Virus record (IMG/VR): IMGVR_UViG_3300026459_000022
Coordinates: 1-42,049 of that record
Reading direction: 5' to 3' (one strand)
DNA: 42,049 nt
Origin: a virus
The position numbers were made by a program, and so were the translations under genes. Below the pieces are notes generated by a model, which saw only the letters and a program-made list of their open reading frames with translations, had not been told where the DNA came from and ran no database searches. Below are positions 1 through 42,049 of the stretch, in pieces; position 1 is the first letter of the stretch; the number at the start of each line of letters is the position of its first letter.

Positions 1-340
1 TTTTGATGATGTCGTCATAGCCGTTGTCGCGAAGCCACTCGAAAGCTTCTGCACGTTTTTCTTCTTTGATACTCGCGCCATAGAATGCTTTGATGGTGAT
101 GGTGCTGCCATCCATCATCTTGAACTCGCGCATTCCAAGTTCCTGCAGCTTCGCAGGGATGGTTTCTTCCATCATCTTACGCAGTTGATCTTTGCGCTCG
201 GTCAGGACGGTATCCATCTCTTCGATTTCCTTCTCGAGTTCCTTGGCGCGCTTAGCAAGTGCAGCCACAGAAGACAAGTCGGAATCGTTTACCTGTAATG
301 CGTCGGCGTCGTTCTCAAAAAGACTAGTCAAATTAGTCAT
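1..340 (-). CDS. Hypothetical phage protein, 3' end outside window
   Basis: The gene starts at the ATG complementary to 338-340 and runs leftward off the window, giving about 113 residues. A good ribosome site (AGGAGAAAG) lies just upstream. The visible protein has an acidic N-terminus and then a long charged stretch, about residues 25-60, rich in Glu, Lys and Arg, that looks like a coiled coil. A mixed segment follows (ELGMREFKMDGSTITIKAF) that looks like beta strands. It overlaps the end of the gene before it by 8 bases, so the two are probably translated together from the promoter at 695-722. I recognise the general type from other phage genomes, where it sits among early or replication genes, but I know no function for it. 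Confidence 0.8.
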   Translation of the reverse strand, partial: MTNLTSLFENDADALQVNDSDLSSVAALAKRAKELEKEIEEMDTVLTERKDQLRKMMEETIPAKLQELGMREFKMMDGSTITIKAFYGASIKEEKRAEAFEWLRDNGYDDIIK

Positions 341-662
341 CTCTTTCTCCTTTCTCAGTTACATCTACGTGGATAGGGATGTAAATGCGCTCCCTACGGT
401 CCCATTTTAGCACCGCATAGCGGCCACCATTATTAAAAGAAGCTATGGCACAAACCAAACCAATAGCCACCGGATCACCTGTTAATAAAAGGTAATCTTT
501 ATCCGAAAAATCCATGAGTTTCCGACGCAAGCGGCGGATCGATGGCGCTGTCGAAAAGGCAATCTGTGTATTGCTATGCAGCAATATTTCTATCTTGCCA
601 AATGACATTGCCGACGAGATATCATGGTTCGGCATCTCTTGGACAACAAAAACTCTGTTCAC
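333..662 (-). CDS. Hypothetical phage protein, 109 residues, GTG start
   Basis: The start is the GTG complementary to 660-662. It is preceded by a strong Shine-Dalgarno sequence (AAAGGAGAAAG), and the sigma70-like promoter at 695-722 lies 33 bases upstream. The stop overlaps the next gene by 8 bases. The protein has no obvious signal peptide or membrane span. It has a basic patch near residues 40-50 (RRLRRKLMDF) and a C-terminal part with several aromatic and charged residues (WDRRERIYIPIHVDV). I do not recognise a family. Its place at the head of a leftward unit, directly behind a host-type promoter, suggests early expression. That is inference only. Confidence 0.7.
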   Translation of the reverse strand: MNRVFVVQEMPNHDISSAMSFGKIEILLHSNTQIAFSTAPSIRRLRRKLMDFSDKDYLLLTGDPVAIGLVCAIASFNNGGRYAVLKWDRRERIYIPIHVDVTEKGERDD

Positions 663-694
663 GTTTTCTTTCTCCTTTCTTTAAACGTGCGGAT

Positions 695-722
695 AGTGTA
701 CGATAAAAATACAGGTTGTCAA
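695..722 (-). promoter_or_regulatory. Sigma70-like promoter for the leftward early genes
   Basis: Read on the minus strand, a perfect TTGACA (717-722) is followed by a 16-base spacer (701-716) and a -10 TACACT (695-700, four of six to consensus). It lies in the 84-base divergent gap, 33 bases before the GTG at 662. A perfect -35 is rare by chance, so I trust the call. Expression by host RNA polymerase early in infection is inferred. Confidence 0.7.
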
Positions 723-746
723 GGCCTGCCCGAGAAAGGAAGAAAG

Positions 747-2198
747 ATGAACTACTTTGTTGACAAATATCCATTCAAGAACCGCCCATTTGTCCATCAG
801 GCGGCATATCTACAGCGCTTTTGGGAATCCCCTCATGCCGCGCTGTTTGCTGAGATGGGGACAGGCAAGAGCTTCATGCTCATCAATAACGCCGCCATGC
901 TCTATGACGCAGGGAAGATTGACGCCATGCTGATCATCGCGCCTAAGGGTGTGTACAGGAACTGGTACAAGTCCGAAATCCCCAAGCATATGCCTGACCA
1001 CGTCTCCTACAAGATGGCGTGTTGGAACCCTACCCCACGTAAGGCAGAGCAGATGGAAATGGCGGTCATGTGGAATGCTGTGGACGATCTACGCATTCTG
1101 ATCATGAACGTCGAGGCATTCAGCACGGAAAAGGGAGCCACCTTTGCCCGGTCCTTCCTACGCAGCACTAAGGCATTTATGGCAGTGGATGAGTCCACAA
1201 CGATAAAAGCACACACCGCCAAAAGGACAAAAAGTATCCTGAAAATAGGCAAAGATGCCGTTTATCGAAGGATAGCTACAGGCTCTCCGGTTACCAAAAG
1301 CCCGTTGGATCTGTTCTCCCAGTGCGAATTCTTGGGCCCCGAATGCCTGAACATGAGCAGCTTTTACACCTTCCAAGCACGGTACGCGGTCCTCGTAGAG
1401 CGCAAAATGCCTAGCCATACGTTCAAGCAGGTGGTTGGCTATCGGCACTTGGATGAGCTAAAAGAAAAGCTTGATAGGTTCTCGTTCCGCGTAACGAAGG
1501 AAGAATGCCTTGACCTGCCCGACAAGGTCTACGTCCGACGGGATGTGGAGCTAACCAAAGAGCAGCTAAAAGCTTACGAGCAAATGAAGCTCATGGCATT
1601 GGCGGTAGTGGATCAAGGCATCATGTCCACGAATAATGCCTTAACGCAACTAATGCGGCTGCATCAGATTACCTGTGGGCACATGAAGTTAGATGATGGG
1701 CAGGAACTTGATATCCCGAATAACCGCACAGAAGAACTTCTGAACCTACTGCAGGAGTATGACGGCAAAGCGATTATTTGGGCCACCTACAGAAAGGATA
1801 TAGAGAGAATAAAACTGGCGCTTCAAGAGGAATACGGCATGACCAGTGTTGCTACGTACTACGGCGACACAGAGGCAAAAGAGCGGCAAGAGATTGTGGA
1901 AAGATTTGAAGATCCAAACAGTGAGCTTAGATTCTTTGTCGGCAATCCATCTACCGGCGGCTATGGCCTAACCTTGGTACAGGCTTCTTTGGTGGTGTAT
2001 TACAGTAACAGCTTTGACTTGGAGAAGCGCCTGCAGTCAGAAGACCGCGCGCATAGGATTGGGCAGAAAAAGAATGTAACTTACGTGGACTTGATTGCGC
2101 CAAGGACGGTGGATGAGCACATTGTCAAAGCGCTGAGGAACAAGATAAACATAGCCGGAGAAGTGCTCGGCGAGAAATTTAAGGAGTGGCTAATCTAA
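747..2198 (+). CDS. SNF2-family (superfamily 2) DNA helicase/translocase
   Basis: I chose the ATG at 747, giving 483 residues, because AAAGGAAGAAAG lies just upstream and because extending further left would run into the divergent promoter. Helicase motifs are clear. Walker A is MGTGKS (37-42), motif II reads DES (148-150) in place of DEAH, motif III is TGSP (178-181), and the C-terminal lobe has GGYGLTL (404-410) and the arginine-finger motif QSEDRAHRIGQ (430-440). This last motif is the SNF2/Swi2 signature, in a compact single-domain-pair form common in phages. It probably moves on or remodels phage DNA in replication or recombination. The next gene, a nuclease, overlaps its stop by one base (TAATG), so the two likely work together, as helicase-nuclease pairs often do. 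Reading is opposite to almost everything else here. Confidence 0.93.
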   Translation: MNYFVDKYPFKNRPFVHQAAYLQRFWESPHAALFAEMGTGKSFMLINNAAMLYDAGKIDAMLIIAPKGVYRNWYKSEIPKHMPDHVSYKMACWNPTPRKAEQMEMAVMWNAVDDLRILIMNVEAFSTEKGATFARSFLRSTKAFMAVDESTTIKAHTAKRTKSILKIGKDAVYRRIATGSPVTKSPLDLFSQCEFLGPECLNMSSFYTFQARYAVLVERKMPSHTFKQVVGYRHLDELKEKLDRFSFRVTKEECLDLPDKVYVRRDVELTKEQLKAYEQMKLMALAVVDQGIMSTNNALTQLMRLHQITCGHMKLDDGQELDIPNNRTEELLNLLQEYDGKAIIWATYRKDIERIKLALQEEYGMTSVATYYGDTEAKERQEIVERFEDPNSELRFFVGNPSTGGYGLTLVQASLVVYYSNSFDLEKRLQSEDRAHRIGQKKNVTYVDLIAPRTVDEHIVKALRNKINIAGEVLGEKFKEWLI

Positions 2199-2944
2199 TG
2201 CAGCTAATCAGCATACGCAATCGATTTAAGTATCCCAAGATGACCCGGCTCGACACCGAGCAGGGTCGGAAATACGTACTCACGGTGGACGAAGAATCGC
2301 AAAACCTCCCCAGCGTTACAACCATTTTGGATGCTGTGAAGGACAAGGCATTCTTGCTGGAATGGGAAGCAAGAGTAGGCAAGGAAGAAGCGGACAGGAT
2401 TCGCAATGATGCTGCCACCGTAGGGACGCACATGCATAGCGTCATCGAGCGGCTGCTCTTGAACCGCCCACTGGACCCACCGCGTACATGGCTGCAGGTA
2501 AAAGGCTACCGCATGGGCCATATCCTGATGGAAACCTTCTTCCCTGATGTAGATGAGGTATGGGGCACAGAAATTCCTGTGTATTACCCAAAGCGATATG
2601 CTGGCACAACAGACTGCATTGCTGTCTATAAAGGCACGGAAAGCATTCTTGATTTCAAGCAAACCAACCGAATGAAAAAGCGGGAATGGATTGATGATTA
2701 CTTCTTGCAATTAGCCGCGTATGCCAATGCACATAACAGCGTGTACGGCACGGAGATCAATCAAGGGGTCATTATGATGGTTGCACAGAACGGGGAAACA
2801 AAAGAGTTTGTTACTTGCGGCAGGGAGTTTGAAAGCTACAAGGATCGCTGGATGCGGCAGGTAGATAAGTTTGAAAAAAATGGTCTGGCGAGGGGGATCA
2901 CGCCAGACCAAACAGAAGCTGCGGCACACCACGAAGGAGAGTAG
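2198..2944 (+). CDS. PD-(D/E)XK family nuclease, RecB/exonuclease-like
   Basis: The start is taken at the ATG of the TAATG overlap with the helicase stop, giving 248 residues. A GTG 12 bases earlier (2186) is also in frame, but the SD-like AAGGAG runs directly into it. The nuclease core is visible: a His-rich helix GTHMHSVIE (about 76-84), then a conserved Asp in GTTD (D139), the DxK of ILDFKQ (D152, K154) and a following helix with LQLAAY (Q171). These match motifs II-III and the Q motif of Cas4/RecB-like nucleases and of phage exonucleases. It likely degrades or trims DNA ends in recombination or host-DNA recycling. It is the last gene of the rightward pair, and transcription should stop at the terminator at 3027-3056. 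Confidence 0.88.
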   Translation: MQLISIRNRFKYPKMTRLDTEQGRKYVLTVDEESQNLPSVTTILDAVKDKAFLLEWEARVGKEEADRIRNDAATVGTHMHSVIERLLLNRPLDPPRTWLQVKGYRMGHILMETFFPDVDEVWGTEIPVYYPKRYAGTTDCIAVYKGTESILDFKQTNRMKKREWIDDYFLQLAAYANAHNSVYGTEINQGVIMMVAQNGETKEFVTCGREFESYKDRWMRQVDKFEKNGLARGITPDQTEAAAHHEGE

Positions 2945-2962
2945 AGGTGCAGCTTCCGAAAA

Positions 2963-3121
2963 CTATTTCTTTTTCGCGGCGCGCATGTTATCGATTAGAT
3001 TAGGGTATGGCCTGCCAGCTTTAGCAGCCGCTGCTTTTGCAGCGGCTTTCTTTTTTGGCGTTAGCTTCTTTGGCTTTCCAAGGCCCTTGGGCCGCGGTTG
3101 GTCCCACACTGGCTTTTTCAT
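2963..3121 (-). CDS. Small basic Lys/Ala-rich protein, 52 residues
   Basis: The start is the ATG complementary to 3119-3121, with AAGGAG five bases upstream. An in-frame start further up has no such site. The 52-residue product is strongly basic: an N-terminal part rich in Lys and Pro (KGLGKPKKLTPKKK), a run of alternating Ala and Lys (AAAKAAAAKAG, about residues 26-36) and a Lys-ended C-terminus. It may bind nucleic acid, but this is only a guess from charge. It is convergent with the nuclease gene, 18 bases apart. Its Ala/Lys run is encoded by the same bases that form a strong terminator for the opposite strand. Confidence 0.65.
   Translation of the reverse strand: MKKPVWDQPRPKGLGKPKKLTPKKKAAAKAAAAKAGRPYPNLIDNMRAAKKK
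3027..3056 (+). terminator. Intrinsic terminator of the helicase-nuclease unit
   Basis: GCCGCTGC (3027-3034), a TTTT loop (3035-3038) and GCAGCGGC (3039-3046) form a perfect 8-bp GC-rich stem, extendable by one A-T pair. It is followed at once by TTTCTTTTTT (3047-3056). The U tract exists only on the + strand, so it should stop rightward transcripts about 80-110 bases after the nuclease stop. It lies wholly inside the coding region of the convergent 52-residue gene. Confidence 0.85.
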
Positions 3122-3131
3122 AACGTCTCCT

Positions 3132-3569
3132 TTAAGTAATAGGTCCACCAACTATCCAAGCATCACATGTTCGTGATCCAGCACATTTAAAATGAAAGAG
3201 CTCACAGTATCCAAGATTTGCTGCTGCGATGACATCCATCGAATAATCTTTGTGAGGCTTATCTCCTGCCTCCATGCCTTTAGAAATGCAGTCAATCATT
3301 TGTTTTGTCTTCACAAACGCCGCACAATTGGAGCACCGAGATTTTTTTGCCTCTGCTACAGGGACTGCCCACATCTTAGATTTTTTATTCCAAAACTCTG
3401 TAGAAGGCTCTTTGGGATTTAATGGCCCATAACCATAGTCCTCGATAGCATGGTTTCGATTAGCTAAATTGACATGCACATCCTGCGTTGCTAAAGGGCA
3501 AGCTTTTGTTGCGGAGTTCTTATAAGAACGCTTGATAGAAGCACCAATCTCTTTTTTTGAAATCTTCAT
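3132..3569 (-). CDS. Cys-rich protein with HiPIP-like iron-sulfur pattern
   Basis: The ATG at 3569 has AGGAAAG upstream; the product has 145 residues. There are seven cysteines: C24, then CSNCAAF (C79, C82), C94, and the C-terminal GYCELF...TCDAW with C122, C129 and C135. High-potential iron-sulfur proteins bind a 4Fe-4S cluster with CxxC-x(n)-GC-x-LF-x(n)-GWC-x-x-W. The order C79-C82-C122-C135 with the LF and C-x-W context is strikingly alike. The protein lacks a signal peptide, and the region before residue 75 is unlike HiPIPs. A zinc site is an alternative, with C94 or C129 as a ligand. I recall similar Cys-rich proteins in other environmental phages without an assigned role. It follows the spanin genes in the same unit. 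Confidence 0.7.
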   Translation of the reverse strand: MKISKKEIGASIKRSYKNSATKACPLATQDVHVNLANRNHAIEDYGYGPLNPKEPSTEFWNKKSKMWAVPVAEAKKSRCSNCAAFVKTKQMIDCISKGMEAGDKPHKDYSMDVIAAANLGYCELFHFKCAGSRTCDAWIVGGPIT

Positions 3570-3570
3570 T

Positions 3571-4038
3571 TCACTTTCCTATCAAGGTTTGGTACTGGGC
3601 GTAGCATTGTTTGAGGGCGACGCGGAGTTCGTCGGCTTCCCTAGCGATCCCGACAAGAAACTCTCCATCTTCTTTAAATAGCTCTCTTCCGGTACAACCA
3701 CCTGATCCAGCGCCGGAGGCACTGGACACGGCACTGGCATCGGCGGAGGGACGCGCTGCACGGTCCCGCAAGCTGTTAGAAAGAGCAGTGGCCCGAGCAT
3801 TAAGCTCCCTGATACGAGCGTCTTTTTCCGTGCGTAGTTTGTTGGCATTTGCTTGAAGCTCCTGTTCACGCTGCCGTGCCACCGCCTGCGCTTTGACGTG
3901 CTCGGCAAACTGGGCGGTCTTTTCTTTATCCCATTGCTGTTGCACCTCTGCCTGCCCTGCCTCGTTTCCTTTGTAATATCCGGAACCGAAAGCCAGAGCT
4001 ACGGCAATGGCTGCGCCAAGTAGGAAGTATGGATTCAT
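3571..4038 (-). CDS. Rz: Rz-like i-spanin
   Basis: This 155-residue protein has an N-terminal membrane anchor (about residues 4-20, FLLGAAIAVALAFGSGYY). A long, highly charged coiled-coil periplasmic part follows to about residue 95, then a less ordered C-terminal region. This is the layout of inner-membrane spanins, which join o-spanin across the periplasm and fuse the two membranes as the last step of lysis. Its ATG (4036-4038) overlaps the stop of the small secreted protein gene (ATGA). The Rz1-type gene lies entirely inside it in another frame, which strongly supports both calls. A paired spanin implies a Gram-negative host. Confidence 0.88.
   Translation of the reverse strand: MNPYFLLGAAIAVALAFGSGYYKGNEAGQAEVQQQWDKEKTAQFAEHVKAQAVARQREQELQANANKLRTEKDARIRELNARATALSNSLRDRAARPSADASAVSSASGAGSGGCTGRELFKEDGEFLVGIAREADELRVALKQCYAQYQTLIGK
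3582..3848 (-). CDS. Rz1: Rz1-like o-spanin lipoprotein, nested in Rz
   Basis: This gene is read in a different frame wholly inside the Rz gene. I chose the ATG complementary to 3846-3848 (88 residues) because GGAG lies 10 bases upstream and because it places a normal lipoprotein signal at the N-terminus: basic residues (ARKK), a hydrophobic segment and the lipobox LTAC (residues 24-27). Lipid attachment would be at C27. The mature protein begins with a Pro-rich segment (VPPPMPVPCPVPP), typical of outer-membrane spanins, and ends in a Ser/Asn/Pro-rich tail. It should sit in the outer membrane and bind the C-terminus of Rz. A longer form from an upstream Met is possible but would bury the signal sequence. 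Confidence 0.85.
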   Translation of the reverse strand: MPTNYARKKTLVSGSLMLGPLLFLTACGTVQRVPPPMPVPCPVPPALDQVVVPEESYLKKMESFLSGSLGKPTNSASPSNNATPSTKP

Positions 4039-4208
4039 TTTTTAGCCGGTGGAGCAGTGCCGTCCAGCTTTTTGTGGACTTTAATCTTTTTGCAGACCTC
4101 CACCTCTTTGCCCTTTTTTATTTCCTTAGTGCAAACCTCTTTGATCTCACCGCCAGCAATGGCAACAAGCGGGACAAACGCAATAAGTGCAACGAGCTTT
4201 TTCATCAT
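4035..4208 (-). CDS. Small secreted protein in the lysis cassette
   Basis: This short gene encodes 57 residues (56 if the second Met is used). It begins with a clear signal peptide: MMKK, a hydrophobic core (LVALIAFVPLVAIA) and a likely cleavage after AIA-G. The mature part is small and Lys-rich with two cysteines (KEVCTKEIKK and EVCKKIKVHKK), which could form a disulfide in the periplasm. It overlaps the preceding gene by ATGA at 4205-4208 and the Rz gene by ATGA at 4035-4038, and GGAG lies upstream. So it is translationally locked into the lysis cassette. Function unknown; a helper of periplasmic lysis is a guess from location. Confidence 0.72.
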   Translation of the reverse strand: MMKKLVALIAFVPLVAIAGGEIKEVCTKEIKKGKEVEVCKKIKVHKKLDGTAPPAKK

Positions 4209-4660
4209 TCAATCTCCGGGTGAGGTGGTTGGACAGGAGCAGGCTTGCCTTTGTATCCTGTGGTAACAGGCGGGGCAGAACTGATTGGGTCTATTGTCGG
4301 CTCAACGCGCTTGGATACAGGCATAGGAGCGGAAGGGCTAGGTTTATCCTCCCGCTCCTCCTTGGTGGATAAATTAGGCGGGATGAACTGCGGCAGTGCA
4401 TCTTTGCCTTTAACCGCCAGTAATGTTGCCAAGCTGCCCAAAATGTATTTGGACATATCTGACAAAATTAGAAAGAACTGCTTGTCCGCCGGGGCCATGC
4501 CCGACATCGGTTGCGTTACAAAAACGACACTATATAGACTGATGCCCACCATAATCACCACGGTGAAACAGAAGGTAATTGCGATGCAGAATTTAATTAC
4601 TGCATCGTGTTGTTCCTGCGTCATTGCAAGGAACTGGCTTATCAGTTTTAACGGGTTCAT
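4205..4660 (-). CDS. Putative holin, two membrane segments
   Basis: The 151-residue product has a short N-terminal amphipathic part and a long hydrophobic segment, about residues 25-48 (ITFCFTVVIMVGISLYSVVF). A second, weaker one lies near residues 72-86 (YILGSLATLLAVKG), and a polar Pro-rich tail of about 60 residues follows. Size, two spans and its place between endolysin and spanins fit a holin. I do not recognise a named holin family, and the 97-residue protein upstream is a rival candidate. The start has GAGGA eight bases upstream. It overlaps the lipoprotein gene by 68 bases and the next gene by ATGA. Confidence 0.6.
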   Translation of the reverse strand: MNPLKLISQFLAMTQEQHDAVIKFCIAITFCFTVVIMVGISLYSVVFVTQPMSGMAPADKQFFLILSDMSKYILGSLATLLAVKGKDALPQFIPPNLSTKEEREDKPSPSAPMPVSKRVEPTIDPISSAPPVTTGYKGKPAPVQPPHPEIE

Positions 4661-4829
4661 CTTTCATGTCCTCTGGCTTAGTCAGTTGATCTGGGCATGT
4701 TCCTGTAGCTGAACAGTAAGGTCGTTTGCACTCCTTCTTTTCCCAATTATCTGGATCCTGACAAGGGTATCGGAAGTGATCACCACACCCTAACAGGCTA
4801 AATGCCAAGAATACGGCGAATACGCGCAT
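4593..4829 (-). CDS. Cys-rich small lipoprotein
   Basis: I chose the ATG complementary to 4827-4829 (78 residues). GGAG lies seven bases upstream, and this start gives a compact lipoprotein signal ending in the lipobox LLGC (residues 12-15), with C15 as the lipidated residue. The mature part has six or more cysteines in short spacing (PCQD, KECKRPYC, GTCPD, PCND, RCSN) and should be periplasmic, probably disulfide-bonded. It overlaps the endolysin gene by 32 bases and the holin candidate by 68 bases. It is not a normal Rz1: it lacks the Pro-rich run, and a nested Rz1 is already present. Its role in lysis is unknown. Confidence 0.72.
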   Translation of the reverse strand: MRVFAVFLAFSLLGCGDHFRYPCQDPDNWEKKECKRPYCSATGTCPDQLTKPEDMKDEPVKTDKPVPCNDAGTTRCSN

Positions 4830-5436
4830 GTTGTAGCTCCCTGTCGTCCATCCCTTTTGTCCCGCCATTGATCCTCTTGCTCAAGGTTACAAAGTCGCCT
4901 GAGTCTGCGTACTTATTTAAATTATTAGTTTCCCAAAACCAGCATGCGCTCTGTGCTGCGCCTTCAAAAGTCTGCATGTATTCTGACGCTTCTCGCACAG
5001 TTATCTCTAAGCTCATGGCGAAATTTTTATAATTTTCAGCCCCAGTAAGCTGGATAATTCCGCGCCCGGCGTGTAACCAGCCATCTCCTGACTCTTCATC
5101 ACGATTTCCCATGCGATTGGCATACACGCGGTTAGCGATCCTTTTAGGATTATTTGCGTATGCCTTTGCTGTTACCTCATCAGGAAAGTATTTTGCAAAG
5201 GTCTTCATCAACCCCTTGGCGCTGTAGTTCAGGTTTTCTGATAGATAGACAAAACCGCCTGACTCATGATGACACTGCGCCATGAACGCAGCTACACGGA
5301 CAGGCGTATTGATGTCGTAATCCTCCAGCAAACTTTTACCATCAAGCTCTGTCTGTTTGCCAAACAAAGCATCATGCCAGTTGTCTGGATACTTGGTATG
5401 CGGAGCAAACTCCTTAAATTGCTTCAACGTCAGCAT
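4798..5436 (-). CDS. GH19-type endolysin (chitinase-like lysozyme)
   Basis: The start is taken at the ATG in the TGATG overlap with the upstream stop (212 residues), with GAGGT upstream. A GTG three bases earlier is less likely. The protein shows the family 19 glycoside hydrolase core: AQCHHESGGF with the likely catalytic Glu at residue 58, the following SENLNYSAKGL segment, the NRMGNRDEESGDGW region holding the second acidic residue (about 114-115), and GRGIIQLTG (about 124-132). Family members of this size in phages cut the glycan strands of peptidoglycan. There is no signal peptide or SAR segment, so it needs a holin to reach the wall. Two membrane proteins that could serve are adjacent. 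Confidence 0.92.
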   Translation of the reverse strand: MLTLKQFKEFAPHTKYPDNWHDALFGKQTELDGKSLLEDYDINTPVRVAAFMAQCHHESGGFVYLSENLNYSAKGLMKTFAKYFPDEVTAKAYANNPKRIANRVYANRMGNRDEESGDGWLHAGRGIIQLTGAENYKNFAMSLEITVREASEYMQTFEGAAQSACWFWETNNLNKYADSGDFVTLSKRINGGTKGMDDRELQHARIRRILGI

Positions 5437-5729
5437 CACTCACCTCGCATCATTAAAAGCATTTGTGCGCGTAGCTCACGCATTTTCTTTATCTCCTGCA
5501 CTGCCGCACTTGTTGCATTGTTCGCGTCCATTAGAATTATCCCAATCAGAGGTATAGCAATAACAAAAGTTAGCGCCATGATTGCGATACAAATGACGAT
5601 AACTGCTGATACGTCTGACTCGTTCTTAGGAGCACCCCTACCCAAATCATCCACAGGAGGACGAACAGAATTGCCCCAATCCATGCCGCCAGTGCTTTTA
5701 CCTTGCGGATTGCTCTTCTTCGTCGCCAT
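5436..5729 (-). CDS. Small single-span membrane protein, holin candidate
   Basis: This is a 97-residue protein with a polar Gly/Pro-rich N-terminus and one long hydrophobic segment, residues 41-67 (SAVIVICIAIMALTFVIAIP and onward). A charged C-terminal helix (EIKKMRELRAQMLLMMRGE) follows. It ends in TGATG with the endolysin start, so the two are coupled. One span before an endolysin fits a small holin or a regulator of one. Its first 160 bases lie out of frame inside the 3' end of the preceding gene, an unusually long overlap. The Shine-Dalgarno for the chosen start is weak. A later Met at residue 16 is possible but has no ribosome site. Confidence 0.65.
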   Translation of the reverse strand: MATKKSNPQGKSTGGMDWGNSVRPPVDDLGRGAPKNESDVSAVIVICIAIMALTFVIAIPLIGIILMDANNATSAAVQEIKKMRELRAQMLLMMRGE

Positions 5730-6286
5730 TGCAGTATTTGCGCCTTGCGCATCTCCTCAGCGATAGCTTGGTTTTGTTCGATTACAATCTGGGTCCACAT
5801 CTGCTCAAAACGAGTCCATAAGTCTCCCAACTCACTGGGAGCGTGGTACACCATTTGTTCTCTGACTTCTGCAAGCATAGAATCCAGTTGATATTTTAGC
5901 TTCAGCCTTTCCAAGGCCCTGCGTCCAAGGGATTTGTCTCCCTTATAGACAGACTTCGCAGAGACTTCTGACTCTGTGTACGCCTTGACCATAACATCGT
6001 ACTGGTCAACAAACACACCAAGATTGTCCCAAATATCATTTAGCACCTCATCAGGTTTTGCTTCTGCAATCTTCTGAACACGACGCACCTCTTCATTATA
6101 TTGGTGCTTTTGTTCAGGGCTTGGGTCAACAATCTTGTGATACTGCTCCTTTAAATCTTTTAGTACTCCAGATACATCACCAGCAGTAGCCTTGATTTCC
6201 TTGTACATCGCCACGCCGCGCTTAGCCATATCTATCGCGACGGTTGCGGCCTTAAAGGCCGCTGCAATGGTTACTGGGTCAAGAAT
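5570..6286 (-). CDS. C-terminal-anchored membrane protein, apparent ATT start
   Basis: The first ATG (6227-6229) has no ribosome site. Nineteen codons upstream, in frame, is an ATT (6284-6286) with a clean AGGAG nine bases before it (6296-6300); an in-frame TAG at 6293-6295 blocks anything further. From ATT the protein begins M-L-D-P-V-T-I-A-A-A, a form I recall from related phage proteins, and has 238 residues. It continues with an Ala/Lys-rich helical part and long charged helices. A basic WRRRRAIRK stretch precedes a membrane span at about 198-220 (AWIGAILFVLLWMIWVGVLL). It is first in the lysis region, and its SD overlaps the stop of the large upstream gene. The function is unknown; a membrane or internal virion role is possible. 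Confidence 0.65.
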   Translation of the reverse strand: MLDPVTIAAAFKAATVAIDMAKRGVAMYKEIKATAGDVSGVLKDLKEQYHKIVDPSPEQKHQYNEEVRRVQKIAEAKPDEVLNDIWDNLGVFVDQYDVMVKAYTESEVSAKSVYKGDKSLGRRALERLKLKYQLDSMLAEVREQMVYHAPSELGDLWTRFEQMWTQIVIEQNQAIAEEMRKAQILQWRRRRAIRKVKALAAWIGAILFVLLWMIWVGVLLRTSQTYQQLSSFVSQSWR

Positions 6287-6298
6287 TTCACACTACTC

Positions 6299-9200
6299 CT
6301 ATCGCTGCTGCATGTTCAACAACTGCTGTCTACGCTGCTCAATCATTGCTCCTAACGGATCGTTAGGGAACAACTGCGGATACAACATTGGCATTGATGC
6401 CATTGATGGTGTTGGTCGCGGTGGTGGCGTAGTCGGAATACGGAACGTAGTTCCCGTAGTCGGCGGCGCAGGAGGCAAGGCTCTTAGCATCTCCCTTGCT
6501 GTAGCGCGCGGCACCACAGGCAACTCTGCTCTGCCCGGCACAGGAATTTGCTCCTCGCCCCTTACTGCGCGTTCTGTCTCTATCAGTTCTGCACGAGCCG
6601 CGCCCGGAACAATTTTGCTTGCCGGGATACCAATGTTTTGTAGCTGCCCTGCAACCTTCTTGGCCTCCTGCGGAGTGCCTACGCGAACAATCTGTGAGGC
6701 AAACTGTGGGTCTTCCAAAGCTTTGGTAAAAATCCGCTTGTATAGCTCGTTCTCCAAGCCAGCGCTAAGACGTACCAACAGAGCAAGGGCTCCGGTGCTC
6801 GGTGCAATCCTGCCGACTGCTGCTTCGCGCATCGTGGTGGTTAGGAACTGAATACCAGAACCAAACACACGCTTTAGCGAGTTGTCCAGCGATTCAAATA
6901 CAGGGATTTGACCTGTAACGTCGGCAAAAGCATTGACGCGCGCTTGCAGATCAGCCAAGACTTTCAGGTCGTCCAAATGCTTGGTATCTTTAAACAACAC
7001 TTGCAACGACTTCTGATTCTGCTCGAGGAAGGACTTCAAGGCCCCGCCTTTGACAGAACCCTCTGTAGCTACATCAAACACCGCACGGCGCAGCGAAGCA
7101 AGGCGCTCTGGGTCTTTGCCAAACTCATCTACCAGAACACGCATGGTTGCAGGGTCCTGAATAGCCTTGGATAGCACTTGGCGCGGATCAGCATCTGGCC
7201 TAGCGGCTTTTTGCAATAGCGTATCGAGCTCTGCATTCTTTGCCTGCAGACGGCGCTGATCCAGTTCGCCAAGGCGGCGCACATAATCATCCGCAACAGT
7301 TACTTCGTTCTGCAGTTTTGCACGGATGCCTTCCGGCAACGCTTCTACTATGTTGCGGTTTTTATCCAGCACGGAGCGGATTTTCTTTGGATCCACCACG
7401 CCTTCTGCTGTCAGAACGCCTTTGTTACGCAGCCAATCTATCGCACCACGCTCTAACAAGGCATCGAACTGCGGAATGCCCCCCAGTGTTATCTGTAACT
7501 GGCGCAGATTCTCAGCATTCTGAAATGCCTTTTGCATGATCTGCTCGTTGCCCAGCAGAAACTCTTCGCCACGCATCTTCCTGCCGGAGATCATCAGTGG
7601 CAAGGATTTCTCAAAACCTTCCTTGTAATCTGACAACACCCCACGCATTGCATCGTACTCACGAGCAATCTTTGGCACGTGGTCCAAGATCAGTTTTTCA
7701 ACGTCATTGAACACAGCAGTTCCGGTGTCCAATATCCTCTGCGCGTCAGTCAAGCGCGTCGCGCCACGGCCCATGGCAGAGTTGTAACGTGCGATGCTGT
7801 CTGTACGGTAGCGAGAAGCCGCAGCAAGGTAATCCAGCGCTTCTGGCAGATTGATATTGACCGACGTATTTTCCCGTGCAATCAATTCCGCATCGGCTTT
7901 GATCTGCTCTGGATTGATAACGATGGACTTGTTAGGAATGCCAGTAGGTATGATCTTCTCGCCTTCTGGCCCCGTCTTTGCAATATCTGCTGCAGTAACG
8001 CCACGCCTGCCTTTTGTCTTCTTACCATATAGCAAAGCAAATGCCTGACTGCGCACTGCCTCTTCAAGATCAGTAGGTAAGCCCATGCCAGCGATCTGCT
8101 TATCAATGCTTTCATTGGTAAGCTGCTTGATCATCCTGTTTTCCAGCGCATTACGCGTCTGCTGTTGTATTTCAACAAAGGACTTTAAGCGCTGTATTGG
8201 CTCTGGGACAGAAATACGTGTGGAAGGGCGGTCAGGCGTATATTTGGCGATTAGTTTCATCGCCGCTTCTTCCATATCCTGTGCAGGGAACAAGGATTTA
8301 CCTTCTTCCCGGGTAGGCATAGGCAGGCCCTCGGGCGACGTAGCTTGACGCAAGCCCATCCTGTTCAGGGTGTTCTTGCGCATGCTATAGTCAAACTCCA
8401 TGGCAGACAGCAACGCACCACGCAGTTCGTTGTTGATCATATCCATGTTCTGCGGTCCGAGGCGCTCGGACAGCGCTGCGACTTCCGCTTCCGTCATATC
8501 CTTTTGAGCGCGCACCAGCGACTCAAAGAATTGTTGACGGTCTGCCTGTGCTGCTTGGAATGCCTCAACCACCGCTTGCCGCGACTCGGGTGCGATGGAG
8601 TCAAACAGGGATTTGAGCTTCTGTTGATTCTCGTTGATCCGTGCCTTTGTGGCTTCTAATTCCTTTGGCCCCAACTGATTTAAAAGCTCAGCCTTGCGCT
8701 GCAGGAGAGGGCCGTACATGGTGCGCTCAGCAGCATCAAACAAAAAGCCTGCCTCTGCAAAGCGTGGATCAGCCAATGCCTGCTCAAGCTGACGCAAAGC
8801 CTGTTGTGCTTCGGGGCTCTCGGATATTGGGCCGAAGACCTGTGCAAGCTTTTTCTCGGCATTCTTCATCAGAAGCTGCGGGGCAATCTTTACGCCCGGA
8901 AGTTGCCAGAACCGCGCTCCGGGAACGCCCTCTAGCGCGCCCTTTTCTATCTCTCCAAGACCAGCGGTCGCAGAGGTAATCTTGTTCTTCACCGCCCTGC
9001 CTGCCATTACAGAAGGCACATAATTTAATGCCATGGGCAGGCCAACTAGCGCAGCGGTGGGCAGCAATGTCTCGTACAACTGCTTGTTCGGGTTTTCATC
9101 GCTGACTTCTTCTTTAACAGCCTGACGCAACCCTTCATATGCCGAACCAAAGGTTACGTCCAGTGCAGCCGCCAGCCGCGGGTTCTTCTGCACAAAAGAA

Positions 9201-9658
9201 ATGGCATCCTTTGCGATGCCTTTTAATACGCCCTCGCCAGCACGTGTGGTGGCAGTAACCATCGGCCTTGTTCTTGCGGCCCAAGCCAGCACCCCGGTAA
9301 ATGGCATCGTGCCGCCAATGCCTTCGCCAACAGCGCGCGCGTAGCGCTCTTCAGCATTTCTGGTAGGCATCTCGCCCTTGTTAAACAGCCTGCCCAAGGT
9401 AAAGACATCATCTTCCTTCATGCCCAATCCACGCCCGATAGCCTTGGTTGCGGCATCCGGCAGAGCAAAGAGCATGGAGTTGAATCCCCATGACAAGTTG
9501 TTCAACAAGCCACTAACTCTATCTCCGCCCGTTGTAGCCACATCCGCTTTTGTAGGTTCACGGGGCGCAACGACAGTGGGCGTACCCTCGGTACGCCCAA
9601 CAATCTCTCCTGTTGCAAGATCAACTACCTCACCACGAGTATTGGTTATGGTTGTCAT
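6299..9658 (-). CDS. Large phage protein, probable virion/ejection protein (1119 residues)
   Basis: The ATG (9656-9658) overlaps the previous stop as ATGA. The protein is long and mostly helical in appearance. The N-terminus is polar (about residues 1-45). Hydrophobic Gly/Ala-rich segments lie around residues 90-150 (VGEGIGGTMPFTGVLAWAA) and 170-230. Long charged Gln/Glu/Arg stretches of coiled-coil type extend to about 950, and a Pro-rich tail ends the protein (LPPAPPTTG onward). I do not recognise an enzyme motif. Its size, helical make-up and place between structural genes and lysis genes match inner capsid or DNA-ejection proteins of short-tailed phages, such as T7 gp15/gp16 by analogy of position. 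That assignment is inference. Confidence 0.6.
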   Translation of the reverse strand: MTTITNTRGEVVDLATGEIVGRTEGTPTVVAPREPTKADVATTGGDRVSGLLNNLSWGFNSMLFALPDAATKAIGRGLGMKEDDVFTLGRLFNKGEMPTRNAEERYARAVGEGIGGTMPFTGVLAWAARTRPMVTATTRAGEGVLKGIAKDAISFVQKNPRLAAALDVTFGSAYEGLRQAVKEEVSDENPNKQLYETLLPTAALVGLPMALNYVPSVMAGRAVKNKITSATAGLGEIEKGALEGVPGARFWQLPGVKIAPQLLMKNAEKKLAQVFGPISESPEAQQALRQLEQALADPRFAEAGFLFDAAERTMYGPLLQRKAELLNQLGPKELEATKARINENQQKLKSLFDSIAPESRQAVVEAFQAAQADRQQFFESLVRAQKDMTEAEVAALSERLGPQNMDMINNELRGALLSAMEFDYSMRKNTLNRMGLRQATSPEGLPMPTREEGKSLFPAQDMEEAAMKLIAKYTPDRPSTRISVPEPIQRLKSFVEIQQQTRNALENRMIKQLTNESIDKQIAGMGLPTDLEEAVRSQAFALLYGKKTKGRRGVTAADIAKTGPEGEKIIPTGIPNKSIVINPEQIKADAELIARENTSVNINLPEALDYLAAASRYRTDSIARYNSAMGRGATRLTDAQRILDTGTAVFNDVEKLILDHVPKIAREYDAMRGVLSDYKEGFEKSLPLMISGRKMRGEEFLLGNEQIMQKAFQNAENLRQLQITLGGIPQFDALLERGAIDWLRNKGVLTAEGVVDPKKIRSVLDKNRNIVEALPEGIRAKLQNEVTVADDYVRRLGELDQRRLQAKNAELDTLLQKAARPDADPRQVLSKAIQDPATMRVLVDEFGKDPERLASLRRAVFDVATEGSVKGGALKSFLEQNQKSLQVLFKDTKHLDDLKVLADLQARVNAFADVTGQIPVFESLDNSLKRVFGSGIQFLTTTMREAAVGRIAPSTGALALLVRLSAGLENELYKRIFTKALEDPQFASQIVRVGTPQEAKKVAGQLQNIGIPASKIVPGAARAELIETERAVRGEEQIPVPGRAELPVVPRATAREMLRALPPAPPTTGTTFRIPTTPPPRPTPSMASMPMLYPQLFPNDPLGAMIEQRRQQLLNMQQR

Positions 9659-12057
9659 TTGGGCAGCAATCCTCTTAGTTGAGCAGGATTAAAGGCATCC
9701 ACGCGACCGTTAGGCATTTTGATGTACACAAGCGCATTGGGGTCCTGCAACGTCCCAATGGTTGACCCTAAGAAGGTAAACATACGCTTTTGATCATTAG
9801 GATCAGCAGAGATAATGAACGGATCGTTTTGTGTACCCGTGTTGGGGGTACGCATCACATAATCTTCATCAATGTATCCAAGCTGTGTCAGCACCTGCTG
9901 ACGTGCATTACGCAGCATTGCTTCCATGCTATTGAACTGCTTTGCTGCCAATTCCTTGTTAGTGAAAAACGCCGTGGGGTCAGCAATGCCTTTAGCTGTT
10001 TCTCTGGCCCATTCTTGTTCCTGAACAGCCACTCTGCCTTGATCATTAGCAGAAGCAATGCTCTTCATGATCTGGTTCATGCCAGTGGAAATGCGTGTGG
10101 CAGTATCTGTCACATCAACATCAGGACGGATTAGGCCGCCTGAGATAGGCACAAGGATGTTGTTGATCTTGTCAGAGAACCACGTGCCGGGACTATAAGC
10201 ACCCGCATATGTGCCCTTCAAGTTATCCAAGGTGGACAAACTATTGTCCAGCGCGCGCAGCGTATTTCCAAGCTTGATGCGCTCTGCCTTATCTGTTTCT
10301 ACTGTAGACGGGGCTTTGCCTCTGAACTCCACAAACGGATTGTCCGTATTACGCAAGGTAAAGCGGCTACCTACAGCAGAAGTCACTGTTGGGTCATTGG
10401 GGTCAATCGAGTTACCAACAAATGTGCCGCGCTTGGTCTTGCTTGTGCGAAGGCCCATACCGGCATCTTCAGTAACAAGGCCACCTTCTTTAATTAGTTC
10501 ACGCTGCGTTGCATAGTCTTCTTTCAACGCCATGCGCTGCAGGTCCGCGTTTGCTTTGAGCACAGCCAGTTGGTAATCGCGAGCAAACTTGTCTTGCAGA
10601 TTGACATCATCAATAGCCTGCTGCAGCGTAGCTGTCTTGATCTTGAGCTTGCGATCTTTTGCCATTGCCACCAGACCAGCAAAGCCTCGCGGCATGCCTT
10701 CTAGCGACTTACCTAAAGCCATTGCGGCTGTTGGCTGATATGTTGAAGCAAGTTTGAAGCCCGCGTCTGACAGAAGCAGGAGCGCGTTCATCTTCATGTC
10801 TTCTTTAGTATCACCAAGAAGCTCAGAGAACAGCGGTTCGTACTCCGCCTTTGCTTCCTGTATGCGCTGCATACGGGTCCTCGGCGCAGCCTCTTTCTCC
10901 TCTTTCAAGGACTTCTTGATAAATTCAGAAGTCAGGCCTTCAAAGCCCTGCGTATCAAACGCACCGGCTGCTACAGGCTTTTCTTCTGCGGCTGGCGGAG
11001 CCTCTACTGCAGGAGCTTCGCCTGTATATGCCTCTCCAGAGTACAAAGCGGGTCTTGGGCGAGGGCCAACAATCTCACGGCCTTTTTCATCCCGTAAAGG
11101 CGGGCCTTGATCAGGAATCTGATCAACCATCGATTCTGCTGGTTTGCCGGTAGGCGTAGTCAGCTTTTGATACATCGCTGCTGCCGTGCCTGCCCCTAAC
11201 GCAGGGACAACACTCTTTTCTGCTACAGACATTGCACGAGGATAAGACGCGCGGGCCGCGTTCAGTCCTCTTTCAGCCATGCCAGTTATTTCCTCGAACG
11301 GCTCACCAATAGCCCGACGAAGTGACGGCTGACGAAGATCCGTTACGCCCAGTGTAGTAGCAGGGGTAATGCGAGTGCCTTCTCCCATAGCAGGGCCACT
11401 TCGGGTCATCTGCACGGTTTCTCTGCCCTGTAGATAGATTGGCCTGCCATCTGCACCTACCATTGGCACAGCGCCATAAACATTCTCTGGGACTGACCCA
11501 AACAGGCGACCAAGGTATTGATCGAGCGCTGGCATAACCTCACTGCCATAGCGCGCCGCACTTTTAAAAAATCCGCCAGCTTGCGCACGAACAGGAGGTA
11601 GGCCGTCAGGGGTAGGCGGAGCCTGCTCAGCTCCGCCCGGTTGAAAAGGGGGCATACCCTCCATGCCACCGGGTGGCATAGCTTGTGGCATCCCCGGACC
11701 TCCGGGAGGAGGCATCATCTCCTGACCCTGTGGCAGTTGCATAATGCCCATTCCTTCAGGAGCCATTGGCGGGGCGGACTGAGTAGCAAGCTGCGGCTGC
11801 AACATGGCAAGCACCTCAGGAGGTGTCTCCATCGCAGCCTCTTCGCCAACCATCTGAGCAAGTTCCATGTAACGAGCGTCTATTGAACGCATATCGCCGC
11901 GCAGATTATTCATCAGAATTTCAGGATTCTGAGGAGTACGTGCCATTTGAGGCATTTCCTCTTCCTGCTCCTCAAACCCCTGCATGATGCCGGAATTCAT
12001 CTCGCTTTTTGATACAGGCATCGTAAACATCGCCCGCTTCATGATCTCATTATTCAT
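9655..12057 (-). CDS. Large phage protein, probable virion/ejection protein (800 residues)
   Basis: The start has AAGGA upstream. Residues 1-90 are acidic and Met-rich. Residues 95-155 are a low-complexity Met/Pro/Gly/Gln region. Next comes RAQAGGFFKSAARYG (about 157-171), a form of the Gly-Gly motif that recurs in several proteins here. The middle is Pro/Glu-rich (EAPPAAEEKPVAA). The C-terminal half from about residue 375 is helical and charged, followed by a more ordered domain (GTYAGAYSPGTWFSDKIN onward, about 615-800). No catalytic motif is seen. Overlap with the next gene by ATGA suggests the two large proteins are made in fixed ratio. Probably an internal virion protein, by size and neighbourhood. 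Confidence 0.58.
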   Translation of the reverse strand: MNNEIMKRAMFTMPVSKSEMNSGIMQGFEEQEEEMPQMARTPQNPEILMNNLRGDMRSIDARYMELAQMVGEEAAMETPPEVLAMLQPQLATQSAPPMAPEGMGIMQLPQGQEMMPPPGGPGMPQAMPPGGMEGMPPFQPGGAEQAPPTPDGLPPVRAQAGGFFKSAARYGSEVMPALDQYLGRLFGSVPENVYGAVPMVGADGRPIYLQGRETVQMTRSGPAMGEGTRITPATTLGVTDLRQPSLRRAIGEPFEEITGMAERGLNAARASYPRAMSVAEKSVVPALGAGTAAAMYQKLTTPTGKPAESMVDQIPDQGPPLRDEKGREIVGPRPRPALYSGEAYTGEAPAVEAPPAAEEKPVAAGAFDTQGFEGLTSEFIKKSLKEEKEAAPRTRMQRIQEAKAEYEPLFSELLGDTKEDMKMNALLLLSDAGFKLASTYQPTAAMALGKSLEGMPRGFAGLVAMAKDRKLKIKTATLQQAIDDVNLQDKFARDYQLAVLKANADLQRMALKEDYATQRELIKEGGLVTEDAGMGLRTSKTKRGTFVGNSIDPNDPTVTSAVGSRFTLRNTDNPFVEFRGKAPSTVETDKAERIKLGNTLRALDNSLSTLDNLKGTYAGAYSPGTWFSDKINNILVPISGGLIRPDVDVTDTATRISTGMNQIMKSIASANDQGRVAVQEQEWARETAKGIADPTAFFTNKELAAKQFNSMEAMLRNARQQVLTQLGYIDEDYVMRTPNTGTQNDPFIISADPNDQKRMFTFLGSTIGTLQDPNALVYIKMPNGRVDAFNPAQLRGLLPK

Positions 12058-12066
12058 GTCTTTTCC

Positions 12067-12906
12067 TTAGAGAACCCCTGCTACCTTCGCTGCTCCCAAG
12101 CCAGATGCCACACCTGTTGCCAAACCAGCAAACTGCTGGAATGGACTTGGCGCGGGCTGTGTCACAGTACCTGCCATCATTTGCGTGGACGGCGCGCCCT
12201 TGTAAATATCTGACAAGAAGGCGAGGTTTTGGAACGGCTGATATACCTGCTGTAGCTGCGTAGCGCGCAGTGCATCGAGTTCTGCTTGGCGCTGACGCTG
12301 GCCTGATTGACCGAGGTTGAACAGGAAATTGACATCCTGCTGACCCAACTGCTGCATCAACGAGCCAATTCCTGCACCCGCCTGTGCGGCCTGCAGTTGT
12401 CGGTTCTTTTCCGCCTCAAATGCCCCCAGAGCCTGTGTATAGCCCTGCTGCAGCGCTCCTGTAATGGCTTGATTACGCTGTTCAGACAACGCGCGCTCTA
12501 GCTCTGCACGTTGAATGCCTTCGCGGCTACCGCCAAAAGCACCTGACCGAATGGCCTGTGCTTGCAGGTTCTGACGAGCAATGTCCCCTTGGCGGTTGAT
12601 CTGCCGCAAAGACTCGTCAATAACCTGCTGCTGGTATGGGCTCATGAACCGCTGTGCAGCCTGAGGACCAAACTGCTCTACGCCGCCACCAACATAACCT
12701 GCTGCCCCTTGCAAAAACGGCAGGTATGCACCAATGCCTGCAGTGCCTGCAGAGATTGCCTGCTGCTGCTCTGGGCTCATGCCCGCTACTTGATAAGTAG
12801 GCAGCGTAGGTGTGGTTTCTGCAAGAGCTTTTGCAGACTTTAAGAGGCCTAATTTATAGGCCTCAATCTCAGGGGCTTCCCTGACTATTTGGGTTTCTTC
12901 TGCCAT
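12067..12906 (-). CDS. Conserved phage structural protein (279 residues)
   Basis: The ATG at 12906 has GAGGA upstream. The sequence is Gln/Ala-rich and strongly helical. At its centre is a run I recall as conserved in many uncultured marine and freshwater phages: SPYQQQVIDESLRQINRQ, then RSGAFGGSREGIQRAELE (about 119-136). A Gly/Ala-rich hydrophobic C-terminus follows (FAGLATGVASGLGAAKVAG). This combination of amphipathic helices and a small hydrophobic tail is like small internal virion or ejection proteins (T7 gp14 by analogy of size and place). No enzyme motif is present. It lies between three much larger proteins of the same kind, in one leftward unit. Confidence 0.6.
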   Translation of the reverse strand: MAEETQIVREAPEIEAYKLGLLKSAKALAETTPTLPTYQVAGMSPEQQQAISAGTAGIGAYLPFLQGAAGYVGGGVEQFGPQAAQRFMSPYQQQVIDESLRQINRQGDIARQNLQAQAIRSGAFGGSREGIQRAELERALSEQRNQAITGALQQGYTQALGAFEAEKNRQLQAAQAGAGIGSLMQQLGQQDVNFLFNLGQSGQRQRQAELDALRATQLQQVYQPFQNLAFLSDIYKGAPSTQMMAGTVTQPAPSPFQQFAGLATGVASGLGAAKVAGVL

Positions 12907-12909
12907 CGC

Positions 12910-15489
12910 TTATCCTCGGGCCGCGTTTTTCTCAAGTTGATGCATCAATGCATACATGCGTTTCGCGCCTTCACGGCGGTTACCACCACCCATGCCCCTA
13001 ACAGCACGGGCAGTCATTACAAACTCGCCATCAGACAGCATGGCAGGAATATCATCCGATGTCTCTGTGCCGGGACCGCTTATTTGGCCCGTGCGCCGCG
13101 GGTAATGAGGCGTCCCACCATGGCGCAGGGTAGTAATACCCCCTTGCATCATGGGATTCATCACTGGGCTGTCGTACACAGTAGGCGTCATGCCAAGCGT
13201 TGCCAAACCGCCATCTGCCAATTGCGTAGGCTGGATCAACTGACGCTGTGCATACAGGTAGCCATAGGGGTCTTGCATATACGCAGAAGGCATAGCTTGC
13301 GGAGGCATCATTCCAGCAGGCATGCCATAAGCGCCAGTGGCTTGCTGCACATCAGCCAAAGTGGCAGTGGGTTGTGCTGCGTTGACCGAAACAATCTGAC
13401 CTTCTGGGCTGTAGGTAACACCGGGCAGATTTTGTACGACATACTCGCTAGGCGCTCCTGCAATCAGGTCTTCGCCGGGAGTGCCAGACAATTCTTGCCG
13501 TAGTTGGGACGGTGGCGGCTGTTTTGGCTCAAATCCGCCCATCATGCCTAAGCCTGCAATGCCTGCAGCCGTTGCAGGGCCGTATGTACGCAGTATGCCC
13601 GGAGTAGCTTGTTCCACAGCAGCTTTTGCAGCCTGTGTGCCTGCTCCATACTTTGCTTCAATAGCTTGTATCTGCTCAGGCGTTGGGCCAGCAGGCATAA
13701 ACAGATCACTCAAGCCGCCTTTTACCTGCTCATAGCCTTTTGCAAAATCCCCGGTCAAAATATCTTTTACGCCGCCGCCTGTTTTAGCTAAGGATTCGGT
13801 AACACTAGGTGGCTGTGCTGGAAAACCTGCAGGAGCAGATGGAGCGGCTGCAGCCGTTGGGGTCACTCCGGGTATGTCAAGCACATCCGCGGGATTAGGA
13901 GGAGGGCGCAACGATAGGTTACTCGGATATCCTCCGGGGCCTTGTTGAGCATACTCTGCAAGATTGCCCGGAACCATTCCTGTGTCATATTCAACATATG
14001 AGGGAATGGTAGGAGAAAGCCCTGCTCTTCTCGCCGTAGCATCCGTTGCTAATGCGGCGCTATCTGCGGGAGCCGGTATTCTTCCGCCGAGGTATGTACT
14101 TTCTGCCCCAGCTAACGACAAATCCCGCTGCGCTCTTGCCAACTCTGCAGGCTGCATGGAACTCATATCATCTGCTGCGCCAAGCCCCGCTTTCATAATG
14201 TCTGCACCGGGCTTTAGTATGCCTTCTGGTGGGCCTTCAGCAAGACCTTGCTCAAATACATTGCGAGCGCTTCTCATATTCGAAGCTGCCGCTTCATCCA
14301 CAGCTTCCGCAGTTGTCTTCAATGCCTGCTGACCAGATGCCATACCTGTTCTTGCAGCATTAACTGCCTCAATACCTGTGGTAACTGCGCCAGAAGTAAG
14401 GCCGGTTTTGACAGCGTCTTGTAAGTCTTGACCAGTAGCTACTCCAGCCAAAGTTCCCAAGCCAACGCTAGTGATGCCCTTTTGTACTGACTCTGGCATT
14501 GATGTAAATGCCTTGACCGCGCCATCAACAAAAGGATTACCAGCATATTTAGCCGTAGTGCTGCCTACCCATTCAGATATGGGATTGGTAAAGCCCGGAG
14601 TAGTTACTTGACCTGCTGCGTTGGTAACAGGAGCGGAACTTGGTGTGGTGAAATAAGCAAATGCAGCACTCTTTAAGGCATCTTTAACATCGCCGCCAGA
14701 TGCGAGGGTCACGGCACCTGATGCAGTAGCCGCAGCAAAACCAGAATTCATCAGGCCCGCGCCTGCAGGACCTAAATAAACACTTAGTGCAATCGTTGCA
14801 GCAATCCTGCCTATGTCACTGGATAAAACCTTTTTAACGACACTGCCTACTGCCTTAAATGCTGATTTAACTGCACCAACTACCGACTTAAATGCTCCAC
14901 CAATAGCACTAACTATCTTATTAATAAAAAACTCGGGCAACCCTGTCTCTGGGTTAATCGTTCCAGAACCACCACGACTACGCAGCAAACGCGCTTCTTC
15001 TGGTGTGATATGAGCGAGCATCGTATCGCCATTGCGACCTTTGCTGGCAAGAATGCGAGCAGCCTCTGCGATACCGCCACGTGCAAACTCCTGTGGAGGA
15101 GGCGTCATGGTGGATGTGCCACGTGAACGACGCTCTTGTAGGAGCATCATTCCAAAAGAAGATAAAAACGCAGGATCATACTCAGCAGGGAGATCCCCCT
15201 CGTCAATATAATCCTTTGCTATTAGCTCTTCTACAGTTTTCTTGTATTCTTCAGGATTGTCGTAGAGATATTGAATAGCCTGTATTAGCGCATCAATCTG
15301 CTCATCTGTTAGTTCAGATAAATCCATCCCAGCTTCTGCGATGGTATTATCTATGGCCTCTGCTGCATCAGGGCGCGCTGCAGTTAACGCAGTAGTAATT
15401 GCATCATATGAATCATCCAAGCTTATGGTAGGACGACGCATATCATCATTTTCAGGCAGCGCCATAATCCCTTGTGTATTCTCTGCCAT
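12910..15489 (-). CDS. Large Gly/Ala-rich structural protein with conserved C-terminal motif
   Basis: This 859-residue protein starts at an ATG with GAGG upstream. It has an acidic helical N-terminus (1-125) and a motif FARGGI (135-140). Amphipathic and hydrophobic stretches follow at about 185-260 (KIVSAIGGAFKSVVGAVKSA and DIGRIAATIALSVYLG). The middle is low-complexity Ala/Gly/Pro. The C-terminus has further Gly-Gly motifs (LADGGL 757-762, LRHGGT 788-793) and a conserved block, ISGPGTETSDDIPAMLSDGE followed by FVMTARAVRG. I recall this block from many environmental phage proteins, of unassigned function. Membrane-active helices plus this tail suggest an internal or tail-tip protein that acts during DNA entry, but this is inference. 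Confidence 0.6.
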   Translation of the reverse strand: MAENTQGIMALPENDDMRRPTISLDDSYDAITTALTAARPDAAEAIDNTIAEAGMDLSELTDEQIDALIQAIQYLYDNPEEYKKTVEELIAKDYIDEGDLPAEYDPAFLSSFGMMLLQERRSRGTSTMTPPPQEFARGGIAEAARILASKGRNGDTMLAHITPEEARLLRSRGGSGTINPETGLPEFFINKIVSAIGGAFKSVVGAVKSAFKAVGSVVKKVLSSDIGRIAATIALSVYLGPAGAGLMNSGFAAATASGAVTLASGGDVKDALKSAAFAYFTTPSSAPVTNAAGQVTTPGFTNPISEWVGSTTAKYAGNPFVDGAVKAFTSMPESVQKGITSVGLGTLAGVATGQDLQDAVKTGLTSGAVTTGIEAVNAARTGMASGQQALKTTAEAVDEAAASNMRSARNVFEQGLAEGPPEGILKPGADIMKAGLGAADDMSSMQPAELARAQRDLSLAGAESTYLGGRIPAPADSAALATDATARRAGLSPTIPSYVEYDTGMVPGNLAEYAQQGPGGYPSNLSLRPPPNPADVLDIPGVTPTAAAAPSAPAGFPAQPPSVTESLAKTGGGVKDILTGDFAKGYEQVKGGLSDLFMPAGPTPEQIQAIEAKYGAGTQAAKAAVEQATPGILRTYGPATAAGIAGLGMMGGFEPKQPPPSQLRQELSGTPGEDLIAGAPSEYVVQNLPGVTYSPEGQIVSVNAAQPTATLADVQQATGAYGMPAGMMPPQAMPSAYMQDPYGYLYAQRQLIQPTQLADGGLATLGMTPTVYDSPVMNPMMQGGITTLRHGGTPHYPRRTGQISGPGTETSDDIPAMLSDGEFVMTARAVRGMGGGNRREGAKRMYALMHQLEKNAARG

Positions 15490-15512
15490 CTCAGGCCCTC
15501 AATAAAATATGG

Positions 15513-16910
15513 TTACTGCGTCAAATCATAGAAAGACAAAGAACCTACGCCACTTCCTTTGGTTGCGCCATCCACCGTGCGAACCGCTAACGTATAAACA
15601 TCACTCGTGCCAGAAATAGATACACCAAGCTGCAAATCCCAGTTGTACCCCGTAGGAGCCGCAGTGTCTTGAGTGCCTCCGCTACCGGTTGAGGTCACAT
15701 AATCTGTTTGCACAATGGTGCCTACATCAGTTATTGCAGTTGCGGCAATATCGTACTCCACATTTGAGTCTGTTGGAACCGTTGCCGCCCATGTTGCTCC
15801 CGTCAATGTTGGGTTCTTTAAGAGCGCTATTTCATAGTTCTGGTTGGTCAACGGCAGGAACTGTACTCTATTTGGCAATACCACCGCGCCTGTACGCCCA
15901 GAGGCCAAACGGATAGATACGATGGGATAGAACGTCGCTGCCGTATCAATGTTGGTAAAGACTGTGGTGCGTCGCGCCACGTGGTCTATGGATATTTGCT
16001 CAAACCCGCCCTCAGACACCACCGAGCAGCAGATAGCCTTCATAGACGCTGCCAGCGCAGAGGATGTACTTATCTCGTACCGAACCGGCAGGATGGCTGT
16101 GGTCATGTAGACCGAAGTGATGTCGTTAGCATTGTTGAACGTATGGCAGACGATGTACTCACCATCAATGATAAAGCCGCAGCGCACCGAGCCCACGCCC
16201 AGCCACTCAAAGTCCATCCACAGAATCTGCGCTTTGGACGGGTCTAGCGTCAACCCACTCGCTCCCGTGCCGTCTAACTTGTCACCGTTCCAGCTTGACT
16301 GATTAACTGTGCGCACATCGCTAGGAGTGCCGGGTGTCGGGGTAGAGCTTGAGCGCAGGACGAATGAATACACCCCGTCTACACGCTGGAAAAACACACC
16401 GTTATTGTCATTGTAGTAACCAACGCGCTGAGTCAGGTTGACGTTCTGGCTACTGTCCATGACGAAAGTCGCCAAGACAAGCAAGCCTTTACCGGGCTGG
16501 TACGGGAACGATCTATAAGACTGACGCTTGACAGAACCCACACCCCCGGCAGTTACCTCCATCTTGACCGCAGCCTCGTTAGACAAGTAGGTTGTTGTCC
16601 CTGTCCCGGTTGTAGCTACATCAAACTGATTATCCGCCGCATATCTATTCTGGCTATCAAACAGCGTGTACGGCTGGCTAACGCGAATCCGACCAAAGGC
16701 ATCTGTATTAGTGCCCCCTATGGATATCGGTAACGGAAGTGCGGTTGTCATAAGTTGACTTATCAGATTATCAAGCGTATTAAAATACAGCCGCAAAACA
16801 TTGTTCAACTGATCCTGATACACCCGGCTGTATTGATCAGGCGCGTGAGGCAATGCGGGCGACTTACTCTGCGTCAGAACCTCTGACTCAATAGTAATGA
16901 CAGATGTCAT
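15513..16910 (-). CDS. Virion structural protein, beta-rich (465 residues)
   Basis: The ATG (16908-16910) lies in a TGATG overlap with the upstream stop and has GAGGT upstream; a GTG three bases earlier is less likely. After a helical N-terminus with YSRVYQDQLNNVLRLYFNTL comes a segment TDAFGRIRVSQPYTLFDSQN (about 69-88), which I recognise from structural proteins of cyanophages and other environmental phages. The rest is rich in short polar beta strands and Ser/Thr/Gly. It looks like a tail or appendage protein. The layout of a short helical N-terminus and a long beta body would suit attachment to the tail. It is coupled to the propeller-like tail protein gene before it. Confidence 0.65.
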   Translation of the reverse strand: MTSVITIESEVLTQSKSPALPHAPDQYSRVYQDQLNNVLRLYFNTLDNLISQLMTTALPLPISIGGTNTDAFGRIRVSQPYTLFDSQNRYAADNQFDVATTGTGTTTYLSNEAAVKMEVTAGGVGSVKRQSYRSFPYQPGKGLLVLATFVMDSSQNVNLTQRVGYYNDNNGVFFQRVDGVYSFVLRSSSTPTPGTPSDVRTVNQSSWNGDKLDGTGASGLTLDPSKAQILWMDFEWLGVGSVRCGFIIDGEYIVCHTFNNANDITSVYMTTAILPVRYEISTSSALAASMKAICCSVVSEGGFEQISIDHVARRTTVFTNIDTAATFYPIVSIRLASGRTGAVVLPNRVQFLPLTNQNYEIALLKNPTLTGATWAATVPTDSNVEYDIAATAITDVGTIVQTDYVTSTGSGGTQDTAAPTGYNWDLQLGVSISGTSDVYTLAVRTVDGATKGSGVGSLSFYDLTQ

Positions 16911-19048
16911 CACCCACCTCGCCTGCCGTCTGGCCTAATATCAATCCTTGGTGAACCCAATTGCCACTTCGTACCCAATGCAGTGGACTGCACTTTAATA
17001 GCCATCTCCCGTCCACGGACCCTTAAAAACACCTGATCCGTATACGCCTCTACCGGTACCGTAGCCGTTCTCGTCACCGGAGCCGATGCATTGCCGCCTA
17101 TCGACGCAGGCGTGTTATACCCAGAGCCCGACGCCTGAAGTGTCCTCAACTCAAACGTCACCGCTGGCGAAGATGCGGTAGATCCATCAAAAGTAACGTC
17201 CGGCAACAACCTACTGATGAAAGAGAACCGATCCCCATCATCAATGTCCATATATGCCGATTCAATCGTCGCCGTAATCGGAGAAGCCGGGAACGTGGAC
17301 CCATCATCCACCCCATTCTCGTGATACACCAACTTATTACTAACCGTCGCAGCAACAGGGTACGGCCTCAATGACGTATCCAGCCATGCCGTCCTGTCCA
17401 TCGTCCCGTAGTACCACGACCCTTCGGCATAATTAAAAATAACGTATTGATCAATCGTATTACTATCTGCAGAACAGTAGAACCACCACACCTCACTGTA
17501 CCCCTCGTTCCCACCAGCAAAGCACTGGAACGCCTGCAGCATATTGAAATCATTAAACACATACCGCCGCAACGAGCATGGCAACGTCTCTGTACGACCG
17601 GAATAGACATAAAACTTGTCAATCCCCATCCAATACGTCACGTTGTTCGCGGTCACCGCTGCATTAGGCCCAATAATCGATATATTGTCCGCGAGCAGCG
17701 TAAACCCCCACACATAAGGCGGCCCCAAATACTGCATGGAATACAGCGCAGAATCCGTCCAGACCAATATCTCCTGCCTGTTCTGAACAGCGCCCACGAT
17801 CCGCGAACCGTGGGATAACCTATAGCTACCCGCCTGATTAGTCGCCGCAGGCGTCCAACCAGCATAATTCTCCTGCTCCGACCAGCGGATCAACATCGGA
17901 TCCTGAGCATTAGCGCCATATGCGCCATAGTCATCACAGCCAAACGCAATCACAATCCGCGTCGAATCCGACACCATGATCTGATTGATCACTGAAGGCA
18001 CATCAGTGCCAGATACCAACGTGCCACGGTTATTCTGCGCAGGCACCGCATTATTATTGGTCTGCCAGTAATACAGCGCACCACCCCGCGGCGAGAACAG
18101 CAGGTTCTCCCCGTAGTTACTCTGGCTCCACAGCCGCAACTGGTCACCTGTACCCGTAGATACAGACTGTCCCCAGCCACTGTACGTCGAAGCGTCATAA
18201 ACCTGCGCATTATCTGCATGCGCAGCAGCCGTCGTTCCCTGCGCACCACGAACCGCGCCAGTAAAACTATTCGATGTCTTCCCGCTATATGTAATCAGCT
18301 CATTGTCGATCAGTATCTTCCCCGTAGCCGGGAACGCCGACGCATCATCAACAGGAATCGTAGTAACCGAATTATTAATGCCGCCTACATTATTTACCTG
18401 AGTAACGGCACTTCCCACAGTAATGCCGCCCCACGAGCCCGCACCCCAGCCGGTGTATTCCACAAAAATGGAATTCCCCGTATTGATCTGATATGCCGCC
18501 ACTACCGCCGCACCACCCCCAGTTGCCGAGCTAGAAGCAGGGGAAGACGCAGTAATCGTATACGTGTTGACGTTCACATAAGTGATCTGATACTCACCAT
18601 TGAGAGTCAAACCACCTACTGCCGTGGCCCCGGAGAACGTCACAAAATCCCCGGTTATAGCACCGTGATTAAAGTCAGTAACAGTCACTGTTGTCAGACC
18701 ACTTATCGTGGTAAACGGATTGCCAGATCCCGGAGGCTGGTTACCCAGCATCGGATTGACCGTCTTCCTAATCGGCGTGATGTCGTAGTACGTCGTGCCT
18801 TCTTCAATGTAAAACTTCAGATTGGTGCCTATGCCCAACAGGTTATTGTTGTTCAAGGTCGTCCAGTTCCAAAGCGAGCGGCAAGAACCGAGGAACGAGG
18901 TATTAGATAGGGCTTTCCATCCGCCTATTTTTTCAGGGAAGCCGAACCTGAATCTGACTTTATCGCAGCTAAACCACCCCCCTTCACCAGACAAGGAGGT
19001 GATTTCTTTGTTGATACCGGGGCGGAACTGTAGTTTCCTTAGCGGCAT
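16910..19048 (-). CDS. Tail hub/stabilisation protein, beta-propeller type (712 residues)
   Basis: The ATG at 19048 has GAGGATTAA before it. The N-terminus (FRPGINKEITSLSGEGGW, then DKVRFRFGFPEKIGGW) and the C-terminus (VFLRVRGREMAIKV, then SPRIDIRPDGRRGG) are conserved features I know from podovirus-like environmental phages. The body has repeated short strands with Trp/Tyr-containing turns (LVWTDSALYSMQYLGPPYVW, NNVTYWMGIDKFYVYSG), as in a beta-propeller. Similar layout is found in P22 gp10 and T7 gp12-type tail proteins. An inserted domain, about residues 115-190 (FTTISGLTTVTVTDFNHGAI), looks Ig-like. It likely forms part of the short tail below the adaptors. Exact homology to gp10 or gp12 is not shown here. 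Confidence 0.68.
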   Translation of the reverse strand: MPLRKLQFRPGINKEITSLSGEGGWFSCDKVRFRFGFPEKIGGWKALSNTSFLGSCRSLWNWTTLNNNNLLGIGTNLKFYIEEGTTYYDITPIRKTVNPMLGNQPPGSGNPFTTISGLTTVTVTDFNHGAITGDFVTFSGATAVGGLTLNGEYQITYVNVNTYTITASSPASSSATGGGAAVVAAYQINTGNSIFVEYTGWGAGSWGGITVGSAVTQVNNVGGINNSVTTIPVDDASAFPATGKILIDNELITYSGKTSNSFTGAVRGAQGTTAAAHADNAQVYDASTYSGWGQSVSTGTGDQLRLWSQSNYGENLLFSPRGGALYYWQTNNNAVPAQNNRGTLVSGTDVPSVINQIMVSDSTRIVIAFGCDDYGAYGANAQDPMLIRWSEQENYAGWTPAATNQAGSYRLSHGSRIVGAVQNRQEILVWTDSALYSMQYLGPPYVWGFTLLADNISIIGPNAAVTANNVTYWMGIDKFYVYSGRTETLPCSLRRYVFNDFNMLQAFQCFAGGNEGYSEVWWFYCSADSNTIDQYVIFNYAEGSWYYGTMDRTAWLDTSLRPYPVAATVSNKLVYHENGVDDGSTFPASPITATIESAYMDIDDGDRFSFISRLLPDVTFDGSTASSPAVTFELRTLQASGSGYNTPASIGGNASAPVTRTATVPVEAYTDQVFLRVRGREMAIKVQSTALGTKWQLGSPRIDIRPDGRRGG

Positions 19049-19083
19049 TTAATCCTCGTCAATAGTGATCGGGTCCACATCGC

Positions 19084-22000
19084 CTACCTCGCACGGCTGT
19101 AGTTAAATGGGGCTTCGGCGAATGCTGCATAAATAAACGTGTTACCGCTTTCGTTTAGGAAATTACTAGCGCCCCTTATCTTGAATCCATTAGACAGGAA
19201 ATCAATAACGTCGGTGGTATTGCTTCCTTCTGCGTCAGACAAATTTGGCCTCAAGAAGCTATTTGCGACGTTGTAAGTATTTCTTGCGCTGTCATAAATC
19301 CACCAGTTATCAACGCCGGTAGCGTCCCTTCCCATGATGAATCGCGGCCTAAACCCAAGATAAACGAATACCCCATCAGCCGACCCATTGCCGGTGTAGC
19401 TGCCGAACTTGGAGAAGCCTGCGATCTCTGCAAAGCAGTAGGCGACGTAAGTAGAGCCGGAGTTATTTACAGCAAATCCAGAACCCAACGTAAGAACAGA
19501 AGAAGTAGCAGCGGTGTTGTTCCAAAACCCGACATCAGAAGCCCATGCATCAGTCAGGTTCAAGTAAAAGCCGCCGTTTTGTCCGTTCCCACCGTTCGCT
19601 GCTCGCGCATAAACGCACCAGTTGTAAGCGTTCGATCTTGACTTAACAAACACCAGCCTTGGCGCAACACCAAGCCCATGACCAACAGTTGCACCAGCAG
19701 ACCCGTTACCCGTATACGTCACCACACTCACACCAGCCGTCGTATTCGCGCTGACCGTGCTGGTGATCGATCCTGCGGTGTTGGATACGGTTCCGTTGCC
19801 GCCTTTCCATTGCCAAGCGACGTAAGACCTGCCACTAAAGTTGCCGCCAGCGTTAGTTCCTAGTGAGAAGCCATTAGAGTTGAACGCTGAAACACCAGAG
19901 ATTGTTGTCTCTGCATCAGTGCCGTTTGATGTCAGCCACTTATCAACGCCGCGAATTGCGTCGAACAAAGCATTGCTACTTGCCGCCGATCTGTCTTTGT
20001 ACCAGACAAGATCAGGTTTAAATGCGCCAGCGTTTGTTACCGTTAGTGCAGAGCCTGTCCCTGTGTAAAGCGTCGCGTCAAACTGTTTGTTCGCAAGCGT
20101 CGAGCTACTCGCCCCCACCGCGGGTGTCGGCAGGTTCTGCGTGCAGAGTGCTTTGAAGCCAGAGGGCGCGGTGTAGGCGAACGGGCGCTGGCCTGCGTTA
20201 AATGAAATTACAGTTCCGCCAGAAGAACCGCCACCATAACCAATTGCAAAAATATACGATCCGGTTAAACCAGAGAACGCAGTTCCTTGGCTTACTCCAT
20301 TCTTGTAAAAAACGAGCGTTCCTGCCGTAAGATCAAGTGCAACACCGATAACGTCGCCGGCCGCCCATGTTGCGCCATACGAAGTTGCCGTAGAATTGTT
20401 GTACTTGTTTCCGGTATCACTGAAATATCCATAGCTATCAGTGCCGTAGGCGCTGTTACCCGGCCAGTTATCAAGCTTTCCGGCAAACGTACTTGGTATC
20501 AATCCAACGATGACGCCAGACGTGCCTTTTGTGAATTCGCAATACCATTTGCCAGAGCTAACCGCGATTGTTGAACCGGCTGCATGACCGCTTGTAGATG
20601 AAAACGATAAATCAAGGTTTCCATTCGATAGTGTTGCTTGGCTTCCACTTTGCAAAGGGTTGAACGTCGCATAATTCCCCCGCACCTCGCCGCCGTTGCC
20701 GTAGTCGATGCCCCAGTTGGTTGGACCGTCGGTCAGGCTGTCGTTACCTGATCCTGCTGCCACTGAGAAGTTGTTCGGTGTCCAGTTGTTGCCTTGACCT
20801 GACCAATCCTTGCCCAGCGTGGTTGCAGTTGTACCTGTGTTGTCTTGGAAAGACAGACGGAAGCCGTTCGTGCCATAAGTGCCGCTGTAAGGCACAGGCG
20901 ACCAGACTCCCGTGTTGGGGTCGTTGGCTCCGAAGGATGAGGGGGTTAGGGCTTGCCCGTCAACGAAGTTCACATCAGCCATGTAGCCGTCAAAGTAGTT
21001 ACTAGAGTTGTTATAACCACTGACGTTATGAATAGCGGTGTTTAGATTGACAGAGGTATTACTCTGCGTTGGGTATGTCGCAGTTCCAAACGCAGTGACT
21101 TGTGTGCCATTTACATACAACTTTACCCGGTTAGTAGAGGTCGCCTGCGTTGTATCTACAGCAAGAAGAATGTGATACCAAGCAGAAGAATCCCTATATA
21201 CAGGGGTCGTTATAAGATTGATCGCAGTTCCACCAATAGCGCCATCAACAACTAGCTGCATGGACGTATTGATATTTATGCCAAAGTTGTCTGTTCCAGA
21301 TTGTCGTGAACTAAATAGATATCCCCCAGTACTGTACGGGTTCTTACCTATTTTCACCCATCCACTCCAAGTGAATGTCTGTCTGTTGCCGGTTGACGTA
21401 GGTGTCCTTGTCAGATACGCACTATCCGCACTATTAAACCGCAGCGACTGCAACGGGTAGCTTGGCGGCATGGGCCATTTATTCTGCGACATCCAATAGG
21501 CAGCGTCACTGATTGACCACACACCCTGTGTGTTTGCCAACGTGTTGGGGTTGGGTACTAGCTGCGTACCGGTGAACGGCGTGAACGTGCTAACCGCTGC
21601 GTTGCCGTTGGCTGTGATCGTTGCTGCATTTACGCTGTTATCAACAATAGAAGGACTTTGGCAAGTCAAGAACGATGTGTTAGTTATCGGGAATAGTTGC
21701 GTTGGCAAAGCAAAGTTTGCTGTGGTAGTACTAGACCCAGAATAAACAGCCGTGCCATTCACAACACGTACATTTGATATGTACCCGTTCCAATAACCAT
21801 TAGCTACAAAACCTCCAACGGTGCAATAGCCGTCTGTCAGGTTGGCACTAGTAGTCCCTGTGGCAACAGAAATACCGTTTTGGTATAAGGTAACAGCAGA
21901 TCCGCTTCTTACCAAGGCTACATGAACCCATCTATTCGCGCCAAGAAGCGTAGAGGATGTCAGGTTTGATCCAGCAACATACGCATTTAAATAACCACTA

Positions 22001-22248
22001 GGCGTGTAGTTAATACCGGCAGATGCACTACTTACTACGTTTCCTGAGCGTGTGTCAAACACCCCATCATAGTTTGAACCCCCCGCACTGCTGTTTGCGT
22101 AAACCCACGCTTCAATAGTGAAGTTGCCAGAAAAGCGAAAAGAGTTGCTTTGAGGCGCAGTAAGACTGTCCCCATTCCCGTCAAACGCGACAGAGTACCC
22201 AGCATTAGCGCCAGAAGTGATGATTCCACCGGGATATTTGTTGCTCAT
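19084..22248 (-). CDS. Tail fibre/receptor-binding protein with LamG and SPRY domains
   Basis: This 1054-residue protein starts at an ATG with AAGGATAAAAC upstream. Domains in order: a LamG/concanavalin-like sandwich at about 18-175 (FTIEAWVY, NRWVHVALVRSG, NGYISNVRVVNGTAVY), a linker with GVWSISDAAYWMSQNKWP (about 242-259), a second LamG at about 268-440 (FTWSGWVKI, AWYHILLAVD), a SPRY-like domain at about 525-695 (GDVIGVALDLTAGTLVFYKN), and a Gly/Ser/Trp-rich C-terminal domain to the end (FKPDLVWYKDR, YVAWQWKGG, FIYAAFAEAPF). LamG and SPRY modules bind sugars or proteins, so a role in host attachment is likely. It has no helical trimer region, so it may bind to a base formed by neighbouring proteins. 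Confidence 0.82.
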   Translation of the reverse strand: MSNKYPGGIITSGANAGYSVAFDGNGDSLTAPQSNSFRFSGNFTIEAWVYANSSAGGSNYDGVFDTRSGNVVSSASAGINYTPSGYLNAYVAGSNLTSSTLLGANRWVHVALVRSGSAVTLYQNGISVATGTTSANLTDGYCTVGGFVANGYWNGYISNVRVVNGTAVYSGSSTTTANFALPTQLFPITNTSFLTCQSPSIVDNSVNAATITANGNAAVSTFTPFTGTQLVPNPNTLANTQGVWSISDAAYWMSQNKWPMPPSYPLQSLRFNSADSAYLTRTPTSTGNRQTFTWSGWVKIGKNPYSTGGYLFSSRQSGTDNFGININTSMQLVVDGAIGGTAINLITTPVYRDSSAWYHILLAVDTTQATSTNRVKLYVNGTQVTAFGTATYPTQSNTSVNLNTAIHNVSGYNNSSNYFDGYMADVNFVDGQALTPSSFGANDPNTGVWSPVPYSGTYGTNGFRLSFQDNTGTTATTLGKDWSGQGNNWTPNNFSVAAGSGNDSLTDGPTNWGIDYGNGGEVRGNYATFNPLQSGSQATLSNGNLDLSFSSTSGHAAGSTIAVSSGKWYCEFTKGTSGVIVGLIPSTFAGKLDNWPGNSAYGTDSYGYFSDTGNKYNNSTATSYGATWAAGDVIGVALDLTAGTLVFYKNGVSQGTAFSGLTGSYIFAIGYGGGSSGGTVISFNAGQRPFAYTAPSGFKALCTQNLPTPAVGASSSTLANKQFDATLYTGTGSALTVTNAGAFKPDLVWYKDRSAASSNALFDAIRGVDKWLTSNGTDAETTISGVSAFNSNGFSLGTNAGGNFSGRSYVAWQWKGGNGTVSNTAGSITSTVSANTTAGVSVVTYTGNGSAGATVGHGLGVAPRLVFVKSRSNAYNWCVYARAANGGNGQNGGFYLNLTDAWASDVGFWNNTAATSSVLTLGSGFAVNNSGSTYVAYCFAEIAGFSKFGSYTGNGSADGVFVYLGFRPRFIMGRDATGVDNWWIYDSARNTYNVANSFLRPNLSDAEGSNTTDVIDFLSNGFKIRGASNFLNESGNTFIYAAFAEAPFNYSRAR

Positions 22249-22257
22249 GTTTTATCC

Positions 22258-24279
22258 TTATTGCCTTGGCAGTGCCACGCTGGGCGGGATGAAGTTCTGT
22301 GTGTAACGGGCGATGCCTTTGGTGACTCGCAGGTCGTCTAAATATCCATTTATTGCTTGGCTTCCGTCTGATGTATTAGCACCAACGCCAAAGTTTGTTG
22401 TTACTGTCCAATCGTTAGAGTCTGTTCCCGTTGCCACGCTTGTGCCATTCACATAAATTTTTGTTTGGTTTGTTCCTGTGCTTTCTCTTACAACAGCAAC
22501 GTGCGACCAAGTTGAAGTTGTAAGTGCTGTGTTGTATGCAAGCACATCGCCAACTCCATATTTATTTAAAGCAACCTTCGCATTACTTATGATTACAACT
22601 ATTCCATTTGTGGCATTTGCACCTATTACATGATAAGAACCGGCAGCAAGAGAGCTTGGATATATCCAAAATTCTATGGTGTATGCGCCAGTTCCAAAAG
22701 CATATAAAGCGTTGCTTGGAAGTTTAAGATAATCCCCCGTCCCATCAAAATACATGCTCCCACTGCCATACTTCACGACACTGGTGCTGACAGAAGCGCC
22801 GCCGACTGTCTCCAAGTTGTTCTTCATCGTGCCGTCGTAGATACCGGCGTTGGTGAAATTGAGGAGTAGTTTGGTATTAGTTACTGCGGTCAAAGGCGCG
22901 GTTGGGAGTGTGAAAGATGCTCCAGAATATACCGCTGTCCCGACCACGACCCTTACAGCGCTTATATATCCTTTTAGGTAATAGTTATCTACGTCAGAAT
23001 GATATCTTCCAACGACTAAACTCTGAGATGTCACCGCAGTCGTATCTGTGATCTGCTGTTGACGAACTCCATTTATATAAAAACTGACGTTATTTGAACT
23101 TGTACCTGAGCGTACAAGCGCAACGTGATACCACTGCCCCGGTTTGTAGGCGACGTTTGTGAATGACGTACCGTTAAACCATGCCCCTATCGTATCTGGT
23201 GTGGGGGATAAAACTAACCTCCACCCTGTTCCGCCAGCACTAGCAGCGTTCGTACAAATACCACCATAGCCAGAGAAGTCAGGCGCGGCATAAAACCATG
23301 CTTCGACAGTAAAGTCACCCGAAGGGGCATATGCAGATTGGGTGCTGCTTAAATAATCCCCCGTCCCATCAAAATACCCAGACCCACCGATGACATCCGA
23401 AGTCCACTGGTACTGTGGCGCGAACGGGGAGAAGGGTTGGACGGACGTGTCACCATTTCGAGTGATTGCATATGCGTTCGTGCTATTGTCAACAAAACGG
23501 TTGCTCTGGCAGGTCAGTAGCGATGTGTTTGTGATAGCGGTGAGTGGGGTTGGGCTTGGAGTAAAGTTGCTGGTATACACAGCAGTGCCTTTTACATACC
23601 TTAAATTTGATATATACCCGTTAAAGTAATGAGTTGCACCTCCAGACAATAATGCTCCGATAGAACCTGTAGTAAATGTCCCTGTTCTAGTTCCAGATAA
23701 CGTCCCAGTAGCAACAGATGTCCCGTTTAAATAAATGGTGGCAGAAGTACCAGAAAGAACAAACGCAACGTGCGACCATGTATTTGTAGATACAGTCGTA
23801 GTGCTTGAAATATCAAGTATGTCTACAACTGAATCGTTGCGTATCAAAAAACGCAACACGTTTCCAGTAGTTATCTCAGAAAATAAATTTAAATCAAATG
23901 TTCCAGTGCTTCCAATAAAGAAAAAAGTTCTGCGCACCCCACTAGCAGTCGGATATACCCAGCCTTCAACAGTTAAATCTCCAGAACTTCCAACAGATGA
24001 AACAGTAGAGGTTAAATAATCACCACTTCCATCGAAATAGTTTGACCACCCCGTCGCGCTGAAAGGCGTAAAGCTCCCCTGCGTCGTGTTGCCGTTACGG
24101 GTGATTGCAAACTGGTTAGGGCTGGTGTCGTAGAAGACGTTGTTCTGTGCGCCGTTAGCACCGGCATCGCCTTGGAGCAGTAACGTCGTGTAATCAAATA
24201 AGGGATCGGTTGCCCACTGCCCTGATGTCAGGGCTTGCATCTGCTGTTGCAGTGTCCATACGCCTTGGTATTGCGGCAT
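22258..24279 (-). CDS. Tail fibre/adhesin with three LamG domains
   Basis: The ATG at 24279 has GGAGTAAACC upstream; the product has 673 residues. After an N-terminal segment (GVWTLQQQMQALTSGQWATD) come three LamG-type sandwiches at about 80-240, 300-455 and 505-665. Each shows the same markers: YFDG(S/T)GDYL at the start, a WVYP/WFYA/WIYP strand, W(S/Y)HVA(F/L/V)V in the middle and GY(I/L)S(N/A/D)(L/V)R near the end. The linkers share LLTCQSNRFVDNS-type text with the neighbouring 1054-residue protein, so the two are related by duplication. Such multi-LamG proteins are typical adhesins for carbohydrate receptors. Confidence 0.82.
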   Translation of the reverse strand: MPQYQGVWTLQQQMQALTSGQWATDPLFDYTTLLLQGDAGANGAQNNVFYDTSPNQFAITRNGNTTQGSFTPFSATGWSNYFDGSGDYLTSTVSSVGSSGDLTVEGWVYPTASGVRRTFFFIGSTGTFDLNLFSEITTGNVLRFLIRNDSVVDILDISSTTTVSTNTWSHVAFVLSGTSATIYLNGTSVATGTLSGTRTGTFTTGSIGALLSGGATHYFNGYISNLRYVKGTAVYTSNFTPSPTPLTAITNTSLLTCQSNRFVDNSTNAYAITRNGDTSVQPFSPFAPQYQWTSDVIGGSGYFDGTGDYLSSTQSAYAPSGDFTVEAWFYAAPDFSGYGGICTNAASAGGTGWRLVLSPTPDTIGAWFNGTSFTNVAYKPGQWYHVALVRSGTSSNNVSFYINGVRQQQITDTTAVTSQSLVVGRYHSDVDNYYLKGYISAVRVVVGTAVYSGASFTLPTAPLTAVTNTKLLLNFTNAGIYDGTMKNNLETVGGASVSTSVVKYGSGSMYFDGTGDYLKLPSNALYAFGTGAYTIEFWIYPSSLAAGSYHVIGANATNGIVVIISNAKVALNKYGVGDVLAYNTALTTSTWSHVAVVRESTGTNQTKIYVNGTSVATGTDSNDWTVTTNFGVGANTSDGSQAINGYLDDLRVTKGIARYTQNFIPPSVALPRQ

Positions 24280-24282
24280 GGT

Positions 24283-24729
24283 TTACTCCAATCCGGAAAT
24301 CTGTTCAGAAGTCAGTGCTTGTATGTCAGCCGATGTCAGGGCAGGGATGTCTGTCGAGCCTAGTCCTACCGGCGCTTGCGTCTCCAGAACCACCGTCTGC
24401 TCAGTTTCCACAGCAGGGGCGACGACAGGAACGTCAACGCTAGGAGCCACGACAGTAGAACGAAATTCACCAGCATCTGCGTCATACACATCTCCAATAG
24501 CTGCGTACTTCCCACGGAAAGAACCGTTGTAGCTGGTCTGTCTCCAGTTCGTGTCTGCACCGTACAGGCTCCGGCAGAACGCTATGCCCTTTTCCTCGGA
24601 CTCGATAACTGCCACATTGATATAGCCGTCGTCGGTAGTTGTGGTTTTGGTAGTAACAAGCTCAGTGTTGTTCACTACGATGACCTGTGTCACCGTGCTG
24701 TTTTCATCTAACTGGGCAAAGTGCGCCAT
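24283..24729 (-). CDS. Conserved tail-associated protein (148 residues)
   Basis: The start has GAGGTACGAC upstream. The first 90 residues (MAHFAQLDENSTVTQVIVVN, EKGIAFCRSLYG, WRQTSYNGSFRGKYAAIGDV) form a compact domain that I recall from many cyanophages and environmental phages, encoded next to tail fibres. It is often found as a separate gene or fused to other structural genes. The rest is a Val/Pro/Thr-rich linker and a small repeat (PALTSADIQALTSEQISGLE). A very similar string, MQALTSGQW, opens the next protein. It may be a fibre accessory or attachment protein. The function is not established. Confidence 0.65.
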   Translation of the reverse strand: MAHFAQLDENSTVTQVIVVNNTELVTTKTTTTDDGYINVAVIESEEKGIAFCRSLYGADTNWRQTSYNGSFRGKYAAIGDVYDADAGEFRSTVVAPSVDVPVVAPAVETEQTVVLETQAPVGLGSTDIPALTSADIQALTSEQISGLE

Positions 24730-24737
24730 GTCGTACC

Positions 24738-25631
24738 TCAGAATGTAATTGTTCCAGAACCAGTGAAACGATAGATGTAATAGTCGTTATTGGCAATGAT
24801 CTGCGGGGAGCCTGTAGTCGCTGCACAGTCCTTGAAGTTCTTTGACCAGCGAAGGATGACTACACCGGAGCCGCCTGCACCGCCTGTAGTGGTTGCTCCA
24901 TTTGATGCTCCTCCACCCCCGCCCCCCGTATTCGCAACACCAGCGTTTCCGGGAGTAGTCGAACCTACAACTCCTGCACCGCCTCCGCCTTCACCACCTG
25001 TGCCAGCAGTTTGTCCTGTCTCGGCTCCACCGCCTCCACCACCTGCAAAAGTTAGTGATGTGCCTGAAATAATTGATGTTGCGCCATTTCCACCATTCCC
25101 ACTACTTGTGCCTGTTGCACCACTAGCAGATGCTCCCCCACCACCGCCACCTCTGTATGGATTTGCGCTGCCCCCCGTTCCTCCGCTATTACCCTGTGAT
25201 GGGGAAGTTGATGGGGTATTACCTGCGCCACCTGCTGTTCCTGTAGTTCCGCCAGCCCCTCCACCACCAGAGCCGCCATCAATTCCTGTGTATGGAGAAC
25301 TATTTCCTCCTCCTCCACCCCCACCGTTAGCTGTTATAGTAGAAAAGACTGAATTACTGCCAGTGTTTCCTCTTGCATTCGATGCGCCAGAACCCCCTGC
25401 CCCAACAGTAACAGTTAATGCAGATCCAACGGAAATCGACAAAGAGCCATTGCGAAATCCTCCTGCGCCTCCCCCGCCACCATGATATCCACTAGCAGCA
25501 GACCCTCCGCCAGACCCTCCCCCAGCCACAACCAAATATTCAACAGAAGGCGTAGCTCCAGTAGGAGGAGCAGTGAACAGCGGGTTATAGACCGCAGTTA
25601 CAAAATTACCGGGATTGGAACGCAGTCCCAT
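24738..25631 (-). CDS. Gly-rich adhesin-like tail protein
   Basis: This 297-residue protein has a short N-terminus (MGLRSNPGNFVTAVYNPLF) and then VEYLVVAGGGSGGGSA, the usual opening of Gly-rich tail domains. A long central region of about 180 residues follows, with many runs of 4-7 glycines separated by Ser/Thr/Asn. It ends with GVVILRWSKNF and a closing beta segment (YYIYRFTGSGTITF). Runs of glycine with polar spacers can pack as polyglycine-II helices, as in the tip adhesin gp38 of T4-like phages. A role at a fibre tip in receptor recognition is likely. The composition on the opposite strand, rich in Pro codons, is a consequence of the Gly codons. Confidence 0.75.
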   Translation of the reverse strand: MGLRSNPGNFVTAVYNPLFTAPPTGATPSVEYLVVAGGGSGGGSAASGYHGGGGGAGGFRNGSLSISVGSALTVTVGAGGSGASNARGNTGSNSVFSTITANGGGGGGGNSSPYTGIDGGSGGGGAGGTTGTAGGAGNTPSTSPSQGNSGGTGGSANPYRGGGGGGASASGATGTSSGNGGNGATSIISGTSLTFAGGGGGGAETGQTAGTGGEGGGGAGVVGSTTPGNAGVANTGGGGGGASNGATTTGGAGGSGVVILRWSKNFKDCAATTGSPQIIANNDYYIYRFTGSGTITF

Positions 25632-25641
25632 AGTTCACCTA

Positions 25642-26049
25642 TTAGGTAATGGCTTCAAAAGTCGCGGTGAAGGTCAGCGCTGATGCGGTTCCCGAGTATG
25701 CAGCTACCGACTGATTCTCAGTGATGTACACCGAGTTGGTTTTGTCGATAATCACCAGTGTCGAGTTAGCAGGCACTGAAATCTGATATGCCGGGTACGT
25801 GACAACAGTTGCAGAACCGAAAGTTGCGTTGTTACCCACCGCAATAGTCGCAGTCGCTGCACTGGACGTAGTGTTCGCCGCAGTGATTGAAGTCACACGG
25901 TTGACCGTGCCAGTTGCAGGCTTTAAGCCAGTTAGCGAAGTCGTGCCGTCATACGTCCACGAAGTCGTAGCCGTTGCAGCAGATGAAGGGATAACGTAGG
26001 CGGTATTTCCGTAAATACTCGTTACGTTGACAATGTTCGGGTTTGCCAT
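25642..26049 (-). CDS. Small beta-rich virion protein (135 residues)
   Basis: The ATG has AAGGAG 8 bases upstream. The product is Thr/Ser/Ala-rich with many short beta strands (SWTYDGTTSLTGLKPATGTV, ATVVTYPAYQISVPANSTLV) and no charge clusters, signal or membrane span. It resembles small structural or decoration proteins found among tail genes of environmental phages. Similar compact Thr-rich proteins occur in this window at 32308-32748 and 32013-32294. The function is not known. It lies between the Gly-rich adhesin gene and a fibre gene with internal repeats, so an appendage role is plausible. Confidence 0.58.
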   Translation of the reverse strand: MANPNIVNVTSIYGNTAYVIPSSAATATTSWTYDGTTSLTGLKPATGTVNRVTSITAANTTSSAATATIAVGNNATFGSATVVTYPAYQISVPANSTLVIIDKTNSVYITENQSVAAYSGTASALTFTATFEAIT

Positions 26050-26061
26050 TTGAATAACTCC

Positions 26062-27150
26062 TTAAAATCCGAAGATCATCGCCATAGCGATGCTTTTACC
26101 TGTTGAAATACCACCGCCACCTGCTGATGCCCACGAAAGTGTGCCTGATCCGTTAGTGGAAAGAACTTGCCCTGACGTACCATCAGCATTTGGTAGAGTC
26201 CATGCCACATTGCTTGCTATGGTTGCAGGCGCTTTGAATGACACATAGTTGCTGCCATTGTCTGCATCCTCAAACAGCCTAACTTCCGCTGCTGTATCCG
26301 TGGTTCCAGCAAAGTTATATGCGCCAGTACCCTTGGCTGCGAACGACAGACTGATATTGGTGTCGCCACCCGTTGCAGAAATCGTAGGATTGCTGCCTGT
26401 TGCAGCGTTGGTGACAGTAATCTCATTGACTGCTGATGCGACCGGCGAGGGAAACTTGATAAGCTCATTGCCGTTCGAGTCAGCCACCGATGCAGCCGAA
26501 GGAACTCTCAGGTTGCCGCTAGTGATAACAACATCGCCCGCACCCTTTGGTGTGAAACTAATCCCTACGTCCGTATCCCCACCTGTAGCAGCAATGGACG
26601 GGTTAGCACCGGTAGCCGCGTTACTTACCGTTACCTCATTGACGGCAGAGGCAACCGTTGAGGGGAATTTAATTAGCTCATTGCCGTTGGCATCCACCAC
26701 AGAAGTGGCAGAAGCCATCGTAAGATTGCCACTCAGTTGCAAAGCAGTTAGGAAAGTAACTGCATCCACCACGTTTGACCCAGTGTTGTATACAACTGAA
26801 GTCTTACCCGCAGGGATTGCAATGCCGCTGCCTGTAGAGTTTTTAACGGTGACCGCATCCGCCAGACCGTTATTGACCACATAAAACTTCTCAATGGCCG
26901 GGACAATAAGATTGCGAGCGCCACCTGAAGTGCCCGTCAGATTCAAACGCAGATTACGCGCTGTCTGAGAAGCGTTGGTATCAGTTAACGTCAGAGTGAC
27001 ATCAGAACTGGAAAACGATACGTCAGCAGAACCAACAATCGCCTCCTCCAGTGCCGTGCCAAGATTTGTGTTGGTCGTTGACCCCCACGTACCCGACTGA
27101 TCCCCTGAGCCGATCAGTTCAATTTTAAGACTGCTGTACGTACTAGCCAT
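26062..27150 (-). CDS. Tail fibre protein with internal 71-residue duplication
   Basis: The ATG has AAGGAACTAAC before it. The N-terminus (STYSSLKIELIGSGDQSGTW, then GSTTNTNLGTALEEAIVGSA) is one I know from phage tail fibres that follow baseplate genes. The middle (about 60-150) has beta-rich repeats ending in a strand-turn series. Residues 151-210 and 222-280 are copies of each other at a 71-residue period (DANGNELIKFPSTVASAVNE against DSNGNELIKFPSPVASAVNE). The C-terminus (WTLPNADGTSGQVLSTNGSG to KSIAMAMIFGF) is typical of trimeric fibre ends. Likely forms a trimeric shaft with a small tip. The duplicated part should be able to grow or shrink by recombination. Confidence 0.78.
   Translation of the reverse strand: MASTYSSLKIELIGSGDQSGTWGSTTNTNLGTALEEAIVGSADVSFSSSDVTLTLTDTNASQTARNLRLNLTGTSGGARNLIVPAIEKFYVVNNGLADAVTVKNSTGSGIAIPAGKTSVVYNTGSNVVDAVTFLTALQLSGNLTMASATSVVDANGNELIKFPSTVASAVNEVTVSNAATGANPSIAATGGDTDVGISFTPKGAGDVVITSGNLRVPSAASVADSNGNELIKFPSPVASAVNEITVTNAATGSNPTISATGGDTNISLSFAAKGTGAYNFAGTTDTAAEVRLFEDADNGSNYVSFKAPATIASNVAWTLPNADGTSGQVLSTNGSGTLSWASAGGGGISTGKSIAMAMIFGF
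26311..26700 (-). repeat. Two-copy direct repeat in fibre gene, 213-base period
   Basis: Codons for residues 151-210 and 222-280 of the fibre protein are repeats with a period of 71 codons (213 bases). The nucleotide copies start near 26700 and 26487 on the minus strand. They differ by scattered substitutions, so the duplication is not very recent. Confidence 0.8.
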
Positions 27151-27162
27151 GTTAGTTCCTTA

Positions 27163-28056
27163 CTAGCTAATGGTTTCAATAAGCTGCCAGTTTTCCGTGG
27201 TGCCTGTGTTGATCAACTCCCACTGCCTTGCCCCAGAAACACTGTCCGAGGCGCGGGCCGTCTGCGACACATTTGCTGGAACACCTGTTTCCCCGTTTTC
27301 TGTAAGAGTACCGGAGACAATCTCTGTTATCAATGCGTAAAAAGTAGCCTTTGCATCATCCGTTTCACTAGCCGTTACCGTCTCAGATATCTGAGCCCCT
27401 ATGGTGTACAGCGTAGTAAGCGTATCGCTTGCCGTGCCCGTTTCAGACACTACCCCAATAATGCCCGGAATGCCATTGATCAACTCCGACCCAGTTGCTG
27501 TCTCGCTGACGGTACGAGCAAAGCCGGGGTTACCAGAAACCGTATCCGACCCAGTTGCTGTCTCGCTAACATTTGTTGCAAACGTCTGCAGAGAAGCAAC
27601 CGTATCCGACGCTGTTGCTGTTTCACTAACAGAACTTCCAATCGTAGCAGCAGAAGCAACGGTATCCGACGCTGTTGACGACTCCGTAATCAACCCAGAA
27701 AACACTGTTGCAGCCGCTACTGTTATCGAGCCTGTGCCCGTTTCAGACACACTGGAAGACCTGACCGAGCTACCTACTACTTGATCCGATCCTGTTCCTG
27801 TTTCTGCAACCGCCGCGCCTGCAACAATAAATGCCGTAACAACATCTGATGCCGTAGCAAATTCATTTGTCTGCGCCTGACCAAATTCAGCCGCTGTCTG
27901 ATCGCTGGCAGAGACGATACCTCCGTCTCCAATTCCCCAGCCACCGCTGCCCCACGCACCGACACCCCAGCCTGCGTTGGTAATCAGCCTCTCATAAACT
28001 GAATACCCCCACCCTGCTTCACCCCACGTGCCGCTGCTGAAGCCGCCTTCAGACAC
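27163..28056 (-). CDS. Repeat protein with eleven 20-residue SETxTxS repeats
   Basis: The start is a GTG (28054-28056) with GGGG six bases upstream, taken from the end of the upstream gene; 297 residues. Residues 1-45 are a Trp/Gly-rich region (GTWGEAGWGYSV, AGWGVGAWGSGGWGIGDGG). From about residue 63 to 282 there are eleven tandem repeats of exactly 20 residues, with consensus VSETATGSDTV plus a nine-residue spacer. The regular 20-residue spacing suggests a beta-solenoid or beta-helix shaft. A short C-terminus (WELINTGTTENWQLIETIS) ends it. There is no signal peptide. It probably forms a fibre or spike. The repeats make copy-number change easy. No homologue with a known function comes to mind. 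Confidence 0.72.
   Translation of the reverse strand: MSEGGFSSGTWGEAGWGYSVYERLITNAGWGVGAWGSGGWGIGDGGIVSASDQTAAEFGQAQTNEFATASDVVTAFIVAGAAVAETGTGSDQVVGSSVRSSSVSETGTGSITVAAATVFSGLITESSTASDTVASAATIGSSVSETATASDTVASLQTFATNVSETATGSDTVSGNPGFARTVSETATGSELINGIPGIIGVVSETGTASDTLTTLYTIGAQISETVTASETDDAKATFYALITEIVSGTLTENGETGVPANVSQTARASDSVSGARQWELINTGTTENWQLIETIS
27211..27870 (-). repeat. Eleven 60-base tandem repeats inside a virion gene
   Basis: The period is exactly 60 bases. Units around 27480-27540, 27540-27600 and 27600-27660 share long matches such as GACCCAGTTGCTGTCTCGCT read on the + strand. Outer copies are more diverged. All units stay in frame, each coding 20 residues. Confidence 0.82.
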
Positions 28057-28059
28057 AAA

Positions 28060-28236
28060 TTACCCCGCTACCAGTTCGTTTTCCTCAAACCAACGCTCAT
28101 GGGTATTGCCATTCACATCAGTCCATTCAATCAAATACGAGATCACACCATCCTCATCCATGCGCATTTTCTGCACCGGGCCAGACGGGATAACCGAATT
28201 GACTTTAACTACTTGTCCTTTTGCAAAAGCTGCCAT
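28060..28236 (-). CDS. YodC/DUF2158-like small protein (58 residues)
   Basis: This short gene fills the gap between the repeat protein and the next virion gene. The ATG (28234-28236) has GGAGG upstream. The protein starts AAFAKGQVVKVNSVIPSGPV, followed by QKMRMDEDGVISYLIEWTD, and ends HERWFEENELVAG. The pattern of a short beta barrel opening with G-x-V-V and ending in F-x-E-x-E-L-V resembles the DUF2158/YodC family, a small uncharacterised domain of about 60 residues common in proteobacteria and phages. I infer the family from this pattern only. No function is known. It is an odd item among tail genes. Confidence 0.7.
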   Translation of the reverse strand: MAAFAKGQVVKVNSVIPSGPVQKMRMDEDGVISYLIEWTDVNGNTHERWFEENELVAG

Positions 28237-28248
28237 CACGGCCTCCTA

Positions 28249-28821
28249 TCAAGCTGCATCTAGGTTGAACGTATAAGTGACGTTCAGAACGTCACCATTG
28301 ACCACGGAACGGTCACCGGGAGATTGGAAGTCCGCTGCCGAGAACAGAACGCCAGAGGTTCCCGTTGCCACGCTGCAAAGAAACGCGCCACCAATCGTAG
28401 CCGTTGCGGTAATCGCAAAGGATGCCGGAGAGGCGCTATTGCTTAGAACCGAAGGATCCGCCGTTGTTGCTGTGCCAAAAGAAACTGCTTTGCGGTTGCC
28501 GCTGTAGCCGGTTTCTTCAGTCCAGCCAGCATGAATAGCCAGCGTGTCAGAAGCAGCCGGGGTATTTGAAGCCGCAGCACCATACAGACCAAGATACCAA
28601 GCTGCCGTGTAGGTAGAACCCTTGAAATACTTGGTGTTCATATCCTGCAGGCCTTCATTGACAACCAGATTGTGGGCGGTGTCTTCCCACTTCACGTTGC
28701 CATCCTTGTCGTAGCAAACAACGTGAAACACGCCGCCTGCAAGTATTTTTTCCACGCTGGGTACAGGCTTCTCCAACGAAGCGCCCACCACTACACCAGA
28801 CTTTGCGGACTCATTTTGCAT
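28249..28821 (-). CDS. Virion structural protein (190 residues)
   Basis: The ATG has AAGGAG six bases before it. After a short polar N-terminus, the segment VFHVVCYDKDGNVKWEDTAH and NLVVNEGLQDMNTKYFKGS leads into YLGLYGAAASNTPAASDTL. These short strands and the ending VVNGDVLNVTYTFNLDAA are typical of small virion structural proteins I know from T7-like and other environmental phages. It has no signal peptide or membrane span. It may be a tail or neck component. A similar ending is seen in other small structural genes nearby. Exact place in the virion cannot be told from the sequence. Confidence 0.62.
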   Translation of the reverse strand: MQNESAKSGVVVGASLEKPVPSVEKILAGGVFHVVCYDKDGNVKWEDTAHNLVVNEGLQDMNTKYFKGSTYTAAWYLGLYGAAASNTPAASDTLAIHAGWTEETGYSGNRKAVSFGTATTADPSVLSNSASPASFAITATATIGGAFLCSVATGTSGVLFSAADFQSPGDRSVVNGDVLNVTYTFNLDAA

Positions 28822-28830
28822 GATTGCTCC

Positions 28831-29250
28831 TTATGTAAAACGAAATATAGCCGTCGTGGCTGTGTTTGAAGGCATCCTGACGGTAAAAGTTTGATTAACA
28901 CAGGTTTGGTTTGCACCAAAGTCCAGTACGGCTACTGAACTATTACTTTGAGACGTGTTATAGATAAGCGCACCCCTTGCTGTAAAAGATGCCCCTGCCC
29001 ATGCCACGTCATCAAAATCTATATACACAATGCCCTCCGAGATGTTTATCGTGGCATTCTGCAACGGCTTGCCGCCTGCTGTGTAGCCCGTACCCGACAC
29101 CTCATTGGTCGTTGAATAAGCTGTAGTGGACGCTCCCAAAGTGGCACTATCCGTGTACAACGCGATATACAAATCGTCATCCACCAAGTCCTGATTTCCT
29201 TGCAGGACCTGTTGCTTAAACGAGTTGGTATATGTCTGCGTAAAACTCAT
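28831..29250 (-). CDS. Small virion structural protein (139 residues)
   Basis: I use the ATG at 29248-29250, in TGATG overlap with the upstream stop, with AAGGTGA upstream. A TTG three bases earlier is in frame but unlikely. The protein opens with a helix (FTQTYTNSFKQQVLQGNQDL), followed by DDDLYIALYTDSATLGASTT and a series of short strands. It ends NQTFTVRMPSNTATTAIFRF. Such short beta proteins with an IALYT segment occur next to adaptors in environmental phages, as tail or neck pieces. It is coupled to the adaptor gene before it. No enzyme motif is present. Confidence 0.62.
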   Translation of the reverse strand: MSFTQTYTNSFKQQVLQGNQDLVDDDLYIALYTDSATLGASTTAYSTTNEVSGTGYTAGGKPLQNATINISEGIVYIDFDDVAWAGASFTARGALIYNTSQSNSSVAVLDFGANQTCVNQTFTVRMPSNTATTAIFRFT

Positions 29251-29915
29251 CAAGTCACCTTGTATTTCACCTGACCATCGCGGTATGCATCACCGCGCTC
29301 AAGGCCATCACCCAGCCGCTTCAACTGCATCAATGCTTCTTGAAACTTCTTCTCGTAATACGCCATCATGTCCTGCTCGCCCTTCAGATAGATATTTGCC
29401 TCTACCAAGGAGCCATACAACAATGCTGGATCATAGTTATCACCAAGCCATGTTGTGCCATCCGCAGTCTCAGATATGGACTCCGGATAATAGTAGTAAT
29501 GCAGTTCTACTGAGTACGCAGAAGCAGGCGTAGGGCCTAAGATGAACGTCAATTCATCAGATATCTCTGCCCCAGCAACCGCAGGTCCAAAAATAGCGTA
29601 ATACTTCGGTATTCCTGTGGACGTAGGAGTCGGATACATCTCACGAATGTAGTTGACATCCTTGTCCTGCAAATATACATACTCACCAGTGCTCTTTATA
29701 ACCGCCATTGAGAACACCGATAAAAAATCTCCGGGGCAAGGCAAATACTTATCGTTCGCCGTCACGGTTCCAGTAACATTCTTCCGCAGTGCAGCCAGTT
29801 GAACCGTGTTATAGATACGCTTCTCTGCCTGCTTGACAAACGTCTTCAACACGTCCGAAGGGAACGTGTTCTCGGTATAGTCCTGAATAGCCGTTGTCAA
29901 CTGGGTGTAATTCAT
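29250..29915 (-). CDS. Head-tail adaptor-type protein (221 residues)
   Basis: The sequence (MNYTQLTTAIQDYTEN, KTFVKQAEKRIYNTVQLAAL, GIPKYYAIFGPAVAGAE, SVELHYYYYPESI, WLGDNYDPALLYGSLVEANI) matches, from memory, a widely conserved phage adaptor-like family in uncultured marine and freshwater phages. The protein is helical at both ends with a beta core, as expected for a connector that binds under the portal. The C-terminal region (MQLKRLGDGLERGDAYRDGQ) is conserved too. Its ATG overlaps the previous stop (ATGA at 29912-29915), and its own stop overlaps the next ATG. Which ring of the neck it forms is not clear. Confidence 0.7.
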   Translation of the reverse strand: MNYTQLTTAIQDYTENTFPSDVLKTFVKQAEKRIYNTVQLAALRKNVTGTVTANDKYLPCPGDFLSVFSMAVIKSTGEYVYLQDKDVNYIREMYPTPTSTGIPKYYAIFGPAVAGAEISDELTFILGPTPASAYSVELHYYYYPESISETADGTTWLGDNYDPALLYGSLVEANIYLKGEQDMMAYYEKKFQEALMQLKRLGDGLERGDAYRDGQVKYKVT

Positions 29916-30244
29916 GTTATCTCAACCGTGACATTGCCCAACATAAAACCACCTATTAGTGCTTGTGCAATCGGGTACGGCATCATGCCGTTATTCTCAA
30001 ATGCAGAATCGCCCGGAGCACCAGCAAATACCACAATGTCCGATGGCTGTTGCGGCCGTGGCTCAAACAACGCAATCGGTTCATTGATTGTTCTTTTCGG
30101 CAGAAGCTGTGGGTGCTTTGGTTCGTAGCACTCCTGACAGACCTTCATGCCGGTCCATTCCTTCTTCAGTTCCTTCAGGTAATACTGCTGACCGCATCGG
30201 TCGCATATGGCCTGAGCGTACTTGCCTACTGCATATCCGCCCAT
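29912..30244 (-). CDS. Zinc-ribbon phage protein (110 residues)
   Basis: Two CxxC pairs, ICDRCGQQ (C14, C17) and VCQECYEP (C36, C39), 18 residues apart, form a classic zinc ribbon near the N-terminus. They are followed by a Pro-rich stretch (PKHPQLLPKRTINEPIALFE) and a hydrophobic C-terminus that includes PYPIAQALIGGFMLGNVTVE. I recall this protein as a common neighbour of adaptor genes in environmental phages, but with no known function. It may be a small neck or head component held by zinc, or a DNA- or RNA-binding regulator. The genes around it are structural, so the first is more likely. The start at 30244 follows the preceding gene by 8 bases. Confidence 0.68.
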   Translation of the reverse strand: MGGYAVGKYAQAICDRCGQQYYLKELKKEWTGMKVCQECYEPKHPQLLPKRTINEPIALFEPRPQQPSDIVVFAGAPGDSAFENNGMMPYPIAQALIGGFMLGNVTVEIT

Positions 30245-30252
30245 GTTTGCAC

Positions 30253-30924
30253 CTATACGCCCATATCAGGAACCAAATACACGCTTGCTATGTCACGATC
30301 TTCCTGTGCCGCGCGCGTGAACTCTTCGTCATATAACTGTTTTAGCACTACCACACGATCAGGGGCTTTTTTCAAAGCTAGGTAATACGCTAATCCTGCT
30401 GCCAAACATGGCAAAAAGCGGAAAACGATATCTGTGGTATTTGTGTATGCGCCAACATCTTCAATGCGGCGGATGGCGTAGTAACGGAAAATATAAGGCT
30501 GAGCATTATCCGGTGCCGGATAGAGGTACAGCTTAGGGCTTATTGTCCGTTCTACGTAATATTGAGCAGGGCGAGCCTGAGTGTTTTTATCAGGAAGATG
30601 CAGATACTCTGCTCTGCTTATCCTGTCAATCGTTATGTCTTGCTGGTTTTGCCCAGTGCCTGTACGAATCACTGCAGACAAAGCATTTACCGTATCACTT
30701 GGCAGCGTATATTCTGCCTGACCAACCACCAAAGACACCTGTCTTTGTTCAATTGTCCAAAGATTTAGCCCCCTGTTAGCCCAATCAGCAAACAGAAGAT
30801 TCAACGACCTCCGAGCAGTTGTCAGATCATATCCAGACCTTGACTCGATACCACAGCGCTCATACGCCTCGGTGATCAGGTCATCGATCTCTAAGTTGAA
30901 TGTCGCTGTGCCGGAAGTGGTCAT
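30253..30924 (-). CDS. Head-tail adaptor/tail tubular A-like protein (223 residues)
   Basis: The protein begins with a helix (DLITEAYERCGIESRSGYDL, then TTARRSLNLLFADWANRGL), then NLWTIEQRQVSLVVGQAEYT and beta strands, and ends in a long helical part (PCLAAGLAYYLALKKAPDRV). This is the layout of P22 gp4 and T7 gp11-like tail accessory or adaptor proteins that bind the portal, and related proteins sit at this position in many podoviruses. The start lies three bases after the stop of the preceding gene, and its Shine-Dalgarno is weak, so it probably depends on coupling. The later 221-residue gene may be a second adaptor ring. Confidence 0.72.
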   Translation of the reverse strand: MTTSGTATFNLEIDDLITEAYERCGIESRSGYDLTTARRSLNLLFADWANRGLNLWTIEQRQVSLVVGQAEYTLPSDTVNALSAVIRTGTGQNQQDITIDRISRAEYLHLPDKNTQARPAQYYVERTISPKLYLYPAPDNAQPYIFRYYAIRRIEDVGAYTNTTDIVFRFLPCLAAGLAYYLALKKAPDRVVVLKQLYDEEFTRAAQEDRDIASVYLVPDMGV

Positions 30925-30927
30925 AAC

Positions 30928-31233
30928 TTAGCAAATATGTGCCTTTTGCGGACGAGCAGCGCCTACGCCTTTAACCTGTACAACACCGCCTGCCTTGAAC
31001 TTAGGGACTTTGACTTCTTTAATCATCTTGCCAATATCCGGGTCACGACGTTCTGGCAAAACAGCATCGCCAATGCGATTAATGCTGCCGCCCTTTGCTT
31101 TGAGTGACATGCCCTTGCTAGTGCGGCTAAATTTCTTCGCCACTGACACAGGAATACCAACTTTCTTGGCAAATGCAGGGTTATGTGCCGCTGCATCCAT
31201 CAGTTTTTTCTGCTTAGCGCTCTTGGCGGGCAT
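30928..31233 (-). CDS. Small Lys-rich phage protein with Gly-Gly motifs (101 residues)
   Basis: I chose the ATG complementary to 31231-31233, with GGAG seven bases upstream. The N-terminus (PAKSAKQKKLMDAAAHNPAF, then AKKVGIPVSVAKKFSRTSKG) is of a type known from other phages (PAKSKAQQ-type proteins, DUF3008-like) and is helical and basic. The C-terminal half has LKAKGGSINRIGD (44-56) and FKAGGVVQVKGVG (79-91), two copies of the Gly-Gly motif found in other proteins of this window. It is the first of four consecutive very basic proteins between adaptors and small virion genes. It may be packaged in the capsid or bind DNA; this is inference. Confidence 0.65.
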   Translation of the reverse strand: MPAKSAKQKKLMDAAAHNPAFAKKVGIPVSVAKKFSRTSKGMSLKAKGGSINRIGDAVLPERRDPDIGKMIKEVKVPKFKAGGVVQVKGVGAARPQKAHIC

Positions 31234-31465
31234 GGTGTATCTCCACAAAACGATCAATCTTTGACTCAAGACGATCTAAGCGATCCAACACACGATTGAT
31301 ATCCGAATGGACTTCAACCTTCGTTACATACTCTTTTGCCACTTCCTCGCGGGTACGATTTACCAACACCTGAATACGATGCAGTTCGGTAGACTTTTCC
31401 CTTAGGATCCATCCAACTACGCCTACCAATAGCGTAAGGACGGCATTCCATAACATCATTTCCAT
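31214..31465 (-). CDS. Small membrane-anchored coiled-coil protein (83 residues)
   Basis: The ATG has GGAAG seven bases upstream. An N-terminal hydrophobic segment (MLWNAVLTLLVGVVGWIL, about residues 4-21) is followed by a long charged coiled coil (KSTELHRIQVLVNRTREEVA onward to LDRLDRLESKIDRFVEI). It overlaps the next gene by 20 bases. The form is that of the small anchored coiled-coil proteins found near lysis or tail genes of many phages. It could be an accessory holin or an internal component. It is far from the main lysis genes, so a lysis role is not supported by position. Confidence 0.62.
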   Translation of the reverse strand: MEMMLWNAVLTLLVGVVGWILREKSTELHRIQVLVNRTREEVAKEYVTKVEVHSDINRVLDRLDRLESKIDRFVEIHHARQER

Positions 31466-31466
31466 G

Positions 31467-31754
31467 TCAGCACTTCCACCGCTTCCTAGCCTGCCTTAAT
31501 CTGCTGTTTGGATCCGCCGCGGCCTTTGGAAACTTCTTCATCTGCCCAGCACTGCGCGCGCAATAGGACTTGCGACGCGCCGCTCTCCCGGCAGAAGGGT
31601 TATCCTCAGTGACTGCCGTTTGCAACTTGCTGCCGGGATTAGCACGGCGATAGGCAGCTACGCCTTGCTTTGTCATCCCTGCCCCCGATTTAGTCGAGCG
31701 AAAATTGCCCGACTTGACGGAAGTTGCAATCGGATTTTCCTTGCGGCGAGCCAT
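31467..31754 (-). CDS. DUF6321-like basic phage protein (95 residues)
   Basis: I chose the ATG complementary to 31752-31754, although no good ribosome site precedes it; the start lies one base after the stop of the previous gene, so coupling is likely. The sequence has a Lys/Arg-rich N-terminus and a body with GAGMTKQGVAAYRRANPGSK, TAVTEDNPSAGRAARRKSYC, ARSAGQMKKFPKAA and LRQARKRWKC. I recall this pattern (T-x-x-G-V-x-x-Y-R-x-x-N-P-G-S-K) from the DUF6321 family in cyanophages and other phages. It is highly basic, with two conserved Cys. It probably contacts DNA or the capsid interior; function unknown. Confidence 0.68.
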   Translation of the reverse strand: MARRKENPIATSVKSGNFRSTKSGAGMTKQGVAAYRRANPGSKLQTAVTEDNPSAGRAARRKSYCARSAGQMKKFPKAAADPNSRLRQARKRWKC

Positions 31755-31755
31755 A

Positions 31756-32001
31756 TCAGCAGATAATGGTCTTCTTGCTACGTGCCATGCCATTGCCGCG
31801 AGAAGTGACGGAGCCGCCCTTGGCGTAACCCATAGCCATCTTCTTGCGGGGGCTGACCATGCCACCACCAGCTTTCATCATCGGCTGATCCATGCCATAC
31901 ATGTCCATGCCCATGCTGCCCTTTTTGCTGGACTTCGCGTAGGACATACCTTTGTCCATGCTCATGCCAGACTTCTTGCGCTTCTTGTTCATTTTCATCA
32001 T
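31756..32001 (-). CDS. Met/Lys/Gly-rich small phage protein (81 residues)
   Basis: The ATG has GGGG upstream. The product has low complexity: Lys-rich N-terminus (MMKMNKKRKKSGMSMDKG), a Met/Gly/Asp middle (GSMGMDMYGMDQPMMK) and two copies of the Gly-Gly motif, KAGGGMVSPRKKMAMG (43-58) and YAKGGSVTSRGN (59-70). It is like other small proteins found among capsid genes of environmental phages. It may be a packaged or disordered protein. The high Met content (about 15 of 81) is odd. Function unknown. Confidence 0.58.
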   Translation of the reverse strand: MMKMNKKRKKSGMSMDKGMSYAKSSKKGSMGMDMYGMDQPMMKAGGGMVSPRKKMAMGYAKGGSVTSRGNGMARSKKTIIC

Positions 32002-32012
32002 GATTTGGCCCC

Positions 32013-32294
32013 TTATGCCCAGAAGAACGTAGCAGAAATAACCGTGGTTAAATCTGCATAAGCACCATCTTTAAACAAAATACCGTCTTCCGGCAGCGAC
32101 ATGTAAATAGCGCTACTACCGGCAGGAACATCAATTTTGTACAAAACAGTGCCACCAGCGCCGCCGTCCCTAAGTACTACCGAGCCTGTCCCTGCGTCCG
32201 GAGACACATAGACAGCTTTAATGCGAGTACGCCCAGTGAAGACGTACCCGTCAGTAATACGATAGGTACTTTGTAAATCGCTCATGTACCCCAT
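32013..32294 (-). CDS. Small beta-rich virion protein (93 residues)
   Basis: The ATG at 32294 has AGGAGGT four bases upstream, a very strong site. The protein has short strands (YRITDGYVFTGRTRIKAVYV, TVLYKIDVPAGSSAIYMSLP, DGILFKDGAYADLTTVISAT). It resembles small phage decoration or tail-completion proteins with a compact beta fold. It has no signal peptide or motif that identifies a family. The strong ribosome site suggests high production, as for a virion protein. Confidence 0.6.
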   Translation of the reverse strand: MGYMSDLQSTYRITDGYVFTGRTRIKAVYVSPDAGTGSVVLRDGGAGGTVLYKIDVPAGSSAIYMSLPEDGILFKDGAYADLTTVISATFFWA

Positions 32295-32307
32295 GGCGAC
32301 CTCCTAA

Positions 32308-32748
32308 TTAGGCAGCGGTAGTGAAGGTGATCGACGCAGCCAAGGTACTGAAAGCGTAAGCAAACCAGCTAGTGCCGTCACTAACGAGCTCGACTTTGTC
32401 ACCAGCAACCGAAGAACCTGCCACGAAAGTGATCGTGTCATCGCTAGTACCTGTATCACCTGCGGCATCTGCAGCAACAAACTGCATGCCTTTGATGATA
32501 TTTGCGCCGTTTTTGGTCACTATGGTGTACGAAGTGCCAACAGGAGCGGCTTTTACGATGAAGGTGAAATGCAGACCGTTTGCCGGGAGGGGCAAAGTAG
32601 TTGCAAATTCAGTAGCGGAGTTCAGGAAGATGGTTTTGCCGCTATCTTCTGCTGTCAAAGCACTTGCCACGGTGGCAACAGTAACAGCAGCGGGGCCGAT
32701 GAAGCCGTTGTCAGAAATGACAGGGCCTTTAAAGGTAGTATTTGCCAT
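32308..32748 (-). CDS. Beta-rich head decoration or fibre-like protein (146 residues)
   Basis: The ATG has GAGG nine bases upstream. The sequence (ANTTFKGPVISDNGFIGPAA, TVATVASALTAEDSGKTIFL, THFTFIVKAAP-like strands, KGMQFVAADAAGDTGTSDDT) is Thr/Ala/Gly-rich and beta-like. I recall similar short proteins, made next to the major capsid gene in environmental phages, as likely decoration or fibre proteins. It is the first gene after the capsid terminator, so it may be transcribed from a separate promoter in the 32749-32864 gap, or by read-through. Function not established. Confidence 0.6.
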   Translation of the reverse strand: MANTTFKGPVISDNGFIGPAAVTVATVASALTAEDSGKTIFLNSATEFATTLPLPANGLHFTFIVKAAPVGTSYTIVTKNGANIIKGMQFVAADAAGDTGTSDDTITFVAGSSVAGDKVELVSDGTSWFAYAFSTLAASITFTTAA

Positions 32749-32776
32749 TTATGCAATCCTCACATGCGAGATTCAT

Positions 32777-32821
32777 GGCATATCTGTCTGCATGTCGTCA
32801 GCCGGGACTGTCAGATATGCC
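32777..32821 (-). ncRNA. Perfect 10-bp hairpin with 25-base loop after the capsid terminator
   Basis: On the minus strand, GGCATATCTG (32812-32821) and CAGATATGCC (32777-32786) are perfect inverted repeats around a 25-base loop (32787-32811) with CAGTCCCGGCTG and GACGACATGCAG inside; a smaller stem CAG/CTG can form in the loop. It lies between the capsid terminator and the ATG of the 146-residue gene. It lacks a U tract, so it is not an intrinsic terminator. It could be a structured leader RNA or a processing site; the call of ncRNA is a guess. Confidence 0.45.
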
Positions 32822-32842
32822 GGATAACCCCGGAATTACTGC

Positions 32843-32848
32843 AATATA
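32843..32848 (-). promoter_or_regulatory. Possible -10 element upstream of the 146-residue gene
   Basis: TATATT on the minus strand (five of six to TATAAT) lies just downstream of the capsid terminator. No good -35 is present; the matching position falls in the T-rich terminator tail. It might start a transcript that carries the hairpin and the following genes. Weak evidence. Confidence 0.25.
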
Positions 32849-32864
32849 CACTATTCAACCTAAA

Positions 32865-32892
32865 AGAAAAGGGGGCAAATGCCCCCTTTTCT
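32865..32892 (-). terminator. Strong intrinsic terminator after the major capsid gene
   Basis: AGAAAAGGGGGC (32865-32876), a four-base loop (32877-32880) and GCCCCCTTTTCT (32881-32892) form a perfect 12-bp stem two bases beyond the capsid stop codon. Read leftward, TTTTCTTTT follows the GC core. The structure is symmetric, so it could also work rightward. It should end the capsid transcript. Confidence 0.88.
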
Positions 32893-32894
32893 CA

Positions 32895-33818
32895 TTAGGC
32901 CGGTGTATAGCCTTCTGAACCCCAAATTGCGCGGGGGTCGGACCAGCCGAACGAATAACGCTCACGTGCCTTGTAACGGACGTTGCCAGTATCGAAATCA
33001 CCTTCAAAGGCAGTTTTGATGTCGGAACGCTGGAACATTTTCAGGCCGTTGGGCGCATCGGTCAGCAGGAACCATGCGTCGCTGTCGGTCAGGAAGTGGT
33101 TGACCGAATAGCCCTGCGGAACCATGCCCATCGACTTGATTGCGTTGATGTCATTGTCCGCAGTCTCGGTACGCAGAGTTGACTTCATCAGGCGCTCTGC
33201 AGTGAACTGCAGTTCCTTCGGAATAATCATCTTGCGAACAGAGATGGCGATCTTCAGACCACGTTCGTCGGTGAAGCCTGCAACATCAATGATGCCCTGT
33301 TCCAGCGACGTTTCATTGAGGTCAGCAGCCGTAGACGGGACGTTGCTGAAGTTCGGGCCCAGAGCAGTTGGGTGGGCGTTGTTACACAGCGAAACGCCGT
33401 CGCCACCGTTGTAAGGGCCTGTGGTATTGAACGCATTGTTCAAAATCGAAGCCGCTTTAACCTGCTTGGTGTAAGCCATCGAACGGGCCAGTGCCTTGGT
33501 GTAACGCGCTGCCAAGCGGTCATAGAGGTTGTCCTCGATGGCCTCTTCGGTCAGTGCAAACGCCAGTGCAATGGTTTCGTGGGTGTAACGGGCAGTGAAC
33601 GATTCCTGTGCAGAATCGTAGCTAACGCCAGCACCTTCGTTTTTCGTCGGTGCCTCACCGAAACCGGTGAGCATTACCTCTTCTTCAAACGCACGATCAG
33701 AACTTTCGATAGCGAAAACTTCTGCATGCTCATTCTCGTAACGGTTATACTCCATGCCGAACAGAGCGTTCAGGCCGGGTTCTAGCTCTTTTACGAGTTG
33801 CGAACGTGAAATAGCCAT
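32895..33818 (-). CDS. Major capsid protein
   Basis: The ATG has AGGAG seven bases upstream; 307 residues. The sequence matches, from memory, an abundant group of marine and freshwater phage capsid proteins: KELEPGLNALFGMEYNRY, SDRAFEEEVMLTGFGEAP, SFTARYTHETIALAFALTEE, EDNLYDRLAARYTKALARSM, then NNAHP and LQFTAERLMKSTLR. The C-terminus has GDFDTGNVRYKARERYSFGW and SDPRAIWGSEG. It is Mu-gpT-like or HK97-fold in type, with no delta domain fused at the N-terminus, and a separate scaffold gene lies upstream. It should form hexamers and pentamers of the shell. It is followed at once by a strong terminator, as suits a highly expressed gene. Confidence 0.9.
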   Translation of the reverse strand: MAISRSQLVKELEPGLNALFGMEYNRYENEHAEVFAIESSDRAFEEEVMLTGFGEAPTKNEGAGVSYDSAQESFTARYTHETIALAFALTEEAIEDNLYDRLAARYTKALARSMAYTKQVKAASILNNAFNTTGPYNGGDGVSLCNNAHPTALGPNFSNVPSTAADLNETSLEQGIIDVAGFTDERGLKIAISVRKMIIPKELQFTAERLMKSTLRTETADNDINAIKSMGMVPQGYSVNHFLTDSDAWFLLTDAPNGLKMFQRSDIKTAFEGDFDTGNVRYKARERYSFGWSDPRAIWGSEGYTPA

Positions 33819-33821
33819 GTC

Positions 33822-34412
33822 TTAGCTCCTATTGGTCAGGCCAGCAACACCAATGCTGCCGTATTGATGCGCATTGATCTTTACGACGACTTGGGTGAAG
33901 TTCTCCCCCAGAGAGTTGCCGGGAATGTTGTACAGACCGACAATCTTGAGGACCAGAGTATTGGTGGTCAGGATGGTGGACGAATCCAGTTCCATCGCAG
34001 AAACACCCGTTACAGAACTACCTGCAGTAGCGGTAACTGCAGCATTCTGACCAATATCAGCCTGAACAACATCTTCATCCGCTTGGATGACATAAAGCTG
34101 ATTGGGATCATCCAGCACATCAGCAACGATTTGACCCGTTGTGATGTTCACCGAACCCGGATAATAGTTTTTCCAAGTCGGCTTGCCGGAGGTGGGATCG
34201 ATGTAGCTACAACCGTTGAATACGCCAACAGCGGTGGCATGAGTGCCACTGACGTATTTAACAAGGTAGCCTGCAACGAGGGTAACAAGGTCACCCTGAT
34301 AGATAGCGCCCGATTGGTTGTCCGCAATGATGTAACCATACTGCTTTTGTGCGCCAGTGGCGGACAGGTTACCCAGCGGACGTAGACCATAGGCTTTGTC
34401 TACGTTTGCCAT
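33822..34412 (-). CDS. Capsid-associated or decoration protein (196 residues)
   Basis: The ATG has AGGAG six bases upstream. The sequence starts ANVDKAYGLRPLGNLSATGA, with KQYGYIIADNQSGAIYQGDL after it. It continues with short beta strands (TLVAGYLVKYVSGTHATAVG, VFNGCSYIDPTSGKPTWKNY), and ends FTQVVVKINAHQYGSIGVAG. It is a beta-rich protein directly before the major capsid gene, in the place where head decoration or stabilisation proteins lie. I recall the family from other environmental phages, annotated as a structural protein. It may bind to the outside of the shell. This is likely but not proven by the sequence. Confidence 0.7.
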   Translation of the reverse strand: MANVDKAYGLRPLGNLSATGAQKQYGYIIADNQSGAIYQGDLVTLVAGYLVKYVSGTHATAVGVFNGCSYIDPTSGKPTWKNYYPGSVNITTGQIVADVLDDPNQLYVIQADEDVVQADIGQNAAVTATAGSSVTGVSAMELDSSTILTTNTLVLKIVGLYNIPGNSLGENFTQVVVKINAHQYGSIGVAGLTNRS

Positions 34413-34437
34413 GTATAGCTCCTAAGAAGGTAAAAGG

Positions 34438-34908
34438 TCAGCGACCACCAAAGGTAGTACGACTACTACGCTGAGGGGCCTCAATACGCATCGATGAGTG
34501 AGCGTTTTCACGCATCATCTCATTGTCCACTGCTTGAATCTGATCCTGTGCCTTCCGACGATAAAACGTATTTCGCTCTTGGAGAGTCTCGTTCGGAATT
34601 CTTGCCAACAGCAAGCCACCAACACCAACCACGCCAGCATGCTTACCATCTTCAATGGTAGGCAGCGTGTCGCGGTAGTCCTCTGGGAGCTCTTCGTTAC
34701 GCACTAGCTCGTAGCCTTCACGAAGCCGTCCGTAAACGTGCTGTTTGTCTTGGAATCCGTTGACCTCAGCGCGAATCCAACGATGCTGAAAGCCGGGAGG
34801 GGCAGGGGGCGCATCAAGCCGTGAAGGAGGTGTCCAAGGCTTACGGCGCGTCTCCTTTTCACGAGTGGAACGAGGAGCGCGATCAATAACGAGCTTTTCT
34901 TGGGTCAT
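34438..34908 (-). CDS. Conserved head-module protein (156 residues)
   Basis: The ATG has AAGGATTAAATC before it. The protein has a basic N-terminus (APRSTREKETRRKPWTPPSR) and a conserved core, LDAPPAPPGFQHRWIRAEVN followed by YGRLREGYELVRNEELPEDY. The C-terminus is charged and helical (NTFYRRKAQDQIQAVDNEMM, then RSSRTTFGG). I know this family from environmental phages, where it lies between the scaffold and capsid genes. It could be a capsid-internal or assembly protein. The basic N-terminus may contact DNA. No enzyme motif is seen. Function not known. Confidence 0.62.
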   Translation of the reverse strand: MTQEKLVIDRAPRSTREKETRRKPWTPPSRLDAPPAPPGFQHRWIRAEVNGFQDKQHVYGRLREGYELVRNEELPEDYRDTLPTIEDGKHAGVVGVGGLLLARIPNETLQERNTFYRRKAQDQIQAVDNEMMRENAHSSMRIEAPQRSSRTTFGGR

Positions 34909-34911
34909 GAT

Positions 34912-35841
34912 TTAATCCTTCACATACTTGGCATATTCCGATAACGGAACGCCCAGTTTCTTTGCAATGGCAACTTGGCTAGGACTTAGCCTAACCGAAC
35001 GGCGCGCACTATTTACCCCGGAACTACGGGATGCAGGTGCAACAGCAGGCGCGGAACGCTGTTGCCTCTGATTTTCGGACGGGAACCGGTTGGAAAACTC
35101 CTTCCGAACCCTGTTGTCTAATTCAGTATAGTACTCATCTGATTCGGGATCAATCCCCTCCCCAACCAAATCAGCATGGATACCCCATGCCGCATACGTC
35201 ATCATCCTGTCCTGACCAAACCACGGATTCCTAGCTGCCCAAGCGTCCGCCTTAGGACTTGGGGCGCGCTGTTGCTGCTGAACCGGCTGTTGTACCGGCT
35301 GCTGCACCGGCTGTTGTACCTCTTGCCGAGGAGCGGCGCGCTGCCCTTCTTGCTGGCTCATATATTGAGCCAGTTGCTTCTGCTCATACAGGGCTTCAGC
35401 AAGGCGCTCAGTGGCCTGCGTCTCGGTTTCGATATCCCCCTCTTCTCTTGCCTTTCTAATAATGGCACGAAGAGTGGCTTGTTCGGTATCAAGGCGGCTT
35501 TTGGCTTCGGTCATCCGACTTTGGTCGGTAACGATCAACCGCTCTTGCAGTTGTTGCGCTTGTGCCTGAACACCTCGGGCATATTCCAGAGCAGCCTGCT
35601 CGCGGCGCTCCGCTTCGCGCATTTTCGCCGTTAATTTGGCAATTCTCTTCTGAACAGCCTCACTTACGGTGTCTAATTCCTCACTATGCGCTTTGGTTTC
35701 GGTTGTCTCAGGAGCCTCGACAGCAGACTCTTCTGGCTCAGAAGAGGCCTCTTGTTGCGACTCCGGAAGTTCAACATCGGTGGCTACTTCGCCCTCCCCG
35801 AGGTCAAACTCCAATTGGCTATCAGGTACTGTGTTTGCCAT
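34912..35841 (-). CDS. Scaffold protein
   Basis: This 309-residue protein starts at an ATG with AAGGAGG upstream. The N-terminal 60 residues are very acidic (EFDLGEGEVATDVELPESQQ, EASSEPEESAVEAPETTETK). A long coiled coil with many Arg, Glu and Gln follows (about 70-180), then a Gln/Pro repeat (QQPVQQPVQQPVQQ), and a more conserved C-terminal part: WAARNPWFGQDRMMTYAAWG, TELDNRVRKEFSNRFPSENQ, LSPSQVAIAKKLGVPLSEYA. An acidic head, coiled coil and basic C-terminal capsid-binding helix make a typical scaffold. It lies between the GroES-like gene and the head genes. It should guide shell assembly and leave or be degraded before DNA packaging. Confidence 0.85.
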   Translation of the reverse strand: MANTVPDSQLEFDLGEGEVATDVELPESQQEASSEPEESAVEAPETTETKAHSEELDTVSEAVQKRIAKLTAKMREAERREQAALEYARGVQAQAQQLQERLIVTDQSRMTEAKSRLDTEQATLRAIIRKAREEGDIETETQATERLAEALYEQKQLAQYMSQQEGQRAAPRQEVQQPVQQPVQQPVQQQQRAPSPKADAWAARNPWFGQDRMMTYAAWGIHADLVGEGIDPESDEYYTELDNRVRKEFSNRFPSENQRQQRSAPAVAPASRSSGVNSARRSVRLSPSQVAIAKKLGVPLSEYAKYVKD

Positions 35842-35850
35842 ACGGCCTCC

Positions 35851-36303
35851 TTACATATGCAGAATGTCTTTAGGATTCTGGATTGTTGCCAATATTTCAT
35901 CGTCGTTCAGGATACGGATTTCTCCGTCGTCCAAACCGATGCGCGCGCCTGCGTAACGGCCAAAAATCACCCAATCGCCCTTGGCGCACCAAGGCCCGGA
36001 GGGGAATTTGATTTCGTCTTTGTAAGCGAGTTCTCCAACGCCCAGCACATAGCCGCAAACAGTGGTCAGTTGCTGTCTTTCCAGCGTCTGATCTGCCAAA
36101 ACTATGCCGCCTTTGGTTTTTTTGGTGCCTCTGTACGGGAGAATCACAATTCTCCAGCCGGTAGGCTTAGGAATGCGATCAAAAACGGACTGATCAATGT
36201 TTTCCGTCTCCAAATCGCCATTTTCATTGTAAGCGTCTTCCAAAGTAGGCTCTCTTTCCGCCTCTTCAGTCGCCCACTTGGCTTCTAGCGCAGTCATTTC
36301 CAT
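35851..36303 (-). CDS. GroES-like co-chaperonin (viral)
   Basis: I chose the ATG complementary to 36301-36303 (150 residues), which has GAGG seven bases upstream and overlaps the previous stop (TGATG). After a 43-residue acidic N-terminal extension comes the GroES fold. GWRIVILPYRGTKKTKGGIVL is the first strand and the mobile loop; the GGIVL of cellular GroES, which contacts GroEL, is intact at 65-69. Then come GYVLGVGELAY, CAKGDWVIFGRYAGARIGL and EIRILNDDEILATI. The last part matches the GroES end (VLIMSESDILAIVE). T4 gp31 and other phage co-chaperonins help host GroEL fold the capsid protein. Its place two genes ahead of scaffold and capsid suits this role. It lacks an obvious roof loop. 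Confidence 0.9.
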   Translation of the reverse strand: MEMTALEAKWATEEAEREPTLEDAYNENGDLETENIDQSVFDRIPKPTGWRIVILPYRGTKKTKGGIVLADQTLERQQLTTVCGYVLGVGELAYKDEIKFPSGPWCAKGDWVIFGRYAGARIGLDDGEIRILNDDEILATIQNPKDILHM

Positions 36304-36500
36304 CAAAGATCCTCTTTTAGGTCAGGATTGTTTTTCAAAAGAGCATTTATCTCGTTTTCGACAAACCTGTAGCCTTCCAGACGGCCTTGTAAGAACTTGT
36401 ACTGCTCCATATCCCGCACAGAACCGGACAAAATCATCCCCTCTGTGTCGGAACGCAGTAAACGTAGACGCTTTTTCAAGCTTTCAACGAATTCAAGCAT
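36303..36500 (-). CDS. Small helical phage protein (65 residues)
   Basis: The ATG has GGAG six bases upstream. The product is a charged, probably all-helical protein (LEFVESLKKRLRLLRSDTEG, then SVRDMEQYKFLQGRLEGYRF, VENEINALLKNNPDLKED). It has no signal or membrane span. I recall a similar short protein (with a LEGYRFVENEI-type end) next to the portal or capsid genes of environmental phages, annotated hypothetical. It is the first gene of the capsid unit and overlaps the GroES-like gene by TGATG. A coiled-coil assembly helper is possible; the evidence is only composition and place. Confidence 0.68.
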   Translation of the reverse strand: MLEFVESLKKRLRLLRSDTEGMILSGSVRDMEQYKFLQGRLEGYRFVENEINALLKNNPDLKEDL

Positions 36501-36547
36501 GGATTACTCCAAGAAAGCAGACAAAATTACGCCCCGTCTGTGGGCTA

Positions 36548-36564
36548 CGTGCAAATTATGCACG
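36548..36564 (-). promoter_or_regulatory. Palindrome overlapping a possible -10, ahead of the capsid unit
   Basis: CGTGCA (36548-36553), AATTA, TGCACG (36559-36564) is a perfect inverted repeat. Its minus strand includes CATAAT (36555-36560), five of six to the -10 consensus. No -35 close to consensus is present at 16-18 bases. It lies in the 211-base gap between portal and the 65-residue gene, the largest gap in the leftward region. It may be an operator over a promoter for the capsid genes, or a small leader hairpin. Confidence 0.35.
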
Positions 36565-36711
36565 GTTGTTATGAAAAGTACAGCTTCTTACGTAATTTTT
36601 ACCTTTTTAAATGCGTCTTTTCTGTATACATACTGCGCTCGCGGCTCAGAAATAGCCGTTTTTGGGCTTTTCCTCACCGGTTTTTGCATCTTTTGTTTGT
36701 TTTTTAGAAAC

Positions 36712-39072
36712 TTATTTGGGTTGTTGCGCATTTTTTCCGCCTCCCTGACTCATTTTCATCAAGCTGAGCACGTTTTTCTCTGCCGCTAGTTGCTGTGCCT
36801 GTTGTAATCGCGCTTGATCAATCGCTACATCGTTCTGCTCGCGTTGTTGATCCAGCATCATCTTGGCAGTATCAAGCTGATTGCGTGATTGATCGCGCTG
36901 CGCGCTCTGTGCAAGCTCCTGTTTCTTCAATTCCACCAACGGATCAGGCTGTGGCTGGCCGGATAACTGCTCCTGCAACTGCTTGGCCTGCTGATAGAAC
37001 TCCGCAACCTTTAAGGCAACCATTGCCTCACGCTGCAAGGCAGATACCAACTGCTCCGGATCAGTGCCATATTGCTTAAAGAGCTCCGCTTCGACAAACT
37101 CCTCCGCCTTTAGCCGGATATGATCAAAGACGTGCTTTTGCAACGTCACACCAACCATTGGCATCGCCGCCACCACAGGGGACAGGCCCATCAAAATATG
37201 CGACATGATGTGCGCATCATGCTGCTGACCAGCAAACGCTTTTAGCTTCGTGCCATCCAAAGCCATCGCATTCTCGCTTGCCGGATCCTTTGGCTTATCC
37301 ACCTCTTGGCTATTTAGCAAGGAGTCAATATCCCGCACCCCAATAGCCTCATACATGCGGCGATATGCCTCATATAAATTGTGCATCTGAGGCGCGCTCT
37401 GCGCTAACTGCAACTGTGTTTGCGCCATCGTAATACGCTGCGCCACAGAGAAAATATTCGGATCCGCTACCGGCAGGACATCTACGCGGTCATCAAAGTC
37501 TGTGCGCTTGACCTTACGGCTCTCACCGGGAACGTCATACGGATATTCATCCGGCAAATACTCCGCAAAACCTTTTGCCAAAAGCTGGAACTCCAGCTTC
37601 TGCGAATAGTGCAGCCGCTTGTGAACAGCGGACATCACCGCAGAGCCTTTCTCCAACAACGCAATAGTTGTGCCCACTGCAGCATTCTGATTGCTGTCGC
37701 CCACCTGCAAATCCGTAATCGATGCCATGCGACGGCCAGCATCCACACAGAAAGACAACAATTGGAACAGTGTTTGGCTTGGCTCCTTGTACGGCAGCGG
37801 CAACATCGAGGAGGTCAACTCCATACCGCCTGCATCCATGTCGCGCCACTCACCCGGCGCAATCGGCACATCATCGTTCTCTATCCGCGCACCCTTGGCC
37901 TTAAAGCCACTGGGCAGATTGGCAAACGTACCCGCATCAATCAACTGGCGCAGAGAAGAAGTTGCACTTTGCGACAAGCTGCCGATCAAATGCAAAAAGC
38001 CCAAGCCATAAGCACCCGGGCCTTGGACCAGCAGATAATGGATGAAATACTCACGGCGCGAAGATTTCTCACCTTCCTGCCAGTTACGCCGAACGCCAAC
38101 AACCGTCTTGGTTGTCTCATCTACCGTGATGATGTACGGCAGCTTGATGCCTGTTTCCTTATTCTCATCGTCCTTGTCCTCAAATCCGGGCAAGTCGTAA
38201 TCAATATGGAACTCCAGCAAATAGATTTCTTCCTCATCCCCAGAGGGCTCTACGCCTGTAGCCTTATCCTTGGCTTCCTTGATATCTGACTTATCCAAGT
38301 CCTGCGACGCTTGCGCTGTATCAAGATACTGCCCAGCTACTACCGACTTACGGTAGAAATTGGTGGACATAGGGATGCGATGCGTGATGCGCTCGCATTT
38401 GCTCATGACGGAAGAACCGTTGTATGGGATGTACAAGTTATCCGGCAGTACAAGCTCGCTAACCATGCGCTTGTAGTTGATATCGTAGTACACCTTCTTA
38501 AACGCCGAGCCGCCATAACCGACGTAGTACAGCATCTGATCAAAGTCAGGCGTGTACTCCTGCATTACCGTGGTGATCTGGTAATTCATGAAGTCGCGAA
38601 CGCGCGCGGCCTGCATGACCTTTTCCCGCGTTTCTTTGCCAAGAACCTGTGTTCTAACCGGACCTTCAGCAGGCATTAGTTCTTTCAATGCCTGTGCTTG
38701 GAATTGAACGACTGCCTCTTGCAACAGCGGATGGAACACGCCCGATGCGCCACGGAATGGTTTGGTACGCTCCTCTATCTTCATGCCCAGCATATCCATG
38801 CCCTTGGCGTACATCTTTTCCCATTCGGCACGGGAAGTTACATCCGCCTCATACAGCATCATGAGGTCATCAGATATCTTTGCCCGAACATCAGGAGGCA
38901 GGACTTCTGCGAGGTTGGCGTAAAAATCAACCTCGTTTTCCTCTTCCTCAATGCTGACGGTTGCGCCACCTTCTTCGTCGATCTCTATCTCGATCTCAGG
39001 CATACCCTCGGCATCTACCTCGATATCCAGCATATTGCCCTGAGGGGCCCCTGTGTCGCGTTCGATTGGCAT
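36712..39072 (-). CDS. Portal protein
   Basis: This 786-residue protein has AAGGAATAGAT before its ATG. An acidic N-terminus (about 1-50) leads to ANLAEVLPPDVRAKISDDLM and YEADVTSRAEWEKMYAKGMD. Then comes a core I recognise from portals of podovirus-like environmental phages: MKIEERTKPFRGASGVFHPL, ELMPAEGPVRTQVLGKETRE, DFMNYQITTVMQEYTPDFDQ, MLYYVGYGGSAFKKVYYD and SVMSKCERITHRIPMS. C-terminal long helices rich in Gln/Ala form a barrel-like end. Size and layout match P22/N4-type portals, longer than the T7 portal (536 residues). It should form the 12-fold ring through which DNA enters. It follows the large protein gene by nine bases. Confidence 0.92.
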   Translation of the reverse strand: MPIERDTGAPQGNMLDIEVDAEGMPEIEIEIDEEGGATVSIEEEENEVDFYANLAEVLPPDVRAKISDDLMMLYEADVTSRAEWEKMYAKGMDMLGMKIEERTKPFRGASGVFHPLLQEAVVQFQAQALKELMPAEGPVRTQVLGKETREKVMQAARVRDFMNYQITTVMQEYTPDFDQMLYYVGYGGSAFKKVYYDINYKRMVSELVLPDNLYIPYNGSSVMSKCERITHRIPMSTNFYRKSVVAGQYLDTAQASQDLDKSDIKEAKDKATGVEPSGDEEEIYLLEFHIDYDLPGFEDKDDENKETGIKLPYIITVDETTKTVVGVRRNWQEGEKSSRREYFIHYLLVQGPGAYGLGFLHLIGSLSQSATSSLRQLIDAGTFANLPSGFKAKGARIENDDVPIAPGEWRDMDAGGMELTSSMLPLPYKEPSQTLFQLLSFCVDAGRRMASITDLQVGDSNQNAAVGTTIALLEKGSAVMSAVHKRLHYSQKLEFQLLAKGFAEYLPDEYPYDVPGESRKVKRTDFDDRVDVLPVADPNIFSVAQRITMAQTQLQLAQSAPQMHNLYEAYRRMYEAIGVRDIDSLLNSQEVDKPKDPASENAMALDGTKLKAFAGQQHDAHIMSHILMGLSPVVAAMPMVGVTLQKHVFDHIRLKAEEFVEAELFKQYGTDPEQLVSALQREAMVALKVAEFYQQAKQLQEQLSGQPQPDPLVELKKQELAQSAQRDQSRNQLDTAKMMLDQQREQNDVAIDQARLQQAQQLAAEKNVLSLMKMSQGGGKNAQQPK

Positions 39073-39081
39073 ATCTATTCC

Positions 39082-42049
39082 TTAGATGTATCTTGCGTAA
39101 TCTAGATCGTTCTTATCCACCATGCCGCCTTTATTAAAGCGGATACCCTCTTTCAATATCCTCTGTGCTGTCTTGTCGTCCCATACAAGGCCGGGATGGG
39201 TATACACGGTGCCTAGCCCGTCATATAGTTCAATAGGACGAATTTCGAAGCCGGGGCCTAAATCTTTTACTACCTGCTTTAGGTTTGCAGGCAGCTTTTC
39301 GTACAACTGCGCTTGCGCTGACTCTTTGCCGGGGAAGGTGATTACATTCACCCCACGCTGCATAGCTGCACCAATGGCGTTCTTGATCATCAGTTGCTGA
39401 ACGACCTGTGGAGACTTCTCCATACCAGCGAAAGCCTCTTCTAACCTGTACTCCCCAAATCTGGCTCTAGCTCTGAGCTTGGATTCCCTATCTGAGAGCT
39501 TTAAGAACTCAATCAATTCCTTCTTCTGGTCTGGATAACGATTGAGAACAGATTGGATAGCTTCAGATTTTTGAAGTGGGGATGCAAATGATTTAGACTC
39601 CAAATCCACAAGCTTATCTACGCCCTCTTTTATCTTGGGATCCGAAGTAAGCTGTTTAATGCGCGAAGACATGCTGGCAACTTCTGCCAAATCCTTTTCT
39701 TTGCTTCCGCCTCTTGCTCCAGTCTTCAACAAATCGTCAAGACGGTCCGACTGCAACTCAAGAAAGTGCATTACTTTTGCCTTACCTATATCCGGTAACG
39801 TCGTTTCTTGATCAACAAATCGGCTAAAGGCTACGTTCTCGCCTTCAGGAGCGATTCCTTTGTGCTGGCCGTAGTAAACCCTTTTTTTCCTAAGTTCTTG
39901 GTTTAGAGCGACTCTTTCTTCTTTAATCGCATCTTCAAACTTCTTCGCCGAACGATAAAACTCGTCCTTTAGCCCAGATAGCTTAAGCGCTGCCGTTTCA
40001 TTTACGAAGGTCTTAAACGCCTCTGAATTGATATCCATGCCTTTTGGAATAGGGATATTCATGGATTTCAGCGCCTTCTGAGTTTCTTTTAGCAACTCTT
40101 CCCTAGCCAAGGCTCGCCGTTCTTCAAAAGAACGAGTAGGGTATTTTTTGTTTAAAGACTGCCAGATATCGTCAAACTTTGAATGGAGTGTTGGATAGCT
40201 AACGCCTTTGTACAGGTCATCAATAGCTGCTCGATCATTGTCTAGTTTCTTTACCCCAACTTTTACCTTTTTAAGCGCGTCCATAACACCTTTGTAATTG
40301 GACGACAAGCCTTCTTTTTCCAAGAAATCTATCGCTGTGTTCAGTTCTGGAGATTTAACGTCTCCCCTAAACGCGGAAGCAAGCACTGTTTCTGCAAACT
40401 CCGCATTCTTGGATAGCTCCTTGGCTTGCTCTGCAACAGGCAAACTCAAATTAACCGAGCCTACCAAGCGCTCCCCGTAGGGGTTATCCATCGTATTGTG
40501 CAAGCCGTACTTCTTCGGCTCAATAATAGTAGTGCGCAGGTTGGACGTAGGGTACGTCTTTGATACGCGAGCAGATAAATCCTGCGGCAGGATCTTGGCA
40601 GTATCCGGCAGATCAGCAAGCGCTTGTTCCACGCGCCCTATCTCATAATCCCTGAACTTGCCGCGCATCTGCCCAAGCAACTGTTGCTTGGTCACCGGAT
40701 TTTTCTGCCCAGTTATGAAATCATCCACCTTGCTAACAAACATCTGATCAGCCGGACGCATGCCTTCTGCCACAGTAGCCGTAGTTTGCTCCACCACGCT
40801 CATAGGCTTAGCAGCAGGGGCTACCTTACTAACTGTTGCCTCCACCGCTGGGCCAACATCCCTGATTGTCTCCACAGTGGGACTTGCTGCCTTTAATCCT
40901 GCCATCATTGCTTTGGCTGTGCCTTTAATCATGGAAGGCGGGATAGGTAGCGGTAAAGAAGAACCGAGTTCCTCGAACCCCGGTGCTTCTGCCGTTCTTT
41001 GTGTTACGCGCTGCGGGAAGCGCTGTAATAACTCCTCGGTACTCGGTGCGCGGCGAAGATAAGGGATATTAAACGCCTGACCAATATCGCCCACCATACC
41101 GGGAATAGCTGCAGTAGATGCGCGTAAACCTGTCTCAAGATTAGACATACCTTCGCCATATATACGGCGCAGTGTATTAAATGCATCCGAAGCAGATAAA
41201 CCTTGGGGCAAGGACAGTGCAGCGCGGGTATCTGGCGTTACCTCACCGGTAGTTATCTCGCCATAGACAGGGGAGCCGTCTGCGCGCTTTACATACCCGC
41301 CCTCTGCAAACAACTTCGGAATGGACAGGTTGTACCTTTCCGGGTCTTCCAAAACGTCATAGACAAACTGCAATCGGCGCTGCTTTGCCTTGGCTAGATC
41401 CACTGCGGCCTGCACTTGTTCTGCAGAAGACGACGGCTGGCTTGGGCCGCCACCCGGCTCGCGGGGCGCGGCCATCTTCATGAACTCGCCCGTGCGGACC
41501 AAGAAATTACCGCCGCCTACATCCACAGGGGTATATGTCTTACCCTGCTGCGAGACATGAAAAGAAGGCAAGCCTCTTTGAGAGGTTGTCGGGGTAATAT
41601 TACCGCGGCCCGCGGCATAATAAGTAACAGGCTCGCCTTGGTATTGAACGAACGCCGAGTTATATTGATTCAACAAATTGTTGTACTCATCCACCCGTCT
41701 GTTGTAATCTGCTGCTGCCTTGTTATACGCGTCCCACTCCTGCTGCGCGGTGGCTACTTTCGTCTTAACGTCAGAGGGCAGCAGGGCAGAAGGCTTGTAT
41801 GGCAATCCGCCAAAGGCTAACTTGACCGGCTCTTCTGTTTCAAACGGCGACTGATAGGATAGCTCTGCTTGTAATAAGCGCTGTGGTGCCGCAACGGCAG
41901 GTTCTTCCTGCGCGGCCAGCCGCTCTTGGGTAATGCGCTCTATATAATCCTCATCCGTCTCACCTTCCTCCCTGTCTTCCGACAGATCCCCCAGTGTAGA
42001 TGCAGCCAATGCAGCCATATAGCTTGGCCCCATGGATGCCAAGAAATCG
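39082..42049 (-). CDS. Large multi-domain phage protein, 5' end outside window
   Basis: The frame stays open to the right edge. The only starts inside are a TTG near 42042 and an ATG near 42033, neither with a ribosome site visible, so the gene probably begins outside the window. At least 986 residues are seen. Parts in order: an acidic N-terminus, a motif LAFGGLPYKP (75-84), an Asn/Tyr-rich coiled coil (about 100-140), and FAEGGYVKRADGSPVYGE (245-262). Next come a Pro/Ala-rich middle, a long region of charged helices (about 570-870) that includes KVMHFLELQSDRLDDLLKTG, and a C-terminal domain with FPGKESAQAQLYEKLP. It ends FNKGGMVDKNDLDYARYI. The size and mix of parts look like polyvalent phage proteins that enter the host with DNA. 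Position before the portal is usual for these. No enzyme assigned. Confidence 0.65.
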   Translation of the reverse strand, partial: DFLASMGPSYMAALAASTLGDLSEDREEGETDEDYIERITQERLAAQEEPAVAAPQRLLQAELSYQSPFETEEPVKLAFGGLPYKPSALLPSDVKTKVATAQQEWDAYNKAAADYNRRVDEYNNLLNQYNSAFVQYQGEPVTYYAAGRGNITPTTSQRGLPSFHVSQQGKTYTPVDVGGGNFLVRTGEFMKMAAPREPGGGPSQPSSSAEQVQAAVDLAKAKQRRLQFVYDVLEDPERYNLSIPKLFAEGGYVKRADGSPVYGEITTGEVTPDTRAALSLPQGLSASDAFNTLRRIYGEGMSNLETGLRASTAAIPGMVGDIGQAFNIPYLRRAPSTEELLQRFPQRVTQRTAEAPGFEELGSSLPLPIPPSMIKGTAKAMMAGLKAASPTVETIRDVGPAVEATVSKVAPAAKPMSVVEQTTATVAEGMRPADQMFVSKVDDFITGQKNPVTKQQLLGQMRGKFRDYEIGRVEQALADLPDTAKILPQDLSARVSKTYPTSNLRTTIIEPKKYGLHNTMDNPYGERLVGSVNLSLPVAEQAKELSKNAEFAETVLASAFRGDVKSPELNTAIDFLEKEGLSSNYKGVMDALKKVKVGVKKLDNDRAAIDDLYKGVSYPTLHSKFDDIWQSLNKKYPTRSFEERRALAREELLKETQKALKSMNIPIPKGMDINSEAFKTFVNETAALKLSGLKDEFYRSAKKFEDAIKEERVALNQELRKKRVYYGQHKGIAPEGENVAFSRFVDQETTLPDIGKAKVMHFLELQSDRLDDLLKTGARGGSKEKDLAEVASMSSRIKQLTSDPKIKEGVDKLVDLESKSFASPLQKSEAIQSVLNRYPDQKKELIEFLKLSDRESKLRARARFGEYRLEEAFAGMEKSPQVVQQLMIKNAIGAAMQRGVNVITFPGKESAQAQLYEKLPANLKQVVKDLGPGFEIRPIELYDGLGTVYTHPGLVWDDKTAQRILKEGIRFNKGGMVDKNDLDYARYI

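Follow-up and report, generated by a model that had tools for sequence, protein, structure and literature searches.

Lysis-region context and start site of the 238-residue gene

The analysed stretch of viral DNA (42,049 nt, hereafter the window) carried on its minus strand a lysis module with genes for an endolysin and spanins (Table 1). A gene for a 238-residue protein was located in this module, behind a gene for a 1119-residue protein that had no PHROG match. The initial annotation described the 238-residue product as a lysis-region protein. This description is based on the gene order, as the genes for the endolysin and the Rz-like spanin adjoin, but the protein itself matched no known lysis family (holin, antiholin or spanin). 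It had no significant match in Pfam, PHROG or NCBIfam and no PDB fold match at E ≤ 0.001. Its matches in BFVD were uncharacterised viral or phage proteins only, one of them a 166-residue fragment with 46% identity. The AlphaFold2 model was all helix (mean pLDDT 78), and one hydrophobic C-terminal transmembrane segment was predicted at about residues 193–222.

For the 97-residue protein encoded by the next gene, no known family was found. At 111 of 111 loci this gene began inside the 238-residue gene; the relative frame never varied, and the median overlap was 121 nt. The two genes, both for membrane proteins, appear to form a nested arrangement that is conserved. Within the gene for the Rz-like spanin, another frame (window positions 3582–3908) encoded a probable lipoprotein with a lipobox-like LTAC motif, an arrangement that resembles an embedded Rz/Rz1 pair.

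Around the start of the 238-residue gene, the minus strand reads CGA TAG GAG TAG TGT GAA ATT CTT GAC CCA GTA ACC ATT GCA. Everything that the initial annotation stated about the sequence was confirmed here. The ATT is present, with AGGAG at the distance described, and the first in-frame ATG lacks a ribosome site (duplex energies in Table 1). A TAG precedes the ATT by three codons, and no in-frame ATG, GTG or TTG occurs on the minus strand between this stop (6295–6293) and position 6229. A second in-frame TAG at 6301–6299 is the stop codon of the 1119-residue gene. Translation from the ATT (first residue I or M) added 19 residues and gave a product of 238 residues. Gene calling limited to ATG, GTG and TTG omits these 19 codons, and standard callers would miss the extension, as had been anticipated. 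A phage-encoded special tRNA was looked for in the window, and none was found.

Table 1. Features of the start region and the lysis module in the window.
Feature	Positions	Strand	Remarks
Rz-like inner-membrane spanin	3571–4038	−	PHROG phrog_312, E 1.6e-16
Endolysin	4798–5439	−	PHROG phrog_181, E 6.6e-69
97-residue single-transmembrane protein, next gene	5436–5729	−	Starts inside the 238-residue gene
238-residue gene, from ATT	5570–6286	−	Stop codon 5572–5570; from translation; conserved in 144 dereplicated clusters
First in-frame ATG (codon 20), not the start	6227–6229	−	Anti-Shine-Dalgarno duplex energy +0.3 kcal/mol; Leu at this position in L002–L006
N-terminal stretch of 19 codons, M-L-D-P-V-T-I-A-A-A-F-K-A-A-T-V-A-I-D	6230–6286	−	Near-invariant D, P and T in relatives; codons fully variable among synonyms
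ATT start codon	6284–6286	−	Homologous start is ATT in 73 of 144 sampled clusters
In-frame TAG, three codons before ATT	6293–6295	−	From the sequence
AGGAG Shine-Dalgarno sequence	6296–6300	−	Nine bases from ATT; anti-Shine-Dalgarno duplex energy −6.8 kcal/mol
Upstream 1119-residue gene	6299–9658	−	TAG stop (6301–6299) overlaps the Shine-Dalgarno sequence, 12 nt before ATT

Start codons in related viral loci

Viral contigs held hundreds of homologues of the 238-residue protein, and a tblastn search against annotated phages gave distant homologues only. The contigs were metagenomic and came from environmental phages. A host search by a scan of 84,980 genomes yielded a sole match, partial and with 34% identity, in a Chitinophagia MAG (L089, RGVM01000128.1), which is possibly a binned phage contig. 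The census of start codons was capped at the best 80 per scan and biased toward the best-scoring loci. The start column was located via the conserved D-P-x-[T/S] motif, and the open frame was traced back to the preceding stop. The 226 loci were dereplicated (95% over 306 nt) into 145 clusters, of which 144 were counted after one ambiguous cluster (L198) was left out.

The start column held ATT, ATC, GTG, TTG or ATG in 144 of the 145 clusters, far beyond chance. Among the 144 sampled clusters (best 80 per scan), the codon was ATT in 73, GTG in 64, ATG in three, and ATC and TTG in two each. The check proposed at the outset, which start codon the relatives use, was thus answered with ATT for about half of those sampled. 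The ATT start is a trait of the family and not an oddity of a single phage. Sequencing error was rejected as its source, the pattern recurring in 73 distinct clusters, and so was an alternative genetic code, given that upstream genes, frames and stop codons all differ among loci.

Five further variant sequences with an altered N-terminus (L022–L025, L085) use ATG. Four of them (L022, L023, L025, L085) form a subgroup with the N-terminus MPFALIAAAN and an ATG start, preceded in three of the four by a GAGG-type Shine-Dalgarno sequence. This subgroup is an exception to the avoidance of AUG in the family.

The commonest form of the start region was GGAGGAATAA ATT GAC CCG CTA ACC, with a stop codon immediately before the ATT; an earlier start is therefore impossible in it. 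The window has an extra codon between the start and Asp (ATT CTT GAC), and an extra codon at this place also occurred in ATG TTC GAC (L006), GTG CTA GAC (L008) and GTG CTT GAC (L176). In two distant homologues, L008 (MW202462.1, 3947–3974) and L009 (MW202484.1, 3938–3959), the GenBank annotations begin at a downstream ATG. In both, the conserved D-P motif opens with an in-frame GTG, and both annotations therefore look N-terminally truncated.

Amino-acid conservation began at the codon after the start. Asp-Pro-x-Thr was conserved at approximately 100% with free synonymous variation (Asp2 and Pro3 at 100%), and there was no amino-acid conservation upstream of the region of the Shine-Dalgarno sequence and stop codon. 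In the ATT class, Asp2, Pro3 and Thr5 were invariant while their codons varied synonymously. The L-D-P-V-T that had been singled out in the added stretch was recovered among the relatives as an essentially invariant D-P-[LIV]-T. A canonical in-frame start upstream was absent in 72 of the 75 ATT/ATC loci.

Codon choice at the start column also differed from that inside the genes. Of the 75 starts in the ATT/ATC class, 73 were ATT and none was ATA. Internal Ile codons of the same genes split in thirds (358 ATT, 385 ATC, 342 ATA), and such an excess of ATT is therefore far from chance (P = 9e-33 given this Ile usage), as is GTG in 64 of 64 loci of the GTG class, where internal Val codons were evenly used (P = 4e-40); both P values are indicative only, because the loci were treated as independent.

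Initiation at the ATG at 6229, with the stretch upstream of it untranslated, is in our view highly improbable. This ATG is the first canonical start of the gene in the window and the choice of a standard caller, and another ATT locus (L001) also has a Met near codon 20. However, the ATG has no ribosome site, the closest relatives with GTG and ATG starts have Leu at the position of codon 20, and strong constraint acts on the amino acids of codons 2–19, where the codons change synonymously. In most ATT loci the first ATG comes no earlier than codon 89, which is usually the next one in frame. Conservation that begins at or after Met20, the result that would have spoken against the ATT, is excluded by the Leu in these relatives and by the position of the next ATG.

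Readthrough or frameshifting from the upstream gene, as a source of the N-terminal region in place of initiation at the ATT, deserves just as little credence. The upstream gene does end in the same frame just before the ATT in the window and in many other loci. Across the family, however, the ends of the upstream sequences occupy all three frames, lie at different distances and use each of the three stop codons, and the sequences fell into 68 unrelated groups among 140 loci. Conservation breaks off sharply at the ATT, and homologues with a canonical GTG or ATG carry it in the very column occupied by ATT elsewhere. Because the upstream sequences are unrelated and their frames and stops differ, readthrough and frameshifting are excluded as a general explanation.

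Start codon, Shine-Dalgarno strength and recombination

The mean anti-Shine-Dalgarno duplex energy was −7.1 kcal/mol at ATT/ATC loci (n = 74) versus −1.9 kcal/mol at GTG loci (n = 64; P = 3e-17). Neighbouring genes with ATG starts had a mean of −5.5 kcal/mol (n = 229). One locus was taken from each of 40 ATT groups whose upstream DNA is unrelated between groups; what these loci shared was mainly GGAG at −10 to −7, followed by an A-rich spacer and the ATT. Most GTG loci had little or no site and lay right behind the upstream stop, usually with a gap of 1 or 3 nt. Exceptions were a few ATT loci without a Shine-Dalgarno sequence (L203, L216) and a few GTG loci with one (L003, L228). The leader structure did not separate the classes, as the predicted folding energy of the start region was similar in both.

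A tree of the protein that excluded the start codon required 38 changes of the start label, with at least 24 switches between ATT and other codons on supported branches. In independent pairs, Shine-Dalgarno strength shifted with the start codon about 13 times and in the opposite direction 0.6 times (sign test, median p 0.001, range 6e-5 to 0.04). One switch was found between loci with 86% identical upstream DNA (L184/L175), a pair in which AGGG with ATT stands against AAGA with GTG.

Neighbouring families on the same contigs, scanned for unusual starts as same-strand ORFs, mostly started at ATG (104/112, 45/46, 53/60, 26/29 and 48/65). The effect therefore belongs to the 238-residue gene. A phage-wide habit of ATT starts was rejected on this basis, together with the finding that none of the other listed genes of the window has a comparably strong upstream non-canonical start candidate.

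In 42 of the 64 GTG loci, the start codon overlaps an out-of-frame ATG as ATGTG (e.g. L002, L005, L043, L158). AT precedes the GTG in 20 of 27 GTG loci with unrelated upstream DNA. Loss of one TG from ATGTG would give an in-frame ATG start. The out-of-frame ATG may act as a decoy start that lowers initiation at the GUG.

The start of the 238-residue gene is a sharp recombination junction, as seen from the many unrelated upstream groups. Among near-identical pairs, upstream DNA was unrelated in 59 of 63 that differ in start class and in 76 of 127 that share it. Where the start codon switches, the upstream gene has in most cases changed as well, through recombination at the boundary. Such recombination could bring in a Shine-Dalgarno sequence and a start codon together and so account for part of the trade-off. 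A further step would be to regard the whole block of Shine-Dalgarno sequence, ATT and GAYCC as chiefly a linker for recombination at the border of the lysis module, in which the odd start codon is a tolerated passenger. The position of the gene start at a module junction and the unrelated upstream DNA in both kinds of pairs speak for a linker, but we consider it unlikely. ATT is retained behind many unrelated upstream genes, and the L184/L175 switch took place with largely identical upstream DNA. From codon 2 onward the sequence varies synonymously, unlike a fixed linker. Moreover, ATT becomes ATG by one substitution, yet AUG is almost absent; mutation therefore cannot explain the persistence of AUU.

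Probable weak initiation and known AUU starts

At the level of sequence, the comparison demonstrates the start position, the family-wide use of AUU, the balancing of the start codon against the strength of its ribosome site, and repeated switching. That about half of the 144 sampled relatives start at AUU and nearly all others at GUG suggests that these viruses have been selected for a weak start. The idea in the initial annotation that the rare start is a level control is supported indirectly, by the trade-off and the avoidance of AUG. We consider it likely, from the sequence comparisons, that translation truly initiates at AUU 6286–6284 and that weak initiation of the 238-residue gene is kept across the family.

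The initiator fMet-tRNA would start the gene at this AUU, directed by the AGGAG 9 nt upstream and close behind termination of the 1119-residue gene. Strong initiation would be selected against, and the family would hold the gene at a low rate by one of two solutions. About half of the members would combine a strong Shine-Dalgarno sequence with AUU (rarely AUC), and most others GUG with little or no Shine-Dalgarno sequence right behind the upstream stop. Natural AUU and AUA starts with an extended Shine-Dalgarno sequence gave approximately 10% of the AUG reporter output in poor medium (PMC13009471). The selected quantity may be a low output of the membrane-anchored lysis-region protein. Lysis timing might depend on the dose of this protein relative to the 97-residue protein, or on how many ribosomes pass over the start of the next gene. 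It is plausible that the two membrane proteins are kept at a fixed ratio of doses or that ribosome passage across that start is limited.

The combination of AUU and Shine-Dalgarno sequence might instead serve sensing and not quantity. Initiation would then be repressed by IF3, and output would rise only when the ratio of IF3 to ribosomes falls or the state of the cell changes, which would time the lysis module. Non-canonical starts, AUU among them, are repressed by IF3 (PMC5472188), and the growth medium affected one natural AUA start (PMC13009471). Overproduced IF3 lowers re-initiation, an effect that is milder with a Shine-Dalgarno sequence present (PMC2268962). On the other hand, the AUU start of cvfC1 showed no effect of the medium (PMC13009471), and GUG, expected to be much less sensitive to IF3, starts the gene in about half of the family, with free exchange between GUG and AUU. 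Given how readily GUG takes the place of AUU, we regard sensing as rather improbable. With similarly low confidence, AUU may be viewed as a lysis-timing input in a widespread environmental phage group. IF3 discrimination would throttle the first lysis gene, its dose against that of the overlapping single-transmembrane gene would set the onset of lysis, and a site-less GUG behind the upstream stop would be interchangeable with AUU.

With AUU as its most frequent start, at least 24 switches with GUG, a site strength that matches the codon and avoidance of AUG, the phage family amounts to a natural experiment on how the start codon and the Shine-Dalgarno sequence jointly set protein dose. AUU starts are usually regarded as isolated curiosities, and gene callers restricted to ATG, GTG and TTG cannot see them. 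By implication, annotations of the 238-residue family are N-terminally truncated. Conserved non-canonical starts in viruses could be found systematically from the point at which protein conservation begins.

Natural AUU starts that combine a strong Shine-Dalgarno sequence with limited output are known from cellular genes, namely infC, pcnB and staphylococcal cvfC1. The infC gene of Escherichia coli, which encodes IF3, starts with AUU, and that of Streptomyces with AUC. As in infC, the AUU (or AUC) of the phage gene is conserved across relatives, and weak, IF3-sensitive initiation is expected. In contrast, infC is cellular and autoregulated by its own product, whereas the phage gene encodes an unrelated membrane protein (no IF3 family was among its Pfam or NCBIfam matches) and alternates freely between AUU and GUG. 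For E. coli pcnB, Binns and Masters (2002, cited in PMC13009471) are said to have found that the AUU start limits protein output. Limited output of a protein through an AUU start would be common to both, but pcnB is a single cellular gene, and family-wide alternation belongs to the phage gene.

In the Staphylococcus genes cvfC1 (AUU) and ccpN (AUA), selection likewise maintains a non-canonical start alongside a strong, extended Shine-Dalgarno sequence, and it is to these starts that the reporter output of about 10% of AUG in poor medium refers (PMC13009471). They differ in being cellular genes of Firmicutes with one conserved state, without repeated switching and without a phage or lysis context. 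In its genome announcement, Salmonella phage f18SE is said to have ten genes starting with AUU (PMC4599075). A search of the open-access literature turned up no account of a phage gene family that starts most often with AUU. Across prokaryotes, weaker start codons pair with stronger Shine-Dalgarno sequences (Belinky, Rogozin and Koonin 2017, PMC5622118). In that survey, starts almost never switched to AUU (1 of 61,358 ancestral AUG starts and 1 of 5,080 ancestral GUG starts), whereas the phage family combines its repeated switching with avoidance of AUG.
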